Positions 1-64,000 of a DNA stretch of 64,000 nucleotides are shown here, in pieces. The stretch is from Natranaeroarchaeum sulfidigenes (GTDB lineage: Archaea; Halobacteriota; Halobacteria; Halobacteriales; Natronoarchaeaceae), in contig NZ_CP064786.1 of assembly GCF_017094485.1 (NCBI RefSeq), positions 682,001 through 746,000 on the forward strand, written 5' to 3'. Every line of letters begins with the position of its first letter. Positions within the stretch are counted from its first letter, which is position 1. Both the position numbers and the translations under genes were made by a program. Below the pieces are notes generated by a model. The model saw nothing but the letters and a program-made list of their open reading frames with translations. It was not told the DNA's origin and ran no database searches.

Positions 1-56
1 GGTTGGGGATCCACCGACGGCACTCGATGGGTCGGGTTCGGGCGGGTCGGCTCGTT

Positions 57-2957
57 TCAATCCCAGAACGACTGTGTTCTGGCGTACTGTCGTTCCTGTT
101 CCAGAATGTCCCGATAGAACTCGTCTTCATCCTCTCGCAGTCGGTTGATGATCCGGGCGGCGTTGTGCGGGCCGACACCGCGAGCAGCCAGCGCGATCAC
201 TGCCTGTTTGCCGTGGGTCTGGACTAGGCTCCCGGCGCGGAAGGCCCGCTCTGTCTGGCGCTCCTGTTCCTCGTCTTTCTCTGCGGCTCGCACGGCCTGT
301 ACGACCTCGTCGGCCCACGGGTTCAGCGCGGCGACCCTGGTCGAGCCACACTCGGGACATCTCGGCTGGTCGCGCACGCGTCGGACCGGTTTCTCGGTCT
401 TCCACTCCGTGCAGTGCAGACAGAGCAGGATGACCCGATCGTTCTGGATCCGCTCGCGTACGGTGTCGATCACGCTCGCGTCGGCGTTCTCGGGCGAGAG
501 TAACTCGGTCCCACTGGAGCGTCCCCCGGTACCGACCGGCGTGCGACCGCCGACGATCTCGGCGTCCAGCTCCTCGCGCTGGATCGCCGCCAGCACGTCG
601 CCTGCCGCGTCGACGTCCAGGTCCTCGTGGAACACCTCCCGGACCGCCTCGTCGTAGACCGGTGTGTCCTCCAGCGCGGCGAGCAGGCGGCCACTGGAAA
701 CGCTCGCGTCGCCCTGCCAGCGCTTGATCCGACCGAACTGCTCGGCGACCTGTGCGAGCCGGAATTTCAGGGTGTCTGAGCGCTTGAGACTCAACTCGAT
801 GATCGCCTCGACGTGGTCGGGATCGGTCGTTTCGAGCACCTCGACGACGTCCGTGACGTCGATCCGGCCGGGCGTCTCCAGTTCGATCCGGTACGGATCG
901 ACGTCGAGCGCGATCGACGAGCCAGTCTGCTGGCCGAGCAGCGAGGAAAGCACCCGCCCGAGCGTCTCGTTTGTCTGGTGGCCGAAGGGTGCGTTGACGA
1001 GGATCGTCCGCCCCTCGCGCTCGATGACAAGTCGGTCGTCGGTCGGCATCGGATGCTCGGTTTCGACGTGGCGCTCTAGCTGTGTCAGAGCGTCGCGAGC
1101 AGTGTGTTCGTCTGCCGGATACCGACGCGTGAACTCACTTGCGACGCGCCCGGCGTCCGCGCCGCCAGCGAACTGCGGTTCGGCGACCCGACGCATCTCG
1201 CCGACCTCGCCCGCGACCGCTCGGGGAACCGGGATCTCCTGGCCGATCCACGAGGGGACCTCGCCCGCCGGGTCCTCGATCGGCGAGACTTTGACTTCGC
1301 TTTCCTCGTCGTCGATGTCGGTGATCCGCCACATCTCGCCGCGCTGGATGAACACCTCGCCCTGCGTCGCGAAGTTGACGACGAACCGCTCGTCGAGTGT
1401 CCCGATCTGGCGGCCGCTGGCCACGTCGTGGACCTCGTAGGTCTCCTCGTCGGGGATCATCGAGAGGTTCGCGTAGACGTACTGCCAGGTGCCGCCGGTC
1501 TTCTCGATCCGGTCCTCGCCCTCGTCGTACCAGAGCACCCGGTTGCCCGCGAGTTCCTCGATGACCTCGCGGAACGCCGCCTCGGAGAGTCCCCGGAACG
1601 GATAAGCCCGGCTTACGATCCCGTAGGCTGTCTCGACTGCGATCTCCTCGTGACCCATCGCCAGCGCGACGGTCTGGTTGGCGACCGCGTCGAGGCTCCC
1701 CTCGTGGATCGGGTGGTGTTCGACCTCGCCTGCTTTCGCGCGGCGTGCGATCGCCAGCGCCTCGAACGTGTCGTCCGGCCGGGTCGTGATCACCGTCCCC
1801 GAAGAGACCTGATCCCGCCGGTGACCTGCCCGCCCGACGCGCTGGAGCAGGCGCGAAACCTGCCGGGGGCTGGCGTATTGGACGACGTGATCGACGTGGC
1901 CCACGTCGATGCCCAGTTCCATCGAGGAGGTACACAGGAGGGCGTCGATCTCGCCCGCCTTGAAGCGGTCCTCGACATCGATTCGGGCGTCTTTCGAGAG
2001 CGAGCCGTGGTGGACGCCGATCGTCACGTCGGTATCGAGCGCCCGCACGTCGCCGTCCGGTCCGAGCGTCTTGAACCGTGAGCCGAGTGCTTCCGCCGTC
2101 TGTCGCGTATTGACGAAGATCAGCGTCGACTCGTGGGCCTCGACCAGTTCGACGATCCGCCGGACGTGGCTCGCGACCGATTCGTTGGTCATCAGCTCGC
2201 CAGCGAGGCGTTCGTCCGTCGGCGTAACCGCTGGCGTCTCGACATCGAGTTCGATCCGGCTCCCCACGTCGACGCTCCGGATCGCACACTCGCGCCCGCC
2301 CGTGAGAAAGTCGGCGATCGCTTCGGGATCACCCACCGTCGCCGAGAGGCCGATCCGCTGGAACTGGCCGGCGACCTCGCGCAAGCGTTCGAGCGCAATG
2401 GAGAGCTGTGCGCCCCGTTTCGAGGCCGCGAGCTCGTGGACCTCGTCGATCACGACGTGATCGATCGATTCCAGCCCCACCCTGAGCTTCGAGCCGGTGA
2501 ACATCGCCTGCAGGGTCTCGGGCGTCGTCACCAGCACGTCGGGCGGGTTCTCGGCTTGCTTGCTCCGCTGATAGTCGGTCGTATCGCCGTGGCGGACGTC
2601 GACGCTTACATCTAACTGCTCGCCCCACCACTCAAGACGCTCGCGCATGTCGCGGTTCAGCGCACGAAGCGGCGTGATATACAGCGCCGCGAAGCCGGGG
2701 TAGGGATCGCCAGCCTCGTCGGGCGTCTGGGCGCGGCGCTTCGCGACGGCGTCGAACACCGGCAACATCGCGGTCTCGGTCTTTCCCGTCCCGGTTGGCG
2801 CGATTACGAGCCCGTTCTCCCCGGCAGCTAGCGGCGGAATCGCGCGGCGCTGTGGCTCCGTCGGCGTCGAAAAGCCCCGCTCGGAAAGCGCCGCCCGGAC
2901 CCGCTCGCCGAGATGCGTGAACGCCGCAGAATCCGGGGCAACCTCGCCCCCTGTCAT
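57..2957 (-). CDS. lhr: Lhr-type superfamily 2 DEAD/DEAH-box helicase
   Basis: This is an ATP-dependent nucleic-acid helicase of the archaeal Lhr group, probably acting in DNA repair or RNA/DNA remodelling. A Walker A motif (GTGKTET, K59) lies near the N-terminus, DEVH near residue 169, then SAT, a second RecA domain with VGRAGHRR, and a winged-helix/beta-sheet C-terminal half. Two CxxC pairs at about 846-874 (CLHC and CPEC) suggest a zinc-binding module late in the protein. The frame is open far upstream, but that part reads through the divergent CAP gene, and similarity begins at the ATG at 2957 (966 aa). An in-frame ATG at 3005 is the alternative start. Family call is strong; the exact cellular role is inferred. 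Confidence 0.93.
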   Translation of the reverse strand: MTGGEVAPDSAAFTHLGERVRAALSERGFSTPTEPQRRAIPPLAAGENGLVIAPTGTGKTETAMLPVFDAVAKRRAQTPDEAGDPYPGFAALYITPLRALNRDMRERLEWWGEQLDVSVDVRHGDTTDYQRSKQAENPPDVLVTTPETLQAMFTGSKLRVGLESIDHVVIDEVHELAASKRGAQLSIALERLREVAGQFQRIGLSATVGDPEAIADFLTGGRECAIRSVDVGSRIELDVETPAVTPTDERLAGELMTNESVASHVRRIVELVEAHESTLIFVNTRQTAEALGSRFKTLGPDGDVRALDTDVTIGVHHGSLSKDARIDVEDRFKAGEIDALLCTSSMELGIDVGHVDHVVQYASPRQVSRLLQRVGRAGHRRDQVSSGTVITTRPDDTFEALAIARRAKAGEVEHHPIHEGSLDAVANQTVALAMGHEEIAVETAYGIVSRAYPFRGLSEAAFREVIEELAGNRVLWYDEGEDRIEKTGGTWQYVYANLSMIPDEETYEVHDVASGRQIGTLDERFVVNFATQGEVFIQRGEMWRITDIDDEESEVKVSPIEDPAGEVPSWIGQEIPVPRAVAGEVGEMRRVAEPQFAGGADAGRVASEFTRRYPADEHTARDALTQLERHVETEHPMPTDDRLVIEREGRTILVNAPFGHQTNETLGRVLSSLLGQQTGSSIALDVDPYRIELETPGRIDVTDVVEVLETTDPDHVEAIIELSLKRSDTLKFRLAQVAEQFGRIKRWQGDASVSSGRLLAALEDTPVYDEAVREVFHEDLDVDAAGDVLAAIQREELDAEIVGGRTPVGTGGRSSGTELLSPENADASVIDTVRERIQNDRVILLCLHCTEWKTEKPVRRVRDQPRCPECGSTRVAALNPWADEVVQAVRAAEKDEEQERQTERAFRAGSLVQTHGKQAVIALAARGVGPHNAARIINRLREDEDEFYRDILEQERQYARTQSFWD

Positions 2958-3098
2958 CGTCTTCAGTTCGGGCGCGACGAGGTTAAGCCATTTGTTCCCG
3001 GGCATCTGGCTCGGCGTCTCGTACCCCCTGACGGTAAGCGCTGTATAGTCATTACCCCCGAGACCCCAGTCCGGGTATCCGCACTGGGTCTCTCTCTC

Positions 3099-3830
3099 AT
3101 GTCCACGCCCTTGCTCACGACGCTGTTCCGGGTGCTGGTTGCGCCGCTGGCAGTACTGGCCAGACTGGTCGTAGTAACGCTCGGCCTGCTCGTCGGGCTG
3201 GTGAAGGCCCTGATCGTCGTTCTCGTCATGTCTGTCCTCGTGGTCGCCGCCCTGCAGGTCGGTGGCGTGGGCGTCGATCTCGGTCCGATCGAGGACGTGC
3301 CGATACCGGGGAGTGACGACGAGGTCGCGCCCGGTGATCCGAACACCTCTACCTACGGCTTCGACGACGGGGAAGTCAACAGCACTGCAGTCGAACGTGA
3401 GATCCACGAACGGGTAAACGAGCGCCGAACCGCTCGCGGACTCGACCCAGTGGAGTGGGATTCGACCGTCGCGTCAGTTTCCCGCGCCCACAGCAAGGAC
3501 ATGGCTGACAGGGAGTACTTCTCGCATAGGACGCCCGAAGGCGACGGCCCCCACGACCGCTACCGTGAGGTGGGAAGCGGCTGTTACGCCTACGGCGAGA
3601 ACATCGCCATGTCGTGGGCAGCCCAGCCGGTCGAGGTCGACGGTGAGACCGTCACGTACACCACGAACGAGGAACTGGCAGCGGGACTCGTCACCCAGTG
3701 GATGGAGTCTCCGAGCCATCGTGAGAACATGCTCCACGACCGCTGGGAATCCGGCGGCGTCGGCGTCTACGTCACCGACGATGGGCAGGTGTTCGCCACG
3801 CACAACTTCTGTCGTGGCCTCGGCCTGTGA
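3099..3830 (+). CDS. CAP-domain (SCP-like) membrane-anchored extracellular protein
   Basis: The 243-residue protein opens with a long hydrophobic stretch (about residues 5-50, one or two membrane segments), followed by a short linker and a C-terminal CAP/SCP domain. Family features visible are NERRTARGLDPVEWD, the HSKDM and YFSHRTPEG histidine motifs, GENIAM, and the final HNFCRG. CAP proteins of this type are extracellular and of poorly known biochemical role. The start at 3099 was chosen because the hydrophobic anchor begins there; the open frame continues upstream into the divergent helicase gene. A TATA-like TGTATAGTC lies at about 3042-3050. Confidence 0.85.
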   Translation: MSTPLLTTLFRVLVAPLAVLARLVVVTLGLLVGLVKALIVVLVMSVLVVAALQVGGVGVDLGPIEDVPIPGSDDEVAPGDPNTSTYGFDDGEVNSTAVEREIHERVNERRTARGLDPVEWDSTVASVSRAHSKDMADREYFSHRTPEGDGPHDRYREVGSGCYAYGENIAMSWAAQPVEVDGETVTYTTNEELAAGLVTQWMESPSHRENMLHDRWESGGVGVYVTDDGQVFATHNFCRGLGL

Positions 3831-3831
3831 C

Positions 3832-3972
3832 CTACTCTCGGGCGACCGCGATATTGCGGACGACGCCGCCACACTCCGGACAGTTGCCGGTGATTTCCTC
3901 GGTCGTTCTGCTCAGACACTCCGTGCATTCATAATACGCCGATGTGGGCGTGTACGGATCGGATCGAACCAT
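3832..3972 (-). CDS. small rubrerythrin-like zinc-ribbon protein
   Basis: A 46-residue reading frame carries two CxxC knuckles (CTEC at 16-19 and CPEC at 31-34), spaced as in the rubredoxin/rubrerythrin-like zinc ribbons common in haloarchaea. It begins with ATG at 3972 and ends with TAG one base after the stop of the convergent CAP gene. Function is unknown. The cysteine spacing and compact length make it a credible gene rather than chance. Confidence 0.75.
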   Translation of the reverse strand: MVRSDPYTPTSAYYECTECLSRTTEEITGNCPECGGVVRNIAVARE

Positions 3973-4074
3973 GTGCGTTGATACCAGCGAACACAGTACT
4001 TATCGGTTTTCACTAATGTGGTCTGTAGTGGCATAATACGTCTATATAGTGGACAAACGGGCAGTTCGGAGGGA

Positions 4075-4089
4075 GAATACGAAGTATTC
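4075..4089 (-). terminator. possible hairpin after the phosphoesterase gene
   Basis: GAATAC and GTATTC flank GAA, giving perfect 6-base arms six bases past the stop codon of the rpe-like gene on the minus strand. It could be a transcript 3' hairpin. Archaeal termination usually relies on U-rich tracts, which are not obvious here, so this is tentative. Confidence 0.3.
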
Positions 4090-4095
4090 TGCCGG

Positions 4096-4836
4096 TCAAA
4101 TCTCGCGGAAGCTGCCCAGCCGCGTGCCGTCCAGCAGGTACGCCTGTCCGTCGACCAGCGCGTCCGGGAGGAAGGGAGCGAGAAACTCGTCGTTCGTGTT
4201 GACCCACGTCCCGCCGACGAGATCGTTAAACGCCGGAACGACGATCAGCTCGGACGCCGCGACCGGCGCGTCGTACCGATCCTCGAAGACGCCCCTGTTC
4301 AGCTCCCCCCGCAGCCAGACGCGCTCGGCGCGGCTCCCACCGACCTCGTCTTCGAGCCGGACCTGCGGGTGTTCGTGCGCCACACAGACGATATCGGCCG
4401 CGAGGACGTCCGGGTCGGGCCACGTGTGGCCGTGGGCAAACCCCACCGCGCCGAGTCGGACGCCCCCGCCTTCTGTCACCGTGACCCCCTCGATCCACGA
4501 CTCGATTTCGCCGTCGTGGTTTCCCTTGACGAGCGTCACGTCGACCGCGGGAAGCGATTCGAGCAGTACCTCTATCTCCCCACGCTCCGCGCCGCCGGGG
4601 CCGCCAATGGAGTGCATCAGGTCGCCGAGGACGATCAGGCGTGTCGCGTCGGTCCCGACGAGCAGTCGCTCGATCCGGTCGCGGCGCGTCTCCGCCCGGC
4701 TATCGAGCGAGAGCCCGCGTTCCGCCCGGAGCGCGGATTCGATCCCCGCGTGGACGTCCGCGAGGACCAGCGCTGGCTCGCCGTCGATATCCGCGACTGC
4801 AGCGGGCTCACCGGGGAGCGGCTCGACCGTCGCCAT
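4096..4836 (-). CDS. rpe: RPA-associated calcineurin-like phosphoesterase (COG1407 type)
   Basis: A 246-residue metallophosphoesterase with the full metal-site set: DVH (in VLADVHAG), GDLMHS, GNHD, and HGH followed by HEH. The start is the ATG at 4836, which shares its A with the stop codon of the upstream gene (TGATG), so translation is probably coupled. It is the last gene of an rpa1-rpap1-phosphoesterase operon, an arrangement reported in Haloferax volcanii. A role with ssDNA-binding complexes is inferred from context; its substrate is not known from the sequence. Confidence 0.85.
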   Translation of the reverse strand: MATVEPLPGEPAAVADIDGEPALVLADVHAGIESALRAERGLSLDSRAETRRDRIERLLVGTDATRLIVLGDLMHSIGGPGGAERGEIEVLLESLPAVDVTLVKGNHDGEIESWIEGVTVTEGGGVRLGAVGFAHGHTWPDPDVLAADIVCVAHEHPQVRLEDEVGGSRAERVWLRGELNRGVFEDRYDAPVAASELIVVPAFNDLVGGTWVNTNDEFLAPFLPDALVDGQAYLLDGTRLGSFREI

Positions 4837-6482
4837 CAGATCGGCTTCAGGGTGTCGTCGGTCGGCTCGTAACACCGACCGCCCATCAGTGCCTCCTCGA
4901 TGGCGTCCTCGACGTCCGGTTCGGTCATCCCCGTATCCTCGATCACCGCGTCGATCAGGTCGTACCGGTCGACGCCGTCGCCGTCGTCCAGTTCCTGCAT
5001 CGTCTCGATGACGACGTCGGTCAGCGTCACGTCGTCGGGGATGTTCACCGCTTCCTCGCCGGGACCTGTCTCCTCCCCTGGTTCTGTTTCCTCCTCGGGC
5101 TCTGCTTCTTCCTCTGATCCGGTGTCGTCGGTCGTCGTTTCGTCTTTGGCTGTGGTGTCGTCGTCGGATTCCGTATCGTCCTCTGTGGACGCTTCGATGT
5201 CCTCTTTGGCCTGCTCGCCGAGTTCGTCCGGATCGGGTGTCTCGATGTCGACCTCGCCCGGTTCGGGCACCTCGGTTCCGGTGGAGAACTCGGTGCCGTA
5301 CTCCTCTTCGATCTCCTCTCGTTCGTCGTCCGAGAACTCGTACATCTCGCCCGTCGCCGAGTCGTCGGAGTCCGGCGCGGTCGACTCGGCGTCCTGATCG
5401 GGCTCCGTTCCGTCCGAGGTTGGCGCAGCTTCGTCCGCTCCGGCAGCCTCGGCCTCGGTATCGTCGTCCCCAGTCTCGAAGTTGCCGACGGACTCGCTGG
5501 CCGCCATTGCATCGTCGGCAGTCACGCTCTCGTCTGGCTCCTCGCTCACCGTTTCCGTCTCGGATTCGCCGGTCGAATCCCCCGATACTTCGTCTACCGG
5601 TTCCGAACCCGGATCGTCGTCGACGACTGATTCCGGATCGTCGTCGCTCGCCGTCTCCTCTGTCTCCGCTTCGGACGGCTCGTCGGGGGTCTCCGGTTCG
5701 CCCGCGACGCTGTCGTCCGCACTCTCCACATTGCCCGGATCGGGTATCTCGCCGAGGCCCTTCGGCAGGTCGTCGACAGTTACGCTCCCGTCGCCCTCGC
5801 CGGGTGCAACGGCCAGATCGGCTACTTCATCGCGCTCGCCCGCGACGGTTTCGGTCGCCTGGACGGCGAGGTCGTGGATCGCGTCGAGATACGCCGGCGT
5901 CGTGTCGTAGTGTTCCAGCGCGAGTCGGATCCCGTTCGCGTGTTCGGATGTCGCGCCAGCGTCGACGAGCAGGGATTCGAGTTCCTCGCCCGCTTCCGGG
6001 CGCTCCAGCGCGGTCGCCATCGTCGCCACGCGCTCTACCGTCTGCTCGGCAGTGCCGACGATCCAGCGGTCCCGGGTTGCGGCGTCGACCTGATTGATGC
6101 TTTCCGGCCGGATCGACGTGAAGATCCGATCCGAGTCCTCGGGCTGGAAGGTCCGGGCCTTGCCGGTGATAGCAAGGAATGCGGGCGGATCGGTCCGTTC
6201 GAGGAAGGCCAGCTCGTCGGGCTGGTACTGCCCGGCGTAGACGACGAACGCGCCGGTCGGGTCGACGATCCGCGCGCGCAACACGTTCTCGTTGACCTGT
6301 TCAATCTCGGTGAGGACGCCGACCACGAACATGCGATTGACGCGCGCGCCGGTCGGCGTCACGACGTAGTTCGGGGCGCGCTCCTCGTCGCTTTCCCTGT
6401 AATCGAGGGTCGCATCCTCGAACTCCGCCGCAAAGAGCCGATAGGCAACCTCGCGGCGACCGACCTCGTCGGATCCGCTCAT
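4836..6482 (-). CDS. rpap1: RPA-associated protein RPAP1 (COG3390)
   Basis: This 548-residue protein partners the RPA encoded just upstream. The N-terminal 170 or so residues look like an OB-fold region (REVAYRLFAAEF through IFTSIRPESIN). Residues about 255-475 are an extremely acidic, low-complexity stretch of D, E, S and T, and the last 70 residues form a likely winged-helix end (VTLTDVVIETMQELDDGDGV). The ATG at 6482 overlaps the RPA stop by four bases (ATGA). The long open frame upstream of this start is a shadow of the RPA gene. In H. volcanii RPA1 co-purifies with RPAP1; that is family knowledge, not visible here. Confidence 0.9.
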   Translation of the reverse strand: MSGSDEVGRREVAYRLFAAEFEDATLDYRESDEERAPNYVVTPTGARVNRMFVVGVLTEIEQVNENVLRARIVDPTGAFVVYAGQYQPDELAFLERTDPPAFLAITGKARTFQPEDSDRIFTSIRPESINQVDAATRDRWIVGTAEQTVERVATMATALERPEAGEELESLLVDAGATSEHANGIRLALEHYDTTPAYLDAIHDLAVQATETVAGERDEVADLAVAPGEGDGSVTVDDLPKGLGEIPDPGNVESADDSVAGEPETPDEPSEAETEETASDDDPESVVDDDPGSEPVDEVSGDSTGESETETVSEEPDESVTADDAMAASESVGNFETGDDDTEAEAAGADEAAPTSDGTEPDQDAESTAPDSDDSATGEMYEFSDDEREEIEEEYGTEFSTGTEVPEPGEVDIETPDPDELGEQAKEDIEASTEDDTESDDDTTAKDETTTDDTGSEEEAEPEEETEPGEETGPGEEAVNIPDDVTLTDVVIETMQELDDGDGVDRYDLIDAVIEDTGMTEPDVEDAIEEALMGGRCYEPTDDTLKPI

Positions 6483-7753
6483 CCGCGCACCTCCGTCAGC
6501 AGGGCGGTTGCACGCGATTCTGGCTCGTCGTCGACCTCGGCGAACGCCGAGGCATCGAGGTTCGCGCCGTACTCGTCGACCGAGAGATGCCCGCGGATGC
6601 GGAACTCCCGGCCCACGATCTCCTCGCGGATCGAGTCGGCGACGACGGTCTGGTCCATCGCCTCGCGGGCCTGTTCGCGCGCCTTCTCCAGGCCGCCGCC
6701 GTAGATCTCCTCGGTGATTTCGGCATCGAGCACTGCAGTGAGCGTTCCGGTCCCGTCGTCGACGATCGCCTTCACGCGCAGGTCGTCGTAGCCGTCGACC
6801 TCGCCGTGTGTGCGACACTGGCCGTTTTGCACGACTCGATCGCACTCGGGACAGCGCTGGATCAGGCCGGAACCCTCCCGGACCGAGAGCACGTGCCCCG
6901 TCACCTCGACGTCGTAGACGCCACCCGCATCGATCGCTTCGCCGATCGGGAGTCGAGTGCCGGTATCGCTGACCTCGACTGTCCGATCGAGGACCGAAAC
7001 GGTCGAGAACTCCGAGACGTTGATCGACGGGACGCCACGGTACTCCCGGACGTAGGCATTTTCGACTCTCACCGAGTTCCCCTCGGTCTCGAGGTCGGGA
7101 TGTGGGTCCCAGTCAGTGAACGGAAGCTGTCCGGTTTCGTCGGCGAGCACGCCGCTGAGGATATCAGTTTCCCCGTCGCGGCCATCGATCGTCCGGCGCT
7201 CGACCTCTGCCACCTGTACTTCGACGTTGACGCCGCGGTCGCCCGTCTCGATGTCCACGAGGTCGGCATCGCCGCCGATCTCGTAGGGTACGTCGAGGGG
7301 GTCCTCTTCGACGGCGACGCTCGTCCCCTCGCCGAGGTTGAGCTCCGGCTTCCCATCCCACTCGCGGACACCCGCATTGCCGATCGTGAGCGTGTCGCCG
7401 GCCGAGAGCCCGAAGTCCTGCCACGCCGTATAATCGATCCTGCCGGACTCGTCGGCGAGCGTCCCCTCAAAGATTGTCTGGTCGTCGCCCTGATATCGGA
7501 TCGAGCGCTTGCCGACCGTCAGTACGCGCGCGGTGACGGTGACGCTCCCGTCCGCGGTCGTGATCTCGTCGATCCCGTCTTTTGATTGTGTTCCCGTGGA
7601 GTCACTACCGCCGCCGTACTTGCGCCGCAGGCTCTGTACGGCCTCGTCGATCGGCACGCTGTAGGCGACCAGGTTCTCCAGGTCCTCTGTGACCTCCTCT
7701 TTGTCAACACCGAGGTCGGAGGCGAGCTCCTCGGCACGTTCTTCTACCGTCAT
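6479..7753 (-). CDS. rpa1: replication protein A, RPA1-type ssDNA-binding protein
   Basis: A 424-residue archaeal single-stranded DNA-binding protein, first in the rpa1-rpap1-rpe operon. It starts with a helical segment (MTVEERAEELASDLGV), then at least two OB-fold-like repeats (around TVTARVLTVGKRSIRYQ and VNVEVQVAEVERRTI), and a third OB region split by a zinc finger at about 298-312 (CPEC then CRTH). It would coat ssDNA in replication and repair. Length and three-gene context fit the H. volcanii rpa1 operon rather than the shorter rpa3 type. Confidence 0.93.
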   Translation of the reverse strand: MTVEERAEELASDLGVDKEEVTEDLENLVAYSVPIDEAVQSLRRKYGGGSDSTGTQSKDGIDEITTADGSVTVTARVLTVGKRSIRYQGDDQTIFEGTLADESGRIDYTAWQDFGLSAGDTLTIGNAGVREWDGKPELNLGEGTSVAVEEDPLDVPYEIGGDADLVDIETGDRGVNVEVQVAEVERRTIDGRDGETDILSGVLADETGQLPFTDWDPHPDLETEGNSVRVENAYVREYRGVPSINVSEFSTVSVLDRTVEVSDTGTRLPIGEAIDAGGVYDVEVTGHVLSVREGSGLIQRCPECDRVVQNGQCRTHGEVDGYDDLRVKAIVDDGTGTLTAVLDAEITEEIYGGGLEKAREQAREAMDQTVVADSIREEIVGREFRIRGHLSVDEYGANLDASAFAEVDDEPESRATALLTEVRG

Positions 7754-7838
7754 CGCTCCCCACTTCGCAGCGAGTGATTAAAAAGGATTGGCGGAAAGCG
7801 GGAGGTGAATCGGGTCCGTCGCCCGCGTCGCCGTTCGG

Positions 7839-8423
7839 TCAGTTTTCGTCTTCTTCTTCGACGACTTCCGGGTCGCTCATCGCGCTCTGGAGGCTGTCGA
7901 GACCGTTAACCCACGTCGAGACGAGCCCGTACTCGAGCTCTTCGGCGATCGAGAAGTCGAGTTCCTCGCCCTCGATGATCATCGTCCCGGCCTGCACGAG
8001 GTAGCCTAGCGCTGCGTCGATGTCCTCTTCGGCCTCAGCGTCCGCAGCCGCGCGGACGTACTGTTCGATACCGGCGTCGTCGGGCGCACCGTTGGCGACG
8101 TACTCCTCGGCGGCATAAAAGACACAGACGAGGCTGGTCTGGACGTCGTCGACGAGCAGTTCTTTCTCCTCGTCGTCGAACTCGACCTCGCTCAGCACGA
8201 TCTCGCGGATCTCCTCGATCTCGTCCATCGCCGTGTCGGCGTCGATCTCGCCCTCATCGTGGGCCGAGACGACTTTTGCGACGGCGATCGCGGCATCGTC
8301 CTGCAGGTTGAGCAGGAGGCGTGCGGAGTCCTCGTCCTCGGGATCGAGATCCTCGTCGGTAATTCGGTCGAGCCAGTTCTGCCAGCGTTCCTCTGAGTAG
8401 AACTCGTTCGGCGGCGCGCTCAT
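7839..8423 (-). CDS. DUF2150 family protein
   Basis: A 194-residue, very acidic, helical protein matching the archaeal DUF2150 family from its opening (NEFYSEERWQNWLDRI) and the body (EIREIVLSEVEFDDEEKELL). No catalytic motif is apparent and no function is known. It lies in the same orientation as the RPA operon and ends 85 bases before it. Its own upstream gap (8424-8568) suggests a separate promoter. Confidence 0.85.
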   Translation of the reverse strand: MSAPPNEFYSEERWQNWLDRITDEDLDPEDEDSARLLLNLQDDAAIAVAKVVSAHDEGEIDADTAMDEIEEIREIVLSEVEFDDEEKELLVDDVQTSLVCVFYAAEEYVANGAPDDAGIEQYVRAAADAEAEEDIDAALGYLVQAGTMIIEGEELDFSIAEELEYGLVSTWVNGLDSLQSAMSDPEVVEEEDEN

Positions 8424-8568
8424 ACTCTGACGGTACGCTGGCGGCTTGAAAACCCTTTCTCTCCGAGAGCTTCGGACGAACCTGCTTTTATCCCGTAGAA
8501 ACGGCCCCTAGAGACACGGAGAAGCCAGTTTAGTGCTCGTCCAGTCGTTCGTATACTTGCGAGACGAT

Positions 8569-9408
8569 TTATAAATGATTGCGCGTTTTGATCCCGTACG
8601 CTGTGCGAGGCGTCTCGACGTGTGCGATTCTCACGGCGTCGTCGTGGCCCTCCTCCAGTAGCCAGCGAACTCGCCGTGGGACGGTTTTCGGTCCCATCAC
8701 TGCGCCGGGTCGGTCCGGATCGTCGACGAAGTCGGTCTCCATGAGGAACGGCTCGCCCGTCTCGGCTGCGACGCGCAGGCGGTCCTTCTCGCTCATCACG
8801 CTCGGGATCGGACCGGCGAGCGTGCCGCCCGAGTAGTGCTTGACGACCTTTTCGGCCGGAAGGCCGGCGTCCTCGGCCCAGTCGGCGACCTCGGTCAGAT
8901 CGTCGCTTCCCTCGGTGTGTAACTGCACAGCGCAGTCCAGCTCAGCACCCAACTCGAAGGCATGGCGCATGACTGCGTTCGAGGCGTCCCACACGGCATC
9001 CTCGACGTCGTAGTGAGGCCGTCCCGATTTGAGCGCGAGCGCCCGGCCGTCCTCGACGATCTCCGCGGCGACGTCCAGCCCGGCCTGCATGAGATTGCGC
9101 GCCTCCTCGGGCGTGAATCCTCGCTCGTCGACGAGCCGGGAGATCAGGCCCGGGTGGACGCCCAGAACGGGCCACGCCCGCCCGTCGAGCAGTTCGCTCG
9201 CGTCCTCGACGACCGCGATCGTGCGCTCGAACACCTCACGGAAGTCCTCGCCCGTCTCCGCCTCGACGTCGAGATGCCACGAGGGCTTGTTGACGACCAG
9301 CAGATGCGTCCCCCCGAGTCGGGCGAAGTCCTCGACTGCGTCGAGTCCCCGCCCGTAGTCGGGATCGAGGTGCATGTGGTTGTCCAGTACCGGCGTGTCG
9401 AGTTCCAT
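8569..9408 (-). CDS. TatD-family metal-dependent hydrolase
   Basis: A 279-residue TIM-barrel hydrolase. The metal-binding DNHMHLDPDYG (HxH) sits at the N-terminus, with later histidines in VLGVHPG, LHTEG and VKHYSGG and a terminal acidic METDFVDDP segment, as in TatD-related DNases. The start at 9408 puts the first strand right at the N-terminus; residues encoded further upstream have no family character. A three-unit 22-base-period array lies 68-128 bases upstream (9476-9536) and overlaps the only TATA-like sequence, so this gene is the best candidate to be controlled by it. Confidence 0.82.
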   Translation of the reverse strand: MELDTPVLDNHMHLDPDYGRGLDAVEDFARLGGTHLLVVNKPSWHLDVEAETGEDFREVFERTIAVVEDASELLDGRAWPVLGVHPGLISRLVDERGFTPEEARNLMQAGLDVAAEIVEDGRALALKSGRPHYDVEDAVWDASNAVMRHAFELGAELDCAVQLHTEGSDDLTEVADWAEDAGLPAEKVVKHYSGGTLAGPIPSVMSEKDRLRVAAETGEPFLMETDFVDDPDRPGAVMGPKTVPRRVRWLLEEGHDDAVRIAHVETPRTAYGIKTRNHL

Positions 9409-9475
9409 GGGTCGAGGTTGGAGGGTAGCGTCGAAAGGACTTCGTTTCGACCCGAACGGTCGTCCGTCGTCACTA

Positions 9476-9536
9476 ACTTCGAAAAGTGTATTCTTATACT
9501 TCAAAATCTATAGCTATTCACTTCGAAAAGTGTAGT
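9476..9536. repeat. array A: three 17-base elements at 22-base period
   Basis: Units ACTTCGAAAAGTGTATT (9476-9492), ACTTCAAAATCTATAGC (9498-9514) and ACTTCGAAAAGTGTAGT (9520-9536) start exactly 22 bases apart with 5-base spacers. The minus-strand spacer contains TATAAG (9493-9498), the best TATA candidate for the TatD-type gene. The same element recurs at 53026-53086 and 63038-63076. Two helical turns between units suggest binding on one DNA face. Confidence 0.8.
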
Positions 9537-9556
9537 CGTGGTTTCCCGGCGTTTCC

Positions 9557-10027
9557 TCACTCCCCGAGCAATACGGCGTCGTTCGCCGCATTCCGTAGCG
9601 CATCAGATCTGCCGTGCGTCCCAGGAGCGATCGCCACGGTACGGATGCCGTTCCGGCCCGCGGTCTCCAGCACCGGCTTGAAGTCCGTATCCCGCGAGGC
9701 GATCACCAGCACGTCGATCTCGTCGCGGACGGCCGTTTCGGCGGCGTCGATGGCGAGCTTGACGTCGACGTCACCGCTCGTGATGACGACCTCGTAGCCC
9801 CGCGCTTCGGCGGCCTGAATCAACCCCGGCGTGGCGTGTTCGTCGAGATAGAGTCGCGTGACGCCCAGCTGGCCGAACTCCGCGGCGGCGTCCCGAACGT
9901 CGTCGAGGTCGACGTCGAACTCGTCGCGGAGCACGTTCGGACCGTCCACGAACAGCCCGACCCGAACGCGGTCGGCGTTGTCGACCGCCGATATCCGGTC
10001 CTGCAGGGCGCGTAACCGATCAACCAT
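9557..10027 (-). CDS. NYN (PIN-like) domain protein, TIGR00288-like
   Basis: A 156-residue protein with the NYN fold hallmarks: an N-terminal acidic motif in VGLFVDGPNVLRDE, a second in SGDVDVKLAIDA, and VLVIASRDTDFKPVL. These carry the aspartates that bind metal in this nuclease superfamily, so it may act on RNA. The ATG at 10027 was chosen because family similarity starts at VDRLRALQDRI. It is upstream of the TatD-type gene on the same strand but separated by array A, so the two are probably not simply co-transcribed. Confidence 0.8.
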   Translation of the reverse strand: MVDRLRALQDRISAVDNADRVRVGLFVDGPNVLRDEFDVDLDDVRDAAAEFGQLGVTRLYLDEHATPGLIQAAEARGYEVVITSGDVDVKLAIDAAETAVRDEIDVLVIASRDTDFKPVLETAGRNGIRTVAIAPGTHGRSDALRNAANDAVLLGE

Positions 10028-10144
10028 GGGCGTTCTATCCAGTCTCGGCGGAAAGGTGTGACGAAACGCCGGGCGCGACAACTGCTCGATCCCCGGCACG
10101 GAACGGACGGAAAACCATTACTCCCTGCCCGACAATCCACCCGT

Positions 10145-11266
10145 ATGTCACTTCGCCTGCCGCCGCTCGCTGCGGTACACGACGACCGGGCCGCCAAACT
10201 TACCGACTTCGGCGGCTGGGAGATGCCCGTCGAGTTCGACTCGATTCGGACGGAACACGAGGCCGTCCGCGAGTCTGTCGGGATCTTCGACGTGTCACAC
10301 ATGAGCGAGATCGCGGTGAGCGGGCCCGAGGCCACCCGACTGATGCAACGGTTGACCTCGAACGACGTCACCGCCCTCTCGCCGGGTGACGCCCAGTACT
10401 CGATGATCACCGACGAGGCCGGGCTGATAATCGACGACACGGTGGTCTACCGGCTCCCCGAGGGCGACCGTGTGGTCGCCCCGGATGGCGACGACGCCCG
10501 GTATCTGTTCGTCCCGAACGCTGGCCACGACGAACTCATGTACGACCGGTGGGTCGCCCACCGCGACGAGTGGGGTCTCGATGCGAGCGTTACGAACCGC
10601 ACCGAGGAGTACGCGATGGTCGCCCTGCAGGGACCCGACGCGCCGGACACGCTCGCGGCAGTCACCGCGGGGGACATCCGAAATCTCTCTCCATTCCAGG
10701 CCGAGTACACGACGGTCGCGGGCGTCGACGCGCTCGTCTCCCGGACGGGCTACACCGGCGAGGACGGTTACGAGATCCTCGCGCCGTGGGACGAGGCCGA
10801 GACGGTCTGGTCGGCCTTCGAGTGTCAGCCCTGTGGACTCGGTGCACGCGACACGCTCCGGATCGAAGCCGGATTCTTGCTCTCGGGACAGGACTTCGAC
10901 TACGAGACAGACCCCCGCAATCCCTACGAGGCGGGCGTCAGCTTCAGCGTCAAACTCGATACCGAATTCGTCGGACGTGACGCGCTCGAAGGCGTTCACG
11001 AGGAGGGATCGGACCAGAAGTTCGTCGGCCTCCGTCTGATCGACCGGGGCGTCCCGCGGCACGGCTATCCGATCACGACGCCCGACGGCGAGACGATCGG
11101 CACCGTAACGAGCGGGACGATGAGCCCGACGCTCGACGAACCGATCGGACTGGGCTACGTCGACCACGAGCACGCCGACGTCGGTGAGACCGTCCGCGTC
11201 GAGATCCGCGGCCAGCCGAAAAAGGCAAGGGTCGAACCAGCAAACCTACTGGACGAATACAGATGA
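10145..11266 (+). CDS. gcvT: glycine cleavage system aminomethyltransferase (T protein)
   Basis: A 373-residue GcvT that moves the methylene group from aminomethylated H protein to tetrahydrofolate. The N-terminal VHDDRGAK-like segment, [19 protein letters not shown] and [13 protein letters not shown] are family signatures, and the C-terminal barrel ends in [18 protein letters not shown]. The ATG at 10145 starts the conserved region. It overlaps gcvH by four bases (ATGA), so the two are one transcription unit. Confidence 0.95.
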
Positions 11267-11646
11267 GCTTCGAAACCCCCGACGAACTCGGCTACCTGGA
11301 ATCCCACGAGTGGGCGCGACGCGACGGAGACACCGTTCGCGTCGGCATCACGGACTTCGCGCAGGACGAACTCGGCGACGTCGTCTTCGTCGAACTTCCC
11401 GACGTCGGCGACGATCTCGACGCCGAAGCGCAGTTCGGCGTCATCGAGAGCATCAAGGCCGTCTCGGATCTGTACGCCCCCGTGAGCGGCGAGGTCACCG
11501 CGGTCAACGAGGAGCTCTTTAGCGCCCCGGAACTCGTCAACGACGACCCCTACGGCGAGGGATGGATGCTCGAACTCGAACTCGCCGACGAGAGCGACCT
11601 CGACGACCTGCTGTCGGCCGAGGCGTACGCCGACCAGACGGAGTAA
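11263..11646 (+). CDS. gcvH: glycine cleavage system H protein
   Basis: A 127-residue lipoyl carrier. The lipoylated lysine is in the [17 protein letters not shown] motif (K67 region), and the usual ESHEWAR and GWMLELEL segments are present. The start overlaps the gcvT stop. It shuttles the aminomethyl group from the P protein to GcvT. The dihydrolipoamide dehydrogenase (L protein) is not in this window. Confidence 0.96.
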
Positions 11647-11648
11647 GC

Positions 11649-11780
11649 CTACTCGAACACGATCGGTCCGTTTTCCGGCTCCAGTCGAACCCTCTCGCCG
11701 AGCGACAGCGGCGCGATCGGCGTGAGGACGGCGATTCGGTCGCCCGGCTCCATCGGCGGCGGTACGACGGACTCCGGCAT
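11649..11780 (-). pseudogene. internally deleted remnant of an S66 LD-carboxypeptidase-like gene
   Basis: The 43-codon frame joins what look like the two ends of an S66 peptidase: an N-terminal VVPPPMEPGDRIAVLTP, typical of the first strand, runs straight into LSLGERVRLEPENGPIVFE, typical of the last strand. The roughly 250-300 residues between, including the catalytic Ser, Glu and His, are absent. The frame is still open, so this could be a precise in-frame deletion. A short expressed peptide cannot be excluded. It is antisense to and between gcvH and gcvPA. Confidence 0.55.
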
Positions 11781-11930
11781 GGTCGACACGACGTGAGGGG
11801 GCTGAAAGAGGTCATCCCGACCGAATGCAGCATTTGATATAGCGTTGATTGATATACGCCTGTTTCGCATCGTCTCAGTTCCCTGTACGATATCGCCAAC
11901 TGCAGCGTCGCAGTCTCCGGAACCGGGATT

Positions 11931-11950
11931 CTGATATACGACTAGTCGTA
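11931..11950 (+). promoter_or_regulatory. gcvPA promoter with perfect 14-base palindrome
   Basis: A TATA-like GATATA (11933-11938) is followed at once by TACGACTAGTCGTA (11937-11950), a perfect palindrome that overlaps the last bases of the TATA element. A regulator bound here would block transcription factor access. The distance from TATA to the GTG at 11961 suits a leaderless start there. Confidence 0.5.
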
Positions 11951-11960
11951 ACCCCCACTC

Positions 11961-12002
11961 GTGACAGCTCTACACGGTAGCCGGGTGGGAATCCAGCCGT
12001 GA
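11961..12002 (+). CDS. possible 13-codon leader peptide overlapping gcvPA
   Basis: GTG at 11961 lies about 27 bases after the TATA element, where a leaderless transcript would begin. It opens a 13-codon frame ([13 protein letters not shown]) whose TGA stop (12000-12002) overlaps the GTG start of gcvPA (11999). This geometry would deliver a terminating ribosome to the gcvPA start. It may be coincidence; there is no homology evidence for so short a frame. Confidence 0.3.
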
Positions 12003-13333
12003 CCCGCTCCGGTGGAAGCCCGTACGCGCCCCACACTGACGCCGAGACTGCGGCGATGCTCGCCGACATCGGTGTTGAGGCGGAGGCCGACCTGTTTGAT
12101 ATCCCCGAGGGGGTCGGCTTCGACGGTGCGTTCGGGATCGATTCACGCAGTGAACGAGAAGTACGAACGGAGGTCGAACGGATGCTCGGCCGCAACGACG
12201 ACATGGTCGAGTTGCTCGGCCGCGGCCACTACGATACGTACGTCCCCTCGCTGGTCGACAACCTCTCCCAGCGCGCCGAGTTTCTGACGTCGTACACCCA
12301 GTACCAGCCCGAGGTCTCGCAGGGCTTTCTGCAGGTACTGTTCGAGTACCAGTCGATGCTGGCCGAACTCACCGGGCTCGAAGTCGCGAACTGCTCGATG
12401 TACGACGCGGCGACGGCCCTCGGTGAGACGGCGACCCTGGCCGATCGGATCAGATCGACGACCGGCCAGCGCGTGCTCGTGCCCGCTCATCTCCGCTCGG
12501 GCAAACGTGGGGTGCTGGACAACTACGTCGCCGGAACCGACCTGCACGTCGAGTCGTACCCGATGGACGACGGCTGTGTCGACGTCGACGCGCTGGCCGA
12601 GCTGGTCGAGGACGACGTCGTCCTCGTCTACGCGGAAAGTCCGACGGTTCGGGGCGTTATCGAGGAACGACTGGATTCCATCGCCGGAATCGCGGACGGC
12701 CACGACGCCCTCTTTGCACTCGGCTCCGATCCGGTCTCGCTCTCGGTGCTCGAAAAACCGGCACGGGTCGGTGCGGATGTCGTGATCGGCGATGCGAGCG
12801 TCCTCGGTCTCCCGGCGAGCTACGGCATGGGACTGGGGATGTTTGCCACCCGCGAGGAGTACGTCCGGCAGGTGCCGGGACGGCTGGTCGGGGCGAGTGA
12901 GGACGCCGCGGAGCGACGCGCCTACACGCTCACGCTCCAGACCCGCGAGCAGCATATCCGGCAGGAACGGGCGACAAGTAACATCTGCACGAATCAGGCG
13001 TGGGTCGCGCTCCGTGCAGCCATCCACGCGGCGTGGCTCGGCCCGAGTGGCCTCGTCGAGACCGCACGGGACTCGATCGTCCGGACGAGCCGCCTCGCCG
13101 ACGCCCTCGACGAGCTTTCGGGGATCGACGCCCCCGTCCACGACCGTCATCACCTCCGCGAGTTCGTCGCGGAAACCGAGCAGCCCGCAGTCGACATCGT
13201 CGATGCACTCGCCGATCAGGGCTATGCAGTTCATGCCGTCGATGACCACGAAATACAACTGTGCGTGAACGACCTCACCGAAGACGATCTCGACGGCTTC
13301 GTCGCCGCCGTTACCGAGGTGATCGAGGGATGA
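11999..13333 (+). CDS. gcvPA: glycine dehydrogenase (decarboxylating) subunit 1
   Basis: A 444-residue N-terminal half of the P protein, which in haloarchaea is split in two genes. It has PYAPHTDAE near the start, [33 protein letters not shown], and [12 protein letters not shown]. With subunit 2 it decarboxylates glycine using PLP and loads the aminomethyl group on GcvH. The start is GTG at 11999, which keeps the SPYAPHT segment; no upstream ATG is in frame. Its stop overlaps gcvPB (ATGA). Confidence 0.93.
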
Positions 13334-14784
13334 CGTTCGATCAGGCCCGCTGGCGACGTGACGACGAGTCGGTCTACGAACCGCTGCTGTCCGAGAAGGA
13401 CGAGACGACGGTGGAGATCAACGGCGGTGACGCTGAATCAGCTGATGACAGCACTGTCGACGTCCCACTGCCCGACGAACTCACCCGTGACGAACTCACG
13501 CTTCCAGAGCTTTCCGAACCTGAACTCGCGCGTCACTACACCCGACTCTCGCAGATGACCTACGCCATCGACACGGGACCGTATCCGCTGGGCAGCTGTA
13601 CGATGAAGTACAACCCGAAGTTCACCGAGGACGTCGCCGGTCTCAGCGACGCCGCCATCCACCCGGATCGGCCCGAACGCCGAAAACAGGGCACTCTGGA
13701 GCTTCAGTACCGACTACAGGACTACCTCGCACGGATCGGCGGGATGGATGCCGTCTCACTGCAGCCCCCAGCCGGTGCGGCTGGCGAGTTCACCGGCATT
13801 CTGGTCGCAAAGGCCTATCACGAAGCGCGAGGCGACGACCGGAGTGAGGTTATCATCCCGGAGAGCGCTCACGGGACGAACTTCGCCAGCGCCGCCCTGG
13901 GCGGCTACGACGTGGTCTCGCTGCCCGGCGGCGAGGACGGTCGCGTTGATCTCGACGCTCTGGACACCGCGCTGTCCGAGGAGACCGCAGCGCTCATGCT
14001 GACGAACCCGAACACGCTCGGCCTCTTTGAGCGCGATATCGAGGAGATCGCCGCGATGGTTCATGACGTCGGCGGACTGCTCTATTATGACGGTGCGAAC
14101 CTGAACGCCCTGCTCGGTCGCGCCCGCCCCGGCGATATGGGCTTTGACATCATGCACTACAACGTGCACAAGACGTTCGCGACGCCCCACGGGGGCGGTG
14201 GCCCCGGCGCGGGGCCGGTCGGCGTCGTCGACGAGCTTGCCGAGTTCCTGCCTGCTCCCCGGGTCCGGCGTTCCGAGATGGGCTACGAGGAGTTCAGGCC
14301 CGAACACTCGATCGGCAAGGTTCATGGCTTTTCGGGCAACTGGCTCGTCCTCGTGAAGGCGTACGCCTACATCGCTCGGCTCGGCGACGAAGGGCTCGCG
14401 GACGCCAGCGCGAAGGCCGTGCTGAACGCCAATTATCTCGGCGAGCAGGTCGAGTACGAGGTCCCATACGGTCCGTTCCACCACGAGTTCGTGGCCAGTG
14501 CGGGCGAGCAGGACGCCGCCGATGTCGCAAAGCGGATGCTCGATTACGGCGTCCACCCGCCGACGACGAAGTGGCCCGAAATCGTCGGCGAGGCGCTGAT
14601 GACGGAGCCAACCGAGATCGAGAGCAAGGATACACTCGATCAGCTCGCACGGGCGTTCAACGCGGTAATCGAGGAGGACGACGAGACGCTCGCGAGCGCT
14701 CCCGAACGAACGGCTGCGCGGCTGATCGACCAGACGGCGGCCGCCCGAAACCTGCGGCTCTCCTGGCAGGCACTCGACGAATAG
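13330..14784 (+). CDS. gcvPB: glycine dehydrogenase (decarboxylating) subunit 2
   Basis: A 484-residue C-terminal half of the P protein carrying the PLP site: the lysine is in [19 protein letters not shown]. Other family segments are [29 protein letters not shown] and [12 protein letters not shown]. The ATG at 13330 overlaps the gcvPA stop by four bases, so the subunits are co-translated. The frame also stays open upstream, but that part is a shadow of gcvPA. Confidence 0.95.
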
Positions 14785-14825
14785 GCTAGTAACCTCTACC
14801 CGGTTTTGGCAGTGAATTCAGTAAT

Positions 14826-14835
14826 CCTTAATAAC
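14826..14835 (+). promoter_or_regulatory. TATA element of the NikR-like gene
   Basis: CCTTAATAAC lies 22-31 bases before the ATG at 14857, the position expected for a haloarchaeal leaderless promoter. Confidence 0.45.
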
Positions 14836-14856
14836 GAAACGCGCTTCGATTAACAT

Positions 14857-15288
14857 ATGACTGTCGTAAGCGTCTCGATGCCCGAGGAACTGCTCGAACG
14901 GATCGACGAGTTTGCCGACGACCACGGCTACACCGGCCGTAGCGAAGTTATGCGGGAAGCATCCCGGGGATTGCTGGGTGAATTCGAGGACAAACAGCTC
15001 GAGGGGAAGGAGCTAATGGGCGTGGTGACCGTCGTCTTCGATTACGAGACAACCAGCGTCGAAGAGCAGATGATGCATCTTCGTCACGAACACGAAGATC
15101 TGGTCGCCTCGAACTTCCACAGCCACGTCGGCGAAAGCTACTGCATGGAGCTCTTCGTGCTTGAAGGTCAGCTAGAGGAGATCTCGACGTTCGTCGGCAA
15201 GATTCGGGCGACTCAGGATACTCTCTCGGTCGATTACTCCGTGCTCCCGCTCGACGAGTTCGCACGAGGGATCTCCGAAGCGCTCTAG
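14857..15288 (+). CDS. nikR: NikR-like nickel-responsive ribbon-helix-helix regulator
   Basis: A 143-residue protein with an N-terminal ribbon-helix-helix ([33 protein letters not shown]) and a C-terminal ACT-like metal domain. The metal ligands expected for NikR are visible as H-x-H and a later Cys in [14 protein letters not shown], plus MHLRHEHED. It probably senses a divalent metal and represses transport genes. It precedes a CDF transporter on the same strand with a 62-base gap, suggesting a linked metal-homeostasis role. Which metal is bound is inferred. Confidence 0.85.
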
Positions 15289-15326
15289 TACGACGGGTTA
15301 CCGCTTCTCCCGATGACAAGCTTCAA

Positions 15327-15345
15327 GTTTAGACTGAATCTAAAC
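15327..15345 (+). promoter_or_regulatory. dyad operator over the CDF transporter promoter
   Basis: GTTTAGA and TCTAAAC are perfect 7-base inverted arms around CTGAA, ending 5 bases before the ATG of the CDF gene. The left arm contains TTTAGA at about -23, so it probably overlaps the TATA element. The TTTAG...CTAAA form resembles DtxR/SirR-family operators, which is an inference from appearance. Confidence 0.5.
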
Positions 15346-15350
15346 CGACT

Positions 15351-16250
15351 ATGGACGACGCCGAGCAGTCACGATTTGCCCGCGCCTCGTGGGTCAACGT
15401 GCTCGGAAACGCGGCCAAAATCGTCGTCGAGGGGGCAGTCGGCCTCGCCTTTGGCTCCGTGGCCCTGCTGGCCGACGCCGCACACTCGATCGCCGATCTG
15501 GTCGCTTCGATCGTCGTACTGATCTGGGGGCAGGCCCGGTTCAAGGATCCCGACGCGACACATCCCCACGGCCACTCGCGGATAGAACCCCTTACGGCGC
15601 TGTTCGTCGGGGTCGCGATCGCCCTCCTCGGAATCAATCTTCTGTACGAGTCGGTGCAGGGCCTGCTCGCCGACGAGTTTGCCCAGTTCAGCTACCTTCT
15701 ACTCGGCGCGCTCGCCTTTGCGATCGCCGATATGTACGCCGTCTACTGGTACACGAAGCGAGTTAATGAGGATCTCGGCTCGACCGCGCTGTCGGCACTC
15801 GCCACCGACTGCCTGAACGATATCTACACCTCGCTTGCGGTCGTCGCGGGCGTACTCGGCGTTCTGCTTGGCTATCCACTGCTCGATCCGCTTGCCGGTG
15901 CACTGGTGAGCGTGCTGGTCGTGTATCAGGGCGTTTCGATCGGGCGGGAGAACGTCTCGTATCTTGTCGGCGCAGCACCGTCGGACGAGCAGCGGGCGGC
16001 AGTCCGGGAGACGATACAGTCACATCCGGATGTCCAGGGCGTTCACGATCTGGTCGTCTTCTACGATGGGACAGTCCTGGAAGTCGAAGCCCATGCCGAG
16101 GTGGACGGGGGCCTCCCGCTCCGTGAAGCCCACGATGTGGAGTCGGAGCTCGTCGACATGTTGCGGGCCGAAGAGGACGTCGGGGACGCCCATGTTCATC
16201 TCGATCCATCCGGCGTGGGTGAGTGGAAAGACGCCGAGGAGAACAACTAG
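15351..16250 (+). CDS. cation diffusion facilitator (CDF) metal efflux transporter
   Basis: A 299-residue inner-membrane transporter. HSIADLVAS and the paired DCLNDIYTS (in ATDCLNDIYTSLAV) give the D/H-x3-D metal sites of the transmembrane domain. The signature HPHGHSRIEPL is present, and the C-terminal cytoplasmic domain (EVEAHAEVDGGLPLREAHD, DAHVHLDP) is typical. It exports divalent cations such as Mn, Fe, Zn or Co in exchange for protons; the metal is not determined. The next small gene on the other strand overlaps its stop by four bases. Confidence 0.9.
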   Translation: MDDAEQSRFARASWVNVLGNAAKIVVEGAVGLAFGSVALLADAAHSIADLVASIVVLIWGQARFKDPDATHPHGHSRIEPLTALFVGVAIALLGINLLYESVQGLLADEFAQFSYLLLGALAFAIADMYAVYWYTKRVNEDLGSTALSALATDCLNDIYTSLAVVAGVLGVLLGYPLLDPLAGALVSVLVVYQGVSIGRENVSYLVGAAPSDEQRAAVRETIQSHPDVQGVHDLVVFYDGTVLEVEAHAEVDGGLPLREAHDVESELVDMLRAEEDVGDAHVHLDPSGVGEWKDAEENN

Positions 16251-16408
16251 GCAGCGGCCGTGTCGACGTCCTCACCGATCCGAACGACGCCACGTTCACA
16301 CTCCGAACAGCGCCACTTCGTCTTCGTACCCAGATGGAGTTCCGTGCTCGCCGCGAGCCAGAACGTCGTTTCACCCTCGCAGGTGGGGCAGTAGATCTCG
16401 CGTTCCAT
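16247..16408 (-). CDS. small zinc beta-ribbon protein (DUF7838-like)
   Basis: A 53-residue frame with CPTC at 7-10 and CSEC at 34-37, plus the conserved-looking AASTELHLGTKTKWRC. Such small zinc-ribbon proteins are widespread in haloarchaea and uncharacterised. It overlaps the 3' end of the convergent CDF gene by four bases. The family name is from memory and less certain than the zinc ribbon itself. Confidence 0.72.
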   Translation of the reverse strand: MEREIYCPTCEGETTFWLAASTELHLGTKTKWRCSECERGVVRIGEDVDTAAA

Positions 16409-16618
16409 ACCTCGGTGTTTCCGGTCTGTCCGCTTAATCCCTCTGATTGGGGGCAGTCCCGTTCGATAGTTGGAATCGCTCAGGATAGCCCGGTAACGGT
16501 AAAAATCAAGGTATATATGCTATGTAGCTATACAAAACTCATCGTTCGGTGCCGCTCCCAGTTTCTAAGAATCACAGCATCTTTTTCGAGGGTGTCGTCC
16601 CGACTCTCACCCGGAACG

Positions 16619-16840
16619 ATGGATCAGGAGACACTACAATCCGAACTGGAAGCGACTGGCGAACTGATGGTAAACGTCGAGGAGTTCGACGTGCCTCTGG
16701 AGCTACACCTTCACGACACCGAAATCGGGACAGAACAGGTCACGCTGGACCTGTCGGACGGGACGCTCACGTTCGCGCTCGATTCGATCACCGGCTACTG
16801 GAAACACTACCACTCGCTGGCGGACTACGGGCTAGAGTAA
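16619..16840 (+). CDS. hypothetical acidic protein
   Basis: A 73-residue acidic protein (MDQETLQSELEATGELMV...) with alternating beta character and no recognised motif. The ATG at 16619 was chosen because upstream codons have lower coding character. It lies alone between the zinc-ribbon gene and the adenosyltransferase. Amino-acid composition fits a haloarchaeal protein; function unknown. Confidence 0.6.
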   Translation: MDQETLQSELEATGELMVNVEEFDVPLELHLHDTEIGTEQVTLDLSDGTLTFALDSITGYWKHYHSLADYGLE

Positions 16841-16914
16841 CCCGGTCACATCCGGTTTTGCCGTGACCGCTTCGGGTAGCATCAACTAAGGTCGCTCGGG
16901 CCCACAATCCTCGT

Positions 16915-17448
16915 ATGAAGATCTACACCGGTCGCGGTGACGAGGGAATGACCGATCTACGGAACATGTCGCGGGTCTCGAAGACCAGCGCGCGTATCGA
17001 GGCCTACGGCACCGTCGACGAGGTTAACGCCCTCATCGGCGCAGTCCGGCCGAGCGGCTACGACGACATCGACGACCAGCTCGAACGGATTCAGAACCAC
17101 CTTCACATCGCACAGGCGGACCTCGCAAACCCTGCACCCGAGAAGGACGACCCTGTCATCACCGAGGGGCACGTCGAAACGCTGGAAGGCTGGATCGACG
17201 ACCACGACGAGGAACTCGACCCGCTGGAGAGCTTCATCCTGCCCGGTGGCGGCGAAAGCGGTGCGAGCCTGCATCACGCACGGGCTGTCTGTCGTCGCGC
17301 GGAGCGCCGTGCCGTAGCGCTGGCTGCCGAGGAGACGATTAACGACGTCGTGATCGAGTACCTGAACCGGCTTTCGGACGCGCTGTTCGTGCTCGCTCGC
17401 GTGGTGAACAAGCGCGACGACGTGCCTGAAGAGAATCCGACCTACTGA
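16915..17448 (+). CDS. pduO: PduO-type ATP:cob(I)alamin adenosyltransferase
   Basis: A 177-residue PduO-family enzyme that makes adenosylcobalamin. Signatures are KIYTGRGDEGMTDL near the start (ATP binding), EAYGTVDEVNALIG, FILPGGGESGASLHHARAVCRRAER and YLNRLSDALFVLAR. Full length for the family. The gene ends 23 bases before the convergent adenine deaminase. Confidence 0.93.
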   Translation: MKIYTGRGDEGMTDLRNMSRVSKTSARIEAYGTVDEVNALIGAVRPSGYDDIDDQLERIQNHLHIAQADLANPAPEKDDPVITEGHVETLEGWIDDHDEELDPLESFILPGGGESGASLHHARAVCRRAERRAVALAAEETINDVVIEYLNRLSDALFVLARVVNKRDDVPEENPTY

Positions 17449-17471
17449 GCTACTCGCCTCCTGTCCGTCTT

Positions 17472-19217
17472 CTACTCGTCCGCCTCGTCGGGCGTGAGTC
17501 CGACCAGCGATCGGCCGAGTACGTCAGCGTACCCCGAGCACGTCATCTTGAACGTCGGCACGCCGACAAAGGGGAGCGACGTGAGTGTCAGGAGAGGACG
17601 ATCGACGTCGACGCCGAGCGAGCGCGACCCCTTTTCGACTGCGTTCAGAAGCTGTGCCGTCTCCTCGACTTCGAGATCGGCGGCGACGCCAGCGATCCGA
17701 TAGGGAAGCTCGGCGATTGCCTCGCCGTCGCGGATGACCGCCCAGCCGCCGCCCTGCGCTTCGACGTGTTCGACCGCAGCCGAGAGGGCATCGTCGCTCG
17801 TCCCGACCGCCAGTACGCCCGTCGACTCCATGGTCATGCTGGTTGCGATCGCGCCCTCTTCGATCCCGTAGCCCGCCAGAAAGCCAGTGAATCCGGTTCC
17901 ATCGGCGTCGGGATGGCGGTCCAGCAGCGTGACCTTGGCGATGTCCCGCTCAGGTGCGGCGTGGAGGGTCCCGTCCTCGACACGCGGCTGGACCGTCGTC
18001 TCGGTCGAGAGCAAGCCCTCGCCGATTTCGATCGCGCGCACCCGACCGTCCGCGTCGGCCGCGCTCGCGGGGACGGTGAACCGTTCCGGATCGCTCTCGA
18101 CGTCGATCGAGTCGTAGACGAACTCGGGGTACTCGTGGCTCCTCGGCGCAACCTGATGTACGCCCTTCTCGACGACGACCTCACCGCCCGAGAGGACGGT
18201 GGCGACGTTCATCGCCGTCAGATCGTCGACGATTACGATATCGGCGACGTTACCGGGTGCAAGTGAACCCCGGTCGTCGAGCCCGAAATGTCTTGCCGGG
18301 TTCAGCGTGGCCATCCGAAGCGCATCGGCGGGATCGACGCCCGCATCGATGGTCCGCCGGACGACGGCGTCCATCGCCCCCTCGTCCAGCAGGTCGCGGG
18401 GCCACATTCCGTCGGTCGACAGCGAGAGCTCCGAGGAGCCGACCCGATCGACTGCGTCGGCGAGGGCGTCAATATCGTCCCGGATCGTCCCGTACCGTCC
18501 GATCGTGTGGATGCCGCGCTCGACCCGGTTGATCATCCCGTCTCCGCTGATCGCCTCGTGATCGTTGTCGACGAGTCCGGCGAAGGCGGTCAGTTTCTCC
18601 TCCCGACAGCCAGCGCCGTGACCGCAGATCGGCTTGCCAGCGTGGCGGGCGCGGTCGTACAGATCGTCGAGGTCGTGGTCCCGACCGACGAGGTGGATCC
18701 AGTCGGTTTCGCCGACGCCGACGACACGGTCGTCGTCGAGCAGGTCGACGAGCGCTTCGGCTTCCTTCTTGCTTGCGCGTCGTCCCTCGAACGTGTCGAC
18801 GAGGGGCATCGTCGGCACGGTCACCCTGACGGTGATTGGGAGATAGGCAGTCGCCGCGAGCAGCGCCTCGACGCCGCGTGCGCCAAACAGGCTTCCAGGC
18901 CCCGACGCTTCGGTAACGACAGTCGTGGTTCCAGTGGCCAGCACGTGGTGATAGGCGTTCTCCAGCGACTGGACGGTATCGACGTGCGTGTGTGCGTCGA
19001 TCAGTCCCGGCAGGACGACCCGCCCGTCAGCTGATAGCTGGGTAGTTTCGGGGCCGATGACGTCGCTGGCATCGTCGGGGAGTGCGGCGATCTCGTTGTC
19101 GACGATAGCGACATCAAGCGAACGGAACTCGCGGGTCTCGGGCAGGAAAACGCGTCCCCCTGTGATTGCGATATCGGCGTCGGCCTCGCCGAGCGCAACC
19201 GCCTGTGTGCGGTTCAT
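17472..19217 (-). CDS. ade: adenine deaminase
   Basis: A 581-residue amidohydrolase converting adenine to hypoxanthine in purine salvage. The metal motif is GLIDAHTHVDT, followed by VLATGTTTVVTEASG, ICGHGAG, and LSTDGMWPRDLL; the C-terminal half has TLNPARHFGLDDRGSLAPGNVADIVIVDDL and the family end FKMTCSGYADVLGRSLV. The DAHTH and STDG forms differ a little from bacterial Ade, as expected for this group. Its start overlaps the MBL gene stop by four bases, so they form an operon. Hypoxanthine made here could be used by Hpt, encoded at 35 kb. Confidence 0.85.
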   Translation of the reverse strand: MNRTQAVALGEADADIAITGGRVFLPETREFRSLDVAIVDNEIAALPDDASDVIGPETTQLSADGRVVLPGLIDAHTHVDTVQSLENAYHHVLATGTTTVVTEASGPGSLFGARGVEALLAATAYLPITVRVTVPTMPLVDTFEGRRASKKEAEALVDLLDDDRVVGVGETDWIHLVGRDHDLDDLYDRARHAGKPICGHGAGCREEKLTAFAGLVDNDHEAISGDGMINRVERGIHTIGRYGTIRDDIDALADAVDRVGSSELSLSTDGMWPRDLLDEGAMDAVVRRTIDAGVDPADALRMATLNPARHFGLDDRGSLAPGNVADIVIVDDLTAMNVATVLSGGEVVVEKGVHQVAPRSHEYPEFVYDSIDVESDPERFTVPASAADADGRVRAIEIGEGLLSTETTVQPRVEDGTLHAAPERDIAKVTLLDRHPDADGTGFTGFLAGYGIEEGAIATSMTMESTGVLAVGTSDDALSAAVEHVEAQGGGWAVIRDGEAIAELPYRIAGVAADLEVEETAQLLNAVEKGSRSLGVDVDRPLLTLTSLPFVGVPTFKMTCSGYADVLGRSLVGLTPDEADE

Positions 19218-20161
19218 CTCTTTGTATACAGGGTTCGGCCGTCCTCTTCAATCGCACGCACTTTGTCACGCGCTTCGAGCACGTCAAGATGGCCGACCGC
19301 CTCGCTCATCGCGGGGAAGTACTCGATCACCGGCAGGTCGTCGAACAGCCCCTCCATCACTTCACGGGCGCTCGTCTCCCCATCGAGTAGCGCGAGGACG
19401 TTCTCTGTCCGGTCCTCGTGGGCCGTCAGGATCTCACTGATGCGGTTGGATGGCTCCGTGATGAGCTCACCATGGCCGGGGAGAAGTTGATCGAAGGGAC
19501 GGTCCCGGAGCTGCGTTAGCGACTCGTTGTACGTCGGTAGTACCCGTGGGCGTTCGTCAGTGTCGTTCATCGGCGGCCGCAAGAGCGGGTTCGGCGTCAC
19601 GTCACCGAGAACGTGATCGCCGACGACCGCCCGGTTCTCTCCGTCGGCCTCGTAGCTCAACAGCAACTCGCCCGCCGCGTGTCCATGGCGGGTCTCGACC
19701 GTCAACTCGACGCCGTTGATAGCGACACTATCGCCGTCCGTGACGACCCGGTCGACCGGTGAGTTCGGCGCGTACGGCAGGTAGGCTTCGGGAAGCGTTA
19801 TTACGCTTTCGACGGTCGACCGTTCGAGTCCGTGGCGAACGAAAAACTCCTCGAAAAAGGACTGTTCGTACGCCAGGCGCTCGTCGAATGCCTCGATGAT
19901 CGTCGCCGTGTCGGGACTGGCGATGACGTCGATTCCGCGGTCATGGAGGCGCTTTGCCATGCCAAAGTGATCCGGGTGCGGATGTGTCACAACCACTCGT
20001 TCGAGATCGCTGATCCGGCAGTCTTCGGCCGCCAGTTTCTCCGTAAGCGTTTCCCACCCCTCGTCGCTGTCGGGACCGGGATCGATCAGCGTCCCATCGG
20101 CGAGATATGCGTTCACTGGACCGACCTGAAACGGCGTCGGGATCGAGAGCCGACTGAACAT
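19214..20161 (-). CDS. metallo-beta-lactamase fold hydrolase
   Basis: A 315-residue MBL-fold protein with the HxHxDH signature in THPHPDHFGMAKRL. Further metal residues are likely in RHGHAAGELLL and VGDHVLGD, and the C-terminal helical segment resembles LACTB2-like hydrolases (HEDRTENVLALLDG). It is the first gene of a two-gene operon with ade. The substrate, possibly a thioester or nucleic acid, cannot be told. Confidence 0.85.
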   Translation of the reverse strand: MFSRLSIPTPFQVGPVNAYLADGTLIDPGPDSDEGWETLTEKLAAEDCRISDLERVVVTHPHPDHFGMAKRLHDRGIDVIASPDTATIIEAFDERLAYEQSFFEEFFVRHGLERSTVESVITLPEAYLPYAPNSPVDRVVTDGDSVAINGVELTVETRHGHAAGELLLSYEADGENRAVVGDHVLGDVTPNPLLRPPMNDTDERPRVLPTYNESLTQLRDRPFDQLLPGHGELITEPSNRISEILTAHEDRTENVLALLDGETSAREVMEGLFDDLPVIEYFPAMSEAVGHLDVLEARDKVRAIEEDGRTLYTKR

Positions 20162-20370
20162 CGTGCGTGGCTGGGCCGCGGAGCGGTAAAACGGTTTGTG
20201 AACCGGTGACGCACTACTGGCGGTTGTCCCCGCGTTCGGCCGCTGGAAATCCGGAAATACTCTGTCTCAGTTAGAGGTCCTCATGTCGTCATCCTCCAAT
20301 TCTCAGTACTACTGTAGTGCGATTATCTGTATAGTCAGAACGACACGTCAGATCGGTTAGGGCACAAGAG

Positions 20371-20377
20371 TTATATC
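20371..20377 (+). promoter_or_regulatory. TATA element of the DUF7553-like gene
   Basis: TTATATC centred about -27 from the ATG at 20400 fits a leaderless haloarchaeal promoter. Confidence 0.45.
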
Positions 20378-20399
20378 TGTCCCTTGCGTAAGGTCGGAT

Positions 20400-20684
20400 A
20401 TGAACAAGCACTTCGAGGATGCACGATACTACCTGACCCGCGCCGGAAAGAAAGCTAAACAGGGCGTTGCCGAGGAGCTCGAACCCGTCGAGGAGAAGTT
20501 CCGGGAACTAACGGGCGGCGACGAAGAACCGGAGGCGAGCCGCCTCGACAAGATCCGGGCCGACCTCGAAGAGATCGAGGAACGGGCCGAAGGTGAGGCA
20601 AAAGAGGCCGTCGGAAAGGCCCGCGAGCGGATCCACGCCTATCGTCACGGCGAGGACGCCGCACCTGCCGAAAGTAAGGCTTAA
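20400..20684 (+). CDS. DUF7553-like small helical protein
   Basis: A 94-residue charged, helical protein (MNKHFEDARYYLTRAGKKAK...) ending in a likely coiled coil (DKIRADLEEIEERAEGEAKEAVGKARERI). It resembles a conserved haloarchaeal family of unknown function. A good TATA element at about -27 supports the start. The tRNA-Val gene follows 29 bases later. Confidence 0.75.
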   Translation: MNKHFEDARYYLTRAGKKAKQGVAEELEPVEEKFRELTGGDEEPEASRLDKIRADLEEIEERAEGEAKEAVGKARERIHAYRHGEDAAPAESKA

Positions 20685-20713
20685 GTTCGGAGCGGCGGTA
20701 CGATTTTTTACGC

Positions 20714-20788
20714 GGGTTGGTGGTCTAGTCTGGTTATGACATCGCCTTCACACGGCGAGGGCCGCAAGTTCAAATCTTGCCCAACCCA
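20714..20788 (+). tRNA. tRNA-Val (CAC)
   Basis: The 75-base sequence folds as a cloverleaf. The acceptor stem GGGTTGG pairs with CCAACCC, and the discriminator is A. The anticodon stem TCGCC/GGCGA encloses TTCACAC, giving anticodon CAC (valine, GUG codons). The T arm is GCAAG-TTCAAAT-CTTGC. No intron is present and CCA is not encoded. Confidence 0.95.
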
Positions 20789-20980
20789 CTGATTTTGCTG
20801 TGAGCAATCCGCGGCCAGCAACTCCGCCATGTTGGGACGGTTTGAACTACGCAAGGCGCGCGGAGCGAAGTTGACGACGTCACGACGAAGAGCGTAGCGA
20901 CGGGTCAGAACGCGTGTTTCCCATATCACGGCGACCGAATCGAGATGCCGTCTACGACCTCACACGACAGTTCTTGAACT

Positions 20981-21013
20981 GCTTAAAATTTTTATTGAAC
21001 GAGGAACTTCCTC
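20981..21013 (+). promoter_or_regulatory. katG promoter and downstream palindrome
   Basis: An A/T tract CTTAAAATTTTTAT (20981-20994) is the best TATA candidate for katG. It is followed by GAGGAACTTCCTC (21001-21013), a 13-base perfect palindrome with 6-base arms. The palindrome sits where a repressor could stop transcription initiation, about 47 bases before the ATG. Confidence 0.45.
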
Positions 21014-21023
21014 AATCACTTGA

Positions 21024-23192
<2,169 letters not shown>

Positions 23193-23314
23193 ACGGCCTG
23201 CTCCTTTTCTGTACTGCAGTTGTGGGTTCGCTGACAGCTAGTTCTGATCACGCCCGTCACAGTCTGCTCCCGGCACAGGGAACTGTTAGTAGGTTATCTT
23301 TACCTGCCGGTAGA

Positions 23315-23332
23315 CGACGTATAGTTACGTCG
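23315..23332 (+). promoter_or_regulatory. inverted repeat before the surface-protein gene
   Basis: CGACGTA and TACGTCG are perfect 7-base arms around TAGT, ending 26 bases before the ATG at 23359. It overlaps the expected promoter and may be an operator. Confidence 0.35.
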
Positions 23333-23358
23333 CAGGTCGACGATAGTCGATTCAGTCT

Positions 23359-24375
23359 ATGGCCGAGCTATCGGGATCGACCGTCGTCGTGCTCGTCGTT
23401 GGGGTGGCGCTGATCGGGATAGGTATGATCGGTCTGACCTCCGAGGTGGGATGGGGGTCATCCGTTGGTGACGATACCGCCCCGTTACAGAACGAAACAA
23501 CAGGTGAACAGAGCGATCAGGATCAGAGCCAGGATACGGTCGAAGAACCGTACATCGAACCGGTCCCAGAGCGCGGTGATCCGTATTTCGAGGCTGAAGC
23601 CAGCGACGGCAGCTGGATAAGTTACGTCAATCCCCGTGACGAGTATCGCGATCCGTACCTCGGCGATGGCTCCGGGAAGCTCTGTGTGTCGCTGTACAAC
23701 GACGACGGTGAGGTAGTGGTCGGGGAGACGGTCCCGAACACCACGGTTACAGTCCCGACCGGCGAATCGCTGGACTGGCACTCACACGCCGACCCGTTCG
23801 TGGTCGAGCTCCCGCTGACCGAGCACTACGAGCGCCCACTGGATGCCGATCAGTTCGGTACTGATCCGGATCTCCCGCAGGGCGACGGCTATCTCGACTC
23901 GCACTGTCTGGAGATTCACGGCATGCCCGCGGATGGCACAGTCGAGTACGGCGAGGCGGAAGTCGACGGCGAGTACGAGGACCGGATCGAGGTAGTCGGA
24001 TATCTCCAGCAGGACGCCCAGTCGTGGAATTCGAGTGTCGACCCGCTGGCCGATGCTCGCTCCTACGAGGAAGCCGGTGGTGGCTGGACGTATGATCCGG
24101 AGCACTCACACGGGCAGATGGTTGTCGTCCTCCAGCTTGATCATGACGAGACGGACACGAACGGAGAGGACGATGATACCAGTACTGACGACAACGGTGT
24201 TGACGATACTGATCAGGAACACGGGGAGTCTACTGACCAGGATGACGACTCCGAGAACGGCGATGACGAGAGCGAAACCGATCAACTGGACGCGGACGAC
24301 TCGCTGTCAGGGTTTGGGATCGTCGCTGTCGTCGTTGCCCTGCTCGCGGTAGCGGTGTACGCTCGGCGTCGGTGA
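23359..24375 (+). CDS. secreted protein with PGF-CTERM-like C-terminal anchor
   Basis: A 338-residue exported protein. Residues 5-28 form a hydrophobic signal or anchor (VVVLVVGVALIGIGMIGL). The middle has two cysteines (LCVSLYNDD and SHCLEIHG) and a beta-rich domain. An acidic D/T/E/S linker of about 60 residues leads to a C-terminal hydrophobic helix and RRR. The tail layout matches archaeosortase (PGF-CTERM) substrates, but the tripeptide reads SGF rather than PGF, so processing is uncertain. Function is unknown. Confidence 0.7.
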   Translation: MAELSGSTVVVLVVGVALIGIGMIGLTSEVGWGSSVGDDTAPLQNETTGEQSDQDQSQDTVEEPYIEPVPERGDPYFEAEASDGSWISYVNPRDEYRDPYLGDGSGKLCVSLYNDDGEVVVGETVPNTTVTVPTGESLDWHSHADPFVVELPLTEHYERPLDADQFGTDPDLPQGDGYLDSHCLEIHGMPADGTVEYGEAEVDGEYEDRIEVVGYLQQDAQSWNSSVDPLADARSYEEAGGGWTYDPEHSHGQMVVVLQLDHDETDTNGEDDDTSTDDNGVDDTDQEHGESTDQDDDSENGDDESETDQLDADDSLSGFGIVAVVVALLAVAVYARRR

Positions 24376-24378
24376 GTC

Positions 24379-25419
24379 CTACTCCAGTTGCTCCAAGGCC
24401 CATCCGGCGTGCTCGCGTACCTCCTCGTTCGGGTCGTCGGATTCGAGCGTTTCGAGCCGTTCTCTGGCGTCCTCGATGTCGAGCGACCCGACCGCCTTGC
24501 AGGCATTGCTACGCACGATAGGCGCAGGGTCGTCTAGTCTCTCTTCGAGTCGGTCGGTCGCCTCGACGATCGCATCGGGACGTTCAAGCCCGACGTGCAG
24601 GATCGCCGAGACGGCGTTGCCACGGACGTATTCGTCGTCATCGTCGAGACGCTCGGTCACGACGTCGACCGCATCGGTCGTACGGTCCGGATGCTCCTGT
24701 GCGACGTCCGCGATCAGACCGATGGCGTTCCCCCGGACGCCCGGATGGTCCGCGTCGGCAAGCGCCGTCAGTTCATCGATGGCCTCGACCGCAGCCGACG
24801 GATACGCCGATGCGATCGCGCCGAGCGCGGACAGCGCGTTGGTCTGATAGGCAACCGCCCGATCCGATATCCCGTCCAGTAGCTGTGGGACGACTGGTTT
24901 GACTTCCTCGGGGTAGCCCACGGCGAGCTGTGAGAGGACGTAGAGCGCGTTCGTCCGCGTCGGATCGTCGGCGTCGAGCAGGGCAGACAGCGTCGGGACG
25001 AGATCGAGCAACCCTTCGGGATCCGTTGCAACGAGCTCCACGCAGCAGCCGGTCGCAGCCTGCGTGCTCTCGTCGTCCTCGACAGTCACGTGTTCGACGA
25101 TCACGTCCTTGTGGTCGAGCACCGCTTCGGGATGGTCGACAGCGATTGCACGGAGACAGCGTAACAGCAGGGGATCGGCATCGAGCGAGGGGCGACCGAG
25201 TAATCGGGCGACCAGCCCAGCGAACTCCCCGTCGACGTGTTGCCCGCTCTGGGCCACTTCCAGCAGGGCAGCCACGGCGTCCGCGTGAACACCGGGTGGA
25301 AGCGCCGGGTCAGAAAGCAGCGCGCGGATCCGACCGGTATCGACATCGGTTGGCGAATCCAGTGCGCGTTCGCGGAGCGCGGCCGCCAGTTCTGCCGGAT
25401 CGGTGTGGTCGCCGTCCAT
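24379..25419 (-). CDS. HEAT-repeat protein
   Basis: A 346-residue protein made of about eight HEAT/PBS-like helical repeats of some 35 residues, seen as recurring patterns such as DDDEYVRGNAVSAILHVG and DDPAPIVRSNACKAVGSL, ending in DPNEEVREHAGWALEQLE. Such solenoids act as protein interaction scaffolds; the partner is unknown. It converges with the surface-protein gene, with only three bases between stops. Confidence 0.85.
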   Translation of the reverse strand: MDGDHTDPAELAAALRERALDSPTDVDTGRIRALLSDPALPPGVHADAVAALLEVAQSGQHVDGEFAGLVARLLGRPSLDADPLLLRCLRAIAVDHPEAVLDHKDVIVEHVTVEDDESTQAATGCCVELVATDPEGLLDLVPTLSALLDADDPTRTNALYVLSQLAVGYPEEVKPVVPQLLDGISDRAVAYQTNALSALGAIASAYPSAAVEAIDELTALADADHPGVRGNAIGLIADVAQEHPDRTTDAVDVVTERLDDDDEYVRGNAVSAILHVGLERPDAIVEATDRLEERLDDPAPIVRSNACKAVGSLDIEDARERLETLESDDPNEEVREHAGWALEQLE

Positions 25420-25653
25420 CTACCGTACCGAGGGGGTTCCCGGTGAAAAAACCTCTTGCCGTTTCCCCGACGGATGGAACGCCTTTTTTGTCCGGGTCGA
25501 TACTACCATCGAGTATGTGGACGACAGCCAACACCGATGCGTTCGCGTTCGATAGCCACTGCGACACCGTGGCCCGGTGCTGTCGTCTGAGGGGGAGCGG
25601 CGTAAGGCGAACTGAACCGGTCGATCAATTGCCTGGACAGCGGACACTGATTC

Positions 25654-26388
25654 ATGTTTGAGCGACTGCGCGAGGACGTCCGGACGGCGCTGGAGACCGA
25701 CCCTGCCGCGAAAACCCGTCGCGAGGTCATTACTTGCTATCCTGGCCTGCAGGCCGTCTGGCTCCATCGGATCGCCCATGCTCTCTGGTCGTGGGGCTTT
25801 CACTGGCTCGCCCGCCTCGTCTCACACCTGTCCCGCGGGCTCACGAATATCGAGATCCATCCCGCAGCGGAGATCGGACGGCGCTGTTTCATCGATCACG
25901 GTTCCGGCGTCGTGATCGGCGAAACGGCCGCGATCGGCGACGACGTTCACATGCATCACGGCTGTACGCTGGGCGGTAACTCGCCGTATCCCGAGAAGCG
26001 CCATCCGACGCTCGAAGACGGCGTGACCCTCGGCGCGAACGCCACGTTGATCGGTGACATCACGATCGGGGAGGACGCCACCGTGGGTGCTGGCGCGGTC
26101 GTGGTCGAGGACGTCCCGCCGGAAACGACCGTAACCGGCGTCCCGGCCGAGCCCGTCGAACGGACCGGCTCGACGCCAGCAAACGGCGTCGACAGGCCCG
26201 ACGTGCGCGTCGAGTCGATAGGCGAGGACGATATCGATGGGACCGCACACGGCGTCCTGCTGGACACTGATACTCCAGATCCGGACCGACTGCTCGCCGA
26301 GGTCGACGACGCGCTCTCGGAGCTCGATCAACGCAAGGACGAACTCGAAGCGCTCCGGGAGGACGTTGAACGCCTGCGTGAGGACTAG
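25654..26388 (+). CDS. cysE: serine O-acetyltransferase
   Basis: A 244-residue CysE that acetylates serine for cysteine synthesis. It has the N-terminal YPGLQAVWLHRIAHALW, then left-handed beta-helix hexapeptide repeats (IEIHPAAEIGRRCFIDHGSGVVIGE, HHGCTLGG, GANATLIGDITIG). A C-terminal extension of about 70 residues ending in a charged coiled coil (LDQRKDELEALREDVERLRED) is unusual compared with bacterial CysE. The stop overlaps the convergent acyl-CoA dehydrogenase gene by four bases. Confidence 0.9.
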   Translation: MFERLREDVRTALETDPAAKTRREVITCYPGLQAVWLHRIAHALWSWGFHWLARLVSHLSRGLTNIEIHPAAEIGRRCFIDHGSGVVIGETAAIGDDVHMHHGCTLGGNSPYPEKRHPTLEDGVTLGANATLIGDITIGEDATVGAGAVVVEDVPPETTVTGVPAEPVERTGSTPANGVDRPDVRVESIGEDDIDGTAHGVLLDTDTPDPDRLLAEVDDALSELDQRKDELEALREDVERLRED

Positions 26389-27533
26389 TCGAGCAGGTGC
26401 CGTGCGATGATCGTCTTCTGGATTTCGCTGGTGCCCTCGTAGATAGTCGTCACGCGGGCGTCCCGGTAGAGCCGTTCGACGTCGAACTCGGTGACGTAGC
26501 CGTAGCCGCCGTGGAGCTGAACTGCCTCGTTGGTAACGTCCATGGCGGTTTCGCTGGCGACGTACTTGGCCACGCTTGCCTGCAGGGGGCCGTCGTCCCC
26601 GCGGTCGTCTGCCCGGGCAGCAGTGAGTGTGATCGCCCGGGCGCTCTGGATCTCCGCGTACATCTCCGCAATTTTGTGTCGAACCGTCTGAATGTCGGCG
26701 ATTGGACCGCCGAACTGTTCGCGCTCGCCGACGTACTCACGTGCCATGTCGAAGGCCGACTGGGCGAGGCCGACTGACTGGGCGGCGATCCCGATTCGTC
26801 CGCCGGTGAGGATCGAGAGCGCGGCGCTCAGGCCCTCCCCCTCGGGCGTCAGCCGGTTCTCGGCGGGGATCCGCACGTCGTCGAAGGTGAGCGAGGTGGT
26901 GTCACTGGCGCGGAGGCCGAGTTTCTCCTCCGGATCGCCCACTGAGAGGCCGTCAGCGTCGCCCGGAACGACGAATTGCGTGATCGAGTCCGGATCCTCG
27001 CTGTCTGTCTTCGCGAAGACGATGTAGACGCCCGCACGCTCGCCGTTGGTGATCCACTGCTTCTCGCCGTCGAGGACGTACTCTGTCGGGTCGCTGTCCC
27101 CATCGCCGCCCACGGGTCGGGCCTCGGTTGTCATCTCGGCGGGGTTCGAGCCCGCTCCCGGCTCCGAGAGTGCGAACGCGCCGACGGGTCGCCCCTTTGC
27201 CATCTCGGGGAGCCACCGGTCTTTCTGTCTCTCGCTACCGAACTCCGCGATACACGAGGTTGCCAGACAGTGGACCGACAGCGCGGTCGCTACCGCCAGC
27301 GCGCCGTACGCGACCTCCTCGTTGACCAGTGCGTAGGTCACTCGATCGGCGTCGTAGCCGCCGTAGGCCCCGGGCGTTGTCAGTCCGGTCAGATCGAGGT
27401 CCGCCAGCCCGTCCCAGATGTCCTCCGGGAACTGTTCGGTCTCGTCTGCCTCCCGGGCGATCGGCTGAAGCTCCTCGACAGCGAACTCGTGGACTACGTC
27501 CCGGATGGCCTGCTGTTCGTCGGACAGTTCCAT
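26385..27533 (-). CDS. acyl-CoA dehydrogenase
   Basis: A 382-residue FAD-dependent acyl-CoA dehydrogenase. It has the FALSEPGAGSNPAEM and QWITNGERAGVYIVFAKT flavin segments, QFGGPIADIQTVRHKIAEM, and the C-terminal catalytic-base and FAD motif GGYGYVTEFDVERLYRDARVTTIYEGTSEIQK. The glutamate of YEGTSEIQ is the expected catalytic base. The start at 27533 fits MELSDEQQAIRDVV; an ATG 21 bases upstream is an alternative. Chain-length preference is unknown. Confidence 0.92.
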   Translation of the reverse strand: MELSDEQQAIRDVVHEFAVEELQPIAREADETEQFPEDIWDGLADLDLTGLTTPGAYGGYDADRVTYALVNEEVAYGALAVATALSVHCLATSCIAEFGSERQKDRWLPEMAKGRPVGAFALSEPGAGSNPAEMTTEARPVGGDGDSDPTEYVLDGEKQWITNGERAGVYIVFAKTDSEDPDSITQFVVPGDADGLSVGDPEEKLGLRASDTTSLTFDDVRIPAENRLTPEGEGLSAALSILTGGRIGIAAQSVGLAQSAFDMAREYVGEREQFGGPIADIQTVRHKIAEMYAEIQSARAITLTAARADDRGDDGPLQASVAKYVASETAMDVTNEAVQLHGGYGYVTEFDVERLYRDARVTTIYEGTSEIQKTIIARHLLD

Positions 27534-27574
27534 ACCGGTAGTTCCGGCGCTCACGCGAAAAAGCTAGGGCGCAG

Positions 27575-27870
27575 TCAGAATTGACTGAAACGACGGATGA
27601 GCATATCGGTCCCGCCCGCGAAGACGAGCAGGTACAGGATCACGCCAGCGGGTACGAGCAGTACGAACTGGATCGCACTCTGGGTGATCGGATCCGGCGG
27701 CGACGCCAACACCCCGATCAGCGTTGCCCCCACAACGGTGCCGTACAGCCACGCCCCCAGCTGTCACGCCGCGAAAGCGGGGCGTCTCGGCGTCCTGCCC
27801 GGACGGCAAAATAGGCGTACAGGGGGTGGAACGGGACTGGGAACAAAGCGACGCCGATCGACCAGTACAC
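27575..27870 (-). pseudogene. frameshifted small membrane protein gene
   Basis: Two frames together give one coherent hydrophobic protein. The first part (YWSIGVALFPVPFHPLYAYFAV, from a possible GTG start at 27870) and the second (GAWLYGTVVGATLIGV, then QFVLLVPAGVILYLLVFAGG to the stop at 27575) are joined only if one G is added to the G-run near 27755. It would encode about 98 residues with three membrane segments. This may be a real frameshift or a homopolymer error in the assembly. No family was recognised. Confidence 0.5.
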
Positions 27871-27912
27871 TGGTTGGATTCTCGAAAATCGTCCGACGTC
27901 GCGGGGGATACT

Positions 27913-28085
27913 ATGGCACAAGCACACAAACTGGACTGCGAATCGGTGTCGGATACGTGTCGGTTCATCATTCAGTCCGAAAACGAGGAGGAAGCGGTTG
28001 AACTGGCAAGCAAACACATGCGGAGGTCTACGAACAGGAGTTCACCGAAGACGAACTGCGTGAGGACCATTTACAGATCGTCTGA
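27913..28085 (+). pseudogene. frameshifted DUF1059-like small protein gene
   Basis: The frame starts MAQAHKLDCESVSDTCRFII, matching the small DUF1059 family, and continues to ELASKHMR. The expected continuation EVYEQEFTEDELREDHLQIV and its TGA (28083-28085) lie in another frame. One missing base near 28023 (CATGCGGAG reading as if a G were lost) explains this. Restored, it would be 57 residues, normal for the family. Error or true lesion cannot be told from the sequence. Confidence 0.55.
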
Positions 28086-28127
28086 TCTACTCTCACCCCT
28101 GTTTTTCTGTCCCGCTTTGATGATAGC

Positions 28128-28661
28128 TCACTCGTCGACTAACTCGACATCCAGCCGCTTTTCGAGCGCCTCGATGAGGGAGCCGCCGATGCCGGACTCG
28201 ACTGCACGACTCTGTTCGACGGCGAGGAGATCGGACTCGGGAACGCCGAGCTCATCGGCGAGTTCCTCGCGCTGGAGTCCGGCATTCTGTCGGGCGTCTT
28301 CGACGATTTCGCCGTAGCCACGGATCAGATACGGAAGCTGGTCGTCGTCGTAGTCGGTCCCGCCTTCTTCCCAGTGGCTCGTATCGCCGTCCCACATGCT
28401 CTCGCTGCCGGTCTGTGGGCCGCTCGATTCGGGCGCCGTCGAGGACGAGCCAGTCGAGCCACTGTCGCTCCCGCCGCCCTGCTTCCGCCGCTGTTTCTTG
28501 TCCTTGTGCGCGTTGTCGTCGTGTGGGCGACAGTCCGGACAGACATCGAGCGTCGCGCCCGCGACCTTCGCGGTGCGAAGCGACTCGCTGGTCGCGCCAC
28601 ACAGCTCGCAGGCACCGCCGTCCCCCGAGTCCGAGGAGCCGCCGGTCGAGTATTTGGCCAT
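28128..28661 (-). CDS. multiprotein bridging factor 1 homolog
   Basis: A 177-residue archaeal MBF1-like transcription factor. An N-terminal zinc ribbon (CELCGATSESLRTAKVAGATLDVCPDCRPH) is followed by a Ser/Gly-rich linker and a C-terminal XRE-type helix-turn-helix (YGEIVEDARQNAGLQREELADELGVPESDLLAVE). It probably links TBP and specific regulators. The ATG at 28661 places the zinc ribbon near the start; upstream codons do not resemble the family. Confidence 0.92.
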   Translation of the reverse strand: MAKYSTGGSSDSGDGGACELCGATSESLRTAKVAGATLDVCPDCRPHDDNAHKDKKQRRKQGGGSDSGSTGSSSTAPESSGPQTGSESMWDGDTSHWEEGGTDYDDDQLPYLIRGYGEIVEDARQNAGLQREELADELGVPESDLLAVEQSRAVESGIGGSLIEALEKRLDVELVDE

Positions 28662-28722
28662 ACGTCGTGTAGAACGGTCGGTCATTTGAATTTCGCGGTC
28701 CACAGCCAGCAGTTCACCTCGC

Positions 28723-29496
28723 TCAAGAAATTTCGAGTGCGTCCCGATCCGCGCCCGCGAGTTCACAGAGTGCGTCGGCTTCGAGCAGGTGGAGTTCGCC
28801 GGGGATGACGAGCAGGTGGAGCGGCTCACCGAACTCGCGCTCGGCGAGGTCCGACAGTGGGGCAGCCTCGACCAGCGGTTCCGGACTGCCCGCACGGGCG
28901 ACGACCACTCCTACGAGGTCTGGGTACTCCTCGGCGAGCAACTCAGCGCCGACGTCGGCGGTCATGTACTCCTCTCGGTCGGCCTTGATGTCGAGGTAGA
29001 CGACCGTATGCAGGTCCGCATCACGGTTCGCCTCGATGGTGTCGGTGACGCTCGCGGGCAACCCGTCCGCGCCGTGGGCGTAGGGGAACGGAAGCGTCGT
29101 CGCCTTGCCAAAGCGGTAGTTCTGCAGGCCGGTGAGCGAACTCGTCGCCGTCTGGGCGGTGATGCCGTGGATCACGCGAGTCTCGATGCCGCGCTCGTGG
29201 GCACGCAGGCGCAGGTCGACGTGGGTCGTCGAGATCATAGTATCCCCGGCAGTGAGAAAGACGGCGTCGCCCGACGCGGCGGCGTCGAGGATCGGTTCCG
29301 GATCCTGTTCGACGCCCGCCCGGTCGCGCACGTCGATCTCGGTGCCGTGGTGGGCTTCGAGCTCCTCGGCGCTGGTACCGATCAGCTTGCTGGTGTAAAA
29401 CTCCGCGAACGCGCGATCGGCCTCGCGCAGGGCGCGCTGGCCCTCGACCGTGATCGAGCGCTCGTCGTAGAGTCCGAGTCCGACGAAAGTGAGCAT
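28723..29496 (-). CDS. dphB: diphthine synthase
   Basis: A 257-residue SAM-dependent methyltransferase that trimethylates the modified histidine of elongation factor aEF-2 on the way to diphthamide. It starts with LTFVGLGLYDERSITVEG, and has AVFLTAGDTMISTTHVDLRLRA, TGLQNYRFGKATTLPFP and VVVARAGSPEPLV. An in-frame ATG six bases upstream (29502) is an alternative start. Full length for the family. Confidence 0.95.
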   Translation of the reverse strand: MLTFVGLGLYDERSITVEGQRALREADRAFAEFYTSKLIGTSAEELEAHHGTEIDVRDRAGVEQDPEPILDAAASGDAVFLTAGDTMISTTHVDLRLRAHERGIETRVIHGITAQTATSSLTGLQNYRFGKATTLPFPYAHGADGLPASVTDTIEANRDADLHTVVYLDIKADREEYMTADVGAELLAEEYPDLVGVVVARAGSPEPLVEAAPLSDLAEREFGEPLHLLVIPGELHLLEADALCELAGADRDALEIS

Positions 29497-29610
29497 GAGC
29501 ATCTTCCGGCCCGGTGAGTGAAAAGCGCCGCGTGTTCGCGCTCGGGTGGGAGCCGCACTGTTGCCCTCTATAGACACAAACGACAAAACCGAGCCGTCCG
29601 AAAGGCAGGT

Positions 29611-30171
29611 ATGGTACTGAAAGAATCAGATCCGGCACTGGAGGACGGCGATCCAGCACCCGACTTCGAACTGCCCGGAGTCGACGGCGAGACGTACACC
29701 CTCGACTCCTTTGCGGACAATGAGGCACTCCTGATCGTCTTCACGTGTAACCACTGCCCGTACGCGAAAGCGAAGTTCGACCACCTCAACGAGCTCGCGG
29801 CGTCGTACGAGGGCGCCGCCGTCGTCGGCATCAACCCCAACGATGCCGAGGAGTATCCCGACGACTCCTTCGAGGCGATGGTCGAGTACGTCGATGACGG
29901 TACGATCGCCTACGACGCATATCTTCGCGACGAATCTCAGGAGGTGGCCGAAGCCTACGGTGCGGTCTGTACGCCTGACCCGTTCCTCTTCGCGAACGAA
30001 GACGGCGAGTTCCGACTGGCCTATCAGGGCCGTCTTGACGACGCCATGGATCCCGACTCGGACGCGACCGAGTTCTACGTGCAACAGGCGATAGAATCGA
30101 TCCTGGCCGGTGAGCCGGTTGACGTTGAGTGGCGTCATTCGCAGGGCTGTTCGATCAAGTGGCGCGACTAG
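29611..30171 (+). CDS. thioredoxin-fold peroxiredoxin-like protein
   Basis: A 186-residue thioredoxin-fold protein. After APDFELPGVDGETYTLDSF comes LLIVFTCNHCPYAKAKF, in which CNHC is the redox pair, and GINPNDAEEYPDDSFE. The C-terminal CTPDPFLFANEDGEFRLAYQGRLDD is typical of this AhpC/TlpA-like subgroup. It probably acts as a cytoplasmic thiol oxidoreductase; substrate unknown. It is divergent from dphB. Confidence 0.85.
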   Translation: MVLKESDPALEDGDPAPDFELPGVDGETYTLDSFADNEALLIVFTCNHCPYAKAKFDHLNELAASYEGAAVVGINPNDAEEYPDDSFEAMVEYVDDGTIAYDAYLRDESQEVAEAYGAVCTPDPFLFANEDGEFRLAYQGRLDDAMDPDSDATEFYVQQAIESILAGEPVDVEWRHSQGCSIKWRD

Positions 30172-30355
30172 CGTGGGCCAGCGTCGGGCCTGCTCGGCGG
30201 CGGCGAGCACGGTCTGACCACCCAACATAGCGCCAACGTGCTTGCGGTGGCAGGCACCATGGTGGCGACACCGCCCGGCAGAATGAGTTGACTGGGGGGT
30301 AACCACCAGAGGTGAGGGCCAGACCCCGTTTGATCGGGTCGGTTCCGCAACAGCC

Positions 30356-30363
30356 TTTTTATT
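30356..30363 (+). promoter_or_regulatory. TATA element of the large surface-protein gene
   Basis: TTTTTATT lies 25-32 bases before the ATG at 30388. The 30172-30355 stretch before it holds no gene that I can support. Confidence 0.45.
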
Positions 30364-30387
30364 GCCGGATACCATCCACTCTGTAGT

Positions 30388-32805
30388 ATGACGTTCAGGG
30401 GCGACGAGCGCGGCGCGGCCATCCAGATCGGGGCCATGATCCTGTTTGCCTTCATCGTGATCGCGATGGCCTCCTATCAGGCCACCGTCGTCCCCAGCCA
30501 GAACTCCGGCGTGGAGTTCAACCACAACCAGGACGTCCAGAGCCAGATGGTCGATCTCACGAACGGGATTGACGCCTCCGCGCGAGAGGGGACGCGCGGG
30601 TCACACTCCGTTCGGCTCGGGACGACCTACCCCTCGCGGACCTTCTTCGTGAATCCGGGGTCCCCGAGTGGGCAGTTGCGGACGGTCGAGAACGGGGAGA
30701 TTGCGTTTGACGGAGTCACCATCGATGACGCTGACAATGTCCAAACATTCTGGACCGATCGGGACTCGATTACGACAAACCGGCTCCAGTACGAACCGAA
30801 CTACAACGAGTACCGGAACGCACCCACAACCGTCTACGAACACGGCGAACTAATCAACGACAATCCGCGTGGGTCACCGACAACGCTCGCGTCCGGCGAC
30901 CTCGTCGACGACGGCGAACTGTCACTGATCACGCTCCGCGGGGAGGTACAGGCGGCGTCGAGTTCGACCGTCACGGTGCCCCGGCGGTCGCTGAGCAGTT
31001 CGGGGAACACCGTGACGGTCACTGACGGTACGATCACGCTCCCGATCAGCGAGCGCCACGAGTCCTACTGGGTAGAGGAACTCGAAGAATACGACGAGCT
31101 CAGTGATGTTGCTGCGAGTGACGGGGCGGTCCAGTTCGACGTCGACGACGAGCTCGACCTGCGGATGGCCGAGGTCGGCGTCGGGAGCGTCACGCGTGGA
31201 GAGCCCGAGGACCGTGCTGCGTATCTCTATCAGGTGAATACGGCGACCGTCGAGGTCCGTGATCGGTTCAACAACCCCGTCGAGGGCGCGACCGTCGAGA
31301 TCGACGGCGACGAGGAAACGAGCGACAGCGACGGACGCGTCTCCGTCGGTGCGAATCGTGTGGGCGACGAGATCGACTGGTCGATCGACGGCAGTACCGT
31401 CGACGAGAAGACGCTGACGACGACAGTGGATGAGAACGATGTTGGCGCGGAGGCTGGCGGGTCTGTCGGCACCAGCACGTATGATATCGAATGGTCTGAG
31501 CCACAACCTGACGGTAACGTCGAGCCGGGTGATACTGCAGATTACGAGGTCGTGCGGGGCGCTGGCGATTCAATTTTCCTTGCCGAGACAATCCCGGGCG
31601 ATATCAACGGTGCGAACGTCGACTTCTACTACCGGGACCGTGATAACACAGGTATCAGTATCAAGTCTGAAGACACCGAGTTCACTGATGGTACTGCAGA
31701 GGTTGAGATTCGAGACTTCGACGAACTTGGGGAATTTGACCTGTTTGTCGCGAGCGGTGGACACGAAGAACGGATCACTGTTGAAGTTATCTCCGACGCG
31801 ACTGGGACGTTGGAAGGGCAGATTACAGAACCAGATGGTAGCCCACTTGAAACCGAAGAGGTGACTATCAGCGGTGATGGAATCGACGAGACAGTGATGA
31901 CCGATGGCGACGGTAATTACGATATTACCGATGTCCTCACCGGAACGTACGAGGATGTTACTGCGAACGCAAACGGGTTCGGGGAATCGGAGCCAGCAAC
32001 GTTCGAAGTCAACGAAGATGAAACGACCGAACAGGACTTCCAGCTTACCGATGCGACCGACGCGTCTCTCGAAATTACTGACGTGAGCGGGCTTGAAGAC
32101 GGCACTCCGGGTACGACCTACGATACAGTCGATGTAACCGTCGACGAGCAAAACGGCGTGGCGACTGAGGGCCTCGTAGTGACGCTCTCGATAGACGGCG
32201 ACACTGAAGGGAACGTCTACGAGGACACAATTGACGCCGATGATATCACCGCGAGCAGTGAGACTACGGTGACGTTCACCGTGGACGATCAGTTCCCAAA
32301 AGACGAATACACGTACACGACAACTGCGGATGCCGAGAACGCCGAGGAAGTGAGCGAACAGGGATCGTTCACGGTGAACAATGCAGCAAACTCTGTCGAA
32401 CAGGTTGGAACACCTGTCGCGACTGGTAACAACAATGCAGGCGTCGACTTCGATATCGGGAATACCGGTGACACGCAGGTGATGATAGACTCGATATCGA
32501 TAGAGAGTACGACGACGGTCGCAACCCGAATCAACGACCAGAACTCGCCGGAGGTCACAATTGGCGGGACGGAGGCGTTGAACCTCGATAGTGGGGATGG
32601 AATCGAAATCGGTGGGAAAACTGAATCCCTCGATACGTCTGTCAGTATCGATCCTGAAAGCGAACTGACTGTTGCGCTAAGGGATTTCGAGGAGGGCGAT
32701 GGTGACGGTCGAGGGACGCGGGTCGACATGAGTGGAGAAGAGATCGACCTGACTCTGTACTTTGCTGACGGAAGTCAGCGCTCGTATACGATCGTGGTGG
32801 ACTGA
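30388..32805 (+). CDS. large pilin-anchored surface protein with CnaB-like domains
   Basis: An 805-residue acidic surface protein. The N-terminus (RGAAIQIGAMILFAFIVIAMA, residues about 8-28) looks like the archaeal type IV pilin/archaellin-type anchor seen in many haloarchaeal envelope proteins. Residues about 290-330 and 470-545 carry carboxypeptidase-regulatory/CnaB-like motifs (NPVEGATVEIDG; LEGQITEPDGSPLETEEV), followed by more beta domains to the end. From about 31.5 kb onward the gene is more A/T-rich and uses different codons than its first third, suggesting a mosaic origin. No C-terminal anchor is seen. Function is probably adhesion or structural. Confidence 0.72.
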   Translation: MTFRGDERGAAIQIGAMILFAFIVIAMASYQATVVPSQNSGVEFNHNQDVQSQMVDLTNGIDASAREGTRGSHSVRLGTTYPSRTFFVNPGSPSGQLRTVENGEIAFDGVTIDDADNVQTFWTDRDSITTNRLQYEPNYNEYRNAPTTVYEHGELINDNPRGSPTTLASGDLVDDGELSLITLRGEVQAASSSTVTVPRRSLSSSGNTVTVTDGTITLPISERHESYWVEELEEYDELSDVAASDGAVQFDVDDELDLRMAEVGVGSVTRGEPEDRAAYLYQVNTATVEVRDRFNNPVEGATVEIDGDEETSDSDGRVSVGANRVGDEIDWSIDGSTVDEKTLTTTVDENDVGAEAGGSVGTSTYDIEWSEPQPDGNVEPGDTADYEVVRGAGDSIFLAETIPGDINGANVDFYYRDRDNTGISIKSEDTEFTDGTAEVEIRDFDELGEFDLFVASGGHEERITVEVISDATGTLEGQITEPDGSPLETEEVTISGDGIDETVMTDGDGNYDITDVLTGTYEDVTANANGFGESEPATFEVNEDETTEQDFQLTDATDASLEITDVSGLEDGTPGTTYDTVDVTVDEQNGVATEGLVVTLSIDGDTEGNVYEDTIDADDITASSETTVTFTVDDQFPKDEYTYTTTADAENAEEVSEQGSFTVNNAANSVEQVGTPVATGNNNAGVDFDIGNTGDTQVMIDSISIESTTTVATRINDQNSPEVTIGGTEALNLDSGDGIEIGGKTESLDTSVSIDPESELTVALRDFEEGDGDGRGTRVDMSGEEIDLTLYFADGSQRSYTIVVD

Positions 32806-32902
32806 TAGATCGTAGGAGTCAGCTAATGATCGCGGTGCAGGTGTTTTGGAGTCCCGAAAGCCCGAACAAGACGACAATCGTCGAAACCCCTATCGACAAA
32901 CC

Positions 32903-32909
32903 CATATAG
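32903..32909 (+). promoter_or_regulatory. TATA element of the HMG-CoA synthase gene
   Basis: CATATAG is centred near -25 from the ATG at 32931, consistent with a leaderless transcript. Confidence 0.5.
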
Positions 32910-32930
32910 AACCTTCACACACGTCTAGCC

Positions 32931-34268
32931 ATGACTGAAGTCGGTATCGACGCCATCGAGATCAGGACGGGCAACCTCAGACTCGACCTGCCGAACACGT
33001 TCGCGCCACAGAAGGGCGAAGATCCCGAGAAGTACACGAAGGGGCTCGGACTGACCGGCAGTTCGTTCCCGGATAGCTACGAGGATATCGTGACGATGGC
33101 GGCCAACGCCTCCCATCGCCTGATGGAGCGCAAAGGACTCGAACCCGAGGACATCGGGCGGATCGACGTGGCCACCGAGAGTGCCTTCGACAACTCCAAG
33201 CCGGTGTCGACGTACGTCGCTGGCTGTCTCGAACAGGTCTACGAGGGCGATTTCCACCACGCGAACAAGGGCGAGCGAAAGTTCGCCTGTATCGCGGGCA
33301 CGCAGAGTCTGGACGACGCGTACAACTGGATCCGTGCGGGGCGCAATCGCGGCAAGGCGGCGCTCGTGATCGCCACGGACACGGCGCTGTACGCGCGGGA
33401 CGATCCCGGTGAGGCGACACAGGGTGCGGGTGCTGTGGCAATGCTCATCGACGAGGATCCGGATCTCGTCTCGCTGTCGGTCGAGCAGGGCTATGGTTCG
33501 GCCGACGAGACAGACTTTCTCAAGCCCAACCAGCAGTTCCCGAGCGTCGACGGCAAGCGATCGGTGCAGGTGTATCTCGCGCGGATGCGCGAGGCGCTGG
33601 AGGACTACAAGTCCGTGGCGGGGGATATCCACCCCAACGACTTCGCGTACGGTCCCTTCCACACGCCCTTCCCGGGAATGGTGCGCAAGGCTGCCGTGCT
33701 GGCGTACCGGAACCTGATCCGCGACACCGACATCGCTGACGTGATGGCCGAGGAGATCGGCGAGCAGCCCCGGCGCGAGGAGTTTGCCGACGACGAGGCA
33801 TTCTTCGACGCACTGACCGAGTACACCGATGCGCTCTCGGGGACCGAACGGTATCAGGACTGGTACACGGCGACGATCGAACCGACGCTCGGCATCGCTC
33901 GCGAGGTCGGCAACTGGTACACCGGCTCGGTCCACGTCGCGCGGATCAGCGCGCTCCGTCACGCCGCCGAGCATGATACCGATCTCGCAGGACAGCGTCT
34001 GCTGGTCGGCTCCTATGGCAGCGGGGCACAGGCCGAGATCCATACCGAGACCGTCCAGGGGAACTGGCGCGAGGAGATCGAGGCGCTGAACGTCGACGAA
34101 CAACTTGAATCGCGCTACGAACTCACATTCTCGGAGTACGAGGAGATCCACGACGCCCACAACCACGAGATGGATACGGAAGTCGAGGAGCTTACGACAC
34201 CCGAGTCCGAGTTCGTCTTCGATGGCTGGGGTCGGATGGGCGAGCGCAAGTACCGCTACGTCGAGTAA
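32931..34268 (+). CDS. hmgB: hydroxymethylglutaryl-CoA synthase
   Basis: A 445-residue HMG-CoA synthase that condenses acetyl-CoA and acetoacetyl-CoA at the start of the mevalonate route to archaeal isoprenoid lipids. Catalytic residues are visible: E83 in ATESAFDNSK, the nucleophile C120 in KFACIAGTQSL, and the histidine in YGPFHTPFPGMVRKA. Length matches the eukaryote-like haloarchaeal form. It has its own promoter and ends three bases before a convergent methyltransferase. Confidence 0.96.
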   Translation: MTEVGIDAIEIRTGNLRLDLPNTFAPQKGEDPEKYTKGLGLTGSSFPDSYEDIVTMAANASHRLMERKGLEPEDIGRIDVATESAFDNSKPVSTYVAGCLEQVYEGDFHHANKGERKFACIAGTQSLDDAYNWIRAGRNRGKAALVIATDTALYARDDPGEATQGAGAVAMLIDEDPDLVSLSVEQGYGSADETDFLKPNQQFPSVDGKRSVQVYLARMREALEDYKSVAGDIHPNDFAYGPFHTPFPGMVRKAAVLAYRNLIRDTDIADVMAEEIGEQPRREEFADDEAFFDALTEYTDALSGTERYQDWYTATIEPTLGIAREVGNWYTGSVHVARISALRHAAEHDTDLAGQRLLVGSYGSGAQAEIHTETVQGNWREEIEALNVDEQLESRYELTFSEYEEIHDAHNHEMDTEVEELTTPESEFVFDGWGRMGERKYRYVE

Positions 34269-34271
34269 GGC

Positions 34272-34964
34272 TCAGGCGCGGGCAACAAAGACGGTTCGAT
34301 GGTCCTGTGGACCATAGCCGTCGTGTCGTTCTACCTCGAATCCATAGTCGTCGAGCGCAGCCGCGGTCTGCTCGTCTTCGAACGGTGTCATCCGGCGCGT
34401 GTTGACGAAACACGTCTCATCGGAGAACACGACGGATTGCCATTCCAGTCGCCCGTCGTCGGTGGGGACGTGTCTGGCGATGCGGGCGTAGGCCGGGTCG
34501 TCGTCAGTTCCGTCGTCCAGTGCCAGATCGTTTCCCTCTGCCGGTAGTGCTGAGTTGTCGAAGACAACGAGTCCGCCCCCTGCGAGGTGTGTTTCGATCG
34601 CTGAGAGTGCTGGCTCCAGGGCGTCCGGCGGGAGGTGATTGACGACGCCACGGATCGCCACGATGGCGTCGAACCGTCCGGACGGGAGGTCAGGGAGCGC
34701 CATCCGGTGGAAGTTCACATCGCATTTCTCCCGGGCACGATCAAGCATTCCTGCGTGCTTATCGACCGCAGTTACATCGAATCCGGCAGCGGCGAGTCGG
34801 GTCGTGTGTTCCCCTGTTCCACATCCGACTTCCAGCAGTCGATTCCCGTCGATATCATGACGCATCAGCGCCTCGTGGAGGAACTGCACATCCCGGTCGT
34901 AGTTCCAGCCCGACTGGATTGCGTCGTACAACTCAGGATATTCGGTGTAGAGATGTTCCGGCAT
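34272..34964 (-). CDS. SAM-dependent class I methyltransferase
   Basis: A 230-residue Rossmann methyltransferase. Motif I is LLEVGCGTGEHTTRLAAAG with the acidic motif II VTAVDKHAGML, followed by RFDAIVAIRGVVNHL. The N-terminal YTEYPELYDAIQ is typical of small-molecule methyltransferases. The substrate is unknown. Confidence 0.88.
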   Translation of the reverse strand: MPEHLYTEYPELYDAIQSGWNYDRDVQFLHEALMRHDIDGNRLLEVGCGTGEHTTRLAAAGFDVTAVDKHAGMLDRAREKCDVNFHRMALPDLPSGRFDAIVAIRGVVNHLPPDALEPALSAIETHLAGGGLVVFDNSALPAEGNDLALDDGTDDDPAYARIARHVPTDDGRLEWQSVVFSDETCFVNTRRMTPFEDEQTAAALDDYGFEVERHDGYGPQDHRTVFVARA

Positions 34965-35023
34965 TGGTTTTCACTACTAATAGCGTCCACCTGACGATTT
35001 CGGTGGCTTCACAGTGCCCGGTC

Positions 35024-35032
35024 GTTTTTTGA
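35024..35032 (+). promoter_or_regulatory. TATA element of hpt
   Basis: The T-run GTTTTTTGA lies about 25-30 bases before the ATG at 35055. Confidence 0.4.
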
Positions 35033-35054
35033 TCGGTGCCGTCGATATTCCAGT

Positions 35055-35630
35055 ATGGAGACGCTCAAGCGCACGCTGCGCGAGGCACCCATCGTCGACC
35101 GAGGCGAGTACCAGTACTTCGTCCATCCGGTAACTGACTGCTTGCCGGAGGTCCAGCCGGACCTGTTACGCGAGATCGCAACTGCATTCGAGGACGTCGT
35201 AGACTTCGATCGGGTCGACAGGATCATCACGGCAGAAGCGATGGGCGTCCATCACGCTGCTGCCCTGAGCATGCAGACGGGAATTCCGTTCGTGGTCGCC
35301 AGAAAACGCGAGTACGGGTTCGAGGATGAGGTTGCAGTCCACCAGACGACGGGCTACGCCGAGGACGAACTCTACATCAACTGTATCGAGGACGGTGAGC
35401 GTCTGCTGTTTGTCGACGACGTCTACGCGACCGGCGGGACGATCCGGGCAATGTGTGACGCTATCGCCGAGACCGGTGGCGAACTCGTCGAGGCGGCGGT
35501 CGTCATCCGACGCCGAACCGGAGAGGACCCGGTCGAGCTGCCGATCGATGTCCAGCATCTGCTCGAAGTGGATGTCGTAGATGGAGAAGTGGTGATCCTC
35601 GACGATGTGACGGCCAGCCACGCCGAATAA
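35055..35630 (+). CDS. hpt: hypoxanthine/guanine phosphoribosyltransferase
   Basis: A 191-residue PRTase for purine salvage. The PRPP loop is in LLFVDDVYATGGTIRAM; earlier signatures are YQYFVHPVTDCLPEV, ITAEAMGVHHAAALS and RKREYGFEDEVAVHQTTGY. It would convert hypoxanthine or guanine to the nucleotide, using product of the adenine deaminase seen at 17.5 kb. Its stop directly abuts that of the convergent XRE regulator. Confidence 0.9.
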   Translation: METLKRTLREAPIVDRGEYQYFVHPVTDCLPEVQPDLLREIATAFEDVVDFDRVDRIITAEAMGVHHAAALSMQTGIPFVVARKREYGFEDEVAVHQTTGYAEDELYINCIEDGERLLFVDDVYATGGTIRAMCDAIAETGGELVEAAVVIRRRTGEDPVELPIDVQHLLEVDVVDGEVVILDDVTASHAE

Positions 35631-36344
35631 TCAGGGCAGGTCGCGGATCGAATCGAGCATGCCGTCGACCTCGGCGTTCGAGACGGCCAGCGAGTAACCG
35701 TCGATCGCGGCCAGTTTGGGGGCGTGTTCCCAGAGGTCGTCGGGGTCAAGTCCGTGGAGGACGACGGCATTTGGCGTCGGGTTGACCACGCGGAGTGCGA
35801 CCAGCGGTGACTCCCCGCGGGTGACGCCAGTAAAGACGAGACTACGATTCGTGCTCTGGCCGTACAGTCGGAAGAACTCCTCACTGGAGAGACGGGTGAT
35901 CGCGCTGATACTGTCGATCACTGTGTGGCCGGTCACCGAGTCCTGTTCTCCGTCGACGATTTCGGTGGCGTCGATAGCATCATAGAACCGGTCGAGCGGG
36001 ATCGACGTCGAGTACTCGCGCAGGTCCAGAACGATATCGCTCTCGAAACCAGCCGAGAGCACGCGGGCGTACTGACGGATCCGGTCGCCGCCGCGACGCT
36101 CGTCGATAGCGAGCAACGCCTCGACGATACGGTTGATGACGCTAATGCCAGGACTCGCGCGGCGGCCGCTCTCGTAATCGCTGATGACCGAGGAGGAGAT
36201 ATCGAGTTCGTCGGCGAGTTCCGTCTGGGAGGCGTCGAAGTCGGTCCGCCACTTGCGCAGGGTCGCGCCGGGATCGTCGCTGAGCGTGATCTCGCCCGCG
36301 ATCTTTTCGGCGAGATTCCGCCGGGGGTCCTGCTGGGTCGTCAT
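35631..36344 (-). CDS. XRE-family transcriptional regulator (COG1709-like)
   Basis: A 237-residue regulator with an N-terminal helix-turn-helix (LRKWRTDFDASQTELADELDISSSVISDYESGRRASPG) and a C-terminal domain typical of an archaeal group (LVFTGVTRGESPLVALRVVNPTPNAVVLHGL). The ATG at 36344 is immediately preceded by a dyad, TGCACAG-TG-CTGTGCA, suggesting autoregulation. Being convergent with hpt hints at, but does not prove, a link to purine metabolism. Confidence 0.88.
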   Translation of the reverse strand: MTTQQDPRRNLAEKIAGEITLSDDPGATLRKWRTDFDASQTELADELDISSSVISDYESGRRASPGISVINRIVEALLAIDERRGGDRIRQYARVLSAGFESDIVLDLREYSTSIPLDRFYDAIDATEIVDGEQDSVTGHTVIDSISAITRLSSEEFFRLYGQSTNRSLVFTGVTRGESPLVALRVVNPTPNAVVLHGLDPDDLWEHAPKLAAIDGYSLAVSNAEVDGMLDSIRDLP

Positions 36345-36359
36345 GCACAGTGCTGTGCA
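36344..36359 (-). promoter_or_regulatory. dyad at the XRE regulator start
   Basis: TGCACAG and CTGTGCA are perfect 7-base inverted arms separated by two bases. The dyad touches the first base of the regulator's ATG, a position that suits autorepression. Confidence 0.45.
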
Positions 36360-36462
36360 AGCGCGGACCAAAAGAATATCGAAAGTGGAATTCGACAGTT
36401 GACGAACCCCATCTGAGTATCGGCAACATAAATGCTAACATGGAACAGCCCTGACGCAATAT

Positions 36463-37086
36463 ATGCCCTCGACCGTCGTTCACGTCGCTTTCGCCGGACT
36501 GATCGGGACAGCATTGCTCGCACGCCACTTTGACGCGAAGTCGATCTTCATCGTCATGGCCGTCACCGCCGCTATCGATCTGGATACGATCATCGATATC
36601 TGGATTCCGGGAGCACATCGTGCGTACTTCCACAACCTCGTCTTTCCGACCCTGGTACTGCTGGCGCTGTGGTGGGACGTCCGCTGGCGTGAGGAATCGT
36701 ACGTCAAAGGCAAGTGGGGCGACTGGGGGGTCCGAGTAACGTGGGTCAGCATGGTCGCGCTGATCTTTGGACACATCCTGTTGGATGCGTTTTTCAACGG
36801 CGTAAACCTCTTCTGGCCCCTGCACGACCGATTTTACGATCTCTCGGGTGAACTCCTTATTTCCGATCAGCGCGGGCTCGTCCAGACGTTCATCGACGGC
36901 GAGACCGCAGAAGGCACAGTTGAGGATACTCACTACACGACCGGCGTGAATCCGACGCCGGGCGAGACGCCCGAGGACGTCGAGCGACGGTTTCCCATTG
37001 CGGGCACCGGCGAGCGCTTCGTACTGACGATCACCGGCTTCGCGGTCGTTGCATTCCGACTGGCCGAGGAGCGTCGGCGAGAATAG
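36463..37086 (+). CDS. DUF457/YdjM-like membrane metal-dependent hydrolase
   Basis: A 207-residue membrane protein with the family pattern STVVHVAFAGLIG, a membrane-embedded DLDTIID, HNLVFPTLVLL and FGHILLDAFFNG, where the His and Asp residues form the proposed metal site. About four membrane segments are visible. Family members are putative hydrolases of unknown substrate. The ATG is preceded by an A/T-rich tract. Confidence 0.82.
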   Translation: MPSTVVHVAFAGLIGTALLARHFDAKSIFIVMAVTAAIDLDTIIDIWIPGAHRAYFHNLVFPTLVLLALWWDVRWREESYVKGKWGDWGVRVTWVSMVALIFGHILLDAFFNGVNLFWPLHDRFYDLSGELLISDQRGLVQTFIDGETAEGTVEDTHYTTGVNPTPGETPEDVERRFPIAGTGERFVLTITGFAVVAFRLAEERRRE

Positions 37087-37098
37087 AGGGCAGACCGC

Positions 37099-37569
37099 TC
37101 ACTCCTGCTCCCGAACTGTCGAGCCGACCACCAGTGCCGCACCGATAATCACGAGATTTTTGATGATGTACTGCCCCTCGACTGTCAGCGCGTGGGGGAA
37201 GGTGACGAAGGCTACATCCGGTAACAGTACGAGCGGCAGAAAGGTACCCGGCATCTGTACCGCCAACAGCAGGATACCGAGCCGTATCAGCGGCTTGTAG
37301 AGGAGACAGACCCCAATCAACACCTCCCAGACCCCCAGAATCGGGACGAACAACTCGGGCGGAACCACGTAGACCGTCGCGGCGACGAGATCGCCCGCTG
37401 GACTGACGCCGAAGACCTTTAGCGCGCCGAACCAGATGAACACGACACCGAGCCCGAACTGCAGAATCGGAAGACTCCACCGGTCCATCCACGCCGCGAT
37501 TTCTCGGTCGATGCTCTCGAAACGATCTCGATACGGCTCTAGCTGTTCAGGGAGTGACATTGTGGACAT
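37099..37569 (-). CDS. DoxX-like membrane protein
   Basis: A 156-residue integral membrane protein with four hydrophobic helices. WSLPILQFGLGVVFIWFGALKVFG and FVPILGVWEVLIGVCLL match the DoxX/DUF417-like group. The start at 37569 fits a TATA-like CTATTTTC about 25 bases upstream; the ATG at 37560 is an alternative. Role unknown, perhaps redox or respiratory. Confidence 0.78.
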   Translation of the reverse strand: MSTMSLPEQLEPYRDRFESIDREIAAWMDRWSLPILQFGLGVVFIWFGALKVFGVSPAGDLVAATVYVVPPELFVPILGVWEVLIGVCLLYKPLIRLGILLLAVQMPGTFLPLVLLPDVAFVTFPHALTVEGQYIIKNLVIIGAALVVGSTVREQE

Positions 37570-37684
37570 TCTGATTACGTCTACGACGAAAATAGGCACT
37601 GGTGGGGCTTAATCGCGTCGCCTACGAAGAAACAATAATTAAGAACTTGCACGCTCAGTGGCCGAGCAGCCAGCTCTCGCCGGT

Positions 37685-38158
37685 TCAGTCGGGAAGATAT
37701 CTGACGTTGAGCACCCCTTCATCGGCGTCGGATCGGACCTCGACTCGGACGGCGTCCAGCCGGGCTGCGCGTTCAAGCGTCGCAAGGTCGTCGACCACAT
37801 CAGCGGCGGCAGCCGCAGTTTCCGATGGGGGTACTGAGATGACGTGCAGTTCGCCAGTTCCGGCGCGCTCGACGCGCTCGACGTCGCCGATTGACTGGTC
37901 GGCGGCGATCTCTCTGGCCTGTTTCGTCGGCGAGAGCTCGGAATCGACGATCTCGATCTCTCGACGAGCATCGATCTCGAGGACCGACCAGACGACGTCC
38001 ATCGGGGGTTCCGGTTCGATGGTCGCGTCGACGACGTCCCGCTCGCTCACGTCTGGATTCGTCCCGAGGGTGTGTATCTGCCCGTTCGTCACGTCGCGAA
38101 AGACTGCCGAGTCCTCGTCCGCACTGGTGACGACGAACGTGCCTGTCTTTCTTGTCAT
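37685..38158 (-). CDS. DUF5812-like soluble protein
   Basis: A 157-residue acidic haloarchaeal protein (TGTFVVTSADEDSAVFRDVTNGQIHTLG near the start; LDAVRVEVRSDADEGVLNVRYL at the end). It resembles a conserved haloarchaeal family that I recall as DUF5812. No motif suggests an activity. The family number is less certain than that the gene is real. Confidence 0.7.
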   Translation of the reverse strand: MTRKTGTFVVTSADEDSAVFRDVTNGQIHTLGTNPDVSERDVVDATIEPEPPMDVVWSVLEIDARREIEIVDSELSPTKQAREIAADQSIGDVERVERAGTGELHVISVPPSETAAAAADVVDDLATLERAARLDAVRVEVRSDADEGVLNVRYLPD

Positions 38159-38215
38159 ACTTCCAGTAATCGATCCGGGACACTTCGGGGTTTCGTGTTC
38201 GCCTAACCGGCGGGC

Positions 38216-38755
38216 TCACCGCCAGATCCAGCGCTGGACTGCGTAGATCAGGACGGCCCCCACGACTGGTGGGAGCAAACCCGCAAGCGGCGGCAGTCCG
38301 TAGAAGAACTCGATGGCAGGCGAGAGGAGTGCGGGTGGGTCCGAGCGGGCACTTTCGGGGGCAGAGATCACGAGCGAGAGATACATCGAGAGTACAAACA
38401 GGTATCCAGCGGCTCCAAGCGCGGCGTCACCTTTCCGATCAGCACGTCCCTTTGCGCGGTTCTTCGCCGCGTAGAGCACTGGACCGACAAGTGGGGCGAG
38501 CAAGGCCAGCCCCACGATCGGTAGGAGCGCCCGGCCGATCATATTCGTGGCTGTCGACCCTTCCGTCTGGGCGATCCAGATCGGGAGACCAAGCAGGACC
38601 AGCGCTACCATGAATAGTCCAACGAGAGCACTCACCACTGCGTACGAGCGCAACAGCAACGAGTCGCTGGCGCGGACGGTCCGGCCGTAGGACCTGCGGA
38701 GAATACTCCGTGAACCACTCTCGGTCGCTGTCCCGTCCGTCGCCGCATCAGTCAT
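38216..38755 (-). CDS. hypothetical multi-pass membrane protein
   Basis: A 179-residue protein with about four hydrophobic segments (LLLRSYAVVSALVGLFMVALVLLGL; LLPIVGLALLAPLVGPVLYA; AALGAAGYLFVLSMYLSLVI; LPPLAGLLPPVVGAVLIYAV) after a polar N-terminus. No family was recognised. It may be cotranscribed with the 157-residue gene downstream. Confidence 0.65.
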   Translation of the reverse strand: MTDAATDGTATESGSRSILRRSYGRTVRASDSLLLRSYAVVSALVGLFMVALVLLGLPIWIAQTEGSTATNMIGRALLPIVGLALLAPLVGPVLYAAKNRAKGRADRKGDAALGAAGYLFVLSMYLSLVISAPESARSDPPALLSPAIEFFYGLPPLAGLLPPVVGAVLIYAVQRWIWR

Positions 38756-38887
38756 TGCCCGCCAATTAGAACGGCGACGGGTTAAACCGCCCGGTACATC
38801 GCTGACGAGCCGTTAGTCCCGAAGCTCCCGGCTCGCGTTCCCACGGTGTGCGGCGGGTTTTTGATCCCGCGGGCTGGAACCTCTCGT

Positions 38888-40180
38888 ATGGACGTAGATA
38901 TCGGTAATGCGCTCGCGACGGTGGCTTCCCCAGGAGTCTCTCGTAACTCGCTGGAGCGCCTCGACGAGGGCGTCACACAGGCCCACGAGCGGATCGAACG
39001 TGGTCGGGCGAACAGCGAACACGGCTACGCGGCTCTCAACCTGCCCGAGACCGCCGATCCGTCGAGGATCCGGACTGCAGTCGAACCGTTCGACGACGCT
39101 GATCATCTCCTCCTTGTGGGCATCGGCGGAAGCGCGCTCGGTGCGGCGACGCTCGTGGACGCCCTGGACGGAGACCTTTCGGTCCACGTGCTCGATAACG
39201 TCGACCCGGCGCGAATTACCCAACAGCTCGATGCCGTCCCGCTGTCGGATACCGCAGTCAACGTCGTCTCCCGCTCGGGGACGACCGCGGAGACGCTGGC
39301 GAATTTCCTCGTCGTACGCGATGCGATGAACCAGGCGGGTGTCGACTGGACTGACCGGACGTTCGTCACGACCGGCGATGAAGGGCCGCTGCGTGAGCTT
39401 TCAGAGACACACGACCTGCCGAACCTGCAGGTCCCAGATGGGGTACCGGGTCGTTTCTCTGTACTCTCTACAGTCGGTCTTGCGGCCGCCGTACTCGATG
39501 GCCACGATATCGAAGCGATTCTTGCGGGGGCAGGCGAGGTCGCTGACGGCCTCACTGGCTCGCTGTTCGAGTGCCCCGCATACGCCTACGGCGCGACGGC
39601 GTACGCGCTCGATGTCCGCGGGGCGGCGGTCAACGCGATGATGCCCTACGCCGAGTCTCTGGAGACCTACGCGGAGTGGTTCGCACAGCTCTGGGCCGAG
39701 AGTCTGGGCAAGGACGGTCTCGGACAGACGCCGGTTCGGACTCTCGGTGCGACCGACCAGCACTCCCAGTTGCAGCTCTACCGTGCAGGTCCCCGAAACA
39801 CGATGGTCACGCTGGTCCGGGCGACCGAACGGGCCGACCGGAATATACCGACTACCGATATCGAGGGACTCTCCTATCTCGGCGATCGCTCGCTGGGCGA
39901 GCTGCTCGACGCCGAGTTCGCCGCGACCGAGGCAAGTCTCGCCGCGGCGGGACGCCCCAATATCCGGGTGGAAATTGATCGCGTCGACGAGCGCAGTCTT
40001 GGGGGGCTCCTCTACGGGATGGAGGCCGCTTGCGTGCTAGCGGGAGAACTCTACGGCGTCGATACGTTCCAGCAGCCCGCTGTTGAGTGGGGGAAACGTG
40101 CGGCTCGCGGCCTGCTCGGCGGTGGCGAGTTCGAGGAGGCCGATGCTGTCGACGCGAAAACAACATTACGGATCGAATAG
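38888..40180 (+). CDS. pgi: glucose-6-phosphate isomerase
   Basis: A 430-residue Pgi interconverting glucose-6-P and fructose-6-P. The phosphate-binding VGIGGSALGAATLVDAL, SRSGTTAETLANFL, and AQLWAESLGKDGLGQTPVRTLGATDQHSQLQLY are family signatures. The start at 38888 places the first helix at the N-terminus. It fits with gap and pgk genes a few kilobases away. Confidence 0.95.
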   Translation: MDVDIGNALATVASPGVSRNSLERLDEGVTQAHERIERGRANSEHGYAALNLPETADPSRIRTAVEPFDDADHLLLVGIGGSALGAATLVDALDGDLSVHVLDNVDPARITQQLDAVPLSDTAVNVVSRSGTTAETLANFLVVRDAMNQAGVDWTDRTFVTTGDEGPLRELSETHDLPNLQVPDGVPGRFSVLSTVGLAAAVLDGHDIEAILAGAGEVADGLTGSLFECPAYAYGATAYALDVRGAAVNAMMPYAESLETYAEWFAQLWAESLGKDGLGQTPVRTLGATDQHSQLQLYRAGPRNTMVTLVRATERADRNIPTTDIEGLSYLGDRSLGELLDAEFAATEASLAAAGRPNIRVEIDRVDERSLGGLLYGMEAACVLAGELYGVDTFQQPAVEWGKRAARGLLGGGEFEEADAVDAKTTLRIE

Positions 40181-40205
40181 CGCCACTGGAGTGGTGGCCC
40201 AAAGC

Positions 40206-41318
40206 ATGGACCGGGGGAGATTCGTCGATATGGGAATCGCCTGCGCGGCTCTCACTGCGGCCGCGACGCTCCAGCCCTGGCCCTCGCCGCCGGTGGTTGA
40301 CGATGCCCTTCCGATCCCGGTCTCACCACCGTTGCTGGCCACCGCGTTCGCACTCCTTTCCCTCGCCGGGTTTCTTGGTCGCCGGTACGGCTGGCTCGGC
40401 CGCTGGACCGGTGTGGTGGCGACGGTCGGCGGAAGCATGGGAGCGGTACTACCTTCGTTGTCCGTAATCGTCGTGCTGACTGACGCGGGGATTGCGGTAT
40501 CGATCTGGCCGCCGCTGGCAGTTGGGGTCGGCGTGACAAGCGGTGTGATCGGGATAGTCGACTGGGCTGAACTGCGGGTTGACGAGTTACTTGACCGGTT
40601 GGACACGCTCCTCGTCGCCAGCATTGTCGCGGTGACTGCGGTGATCGCTACTGGAGTTTTCGACGCGCTGGTCGGCTCGATCACAACCGCACTGTTGGTT
40701 GTCGATCGGGGCTTCGCGGATGCTGTGAGTGGCCAGCTTGCGGCCGCAGCCGGATTCGTGACCGTCACGGTGGTGTATCTCTACTGGCGAGAGCGGGGAA
40801 TCGAGTCCATTGATATCCGCTGGCTGGACACGCGGGAGCTCCTGTACTGTCTTGGAGGATTCATTGGACTGTTGCTCGTCTTGCTCCTCAGTGCGGAGCT
40901 ACTCGCTGGACTTGGAGTCCCCCCGTCGCCATCTGGTGTCATCGAAGGTGATCTCGATCCCCCTCCTGAGCTGTTCCTTGCTGTGTTGCTCATCTCGGCG
41001 TTGCTGGTCGGGCCGGCCGAGGAACTGCTCTTTCGGAGCGTGATCCAGCGATCGTTGTACTCCTCGTTTACCCGGACCAGCTCGGTCGTGCTCAGTAGTG
41101 TCCTGTACGCCGCTATCTATCTCCCGGCGTACGCCACCGCTCCGTTTTCGGTCGCACTGGCCGGCCTCGCGCTGGCATTCACACTGTCGCTCGTTCTGGC
41201 GGTAACCTACGCACGTACTGACAACGTCCTCGTCCCTGCGCTCATTCACGGCGCGTTTAACGCCTTCCAGTATGCGGTGCTGTACGTTGCCGTGATATAC
41301 GAGGTTGGACTCGGCTGA
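40206..41318 (+). CDS. CPBP-family intramembrane metalloprotease
   Basis: A 370-residue multi-pass membrane protein. The C-terminal third carries the CPBP/CAAX-protease motifs: the paired glutamates and arginine in GPAEELLFRSVIQRSLYSS and the HGAFNAFQYAVLYV histidine-asparagine motif. The N-terminal 200 residues are extra membrane helices. These proteases can act on membrane peptides or bacteriocin-like substrates; none is identifiable. It follows pgi by 25 bases. Confidence 0.88.
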   Translation: MDRGRFVDMGIACAALTAAATLQPWPSPPVVDDALPIPVSPPLLATAFALLSLAGFLGRRYGWLGRWTGVVATVGGSMGAVLPSLSVIVVLTDAGIAVSIWPPLAVGVGVTSGVIGIVDWAELRVDELLDRLDTLLVASIVAVTAVIATGVFDALVGSITTALLVVDRGFADAVSGQLAAAAGFVTVTVVYLYWRERGIESIDIRWLDTRELLYCLGGFIGLLLVLLLSAELLAGLGVPPSPSGVIEGDLDPPPELFLAVLLISALLVGPAEELLFRSVIQRSLYSSFTRTSSVVLSSVLYAAIYLPAYATAPFSVALAGLALAFTLSLVLAVTYARTDNVLVPALIHGAFNAFQYAVLYVAVIYEVGLG

Positions 41319-41336
41319 CTGTCCGTCCCTTCGAAG

Positions 41337-41345
41337 GCTTTATCG
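41337..41345 (+). promoter_or_regulatory. TATA-like element of rpl10e
   Basis: GCTTTATCG lies 31-39 bases before the ATG at 41376, compatible with a promoter with a short leader. Confidence 0.35.
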
Positions 41346-41375
41346 GCCGCCTCGGCATCCGTCCGGATAACAACC

Positions 41376-41906
41376 ATGTCCGAGAAACCCGCCTCTATGT
41401 ATCGGCAGATAGACAAGCCCTCCTACACGCGCCGCGAGTATATGGGGGGCATTCCCGGCTCGAAGATCGCTCAGCATCAGATGGGCGACCTGCAGGCCGA
41501 TCCCGATGACTACCCCGTCCAGATCAGTCTGGTCACCGAGGAAGCCGTCCAGCTCCGCCACGGCGCGCTCGAAAGCGCCCGTCTGTCCGCGAATCGCCAC
41601 CTCATCAAGGAGTTCGGCGAGGGCAACTACAAGATGACCCTGCGGAAGTTCCCCCACCAGGTCCTGCGTGAGAACAAACAGGCAACCGGCGCAGGAGCCG
41701 ACCGTGTCTCCGACGGGATGCGCCAGTCCTTCGGCAAGATCGTTGGCACCGCCGCCCGGATTCCCGAGGGCGACCGCATCTTCACCGCCTGGTGTGACGT
41801 CGATCAGGCCGCCGAGGTCAAAGAAGCCTTCCGACGGTCCTACAACAAGCTCTCGCCGCCGTGCCGGATCGTCGTCGAGCGTGGCGAAGAGCAACTCGTC
41901 GCCTGA
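41376..41906 (+). CDS. rpl10e: 50S ribosomal protein L10e (uL16)
   Basis: A 176-residue large-subunit ribosomal protein. [63 protein letters not shown] and [13 protein letters not shown] are archaeal/eukaryotic L10e signatures. Full length. Confidence 0.97.
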
Positions 41907-41961
41907 GATCGGTCGGTGACCGAACAGCATCCTTTTGCGTTTCTGTTCCCCAGTGACGGCT

Positions 41962-42831
41962 ATGATCGACCTCGTCGCGGTCAACCGTGCGGAGACGTTC
42001 GAGCGGATCCGCGACCCACTGGCAGACCGAGACATCCGGCTTCATCACGTTCCAGTTACTGAGCGGACACTCGCACTCACGGGCGATGCGGGACGACGTG
42101 GGGAGTTCGATGTCGGCTTCGTCTATCCGGGACGACTCATGGAAGGTGGGGTGGCCGACGCACTGTTCGATATCCCCTGGATCAACGGCCGCGAGGCGGT
42201 CGTCACTTCACGAAACAAGGGTGGCGTGATCGCTCGACTCGACGCCGCCGGAGTTCCAGTTCCCAAGACGGCCATGGTATCGAACCCTGTCGATCAGGCC
42301 GAGCTGGTCGACGTTTTTGAACGATTCGAGCCGCCGGTTGTCGTCAAACCCAACTCGGCGACACGCGGTGTCGGCGTAGCGAAAGTCCACGATCTCGATT
42401 CGTTTCTGGGCGTTGTCGACTACCTCGATCTTGTACACGATTACCGCGCGACCGGTGACAAGTCGTTTCTCGTGCAGGAGTACATCGCGGACGCGACCGA
42501 CTATCGGGCGATGATCGTTGACGGCGAGTACGTCGGTGCCGTCGAACGGCGGTTGCCGGATGACGCGCTTCGCTCCGACCAGTGGAAACACAACGTCCAC
42601 CGTGGTGCGAACGCGAGCGGTGTCGATCTGCCGGATCGCCTGCGTGAGTTGGCCGAACGGGTAGCAGCGGAGCTAGATATCTCGCTGCTTGGGGTAGATC
42701 TCCTCGTAAGCGAGGATCGGGCTGTCGTCAGCGAGACGAATGCGCGGCCGACGGTCGATGCGGCGACGAAGTACGAGAACGGCTTCTATGACCGGTTATC
42801 AGCGTCGATCGAGCGGACCGCAAAGCGGTGA
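41962..42831 (+). CDS. ATP-grasp (RimK-like) ligase
   Basis: A 289-residue ATP-grasp enzyme. Nucleotide-binding segments are PPVVVKPNSATRGVGVAKV and FLVQEYIADATDYRAMIVDGEYV, and the magnesium motif is VVSETNARPTVD. It resembles alpha-L-glutamate ligases of the RimK type, which add amino acids to a carboxylate; the acceptor is unknown. It starts 55 bases after rpl10e and may share its transcript, so a ribosomal or cofactor substrate is conceivable. Confidence 0.85.
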   Translation: MIDLVAVNRAETFERIRDPLADRDIRLHHVPVTERTLALTGDAGRRGEFDVGFVYPGRLMEGGVADALFDIPWINGREAVVTSRNKGGVIARLDAAGVPVPKTAMVSNPVDQAELVDVFERFEPPVVVKPNSATRGVGVAKVHDLDSFLGVVDYLDLVHDYRATGDKSFLVQEYIADATDYRAMIVDGEYVGAVERRLPDDALRSDQWKHNVHRGANASGVDLPDRLRELAERVAAELDISLLGVDLLVSEDRAVVSETNARPTVDAATKYENGFYDRLSASIERTAKR

Positions 42832-42873
42832 CGAGAAGTTGGACGGCGTCCGCTGCCCGCGAGCGCGGAGCGC

Positions 42874-43272
42874 TCAGTCGAGGTCTATGTCCGCGGAGTC
42901 GTCGGCGCGGTCGAAGACGACTTCGAGAACGCCGTTGTTGTAGGTCGCGTCGGCGGAGTGTTCGTCGACAGTACCCGGCAGAGAGACCTTGTCGTCGTAC
43001 TGACGCCGCTCGTTCGCCGCGGAGATCGTCAGTACCTCGCCATCACACTTGAGGTCGATCGCTTCCTTGTCGACGCCCGGGATGTCGGCGATTACACGGA
43101 TTTCGTCGTCGGTTTCGTGGATGTCGACGTGGGTATCGGCGCCGAACCCCGGCCCGGACTCGAGGCCAGTGCTGGACTCGAAGTCTACATCGCCGCTCAT
43201 CATATCGTTCATCATCCGCTCTATCTCGCGAAACAGATCATCGAAGGGATCGTCGCGGTCGTCGCGTCTCAT
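42874..43272 (-). CDS. hsp20: Hsp20/alpha-crystallin small heat shock protein
   Basis: A 132-residue chaperone. An N-terminal region (DDLFREIERMMNDMM) leads into the alpha-crystallin domain (THVDIHETDDEIRVIADIPGVDKEAIDLKCDGEVLTISA; VSLPGTVDEHSADATYNNGVLEVVF). It prevents protein aggregation. The C-terminal IxI motif is poorly conserved (ADIDLD). Confidence 0.93.
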   Translation of the reverse strand: MRRDDRDDPFDDLFREIERMMNDMMSGDVDFESSTGLESGPGFGADTHVDIHETDDEIRVIADIPGVDKEAIDLKCDGEVLTISAANERRQYDDKVSLPGTVDEHSADATYNNGVLEVVFDRADDSADIDLD

Positions 43273-43434
43273 AGCTGTGGCTAGTCACCAGCCCAGCAAA
43301 AGCCTTCTGTCCATGCTAGAGTAGCGCCGATCACGGTCCAGTCAGACCAGAATCCGTATGTCGACAGTGTCTAGCACCGTGTCCGTTTGGTCATTCGTTC
43401 CGGCGGTCCGGAAAGGCAGGTCACAGTCACCGCT

Positions 43435-43457
43435 ACCAGCGATTGACAATCGCTGGT
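43435..43457. other. 23-base perfect dyad after type II gap
   Basis: ACCAGCGATTG and CAATCGCTGGT are perfect 11-base arms around a single A. It lies about 45 bases past the stop of the type II GAPDH gene and 160 bases upstream of hsp20. It could be a terminator hairpin or an operator. The rest of the 43273-43500 gap shows nothing else. Confidence 0.55.
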
Positions 43458-43500
43458 TCAGATCCGTACGTTCGAGATGCTACCGGCCCTTGGAGTTTGT

Positions 43501-44568
43501 TCAGTCGTCACACGCACGCTCAGTGAACACTTGCTCGCTGGCCCGTGAGTGCTGACGGAACGAGACCCCGAGACGTTCGTCGGTTGTGGCGATGCTCTCG
43601 GCGGCGTCTTTCAGGTTGAACATCGCGCGGAGCGCATCGACGTTTTCGGGGACCACATCTGCTTCCTGGTGGATCGCCTGAAAGCAGTAGAACTCGCTTC
43701 CGCTGACAGAGATTGACTCGTCCCAGATGCAGTTCTCCCAGATGTCGCCACGAGGGCGTCCAGCATCCCGTGCGAACTCGCGGAGTGCGCCACAGCCCTC
43801 GATTCGGGCGGACTCGGGAACGACGAATATCCGGGGTTCCTTTGCTAGCAGGTCGCGAACGGCCTCGATGTCGGGCGTCGATTCGAGCGTGACGTTAACG
43901 CCGTGAAGGTGCATCAGTGTGGCAGGGACGGTCACGCCCATAGTATCGATCGAGAGCGAAGGGAAGATCGTTCGGACGTCCGGTCCGTGATGTGAGGGAA
44001 CGGTAACTGGATCTGGAAGGATATCATTGATCGGACCCCGAGAGGGCTGGTCTGGGTCACCGCCGCGACGGATCAGCGTTGCGCGAACCGCGTCGATGCC
44101 ATATGCCTCTTTCAGTGGTGCGAGCAATCGCGATAACCCCGTCGTGTTACAGGAGACGACACGCACGTACGACGCATCTCTGGCCTCGTCGTAATTTGCA
44201 CGGGCGTTGAAACTGGTCTCTGCGACTGCTGGTGTCTCGGCACCCTGAAACACTGCCGGGGTTTCTAGTTGCTCGTACAGTGTGTGGTTCTGCTCGCCGA
44301 TACCCCCGGGAGTGGCATCAACGATCACGTCGCTCTTGGCGACGAGCTCCCGGATGGTTCCCGCAACGTCGAGACCTGCGGCCTCGAACGAAGCTATCTC
44401 GTCCTCGGAGACCGCGTATAGCGGGTACCCGATCGAGGTTGCGTGATCGGCAACGTGGCCCGGAGACGTTTTGGCAACGCCTCGTACAGTCATATCGGGC
44501 TGGACACGGACCGCATCGGCGACGCGTTTCCCGATCGTCCCATAGCCGTTAACACCCACGGAGAGCAT
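43501..44568 (-). CDS. gapB: type II (archaeal) glyceraldehyde-3-phosphate dehydrogenase
   Basis: A 355-residue archaeal-type [23 protein letters not shown] is the Rossmann start, and C140 in [11 protein letters not shown] is the catalytic cysteine. In H. volcanii the type II enzyme is NADPH-linked and works in gluconeogenesis; that role is transferred by family. GGAG eight bases before the ATG at 44568 supports this start, although an in-frame ATG at 44595 exists. It is divergent from the type I gene. Confidence 0.93.
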
Positions 44569-44803
44569 ATCTACGTCTCCAATCCCGAGTGTCATAAATT
44601 TTCCTGACCGATTATAGATTAGAATACGTAACCGAGTAGTATATCGACAGCGAGCCCGTGTTCGACTGGACGGAAGACACGCATGGGTCGGCGTAGCAGT
44701 GTTTGTTCCTGCTTGTTGGGCGAGTGTATAGTTCCTCAACCAGCACGACTACGTCCGTCACATCTTAATTATTTTTTGCAGTATATGTGTGCTGACCGAG
44801 GCG

Positions 44804-44818
44804 ATTTTAGATAAATAC
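44804..44818 (+). promoter_or_regulatory. A/T-rich promoter of type I gap
   Basis: The stretch 44761-44820 is unusually A/T-rich for this genome (TTAATTATTTTTT, TTTTAGATAAATACT). TTTTAGATAAATAC is the best TATA candidate for the ATG at 44848. Confidence 0.4.
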
Positions 44819-44847
44819 TTTACTCAGGACATAGAAAATGTTCAGGT

Positions 44848-45867
44848 ATGAGTGGATCTCCAGACGACCCGACCCGAGTTGGACTGAACGGCTTCGGCCG
44901 CATCGGTCGAAACGTATTCCGTGCCGCACTCGAAGACGATACCGTCGAAATCGTCGGTATCAACGATGTCATGGATATCGACGATATGGCGTATCTCCTC
45001 GAGTACGACAGCGTCCATGGCCGTACTGACGATGTCTCCGTTGACGGGGATTCGATCGTTGTTGGCGACGAGACGTTCGACGTCTTCTCCAAGCGCGACC
45101 CCGCCGAACTGCCGTGGGAAGAGTACGATGTCGACGCAGCCTTCGAGTGTACCGGCCTGTTCCGGAACTACGACGACGCCTACAAGCACGTCGAAGCGGG
45201 CGCGGACAAGACGATCATCTCCGCACCGCCGAAAGGTGAAAAGGAGGTCCTGACGATCGTCTTCGGCGTCAACCACGACGAGTACGACGGCGAAGACGTC
45301 CTCTCGAACGCCTCCTGTACCACGAACTCCGTGGCACCGGTCGCGAAGGTGCTCGACGAGGAGTTCGGCATCGAATCCGGCGTCCTGACCACGACACACG
45401 CCTACACCGGCACGCAGGCACTGGTTGACGGTCCGCTCGCCAAACGACGCCGTGGCCGCGCAGCAGCCGAAAACATCGTCCCGACTTCGACCGGTGCCGC
45501 ACAGGCCACCACCGAGGTCCTGCCGGAGCTCGAAGGCAAGCTCGACGGTATGGCGATGCGCGTCCCCGTCCCGGACGGCTCCATCACCGACCTGACGGTA
45601 GACCTCGCCGAAGAGGTCTCCGCCGAGGAAGTCAACGCCGCGTTCGAGGAAGCAGCCAACGGCGAGCTCGAGGGGGTCATGGGCTACACGGAAGACGAGA
45701 TCGTCTCCCGTGACGTCATCGGTCAGCCGTATTCGTCCCTTATCGACGCCGAGTCGACCATGAAGGTCGAAGACGGTCTCGTGAAGGTGCTTGCGTGGTA
45801 CGACAACGAGGTCGGCTTCTCGAACCGCATGATCGACCTCGCGCAGTACGCCCTCGACGAAGCCTGA
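44848..45867 (+). CDS. gapA: type I glyceraldehyde-3-phosphate dehydrogenase
   Basis: A 339-residue bacterial-type GAPDH, with VGLNGFGRIGRNVFRAAL at the start, the catalytic C157 in SNASCTTNSVAPV, and the C-terminal VLAWYDNEVGFSNRMIDL. In haloarchaea the type I enzyme is usually the catabolic one. It is followed by pgk 43 bases downstream, so glycolytic steps are clustered. Codon use is very regular, as for a highly expressed gene. Confidence 0.96.
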   Translation: MSGSPDDPTRVGLNGFGRIGRNVFRAALEDDTVEIVGINDVMDIDDMAYLLEYDSVHGRTDDVSVDGDSIVVGDETFDVFSKRDPAELPWEEYDVDAAFECTGLFRNYDDAYKHVEAGADKTIISAPPKGEKEVLTIVFGVNHDEYDGEDVLSNASCTTNSVAPVAKVLDEEFGIESGVLTTTHAYTGTQALVDGPLAKRRRGRAAAENIVPTSTGAAQATTEVLPELEGKLDGMAMRVPVPDGSITDLTVDLAEEVSAEEVNAAFEEAANGELEGVMGYTEDEIVSRDVIGQPYSSLIDAESTMKVEDGLVKVLAWYDNEVGFSNRMIDLAQYALDEA

Positions 45868-45880
45868 GCGACGGACCACC

Positions 45881-45888
45881 TTTTTAAT
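45881..45888 (+). promoter_or_regulatory. TATA element of pgk
   Basis: TTTTTAAT is 23-30 bases before the ATG at 45911, the classic leaderless spacing, so pgk probably has its own promoter besides readthrough from gapA. Confidence 0.55.
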
Positions 45889-45910
45889 TCACCGCAGCCC
45901 ATACCAAACT

Positions 45911-47119
45911 ATGTTCGAAACTATCGACGACCTCGACGACCAGCAACGACTCCTGATGCGCATCGACGTGAACGCCCCTGTCGACGACGGGGAGGTGCAG
46001 GACAACCGACGGTTCGTGCGTCACGCGGAGACGATCTCGGAACTGCTCGCGAACGATCACGCGATCGCACTGATGGCCCATCAGGGCCGTCCGGGCCGTG
46101 ACACGTTCGTCACGCTCGAACAGCACGCGGATATCCTTGCGGATCACGTCGGTGAGTCGGTCGAGTACGTCCCCTCGACCTACGGCGAGGAGGCACTGGA
46201 CGCGATCGACGATCTCGAATCCGGCGACGTGATCCTGCTGGAGAACGTCCGGATGACCGACGAGGAACTCGCCGACCTGACGCCAGAAGAGCACGGCGAG
46301 ACGGAGTTCGTCCAGACACTCGCACCGGAGTTCGATGCCTACGTCAACGACGGCTACTCGGTCGCCCACCGTGCACACACTTCGATCGTCGGCTTCCCGC
46401 AGGTCATGGACAGCTACGCTGGACGTGTGATGGCCGACGAGTACGAGTACAACACCAGCGTCGAGCGCCGCGAGTTCGACGGGAAGGTCACGATGGTGCT
46501 CGGCGGCACGAAGGCCGAGGACGTCATCGCGGCGATGGAGCATCTGGATGAAAAGGTCGACCAGTTCCTGCTCGGCGGGATCGTCGGCCACCTATTCCAG
46601 CGCGCGAACGGTTACGAGATCGGCAGGGACACGCCGGAGGGTCCTGGCGGCCTCTACGACGACAACTGGGAGGCAAACGAGGAGACGATCCGCGAGGTCA
46701 TCGACGAGTACGGTGACCGGATCTCCCTTCCCGTCGATGTCGCGCGCGAGGACGAGAACGGAGAGCGGGTTACCGACCGCATGGAGAGCCTGCAGGGCGG
46801 GCCCGACGAGTACATGGATATCGGTGAGGCGACGATCGACGCGTACCGGCCACACGTCGAGGAATCCGAGGCGGTCCTCGTGAAGGGCGCGCTCGGCGTG
46901 TTCGAGATCGAGGAGTTCAGTTACGGGACCCGTGGCGTCCTGCAGGCGGTCGCCGACACCGACTGTTTCTCGGTCGTCGGCGGTGGCGATACCTCCCGCT
47001 CGGTCGAGATGTACGACATCGGGACCGAACACTTCAATCATCTCTCGATCGCCGGAGGGGCATACCTCAAAGCGCTCACCGGCGAGCCACTGGCCGCGAT
47101 CGAAGCGCTCGAAAAGTAA
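45911..47119 (+). CDS. pgk: phosphoglycerate kinase
   Basis: A 402-residue kinase making ATP from 1,3-bisphosphoglycerate. It has LLMRIDVNAPVDDG, MAHQGRPGRDTFV, VNDGYSVAHRAHTSIVGFP, VLGGTKAEDVI and the C-terminal SVVGGGDTSRSV. The GGGDT form differs slightly from the bacterial GGGDS. Archaeal length. Confidence 0.96.
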   Translation: MFETIDDLDDQQRLLMRIDVNAPVDDGEVQDNRRFVRHAETISELLANDHAIALMAHQGRPGRDTFVTLEQHADILADHVGESVEYVPSTYGEEALDAIDDLESGDVILLENVRMTDEELADLTPEEHGETEFVQTLAPEFDAYVNDGYSVAHRAHTSIVGFPQVMDSYAGRVMADEYEYNTSVERREFDGKVTMVLGGTKAEDVIAAMEHLDEKVDQFLLGGIVGHLFQRANGYEIGRDTPEGPGGLYDDNWEANEETIREVIDEYGDRISLPVDVAREDENGERVTDRMESLQGGPDEYMDIGEATIDAYRPHVEESEAVLVKGALGVFEIEEFSYGTRGVLQAVADTDCFSVVGGGDTSRSVEMYDIGTEHFNHLSIAGGAYLKALTGEPLAAIEALEK

Positions 47120-47190
47120 CGCTCTACTCTCGGATATTTTTCGAGCATCGGGAGAACAAGACCTAACACGCTGCCAGCCGAGGAGTCGGT

Positions 47191-48144
47191 ATGAGCGAGC
47201 TCTACGAGGCCGCAGAAACTGCAGTACAGCAGTGTCTGAATGTCCGTGCCGAGGAGTCCTGTCTGATCGTTACCGACGACAAGCGCCAGCCGATCGGCGA
47301 GGCGCTGTACGACGCCGCAACAGCAGTCACTGACGAGGCGACGATCCTGCGCTATCAGCCGGGGGACCAGCACGGACAGGAGCCCCCAGCCCCGGTTGCC
47401 GCCGCGATGGCCGAATCCGACGTCTTCCTCGCGCCGACGACAAAGAGCCTGAGTCACACCCGTGCTCGCGGAACTGCGTGTGAGTCGGGCGCGCGCGGCG
47501 CGACGCTGCCGGGAATCACCGAGGACGTGTTCACGACCGGTCTCGACGCCGACTACGAATCGATCGCGTCGGCCTCCGCGGAGCTGCTAGAGACCGTTCA
47601 GGACGCCGACGAGATCCGGGTCACGACGCCCGCGGGCACGGACATCACCTTCGCGGTGGGCGGCCGGGAGTGGCAGACAGATACGGGGATCGTTCACGAG
47701 CCCGGTGAGTTCTCGAACCTGCCCGCTGGTGAGGTATTTATTAGTCCGACCTCGGCCGACGGAACGTTCGTCGTGGACGGCACGATGCGGCCTCACGGCC
47801 TGCTCGGGGAGGGCCAACAGCTCTCCTTCGTGGTCGAGGACGGCTATGTCACCGAAATCAGCGACGACGAGATACGCGCACAGATCGAGACCGCTGGCGA
47901 GGAGGTCGGACAGGACGCGTACAACCTCGCGGAACTGGGGATCGGGACGAACGTCGGTGTACCTGAACTGGTTGGATCCGTTCTCCTCGACGAAAAGGCC
48001 GCCGGGACCGTACATATCGCAATCGGAGACGACGCCGGGATCGGCGGGGATACCGACGCGCCGCTCCACCTCGATGGAATCTTGCGGGAGCCGACGGTGT
48101 TCGTGGATGGCCAGGCTATCGAACTCCCACAGTCTGATCGGTAA
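47191..48144 (+). CDS. M29-like aminopeptidase
   Basis: A 317-residue protein resembling the leucyl/M29 aminopeptidase group found in haloarchaea. An N-terminal domain of some 130 residues (VFLAPTTKSLSHTRARGTACESGARGATLPG) leads to GIVHEPGEFSNLPAGEVFISPTSADGTFVVDG, where the glutamates are likely metal ligands, and to AYNLAELGIGTNVGV and VHIAIGDDAGIGG. It is shorter than bacterial M29 enzymes. Activity is inferred. Confidence 0.75.
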   Translation: MSELYEAAETAVQQCLNVRAEESCLIVTDDKRQPIGEALYDAATAVTDEATILRYQPGDQHGQEPPAPVAAAMAESDVFLAPTTKSLSHTRARGTACESGARGATLPGITEDVFTTGLDADYESIASASAELLETVQDADEIRVTTPAGTDITFAVGGREWQTDTGIVHEPGEFSNLPAGEVFISPTSADGTFVVDGTMRPHGLLGEGQQLSFVVEDGYVTEISDDEIRAQIETAGEEVGQDAYNLAELGIGTNVGVPELVGSVLLDEKAAGTVHIAIGDDAGIGGDTDAPLHLDGILREPTVFVDGQAIELPQSDR

Positions 48145-48437
48145 TGACCGATTCAGACAGTGAGACGTCCCACGAGGTTGCTCTTACGGAGAGTAATAAC
48201 GGAAGCCCACCCACGATCCCGTCACGGTCACGCCGACTGGTTGCATACCTGCAATACAACCGGAAGCGGATACTGACAGATACAGCAGTGCTGGCGACTT
48301 GGGTGCTGTTGACATCGTCGATCTTTAGCTGGATCGGCCTGCCGAACTGGCTCCTCTACGTCGTGATATTTACCGGCGTCGTCGTGTACGCCCGGGCCAC
48401 GCCAACGTGGGAGCGACCTTACCGAAGTCCCGACTAG
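48144..48437 (+). CDS. hypothetical small membrane protein
   Basis: A 97-residue protein with a polar 40-residue N-terminus and two hydrophobic segments (TDTAVLATWVLLTSSIFSWIGL and WLLYVVIFTGVVVYA). Its ATG shares the last base of the preceding stop (TAATG), so it is probably translated with the aminopeptidase-like gene. No family was recognised. Confidence 0.65.
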   Translation: MTDSDSETSHEVALTESNNGSPPTIPSRSRRLVAYLQYNRKRILTDTAVLATWVLLTSSIFSWIGLPNWLLYVVIFTGVVVYARATPTWERPYRSPD

Positions 48438-49690
48438 ACGAACTGCAACAGTGGGAGGGTCACCGCGACGGCCCAGAGCAATGCACCAGTCCTGACGTAG
48501 CCGAACTCGATCCCCGGTTTCCGCGCTGTCTGTGACGCCCCTGCAGCGATCAACCCGATCCCAACGGCGAGTGCGCCACGATGGACGAACGTGTCGAGTG
48601 GGAGCGTTGTCACACCCATAACCGTGTAATCGAGGAAGATAGCGACTGCAAAGCCAAGGGCTGCCGCGGTAAACGCCTGTGATCGATCAAGCTGTCGCGT
48701 CGTGAGATAGGCCGCGATCGGAAACCCGATCACCAGCAGCGGGTAGAAGACGGCCACGATGAGCTTTGGGTTGAGTTCGGGGAGAAGACGCTCCGCGCCG
48801 ACCGCACCGAACCGAATGGACAGGTAGAGAGCGACCAGCACGGCGACAGCCAGCAACGAGCGCACCGTCGTCTGAACGTCGTCGTTCGACCACAGCTCCT
48901 GACTATGCTCGACCGTCCGGGCCGCCCTGAGTGAACCAAGCAACAGGCCAGCAAACAGCAGGTACGTGGCACGGTCGTCGAGATCGACGATCGTCACCCA
49001 GCCGTCCGCATCGGAGCTCTCGTCGTTACCGAACCGATCACGGCTGAGGTTCTCGACATACCATCGGTCGATGAACTCCTCCTCGACGGCTAGCTGGGAG
49101 TCTTCGATACTGTGGACGGTGTGTCGCAGATGGAACCAGTCCCAGTGCTCGTCGTGGGCCTGCATCGCGGTCCAGTCCCCGTCGTCTGGATCGTTGTAGG
49201 CCCGAATATGACGCCGGTCGCCGAGATAGTCACCGTCCGCTAGCTGATATGACTCCACGAGCCACACCGGCGTTCCGTCGGCCGGATCGACATACACGTA
49301 CCGGGTCGCACCATCCGCGCCGCCCCACGCCACGGTCGACGTTGCGTTTCCATCAATCTCGAACTCCTCTGCTGGGGCGATATCCTGTTCGTCCTCTTCG
49401 ATGTCTTCCCAGTCTGCGAGCGTGGACTCTCGCAGTGCGCGCTCGGTCACATCGGAATCGCCATAGACGACGAGGTTAATCGAGAGCGTTCGTTCCTGAG
49501 TGCTCGACTCTCGACTCGTGTACGGCCACAGTTCCGACCCGTCTTCCAGCGTCACAGTTTCGGGTTCCTGGGTCGACGCTGGTTCGGAGAACTCGGCGGT
49601 CACTATCGACGCGCCAGCGATCGTAGCGATCACGACGAACAGGATGGTGACCGCCGTTGACGGGCGGACATCGAAAGGCACACTACTCAT
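48434..49690 (-). CDS. hypothetical membrane protein with large extracellular domain
   Basis: A 418-residue protein. A membrane segment near the start (AVTILFVVIATIAGASIVTA) is followed by a soluble domain of about 200 residues rich in D, E and W (RYVYVDPADGTPVWLVESYQLADGDY, WDWFHLRHTVHSIED). The C-terminal 180 residues hold about six membrane helices. No family was recognised. The start is supported by a TATA-like TTATATACG just upstream on the minus strand. It overlaps the convergent gene by four bases. Confidence 0.7.
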   Translation of the reverse strand: MSSVPFDVRPSTAVTILFVVIATIAGASIVTAEFSEPASTQEPETVTLEDGSELWPYTSRESSTQERTLSINLVVYGDSDVTERALRESTLADWEDIEEDEQDIAPAEEFEIDGNATSTVAWGGADGATRYVYVDPADGTPVWLVESYQLADGDYLGDRRHIRAYNDPDDGDWTAMQAHDEHWDWFHLRHTVHSIEDSQLAVEEEFIDRWYVENLSRDRFGNDESSDADGWVTIVDLDDRATYLLFAGLLLGSLRAARTVEHSQELWSNDDVQTTVRSLLAVAVLVALYLSIRFGAVGAERLLPELNPKLIVAVFYPLLVIGFPIAAYLTTRQLDRSQAFTAAALGFAVAIFLDYTVMGVTTLPLDTFVHRGALAVGIGLIAAGASQTARKPGIEFGYVRTGALLWAVAVTLPLLQFV

Positions 49691-49828
49691 TTCCGAGTAT
49701 TACGTATATAACGCTTGTGGGCCCGGCAGCTGGGGAGACTACCCGAATAACAACTGGATGCGAAACGGAGCCATTACGACCGACCTCGGCGTATGATTTT
49801 AGTGTGCGGAATCGTTAATGGTTCATGT

Positions 49829-49999
49829 ATGGGATTCGGTAGCTACGACGAATCCGAACAGGAAAATCAGGATTTTGATACGGATATTGATGAGAACAAC
49901 GTCGGAGCGGGCAGCGAGCACGACGGCGAGATAGAGTACGAGATTGGGGCATCGAACAACGAACTCCTTGACCGTCTCGAAGAGATCAAAGACGAGTGA
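49829..49999 (+). CDS. DUF5786-like small acidic protein
   Basis: A 56-residue, very acidic protein starting MGFGSYDESEQENQ and ending NNELLDRLEEIKDE. This pattern is a small family conserved across haloarchaea (recalled as DUF5786), function unknown. The ATG at 49829 was chosen over one 36 bases upstream because the conserved sequence begins there. Confidence 0.78.
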   Translation: MGFGSYDESEQENQDFDTDIDENNVGAGSEHDGEIEYEIGASNNELLDRLEEIKDE

Positions 50000-50004
50000 C
50001 GTCG

Positions 50005-50556
50005 ATGCGGCCCGGAACGCGGGCGCTTGGGATCGCCGAATCGTACAGCGGTTCGGCTGATGAGTCGTACGCCACGCTTGCGGGCGCGGTCGTTCGGGCT
50101 GATCGAGTAGTAGATGGCATTGGCTTCGAACGGACCACTGTCGGCGGTCTGGACGTGACCGACGCTGTCTGTCGTCTGGTCGACCGCGACGACATCCGTT
50201 ATGTACTGCTATCGGGGATCGCACTATCTTGGTACAACCTCTGTGATCTCCAGGCAGTATATGACCGGATCGATCGGCCGATACTCTCGGTGAGCTATGA
50301 AGACAGTACCGGACTAGAACCGGCGATACGACGCGAATTCGAGGGGGAATCGCTCCGGAAACGCCTGGAGATCTATCGGTCTCTACCCACCCGACAATCG
50401 GTATCCGTCGACGGCAACACGATTTTTGTTAGATCGATTGGAGATGTCGACACCGAGACAGTCGTGCAGAGATTTGCCTCTGGGAATGGCCGACCAGAGC
50501 CTGTGCGTGTCGCTCGGTTGGCTGCACGGGCAGCACACGCCTACCGACATAGCTGA
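50005..50556 (+). CDS. DUF99 family protein
   Basis: A 183-residue protein of the archaeal DUF99 family (RALGIAESYSGSADESYATLAGAVVRADRVVDG; YVLLSGIALSWYNLCDLQAVYDRIDRPILSVSYE). Its fold is thought to be endonuclease V-like, so a nucleic-acid role is possible. The ATG at 50005 fits the family; a GTG at 49996 would overlap the preceding stop. Confidence 0.85.
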   Translation: MRPGTRALGIAESYSGSADESYATLAGAVVRADRVVDGIGFERTTVGGLDVTDAVCRLVDRDDIRYVLLSGIALSWYNLCDLQAVYDRIDRPILSVSYEDSTGLEPAIRREFEGESLRKRLEIYRSLPTRQSVSVDGNTIFVRSIGDVDTETVVQRFASGNGRPEPVRVARLAARAAHAYRHS

Positions 50557-50671
50557 CACACCTCTCCAATCCGTCGTGAACTATCCTGAAGAATCCCGAA
50601 CGAACAGGGAGTCATCCCGACAATCTGGAGACAGTAGTTTCATTATCGAGACGCTCGTGGATACATATAGG

Positions 50672-51532
50672 ATGTCGTTACTGATAGTTACAGGAATTGT
50701 CGCCCTCGGCACTGCCGCCCTCCTCGGAGCCCTCCTAGTGGTCTGTGTCGGTCCCTCCCACCTCTCTGCGCCCCTCCGTGAACCCGAGGTGTTCAAGCGC
50801 CGCCTGTACAACGTCGCGCCGTTTTTGGTTGTGCTTGTACTCGTACTTGGAATTAACAAAGGTCTCCACGACGTCAGTCAGGACATCTCGTGGGTGGTCG
50901 GACAAAACGTCACAGGTGTGTTATATGGTATCGAAGGAGAGTTCCTCATTGCGCTCCAGAACGCGTTTCCGGAGCAAGCAGCGTTTTACTTCTCGTTTAT
51001 TTACGTGTTCGGCTACGTGGCGTTGCTCGTCTTCCCGATGATCGCATATCTGTTCAGCGATAGCCTTCACAACCTGAAAGTGACGCTGATCGCATACGCA
51101 GCCAACTACGGTATCGGTGTCTTGATGTACACGCTGTTTATCGCCTATGGCCCGCGTAACGTGATGGACGGGTTGCTCAGCCAGCCGATGTACGAGGTGT
51201 ACCCCGAAGTGATGTTTCTGACCTCGGCGGTCAACACCAACACCAACGTCTTCCCCTCGTTGCACACCTCGCTTTCGGTTACTGCAATGATTCTGGCACT
51301 GATGAGCCACCGGGAGTTCCCCCGCTGGACACCGTTCGCGCTCCTGCTGGGAACAAGCGTCGTGATTTCGACGATGTATCTGGGTATCCACTGGTTGACT
51401 GATGTGGTCGTCGGCGTGGCACTCGGTGCGCTGGCCGTCTACATCGGCGAGTACGTTGTCAACCGGGCCGACCGCTCCGGACTATTGAACGATCTGGACG
51501 ACGACCAGCTATCGTTCACCGTTTCGGACTGA
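50672..51532 (+). CDS. PAP2-superfamily membrane phosphatase
   Basis: A 286-residue membrane protein with six or so helices and the PAP2 phosphatase motifs NVFPSLHTSLSV and LGIHWLTDVVVG (catalytic histidines). The first, Lys/Arg-rich motif is degenerate (AYGPRN). It probably hydrolyses a lipid or inositol phosphate. A C-terminal soluble tail is acidic. The start is the ATG after an A/T-rich tract; the upstream open frame is a shadow of DUF99. Confidence 0.85.
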   Translation: MSLLIVTGIVALGTAALLGALLVVCVGPSHLSAPLREPEVFKRRLYNVAPFLVVLVLVLGINKGLHDVSQDISWVVGQNVTGVLYGIEGEFLIALQNAFPEQAAFYFSFIYVFGYVALLVFPMIAYLFSDSLHNLKVTLIAYAANYGIGVLMYTLFIAYGPRNVMDGLLSQPMYEVYPEVMFLTSAVNTNTNVFPSLHTSLSVTAMILALMSHREFPRWTPFALLLGTSVVISTMYLGIHWLTDVVVGVALGALAVYIGEYVVNRADRSGLLNDLDDDQLSFTVSD

Positions 51533-51570
51533 TACTCTCTGAGAACCGCCAGAGCGGCCCTTCCCTTTAC

Positions 51571-51843
51571 GCGAAGGCTGCGAGGCCGATTGCTCACTGT
51601 CCTCCCACCGTTTCTCGTGACGCTTTCGCGTCACTCGAAGGCTGCAAGGCCGATTGCTCACTGTCCTCCCACCGTTTCTCGTGACGCTTTCGCGTCACTC
51701 GAAGGCTGCAAGGCCGATTGCTCACTGTCCTCCCACCGTTTCTCGTGACGCTTTCGCGTCACTCGAAGGCTGCAAGGCCGATTGCTCACTGTCCTCCCAC
51801 CGTTTCTCGTGACGCTTTCGCGTCACTCGAAGGCTGCAAGGCC
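51571..51843. repeat. 64-base tandem repeat, about 4.3 copies
   Basis: Units start at 51571 (slightly diverged), 51635, 51699 and 51763, with a 17-base partial copy from 51827 that forms the last codons of the glutaryl-CoA dehydrogenase-like gene. Each unit ends with the hairpin GTGACGC-TTTC-GCGTCAC (51617-51634, 51681-51698, 51745-51762, 51809-51826). The last hairpin overlaps the gene's stop codon. Confidence 0.92.
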
Positions 51844-52983
51844 AGTGAGATCCTCACCCACGATCAACGAATGAATATCGTGGGTCCCCTCGTAGGTGTA
51901 GACGGTCTCCATGTTGGCCAGGTGGCGCATCGGCGAGTAGTCCGTGGTGATACCGTTCCCACCAAGTATTTCACGAGCTACAGCGGCCTGCTTGCGAGCC
52001 ATCCGAACGTTGTTGCGTTTCGCCATCGAGACCTGCTGTGGACGCAGATCACCGCGTTCCTTCAGGTCGGCGAGCCGGTGGGCCAGTAGCTGGGCCGTCG
52101 TCACCTGCGTTGCCATTTCGGTGAGTTTCTCCTGTTGCAGCTGAAAGCCCGCGATCGGTCGGTCGAACTGCTCGCGATCGGTCGCGTACTCGCGGGCCGT
52201 CTCGAAGCAGTCCCGGGCCGCGCCGACCGCCCCCCAGGCGATGCCGTACCGGGCCTGGGTCAGACAGGAGAGCGGCCCTTTCATCCCCGTAACGTCGAGG
52301 ACGTTCTCCGGCGGAACATAGGCGTCGTCCATCGAAATCTCACCGGTCGAGGACGCCCGCATCGAGAGCTTGCCGTCGATTTCGCTCACCGTTACTCCGT
52401 CAGCGTCAGTCTCGACGAGGAAGCCACGGACCGGCTGACCCTCCGCGGAGACGTCCCGTGCCCAGACTATCGCGAGGTCAGCGATCGGCGCGTTCGTGAT
52501 CCACGTCTTCGTTCCTGTGAGCAGGTAGCCGTCGCCGTCCACCTCTGCACGGGTCTCCATGCTGGCCGGATCGGACCCGTGTTCCGGTTCCGTGAGCCCA
52601 AAGCAGCCGACTGCATCGCCCTGACCGAGCGCGGGGAGCCAGCGGTCCTTCTGGGCGGCGGTGCCGAAGGCGTGGATCGGATACATCACGAGTGCGCCCT
52701 GGACGCTCGCCATCGAGCGAATCCCCGAATCGCCCGCTTCCAGTTCCTGCATGAGCAGGCCGTACGCTCGCTCGCTCACGTTCGCCGAGCCGTAGCCCTC
52801 CAGATTCGGCGCATAAAACCCCAGATCACCCATCTCCTCGATCAGGTGTTCGGGGAACTCGCCGGACTCGAACCACTCCCCGACAGACGGTTTTACGCGG
52901 TCCGCGACGAACTCCCGGGCCGTGTCGCGGATCAGCCGCTCTTCTTCGGCGAGGTCGGCCTCCAGATCGACATAATCGAGCAT
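51823..52983 (-). CDS. gcdH: glutaryl-CoA dehydrogenase-like acyl-CoA dehydrogenase
   Basis: A 386-residue flavoenzyme. It resembles glutaryl-CoA dehydrogenase: GIRSMASVQGALVMYPIHAFG, GCFGLTEPEHGSDPASMETRA, KTWITNAPIADLAIVWARD, KGPLSCLTQARYGIAWGAVGAA and ETVYTYEGTHDIHSLIVG (Glu base). It would oxidise and decarboxylate glutaryl-CoA or a similar acyl-CoA. The start at 52983 lies about 27 bases after a TATTTT element. Array B is just upstream and a 64-base tandem repeat copies its 3' end. Confidence 0.88.
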   Translation of the reverse strand: MLDYVDLEADLAEEERLIRDTAREFVADRVKPSVGEWFESGEFPEHLIEEMGDLGFYAPNLEGYGSANVSERAYGLLMQELEAGDSGIRSMASVQGALVMYPIHAFGTAAQKDRWLPALGQGDAVGCFGLTEPEHGSDPASMETRAEVDGDGYLLTGTKTWITNAPIADLAIVWARDVSAEGQPVRGFLVETDADGVTVSEIDGKLSMRASSTGEISMDDAYVPPENVLDVTGMKGPLSCLTQARYGIAWGAVGAARDCFETAREYATDREQFDRPIAGFQLQQEKLTEMATQVTTAQLLAHRLADLKERGDLRPQQVSMAKRNNVRMARKQAAVAREILGGNGITTDYSPMRHLANMETVYTYEGTHDIHSLIVGEDLTGLAAFE

Positions 52984-53025
52984 GGTGGGAATTCTACCCG
53001 TGGGGCCAAAATACGTCCGCCGGTG

Positions 53026-53086
53026 ACTACAGAACTCGAAGTACAACACTACAGTTCTAGAAGCATTACACTACAGCTATTGAAGT
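53026..53086. repeat. array B: three 17-base elements at 22-base period
   Basis: On the minus strand the units are ACTTCAATAGCTGTAGT (53086-53070), GCTTCTAGAACTGTAGT (53064-53048) and ACTTCGAGTTCTGTAGT (53042-53026), exactly 22 bases apart. A TATTTT element (about 53009-53015) of the downstream gcdH-like gene follows directly, so the array occupies an upstream activator or operator position. Confidence 0.82.
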
Positions 53087-53143
53087 ATGGCACAGCAGGC
53101 CGGAGAAGTCCGCTCAGGTCGGAACCGCTACCGAAGTTGGTTC

Positions 53144-53875
53144 TCAGTCTGCCCCTGCCGGATCCACGGCGTCACTGCCGACGGCGGTCTCGGGCTGACG
53201 CAGATCGTCAACGAAGTCGAGCCAGTTCTCGAAGACCAGTTTCGCCTCGCAGGCCTTCGCGTAGTTCTCCTCGGTGATGCCGTCGAGTACCTGCTGAATG
53301 CGCTCGTCGGCCAGATCCTTGCCGAGCGTCACCTCACGAGCAGTTTCGGTGTCGTACTCGGGATGGAACTGGACGCCGAACACCCGATCCTTGCGGAACG
53401 CGTGGATCGAGTAGTCGTTCTCGGCGAGCACCTCGGCACCGGGGGGTGGCGAGACCACCTCGTCGGAGTGGGTCGTAAAGGCGGTGAACCGCTCGTCGAT
53501 CCCGTCGAACAGCCTCGACTCGCCGTGGTGTTCGATCTCGCGGTAACCGATCTCGTACTCGCCCATATCCGCGACTTCGCCGCCGAGCGCGTCGGCCAGT
53601 AGCTGGTGGCCCCAACAGACGCCTAGACACGGCAGCCCTGCCTCGATAGCCCCCTGCACCCACTCTCGCGTGGGTGCGATCCAGTCTTCGTCCCAGTACA
53701 CGGAGACGCGTGACCCTGTGACGACGACCCCGTCGAAGCGCCGGACTTCGGATGGAACCTCGACGTTAGTTACGTCGAACTCCACGAGGTCGGCGTCGAG
53801 CTCCCGGCGGAAATTCCGCCGGTTGTGCTCGGGGTCGTGGGCTGCGTTCAACACGGCGATGCGCGGTCGACTCAT
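53144..53875 (-). CDS. GMP synthase-like class I glutamine amidotransferase
   Basis: A 243-residue amidotransferase domain protein with the nucleophile in LPCLGVCWGHQLLADALGG and the histidine-glutamate pair in VFGVQFHPEYDTE. No synthetase domain is attached. It may hydrolyse glutamine or gamma-glutamyl compounds; no partner lies next to it. A TATA-like CCTTTTAGCG about 30 bases upstream supports the start. Confidence 0.88.
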   Translation of the reverse strand: MSRPRIAVLNAAHDPEHNRRNFRRELDADLVEFDVTNVEVPSEVRRFDGVVVTGSRVSVYWDEDWIAPTREWVQGAIEAGLPCLGVCWGHQLLADALGGEVADMGEYEIGYREIEHHGESRLFDGIDERFTAFTTHSDEVVSPPPGAEVLAENDYSIHAFRKDRVFGVQFHPEYDTETAREVTLGKDLADERIQQVLDGITEENYAKACEAKLVFENWLDFVDDLRQPETAVGSDAVDPAGAD

Positions 53876-54014
53876 CTGTACTCAACTGGAGGCCGTACAC
53901 GCTAAAAGGCATTCCGCCCCACGAGAAACGTGCCGCATCCTGTGACAGAGATTCTGCATGTAGACGGTCTCAAACGGCTGTTGAGTCGTGCTAACGATTA
54001 ACGAGGTGGTTCGT

Positions 54015-54026
54015 GGTTTATATATT
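54015..54026. promoter_or_regulatory. orphan TATA-like element
   Basis: GTTTATATATTC stands out in the 53876-54044 gap. No gene starts at the matching distance on either strand. On the plus strand it would drive RNA antisense to the end of the alpha/beta hydrolase gene. Confidence 0.25.
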
Positions 54027-54044
54027 CAACCGTGCAACCAGTCC

Positions 54045-54845
54045 TCACTGGTCCGACTCGACGTGCGCTTCAAGGAACCCGATAATCGCGTCGTTGACGC
54101 CGGTCGCCCGCTCGACGCCGACGAGATGGCCTGCTTCGGGTGCGGCCTCCAGTTCACTCCGTGGCAGCTCCCGATCTAGCAGTTCGGCGTTCGAGAATGG
54201 GACGATTTCGTCGTCTTCGCCATGCAGTACGAGCGTCGGCACCGTCGTCTCGTACAGCGGATCTCGGTGTTCGTAGCCCTCGAACGCGGCCGCCTGCGCC
54301 TCCCATGCCTCCCGTCCGGCATCGTCCTCGGCGCGCCATGCCGTGATCCGCTCTACTGCCTCCGGATGTTGCTCCCGGAAAGCGGCAGAAAGAACCGCTT
54401 CCAGCGACGACGCCAGCGCTTCCTCGTCGTCCCGCGGCGCGAACGCGTCGTCGAGCCGGTCGATGTTTCGCTCAGCCTCGTCGCCGCCCGGAGTCGTCCC
54501 GATCAGCGTCAGCGTCTCGGCGCGGTTGTGTCGCTGTGCGTAATCGAGCGCGACCATTCCGCCAAGTCCGCAGCCGACGAGATGGACGTTTCGGACACCA
54601 TGGTCGGCGAGCACCGCCTCCAGATCGTTGGCCATCTGTGGAACGGTGTACGGTCCTTCAGGCACATCGGACCGACCAGTCCCTCGAAGGTCCCAGACGA
54701 GCGTCTCGAACGGCCCAGCCAGGGCGTCGTTCTGCCACCCCCAGAGCCACGCGCCAAACCCCACGTCCTCGATGAAAACGACCGTCTCCCCGCTTCCCCA
54801 GGTATCGTAGTACAGTGACACGCCGTCCCGAGTTGCCGTAGGCAT
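54045..54845 (-). CDS. alpha/beta hydrolase fold protein lacking the usual nucleophile serine
   Basis: A 266-residue alpha/beta hydrolase. Oxyanion and core motifs (VVFIEDVGFGAWLWGWQND, LVWDLRGTGRSD) and the acid and histidine (LHGEDDEIVPF; EAGHLVGVERA) are present. The nucleophile elbow reads HLVGCGLGGMVAL where families have GHSMGG or similar, so the serine position is glycine with a cysteine next to it. It may be inactive, or use a different residue. It lies alone between convergent and divergent neighbours. Confidence 0.85.
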   Translation of the reverse strand: MPTATRDGVSLYYDTWGSGETVVFIEDVGFGAWLWGWQNDALAGPFETLVWDLRGTGRSDVPEGPYTVPQMANDLEAVLADHGVRNVHLVGCGLGGMVALDYAQRHNRAETLTLIGTTPGGDEAERNIDRLDDAFAPRDDEEALASSLEAVLSAAFREQHPEAVERITAWRAEDDAGREAWEAQAAAFEGYEHRDPLYETTVPTLVLHGEDDEIVPFSNAELLDRELPRSELEAAPEAGHLVGVERATGVNDAIIGFLEAHVESDQ

Positions 54846-54930
54846 ACGTCCTATTCGGCGTGCAAGCCGTTAGTAGGATACGGTCTCGCCCCGATAACGT
54901 TTTAGTATCGAGAGCGCGTATTTTCGCTCA

Positions 54931-55260
54931 ATGATATCCGTCGAGACGGTTCCGACGTGGGTGCTCGCGTACGCCGGCATCTTCGTGCTGATGCACCTGC
55001 TCGTCGGCTACTACCTCTACCGCCGCTCCGACGGACTGCCGGTCGATAAAAATACCCCAGCACAGACGGATCCGGCCGTAGACGCCACCCGATCCGAGTC
55101 CGGAGGCGACATTGACGACGAGCCAGTGGTCCACTGTGGTTTCTGTCACACCGAGAACGAACCGGAATATCGGTACTGTCGGAACTGTGTGCAGGAACTG
55201 TCCAGTATGGTCGACACCTCGATCTCGAAGGGTGCACCCGAAGAGCGAGAGAGCCTGTGA
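54931..55260 (+). CDS. membrane-anchored zinc-ribbon protein (DUF7577-like)
   Basis: A 109-residue protein with one N-terminal membrane helix (VLAYAGIFVLMHLLVGYYLY), a linker, and a zinc ribbon (CGFCHTENEPEYRYCRNC). The cysteine pairs point to zinc binding in the cytoplasm. Function unknown; the family label is from memory. Confidence 0.75.
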   Translation: MISVETVPTWVLAYAGIFVLMHLLVGYYLYRRSDGLPVDKNTPAQTDPAVDATRSESGGDIDDEPVVHCGFCHTENEPEYRYCRNCVQELSSMVDTSISKGAPEERESL

Positions 55261-55314
55261 GCGACCACCCGGAATTGGCACCTTTTAGGCCGTCCAGTCC
55301 GTAGAGTCCGACAG

Positions 55315-56274
55315 ATGTCAGACTGGAACGAGGATGGCGACGACTGGGGAGTCGACGACGACCCACCGGAGGACGGCGATGGCTGGGGGGTCGATGACCC
55401 GCCCGAGGACGGTAACGACTGGCACACAACTGACAGTGACGACCCAAACACCGACGGTTTTGTCGGGGACACGACCGGCGACGACGATATCCAGTCGGAC
55501 GGTGATGGAGACAGGTCGTTACTCCGTATCACCGCCGTCTCGATCGGACTGGTAATCGGGGCGTTCCTGATCGGAACCGTCACGGCAGTGATTATACTTG
55601 TCGCATTACAGGGTGTCGGCGTCCCGGTGTTCGAAGATCTTGTCCTGTTATCAGTGATCTCGACGGTCACTCTGCAGGGAATCGGTATGCTCGGGATTTC
55701 GGCATGGTATATGTCCCGTCAGGGATACGGACTCGAGTTCATTCGGCTCCGGATGCCGACACTCCGGGAGGTCGGCTGGGTCTTCGGAGGGATTCTCGGC
55801 GCGTTCGCGGCTTCGATCGGCGTCCAGAGCGCACTGGCGGCGCTTGGCTACGAGGGATCCGAACACGAAGTCGTCGAAATGGCGACCGCCAATCCCGAGA
55901 TACTGCTTGTGATGATCCCGCTTTCGTTCCTGTTGATCGGCCCAGGCGAGGAGCTGCTCTTTCGCGGACTCATCCAGACGAAGTTCGTCAATCGTTCCGG
56001 GGTCTTGCCAGGCCTCGTTCTCGCGAGCGTGCTGTTCGCAGTCGTCCACATTCCGGCCTACGGCGGTTTCGACAGTATGCCGACGATCATCGGACTGTTC
56101 TTCATCAGTCTCGTGCTCGGCGGCCTGTACGAGTACACCGAGAACCTCTTCGTGCCCATCGTAATCCATGGGGCATTCAACGCCATCCAGTTTGGCGCAC
56201 TCTACGTCGTCCTGACGACTGACGGCGAGATGCCAGCGACGGTCGCGAGTCTACTGGCTACCATCCCGTTCTAG
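55315..56274 (+). CDS. CPBP-family intramembrane metalloprotease
   Basis: A 319-residue membrane protease. An acidic, Trp/Asp-repetitive N-terminus of some 60 residues (repeats of DDWGVDD-like units) precedes about seven membrane helices. The motifs GPGEELLFRGLIQTKFV and HGAFNAIQFGALYV are the CPBP active-site pair. It is the second such gene in this window and resembles the one at 40.2 kb in its catalytic part but not in its N-terminus. Confidence 0.9.
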   Translation: MSDWNEDGDDWGVDDDPPEDGDGWGVDDPPEDGNDWHTTDSDDPNTDGFVGDTTGDDDIQSDGDGDRSLLRITAVSIGLVIGAFLIGTVTAVIILVALQGVGVPVFEDLVLLSVISTVTLQGIGMLGISAWYMSRQGYGLEFIRLRMPTLREVGWVFGGILGAFAASIGVQSALAALGYEGSEHEVVEMATANPEILLVMIPLSFLLIGPGEELLFRGLIQTKFVNRSGVLPGLVLASVLFAVVHIPAYGGFDSMPTIIGLFFISLVLGGLYEYTENLFVPIVIHGAFNAIQFGALYVVLTTDGEMPATVASLLATIPF

Positions 56275-56310
56275 CCAATCGGTCAGTGGTCGGCCCGTCG
56301 GTAGTGTTCC

Positions 56311-56439
56311 TCAGGCTTTCTCCGCCCGCGGTTCGGTACCCAGCCATCGACTGAGTAACCACGCGAGTGCAATGAAGGGTAACAGCGGGAACAACAGGAG
56401 TAGTACACCGCCAGCGATGATGTAGCCGACGGTAGTCAT
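56311..56439 (-). CDS. small single-pass membrane protein
   Basis: A 42-codon frame (MTTVGYIIAGGVLLLLFPLL...) encodes a single hydrophobic helix with a basic/acidic tail. An in-frame ATG at 56487 would add 16 polar residues. No homology was recognised, but the strongly hydrophobic composition and clean stop make it plausible. It is convergent with the CPBP gene. Confidence 0.45.
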   Translation of the reverse strand: MTTVGYIIAGGVLLLLFPLLPFIALAWLLSRWLGTEPRAEKA

Positions 56440-56555
56440 ATCTGCTCGCCCGGATACATCCCGTGGCGGCGTCGCTGATCGCGTCATAGTAGTCGGTAGT
56501 CGATTCCCACTGAAGAATCCTGTCCACTATACGACGGTTGGCGATCAACGCCCGG

Positions 56556-57101
56556 CTACCACGGTTCGTCTTTCAGCCCGAGTTTGAACGCGATGATATT
56601 CGTCCCGACGTGCAGGACTGGCGTCAGGATCAGGACGGCGAGGATCACCGGCAGCGTGAACCACTGGATGAACCAGTCTGTGGCGACCAGTGCGGTTAGC
56701 ACGAGCGAGACGACGACGAAGTCCAGCTGGTCGATACCGGGGAAGGCCGCACCGCGTTCACGCCCCGTTCGGCGTTTCAGGAAGGACGCCAGAATGTCGC
56801 CAAGCATCGCTCCGGCGGCCAGTGCGAACAGCGCCGCGAGTGGGAACTCGGGGACAGTGAACGCAAACGCCGAGCTGACGCTTTCGGCGAGGAAATTCAA
56901 CAGGAGGCCGAGGCCAACACCCGCGAGGATGCCACCCGCAGTCCCCCGCCACGTTTTTCCGTCACCGAGGACACGCTTGTCGTTCCAGGTTCGCCCGCCA
57001 TCGATCGGTGGGCCGCCGCCGGTCAGCACGGCCGCGTTGTTGGGGACGTACGCGGGCAACATCAGCCAGAAGGCAACGACGACGATCTCCAGTGGATTCA
57101 T
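56556..57101 (-). CDS. carS: CDP-2,3-bis-(O-geranylgeranyl)-sn-glycerol synthase
   Basis: A 181-residue membrane enzyme that makes CDP-archaeol for polar lipid synthesis. Family motifs are LMLPAYVPNNAAVL near the start, DGGRTWNDKRVLGDGKTWRGTAGG, and AMLGDILASFLKRRTGRERGAAFPGIDQLDFVV. Five membrane helices are visible. The start at 57101 matches the conserved NPLEIVVVAFWLM. Confidence 0.95.
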   Translation of the reverse strand: MNPLEIVVVAFWLMLPAYVPNNAAVLTGGGPPIDGGRTWNDKRVLGDGKTWRGTAGGILAGVGLGLLLNFLAESVSSAFAFTVPEFPLAALFALAAGAMLGDILASFLKRRTGRERGAAFPGIDQLDFVVVSLVLTALVATDWFIQWFTLPVILAVLILTPVLHVGTNIIAFKLGLKDEPW

Positions 57102-57186
57102 ACACGGGTCTGTCGGCCGACCGGCATAAACACTCACGATTCTCGGCGGGGAACACTATACAACCCTACACTACCAACGGTCCGAT

Positions 57187-58023
57187 ATGCTCCCGCCGAT
57201 TGCGAACAACTTCGTCGCCGGAGAGACCCCCGCCGAAGCACTTGCTCACACCCGCGAGTACAACGAACACGGCATCGGCGTGATCCTCAACCTGCTCGGC
57301 GAGCACTACGATGCGCGCGCTGAGGCGGCCGCGGATCGGGACGCGTATCTCCAGCTGATAGAGGATATCGCGGCGGAGGATCTGCAGGCCTGTATCTCGG
57401 TCAAGCCCTCGCAGATAGGTCTCGACGTCGATCCAGAGTACTTCGAGACGAACCTCACAGCGATCGTCGAGCACGCCACACTGCGGGACGTGTTCGTCTG
57501 GGTCGATATGGAGGATCATACGACCACCGATACCACTATTGACGCATTCGAACCGCTTGCCCGCGAACACGGAACGGTGGGGCTCTGTTTGCAGGCAAAC
57601 CTGCAACGGACCCGCGAGGATCTCGAACGACTGGTCGATGTGCCGGGAAAGCTCCGACTCGTCAAGGGGGCCTACGACGAGCCAGCCGACATCTCTTACA
57701 GTCGCAAAGAGCGCGTCAACGCGGAGTACCGCGAGCTACTCCGGTACGCCTTCGAGCACCGCGAGTCCGGTGTCGCGGTCGGTAGTCACGACCCGGCGAT
57801 GATCGAGCACGCTCAGGAACTCCACGAGCGCCACGGGACCGACTTCGAGATCCAGATGCTGATGGGCGTCAGAGAATCCGCTCAGATCGATCTCGCTGAG
57901 GACTGTACGGTCTGGCAGTACGCGCCCTACGGCGATCGGTGGCTCTCATACTTTTACCGGCGCGTCATGGAGCGCAAGGAGAACGCGCTGTTCGCTGCGA
58001 GAGCGGTGCTCGGGCGATCCTGA
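57187..58023 (+). CDS. proline dehydrogenase
   Basis: A 278-residue FAD-dependent proline dehydrogenase of the short archaeal/Bacillus type. Motifs seen are ISVKPSQIGLDVD, VWVDMEDHTTTDTTIDAF, LCLQANLQRTREDLERL, LRLVKGAYDEPADISY, and QMLMGVRES with the ending YAPYGDRWLSYFYRRVMERKEN. It would oxidise proline to pyrroline-5-carboxylate at the membrane. No P5C dehydrogenase gene is next to it. Confidence 0.95.
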   Translation: MLPPIANNFVAGETPAEALAHTREYNEHGIGVILNLLGEHYDARAEAAADRDAYLQLIEDIAAEDLQACISVKPSQIGLDVDPEYFETNLTAIVEHATLRDVFVWVDMEDHTTTDTTIDAFEPLAREHGTVGLCLQANLQRTREDLERLVDVPGKLRLVKGAYDEPADISYSRKERVNAEYRELLRYAFEHRESGVAVGSHDPAMIEHAQELHERHGTDFEIQMLMGVRESAQIDLAEDCTVWQYAPYGDRWLSYFYRRVMERKENALFAARAVLGRS

Positions 58024-58091
58024 TCGTTTTTCCTCGCGCTCGACGGTGAAGGATAACAGCGCTCATTAGGGAGGACGCCGAAGTGGAAGTA

Positions 58092-58859
58092 ATGACAACA
58101 TGGAAACGGGACTTCGGGAGCGGTCTCGTCGTCCTGGTTCCGATCATCGTCACGCTCTGGGTGGTTATCTGGTTGGCCGGGTTCATCGCCGGGCTTCCGT
58201 TCGTCGCCGCCATCGACGGTGACCTGCTCGCGACTGTGGGGCTGGGTTGGCTTCCGACTGACCTGGTGCGAGTCATCGTAACCCTGCTCGTGTTCGTGTT
58301 ACTGGTGTTTGCAGTGGGGTATCTGATGCGGACCGCACTCGGGGGATTCGCCGAGAGCGCACTCGACGATCTGGTGAACCGTCTCCCGGGTCTTCGCGTC
58401 GTCTATAACGCCTCGAAGATGGCGGCCGAGACGGCACTGGGCGGGACCGACGCCCTTCAGACCCCGGTCAAGATAGAACCGTGGGACGATATGCGTCTCA
58501 CCGCGTTTAAAACCGGCAAGCAGACCAGCGACGGCCGGGAGATCCTCTTCATGCCGACCGCGCCGAACATCACTACTGGCTTCGTCATCGAGGTCGAACC
58601 CGAGGACATCCAGGAGGTCGATGAGCGCGTCGAGGAGGCGCTGACACGACTGCTGAGCGCTGGCTTCGGTGATTCCAACGGGAACGGGCCAGGAAGACAG
58701 AGTATCGGTGGGATCCCGATCGATGTACAGGAGGCGGCCGACACCGAGTACGGTCGGCTCGATCCGCGGCGGGTGTCGAGAGATCAGGAGGACAAACAGG
58801 GGTCCGACAACCGCAAACACGAAGACAGTACCGACGTGACGATCGAGTCCGACGAATAA
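58092..58859 (+). CDS. DUF502 family membrane protein
   Basis: A 255-residue protein. Two membrane helices (SGLVVLVPIIVTLWVVIWLAGFI; VTLLVFVLLVFAVGYLM) flank a short loop, followed by RLPGLRVVYNASKMAAETALG and EILFMPTAPNITTGFVIEVEPEDIQEV, all typical of DUF502. A polar C-terminal tail is rich in D, Q and N. Role unknown. Confidence 0.85.
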   Translation: MTTWKRDFGSGLVVLVPIIVTLWVVIWLAGFIAGLPFVAAIDGDLLATVGLGWLPTDLVRVIVTLLVFVLLVFAVGYLMRTALGGFAESALDDLVNRLPGLRVVYNASKMAAETALGGTDALQTPVKIEPWDDMRLTAFKTGKQTSDGREILFMPTAPNITTGFVIEVEPEDIQEVDERVEEALTRLLSAGFGDSNGNGPGRQSIGGIPIDVQEAADTEYGRLDPRRVSRDQEDKQGSDNRKHEDSTDVTIESDE

Positions 58860-58877
58860 CACGGGACGCTGGATGCT

Positions 58878-59807
58878 CTAGACGTAGGTGAACCAGTCGT
58901 CGTACTTCTCGGGTGGCGATTCGAGCATGTCGAAGAACTCCTGTTGAATCTCCTCGGTCACCGGCCCGCGCGTTCCTGAGCCGATCTCGACGTTGTCCAC
59001 CTGCCGGATCGGCGTGACCTCCGCGGCGGTCCCGGTGAAGAACAGTTCATCAGCCGTGTGCAACTCGCCGCGCCCGATCGTCGCCTGGTCGTGGACGGTG
59101 TAGCCCAGATCGCGGGCGACCTCGATGACGCTCTGGCGCGTGATGCCGTCGAGGATCGACTGGGAGAGCGCGGGCGTGTACAGCTCGCCGTCGCGGACGA
59201 GGAAGATATTCTCGCCGGGGCCTTCGGCGACGTAGCCCTCCTTGTCGAGCACGATTGCCTCGGTGAAGCCGTTTCGGCGGGCTTCCTCCCCAGCGAGCAT
59301 GCTGTTGACGTAGAGCCCGGTCGTCTTGGCGTTTGTCGGGATCTGACTGGAGGAGTGTTTCCGCCACGAGGAGACCATCACCTCGACGCCGTTTTCGAGG
59401 GCGTCCTCGCCGAGGTAGGTACCCCACGGCCAGCATGCGATGGCGGTGCGGGTCGGGCAGTCTTTCGGACTCACGCCGAGGCTGTTGTAGCCGTAGAAGG
59501 CGATCGGCCGGATGTAACAGGATTCGAGGTCCTGTCTGCGGATCAGCTCCATCGTCGCTTCGGTCAGTTCCTCGCGGTCGTGTTCGATCTCCATCTCGTA
59601 GGGCTTGCCGGACTCGTAAAATCGGTCGAGGTGGGCATCCCAGCGAAACAGAGCTGGGCCGTCCTCGGTGTCGTAACATCGCACACCCTCGAAGATGCCA
59701 GTACCGTAGTGCAGTCCGTGTGTGAGCACGTGGATCTGGGCGTCCTCCCAGTCCACGAACTCGCCGTCCATCCAGATGGTGTCGACGTCCATCTCGTCAA
59801 ATCCCAT
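58878..59807 (-). CDS. ilvE: branched-chain amino acid aminotransferase
   Basis: A 309-residue fold-type IV PLP enzyme for Leu, Ile and Val synthesis. It has WMDGEFVDWEDAQIHVLTHGLHYGTGIFEGVRCYDTE, the PLP lysine in SSQIPTNAKTTGLYVNSMLAGEEA, EAIVLDKEGYVAEGPGENIFLV and the ending FFTGTAAEVTPIRQVDN. The ATG at 59807 was chosen; ATG codons at 59813 and 59792 are alternatives. Confidence 0.95.
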   Translation of the reverse strand: MGFDEMDVDTIWMDGEFVDWEDAQIHVLTHGLHYGTGIFEGVRCYDTEDGPALFRWDAHLDRFYESGKPYEMEIEHDREELTEATMELIRRQDLESCYIRPIAFYGYNSLGVSPKDCPTRTAIACWPWGTYLGEDALENGVEVMVSSWRKHSSSQIPTNAKTTGLYVNSMLAGEEARRNGFTEAIVLDKEGYVAEGPGENIFLVRDGELYTPALSQSILDGITRQSVIEVARDLGYTVHDQATIGRGELHTADELFFTGTAAEVTPIRQVDNVEIGSGTRGPVTEEIQQEFFDMLESPPEKYDDWFTYV

Positions 59808-59915
59808 ATGCACTCAATTGAAGCCCGTGTTTAAAACGGTTTACGAGGAAGGATGACGACAGCAGCTCTTTGAGTCTACAGAAAGCCCTTTGTGTGGGTC
59901 GTCGACTCTGCAAGT

Positions 59916-61223
59916 ATGACACGGGAGCGAATGACGCCGGCGCGCGGTCGTCGCGAGGTGCTGGCGCTGGCCGGCGCGGTACAGGGCGCGCTGCTCGCCG
60001 GGTGTCTGGACGGGCTCGATAGCCCCGGTGGGGGGATGGGTGGGAGCATCGACGATCTCCCCACTCAAGATCTGGACCAGCTCGTTGCTGGCAACGACCA
60101 GTTCGCACTGGACGCCCTCGTGGAGTTGATCGAGGACACCCCCGAGGAGAACCTCTTTTTCTCACCGTATAGCATCCGCGCCGCGCTGGCGATGACGTGG
60201 GCGGGGGCGCGCGACGACACCGAGACGGCGATGGCCGACGCACTCGCCTTCGCGCTCGATCAGGACGAACAGCATGCCGCCTTCGCGGATCTGGACGCCG
60301 AACTCGATGCCCGTTCGGACGCCCAGGATAACAACGACGGCGAGCCGTTCACGCTCCGCGCGGTCAACGACGTCTGGGGGCGCGAGGAATACCCCTATCG
60401 GGACGAGTTTCTCGACACCCTCGACGAACACTACGGCGCAGAGCTCCGTTCGGTTCCCTTCGAGACTGATCCCGGGGCTGCTCGCACCGAGATCAACGAG
60501 TACATCGCCGAGCAGACGGAAGACCGGATCGACGAGTTACTCCCGCAGAACGCCGTCGATGCCTCGACCGTCCTCGTGCTGACCAACGCGATCTACTTTC
60601 ACGCGAGCTGGCTCCACCAGTTCAACGAGGGGGCGACCGAGCCCGCCGAGTTCACCGCGCTCGACGGCGAGACTGGGGAGGTCGAGATGATGTCTCAAGA
60701 ACAACGGTTCCCGTACGCCGAAGTCGATGGCCACCAGCTCGTCGACCTGCCCTACGTCGGCAACGAAGTGAGCATGATCGTGATATTGCCCGCCGAGGGC
60801 GAGTTCGAGGCCTTCGAGGAGGCTCTCGATCCGGCGACGCTCGGTGGACTGCTTGGCGAGCTATCCACGATTCAGGGGACGATCGAGCTACCGCGCTTCG
60901 AGTACGAGTCCTCGTTCGCGCTCAAAGAGGTCCTCTCGGCACTCGGGATGGAAGTCGCGTTCGACCTCGGTTCGGCCGACTTCAGCGGAATCGTCGAGGA
61001 CGGCGGGCTGGCGATCAGCGACGTCTGGCACGACGCCTTCGTATCGGTCGACGAGGAGGGAACTGAGGCCGCCGCGGCGACCGCGGTCGGAATGGAGGAG
61101 TCGGCACCACAGGACACCTTCGAGATGACCGTCGATCGACCGTTCCTCTTCTGTATCCGCGACCGGCCCACAGAGACGCTGCTGTTCGTCGGGCGGGTCG
61201 TCGACGCCGCGGCGGCGCAGTGA
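59916..61223 (+). CDS. serpin-family protease inhibitor, Tat lipoprotein
   Basis: A 435-residue serpin with a Tat-type signal (GRREVLALAGAV) and a lipobox LLAGC near residues 30-35, so it is probably exported folded and lipid-anchored. The serpin core is clear (NLFFSPYSIRAALAMTWAGARDDT, VLTNAIYFHASW, RPFLFCIRD). The hinge at about residue 380 is EEGTEAAAATAV, the inhibitory consensus; counting from it puts P1 near Ser in MEESAPQ, giving no strong prediction of target. An ATG at 59931 is an alternative start. Confidence 0.9.
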   Translation: MTRERMTPARGRREVLALAGAVQGALLAGCLDGLDSPGGGMGGSIDDLPTQDLDQLVAGNDQFALDALVELIEDTPEENLFFSPYSIRAALAMTWAGARDDTETAMADALAFALDQDEQHAAFADLDAELDARSDAQDNNDGEPFTLRAVNDVWGREEYPYRDEFLDTLDEHYGAELRSVPFETDPGAARTEINEYIAEQTEDRIDELLPQNAVDASTVLVLTNAIYFHASWLHQFNEGATEPAEFTALDGETGEVEMMSQEQRFPYAEVDGHQLVDLPYVGNEVSMIVILPAEGEFEAFEEALDPATLGGLLGELSTIQGTIELPRFEYESSFALKEVLSALGMEVAFDLGSADFSGIVEDGGLAISDVWHDAFVSVDEEGTEAAAATAVGMEESAPQDTFEMTVDRPFLFCIRDRPTETLLFVGRVVDAAAAQ

Positions 61224-61315
61224 TCGATCCGGCGGCGCCCGCGTTTCCCTGCGTCCCCACGTCCTCACGCCGACGTTTCACGGCGCTTATACCGCCCCCG
61301 TAACGAGTTGGTAGT

Positions 61316-61837
61316 ATGGCAAACGACGAACTCATTGCGGCGCTGCGGGACGCCGACGCGGTCCAGTACGGCGAGTTCGAGCTCTCTCACGGCGGGACGA
61401 GCGAGTACTACGTCGACAAGTACCTCTTCGAGACCGACCCGCACTGTCTCGAGTTGATCGCCGAAGCATTCGCTGAGCGGATCGACGATGAGAAACTCGC
61501 AGGCGTCGCGCTCGGTGCCGTCCCACTGGTCGCCGTTACCAGCGTCGAGACCGGTCAGCCTTACGTGATCGCCCGCAAGCAAAAAAAGGAGTACGGGACA
61601 GCGAATCTGATCGAGGGGCATCTCGACGACGGTGAGGAGATAGTCGTCCTCGAAGACATCGCGACGACCGGACAGAGCGCGGTCGACGCCGTAGAAGCGC
61701 TGCGCGATGCGGGTGCGACGGTCGACCGCGTGGTAGTCGTCGTCGACAGAAACGAAGGGGGGCGCGAGAACCTCGCTGAAATCGACGTCGAACTCGAATC
61801 GCTGGTGACAGCCGAGGAACTGCTGGCAGACTCCTAA
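61316..61837 (+). CDS. pyrE: orotate phosphoribosyltransferase
   Basis: A 173-residue PRTase for pyrimidine synthesis. [20 protein letters not shown] is the orotate/PRPP-side segment, [39 protein letters not shown] follows, and the PRPP loop is [20 protein letters not shown]. Short archaeal length is normal. It is followed after one base by the MFS gene. Confidence 0.95.
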
Positions 61838-61838
61838 A

Positions 61839-62996
61839 GTGGGTCGCACTCGACTCTTCGCCTCCCTGTGCGGGCTCGTCTTTCTCGTCAACCTCGCACG
61901 GATCATCTTCGCACCGTTGCTCGATGTCTTTATCGCGGAGTTCGCCATCGGTGAGGCCACGGCCGGGCTGGTCGTTACGCTTGCGTGGGTCGGTAGCGCC
62001 TCGCTTCGGCTGCCAACCGGCTGGTTGCTGACCAAAGTCCCACGGCATCATCTCGTGCTGGTGTCGGGGACGATCCTCGCAGGCTCGTCGGCGGTGGCGG
62101 CGACCGCAACGACGGTGCCACACCTGATGATCGGGACCTTCCTCATGGGGATCGCTTCGGGGGTCTACTTCGTTTCGGCGAACCCACTGGTGAGCGAACT
62201 GTTTCCCGACCGGGTTGGTCGGGTGATGGGGGTCCACGGCGCGGCCAGTCAGGTCGCAGCGGTCGTCGCGGCCCCGCTGGTCGCGCTGACGCTGTTCGTG
62301 AACTGGCGGCTCTCGCTGTGGCTCATCGCCGTTGGCGCGGGTGCTGTTACCCTCTATATCTACGTGGTCGCAGGTCAGACGGACCTCCCCGACGCCGGTC
62401 GGGAGGATAGCGATCTGATCGCTGGCGCGCTTTCGGAGTGGCGACTCATCGGGACAGCGCTCGCTATCGCTGGCATCACCGTCTTCATCTGGCAGGGTGT
62501 GTTCAACTTTTACGAACTCTACATGCAGTCGAAGGGGCTCTCCCGGGGCATGTCGAGCACGATGCTCACGCTGGTGTTTGCTGCGGGGATCCCCGCCTTC
62601 TTCGTCGGTGGCGATCTCGCGGATCGACTCCCAAAAATTCCCTACCTGCTTGGTATCGTCGGAACCTTCGCCGCAAGCCTGTTCGTCTTGACGACCGTCG
62701 AAAGCCTTCCTGGACTGATTGCTGTCACTGTCGTTATCGGCTTTGTCATCCACACGCTCTTCCCTGCAGTCGATACCTACGTCCTCGGGACGCTCCCCGA
62801 CGAGACCCGCGGGAGCGCCTACGCGGTCTTCAGCTCCATCTGGATGCTCAGCCAGTCGCTGGGGTCGTATGTACTTGGTGTCTTCATCGAGGGGGGCTAC
62901 ACCTACGACGAGGTGTTCGCCGCCAGCGCGGTCGTTCTGGGTGCGAGCGTCGTCATACTGTTCATCGTCGACCGGACCGGGCGGCTGCCGAGCTGA
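61839..62996 (+). CDS. MFS transporter
   Basis: A 385-residue 12-helix major facilitator transporter beginning with GTG at 61839, one base after the pyrE stop. Helices are clear throughout (SLCGLVFLVNLARIIFAPLLDVFI..., FVIHTLFPAVDTYVLGTLPDETRGSAYAVFSSIW). Coupling to pyrE suggests cotranscription but not a substrate; nucleobase transport is only a guess. Confidence 0.88.
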   Translation: MGRTRLFASLCGLVFLVNLARIIFAPLLDVFIAEFAIGEATAGLVVTLAWVGSASLRLPTGWLLTKVPRHHLVLVSGTILAGSSAVAATATTVPHLMIGTFLMGIASGVYFVSANPLVSELFPDRVGRVMGVHGAASQVAAVVAAPLVALTLFVNWRLSLWLIAVGAGAVTLYIYVVAGQTDLPDAGREDSDLIAGALSEWRLIGTALAIAGITVFIWQGVFNFYELYMQSKGLSRGMSSTMLTLVFAAGIPAFFVGGDLADRLPKIPYLLGIVGTFAASLFVLTTVESLPGLIAVTVVIGFVIHTLFPAVDTYVLGTLPDETRGSAYAVFSSIWMLSQSLGSYVLGVFIEGGYTYDEVFAASAVVLGASVVILFIVDRTGRLPS

Positions 62997-63037
62997 CGAA
63001 CTCGGGCGCGTGAGGAACTCATCATCGATATTCCCTT

Positions 63038-63076
63038 ACTTCGAATACTGTAGCAATATGCTACAAGTATTGAAGT
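63038..63076. repeat. array C: inverted pair of the 17-base element
   Basis: ACTTCGAATACTGTAGC (63038-63054) on the plus strand is followed by GCTACAAGTATTGAAGT (63060-63076), which is the same element reversed, with the same 22-base offset as arrays A and B. The flanking bases extend the symmetry by one on each side. It lies between the convergent stops of the MFS gene and the Gfo/Idh gene, so it is not upstream of either. Confidence 0.78.
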
Positions 63077-63093
63077 ACATAACTGAAACGAGT

Positions 63094-64000
63094 CTACCCG
63101 CTTCGCGCGTTTTCGAGCAGCGTCTGCACGTCGACGCGCTCCCCTCGTTCGGCCGAGATGGCTGCCGCCTCGGCGAGTGCGATGGCCCACAGGCCGTACT
63201 CGGGCGGTACCGCAACCGCCGAGTCGTTGCGGATCGCATCGAGCAGGTTCTCCAGTTTTGCCTCGGTCAGAGTGACGAAGTCCGTCTCGCCCTCCACTGG
63301 AATCGACGCCGGTTCCCCGCCCGGGTCGGTTCGCGTCACGCCGCTCTCGTCCTGAGAGACTCTTCCGTCAGTACCGTAGATGTTCAGCGAGTCACCGACA
63401 TCCGGCGTTGTTGGGCCATTGCCCACGAGCGCGGCGCTCGCGGTCACTCGCCCGTCCTCGCGCTCAAGTTCCACGGAGAGCGCGCTGTTGATGTCGACGC
63501 CCGTCCCGTGCTCGTCGATCGTCGCGCTCACCGAGACCGGCTCGGCGTCGAGCGTCCACAGCAGGACGTCGAGCAGGTGCGAGCCCGAGTCATAGAGAAA
63601 GCCACCGCCGGATAGCTCGGGATCGCCACGCCACGTCTTCGCGTAGTCGACCCAGTCCTGTTCGAGGTGACAGTCCACGAAGTGTGGCTCGCCGATCATC
63701 CCCGACTCGATACACTCGCGGAGTTCGCGAAAACGCGGATCGAAGTGACGCTGGTAGCCCACTTGCACCTGCTGATTCGACGCCGCAGCGGCATCGACGA
63801 GCGTAACGGCGTCCTCGACGGTCGTGGTCATCGGCTTCTCGACGTGGACATGCGCCCCGGCGTCGAGGGCCTGTAGTACCTGTTCGTGGTGGACCGAGTG
63901 GATCGAGGCGATGTTCACGATATCCGGCGCGTGCTCGTCGAGGAGTTCGTCGGTCGTCTCGTACGCCGGGGCGTCGAACTCGCTTGCGAACGTCTTTCGG
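63094..64000 (-). CDS. Gfo/Idh/MocA-family oxidoreductase (5' end outside window)
   Basis: The frame is open to the right window edge, so 302 residues of the C-terminal part are seen and the N-terminal NAD-binding glycine-rich motif is missing. Visible family parts are VNIASIHSVHHEQVLQALDAGAHVHVEKPMT (EKP motif), VGYQRHFDPRF, and GGGFLYDSGSHLLDVLLWTL. It would act on a sugar or similar polyol. The gene probably begins about 60-80 codons beyond the edge. Confidence 0.9.
   Translation of the reverse strand, partial: RKTFASEFDAPAYETTDELLDEHAPDIVNIASIHSVHHEQVLQALDAGAHVHVEKPMTTTVEDAVTLVDAAAASNQQVQVGYQRHFDPRFRELRECIESGMIGEPHFVDCHLEQDWVDYAKTWRGDPELSGGGFLYDSGSHLLDVLLWTLDAEPVSVSATIDEHGTGVDINSALSVELEREDGRVTASAALVGNGPTTPDVGDSLNIYGTDGRVSQDESGVTRTDPGGEPASIPVEGETDFVTLTEAKLENLLDAIRNDSAVAVPPEYGLWAIALAEAAAISAERGERVDVQTLLENARSG

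Follow-up and report, generated by a model that had tools for sequence, protein, structure and literature searches.

What do three repeats placed directly before a metabolic gene of a haloarchaeon do? They were preliminarily described, in a 64-kb stretch of the chromosome, as an operator of the adjacent glutaryl-CoA-dehydrogenase-like gene, lying "where an activator or repressor would act". The window analysed here is this whole stretch, positions 682001–746000 of a 3.04-Mb single contig, and the repeats at 53026–53086 are referred to as array B.

Array B and the repeated unit

Array B consists of three 17-bp near-palindromes on the plus strand, located by pattern matches at 53026–53042 (ACTACA-GAACT-CGAAGT), 53048–53064 (ACTACA-GTTCT-AGAAGC) and 53070–53086 (ACTACA-GCTAT-TGAAGT). 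The exact 22-bp pitch of the preliminary description was thereby recovered, and Tandem Repeats Finder independently reported a period of 22 at 53026–53076. The array lies 43 bp from the start of a 386-aa acyl-CoA dehydrogenase gene (51823–52983, minus strand; Pfam and gene call) and 58 bp from the stop codon of a class-I glutamine amidotransferase-like gene upstream that reads in the same direction (53144–53875, minus strand; Pfam and gene call). The best PDB matches of the former, which starts at 52983, were glutaryl-CoA dehydrogenases, in agreement with the identity first proposed. A TATTTT element on the minus strand (53013–53008), probably the TATA box as judged from sequence and alignment, is found 24 bp 5' of the dehydrogenase ATG and is kept in the congener. 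It is 12 bp from the array edge, for which the original estimate of about 10 bases was fair. A 64-bp tandem repeat (51572–51843, 4.2 copies, 99% identity) overlaps the 3' end of the same gene, and about two copies of it occur at the corresponding place in the congener.

Array A (9476–9536, minus strand) is made up of three units at 9476–9492, 9498–9514 and 9520–9536, flanked by genes for an NYN-domain and a TatD-like protein, both on the minus strand (pattern, Pfam and gene calls). It has the pitch of array B in opposite orientation, as had been claimed. Array C (63038–63076), absent from the preliminary description, has two units of opposite orientation in the 97 bp that separate the 3' ends of a convergent MFS-transporter gene (plus strand) and GFO/IDH/MocA oxidoreductase gene (minus strand), as assigned by the same means, and is kept in the congener. 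The pattern ACTACAGNNNTNGAAG occurred 14 times in the window at up to 2 mismatches, as compared to 2.1 ± 1.5 times in shuffles. A symmetric two-unit pattern, RCTWCR-N5-YGWAGY twice at 22 bp, matched arrays A, B and C only, with 5 matches in the window against 0.02 expected. This supports the earlier view that A and B are one element and did not arise by chance. In the whole genome the two-unit pattern was found at 49 places at up to 3 mismatches, against 1 for a backward control.

The unit can be described as the 17-bp near-palindrome RCTWCR-N5-YGWAGY followed by a 5-bp AT-rich linker, and 218 strong units gave the 22-bp consensus RCTACA-rWWWT-YGAAGY-rWWWy. With these lengths, copies of the hexamer RCTWCR follow each other at 11 bp and alternate in orientation. 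The inner spacer was 5 bp in 160 out of 165 half-site pairs, and units were most often 22 bp apart (107 pairs), with further distances of 21 (9), 43/44 (54), 65/66 (12) and 87 bp (3) and few others. No extra half-sites were found at array ends, meaning that the whole palindrome is the repeated unit and the linker spaces its copies. On account of this near-symmetry the orientation of a unit means little, so that the difference in orientation between arrays A and B, though real, carries little meaning.

Palindromic units close to 3' ends could also be hairpins or terminators that act in RNA. In 127 of the 218 strong units, however, a CTACA half is paired with a CTTCG half, which breaks 2 of the 5 possible stem pairs; arrays also occur in divergent gaps, and a fixed 22-bp pitch is a property of the DNA helix. 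An RNA-level element is thus extremely improbable. The broken stem pairs together with the fixed pitch instead suggest recognition of double-stranded DNA by a putative protein, in support of the sequence-specific protein-binding array originally proposed.

Placement of the arrays in the genome

Arrays were called from patterns and a sequence-only profile in the stretches surrounding the sites, and genes with a simple codon-usage finder. This genome gave 43 arrays of 2–5 units each, and the sole congener searched gave 47. None lay inside a gene in either species, roughly 85% of the fetched sequence being coding. The gaps holding arrays were tandem in 22 cases, convergent in 11 and divergent in 10, the corresponding numbers in the congener being 20, 15 and 12. 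As a background, 104 comparable array-free gaps of 90–450 bp were collected, of which 51 were divergent, 47 tandem and 6 convergent. Compared to this background, a small sample located near arrays and dependent on the simple gene finder, arrays were enriched in convergent gaps (11/43 vs 6/104, p=0.001 by Fisher's test) and depleted in gaps of the divergent type (p=0.005).

This distribution does not bear out the operator reading as a general function. That reading amounts to a large transcriptional regulon under one global activator or repressor, bound upstream of promoters. The arrays in convergent gaps would then serve antisense or unannotated transcripts, or have their effect from a distance. 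The strictly intergenic location of the arrays and a 22-bp cooperative operator geometry are consistent with such a regulon, as are the distance of array B to its TATA-like element, kept in the congener, and a peak in array-to-start distances at 64–80 bp, where 15 were observed and 5.8 expected with a 40-bp exclusion. Sites are nevertheless neither confined to nor enriched at promoters, since they are over-represented in convergent gaps and under-represented in divergent ones, where promoters are most abundant. Arrays furthermore mostly avoid the last ~60 bp 5' of start codons, and in tandem gaps this exclusion zone accounts for most of the 64–80 bp peak. No consistent relation of array orientation to gene direction was observed, array A running with its gene and array B against. 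The flanking genes are mixed and have no obvious common function or pathway. Many looked housekeeping-like by eye (malate dehydrogenase, SRP54, GatB, citrate synthase, EF-2, DnaG, GlyA and others), with Pfam searches covering the genes of the window, and neighbours differ by lineage. On the basis of the convergent enrichment and the missing gene association, the promoter-operator regulon was rejected as the general function, and we regard it as an unlikely account of the arrays. A promoter-linked role is possible for a subset of them. A local effect of array B on the adjacent glutaryl-CoA-dehydrogenase-like gene is likewise possible; one doubtful gene call aside, this array is the nearest of all to a start codon.

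Exclusively intergenic, convergent-enriched sites would also be expected of a roadblock or insulator, where a bound protein halts RNA polymerase or supercoiling at the boundaries of transcription units. Arrays are in fact often found 0–40 bp past stop codons and outside core promoters. After exclusion of the ~60 bp upstream of starts, however, tandem gaps showed no preference for 3' ends. Roughly a quarter of the arrays are in divergent gaps, where no transcript ends, and there are just ~43 sites in a whole genome. This explanation, taken alone, appears improbable.

Regular chromosomal spacing was not supported, as array positions did not exceed random placement in regularity. Called arrays are missing from three stretches of this genome, each about 300 kb long (about 312–617 kb, 870–1186 kb and 1397–1690 kb), and a largest-gap test found these not significant relative to random placement.

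Conservation and phylogenetic range

An orthologous array was found in the congener for 41 of the 43 arrays. In aligned pairs, identity was 78% in core columns, 58% in the inner 5 bp, 49% in the linker and 56–71% in the flanks, and conservation of the core but not of the linker is the pattern that would be expected of a maintained binding site. Comparison of the orthologous promoters, as the preliminary description had suggested, showed that array B is kept in the congener with the gaps of 43 bp and 58 bp unchanged. Its copy number is not: the congener's array has exactly one 22-bp unit fewer, at unchanged promoter-side spacing, and copy number in general varies between the congeners by whole units. 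The recurrence of three copies, on which an argument against chance had been built, accordingly holds for arrays A and B but not across the genome, where the range is 2–5, nor for array C with its two.

Being multicopy, intergenic, orientation-independent and patchy in phylogeny, the arrays resemble REP- or MITE-like mobile repeats that spread via intergenic DNA. Filled and empty sites in close relatives and long similar copies were, however, not found. Almost all positions are common to both congeners, and similarity between copies is limited to ~10 core bases per unit. Out of eight apparently species-specific arrays, seven were checked in the other genome: three were present but decayed, spaced at 21 bp or just below the calling threshold, one had diverged beyond recognition and three were not alignable across the site. 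None of the seven gave a clean empty site, and there is thus no sign of recent insertion. Scans of IMG/VR with two exact patterns gave no matches, and a third gave a single match, a G+C-rich tandem repeat unlike the element on a contig of ~48% G+C. A mobile origin is very improbable on this evidence.

Outside the genus the arrays are scarce. At up to 3 mismatches the two-unit pattern had zero or one match in each of 96 other genomes of the order, 7 of them from the same family. A scan for exact matches in 84,980 GTDB genomes, a set from which the window's own genome or a very near one may be missing, returned nine isolated single matches in unrelated bacteria. Analogous arrays with another motif were sought in neighbouring genera by a motif-free scan at lag 22, which covered 400 kb from three members of the family and gave one G+C-rich match unlike the element. 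The same scan of the 64-kb window found arrays A and B.

Profile searches, the E-values of which are rough as they derive from shortened calibrations, revealed arrays of the same geometry and 22-bp pitch, with looser half-sites (ACTAYA...TRTAGT), in two distant haloarchaeal genera of another family. A second profile built from these gave 32, 11 and 11 matches in three of its source genomes and a single weak one in a fourth genome of that family, which belongs to genus g41. None of 37 others matched, and four more g41 genomes outside its building set gave independent matches. Palindromic arrays match on both strands and array numbers are therefore lower than match numbers. Across 21 loci, some orthologous pairs included, these arrays were intergenic and orientation-free (13 tandem, 5 convergent and 3 divergent). 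Their neighbours differ, and overlap with the neighbours in the window's genus is at about chance level. The array system is thus present in three haloarchaeal genera and missing from the closest sampled neighbours. One unit pair in g41 (G093, 876219) departs from the 22-bp pitch with a distance of 32 bp, or about three helical turns.

Proposed role and comparison with known systems

The sites are blind to gene direction and identity, enriched in convergent gaps, promoter-avoiding and kept by selection, which makes an architectural or boundary role more likely than control of the adjacent gene. We infer, with a probability of roughly 0.5, that the intergenic arrays of this chromosome, more than 40 in number and array B among them, serve as cooperative sites for one putative sequence-specific, lineage-restricted DNA-binding protein with a mainly architectural or insulating role. 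A dimer or pseudo-symmetric protein would sit on each 17-bp near-palindrome, and two or more such copies would bind cooperatively as neighbours on one face of the DNA, two helical turns apart. Once bound, the protein would organise, bridge or compact the chromosome, or insulate adjoining transcription units, rather than control the adjacent gene. The coincidence at two genes that was read as a promoter operator is a small visible part of a system spanning the genome.

More tentatively, the arrays may belong to a novel haloarchaeal chromosome-organising system. The lineage-restricted protein would assemble on the 22-bp-phased palindromes, conserved at dozens of places between genes, and bridge or partition the chromosome from there, which would make the system a euryarchaeal equivalent of SegB or of bacterial Noc/MatP without ParB. 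The organisation and segregation of the polyploid chromosomes of haloarchaea are poorly understood. More than 40 conserved arrays with a 17-bp consensus make the question directly testable, and array DNA could be used as protein bait. Haloarchaeal histones bind too rarely for genome packaging (PMC10128011).

The nearest working analogue is SegB of the Sulfolobales, which binds at ~39 ChIP peaks and 49 palindromic sites with unrelated neighbours and functions in compaction, looping and segregation (PMC12284271). As with SegB, tens of sites are scattered on an archaeal chromosome by unrelated genes, here 43 arrays whose spacing fits random placement. SegB sites are in contrast 13-bp TCTAGA-S-TCTAGA sequences, single or few together, more than 80% intragenic and clustered near segAB (PMC12284271). 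The arrays are all intergenic and unclustered, with spaced 17-bp palindromes at 22-bp pitch and the logo RCTACA-N5-YGAAGY in place of the TCTAGA core. Based on these differences in motif, spacing and location they were not classified as SegB sites.

The haloarchaeal histones HstA and HpyA bind a few dozen discrete sites, with 11-bp periodicity in HstA-bound regions, and mix features of nucleoid-associated proteins and transcription factors (PMC10128011). Site number and periodicity are thus similar to those of the arrays. The HstA motif is however TCGNSSNCGA, neither protein prefers intergenic DNA, and conservation of the fused histone across halophiles is strong (PMC10128011), unlike that of the arrays. 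Neither that motif nor a ~10-bp A/T periodicity describes the arrays, with their 11-bp alternating hexamers in intergenic DNA throughout. CdrS of Haloferax volcanii, also haloarchaeal, has 18 chromosomal sites, most of them 41–110 nt upstream of a transcription start (PMC8406309). It is a promoter-bound regulator, and CdrS-like RHH genes are present in array-free genomes as well. Comparable, unexplained dispersed motif pairs are described in bacteria, for example in D. alkenivorans, where CCTAC(N)19TAGGT has 57 copies, 55 of them intergenic and 18 between convergent genes, with no functional link to neighbours (PMC5217627). Motif and organism differ from those here, and the pairs are not known to form 22-bp phased arrays of several units whose positional conservation was tested (PMC5217627).

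ParB-type proteins were excluded as array-binding proteins, given that the ParB_N domain (PF02195) was found in none of the six array-bearing genomes. Noc, ParB and MatP of bacteria organise the chromosome from dispersed palindromic sites, which unlike the arrays are not obligatorily arranged at 22 bp between genes. Plasmid iterons are direct repeats at a replication origin beside a rep gene, and the dispersal of the arrays beside unrelated genes may set them apart from these. The Penicillinase_R family, which we take to have a half-site similar to that of the array, had matches in all 20 genomes and was uninformative.

Four RHH proteins of this genome were compared, four further RHH matches lying outside the comparison, and the CdrS-like and NikR-like proteins among them have relatives across the family. 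Within the family, the CdrS-like protein (ERVTLRIPKQQID...) differs little between genomes that have arrays and genomes that have none. Two adjoining NikR-like RHH genes (378181–378990 of this genome) had no close counterpart among the RHH loci compared from two sister genera. This genus-restricted NikR paralogue pair, which has counterparts in the congener, is an unproven candidate for the array-binding protein.
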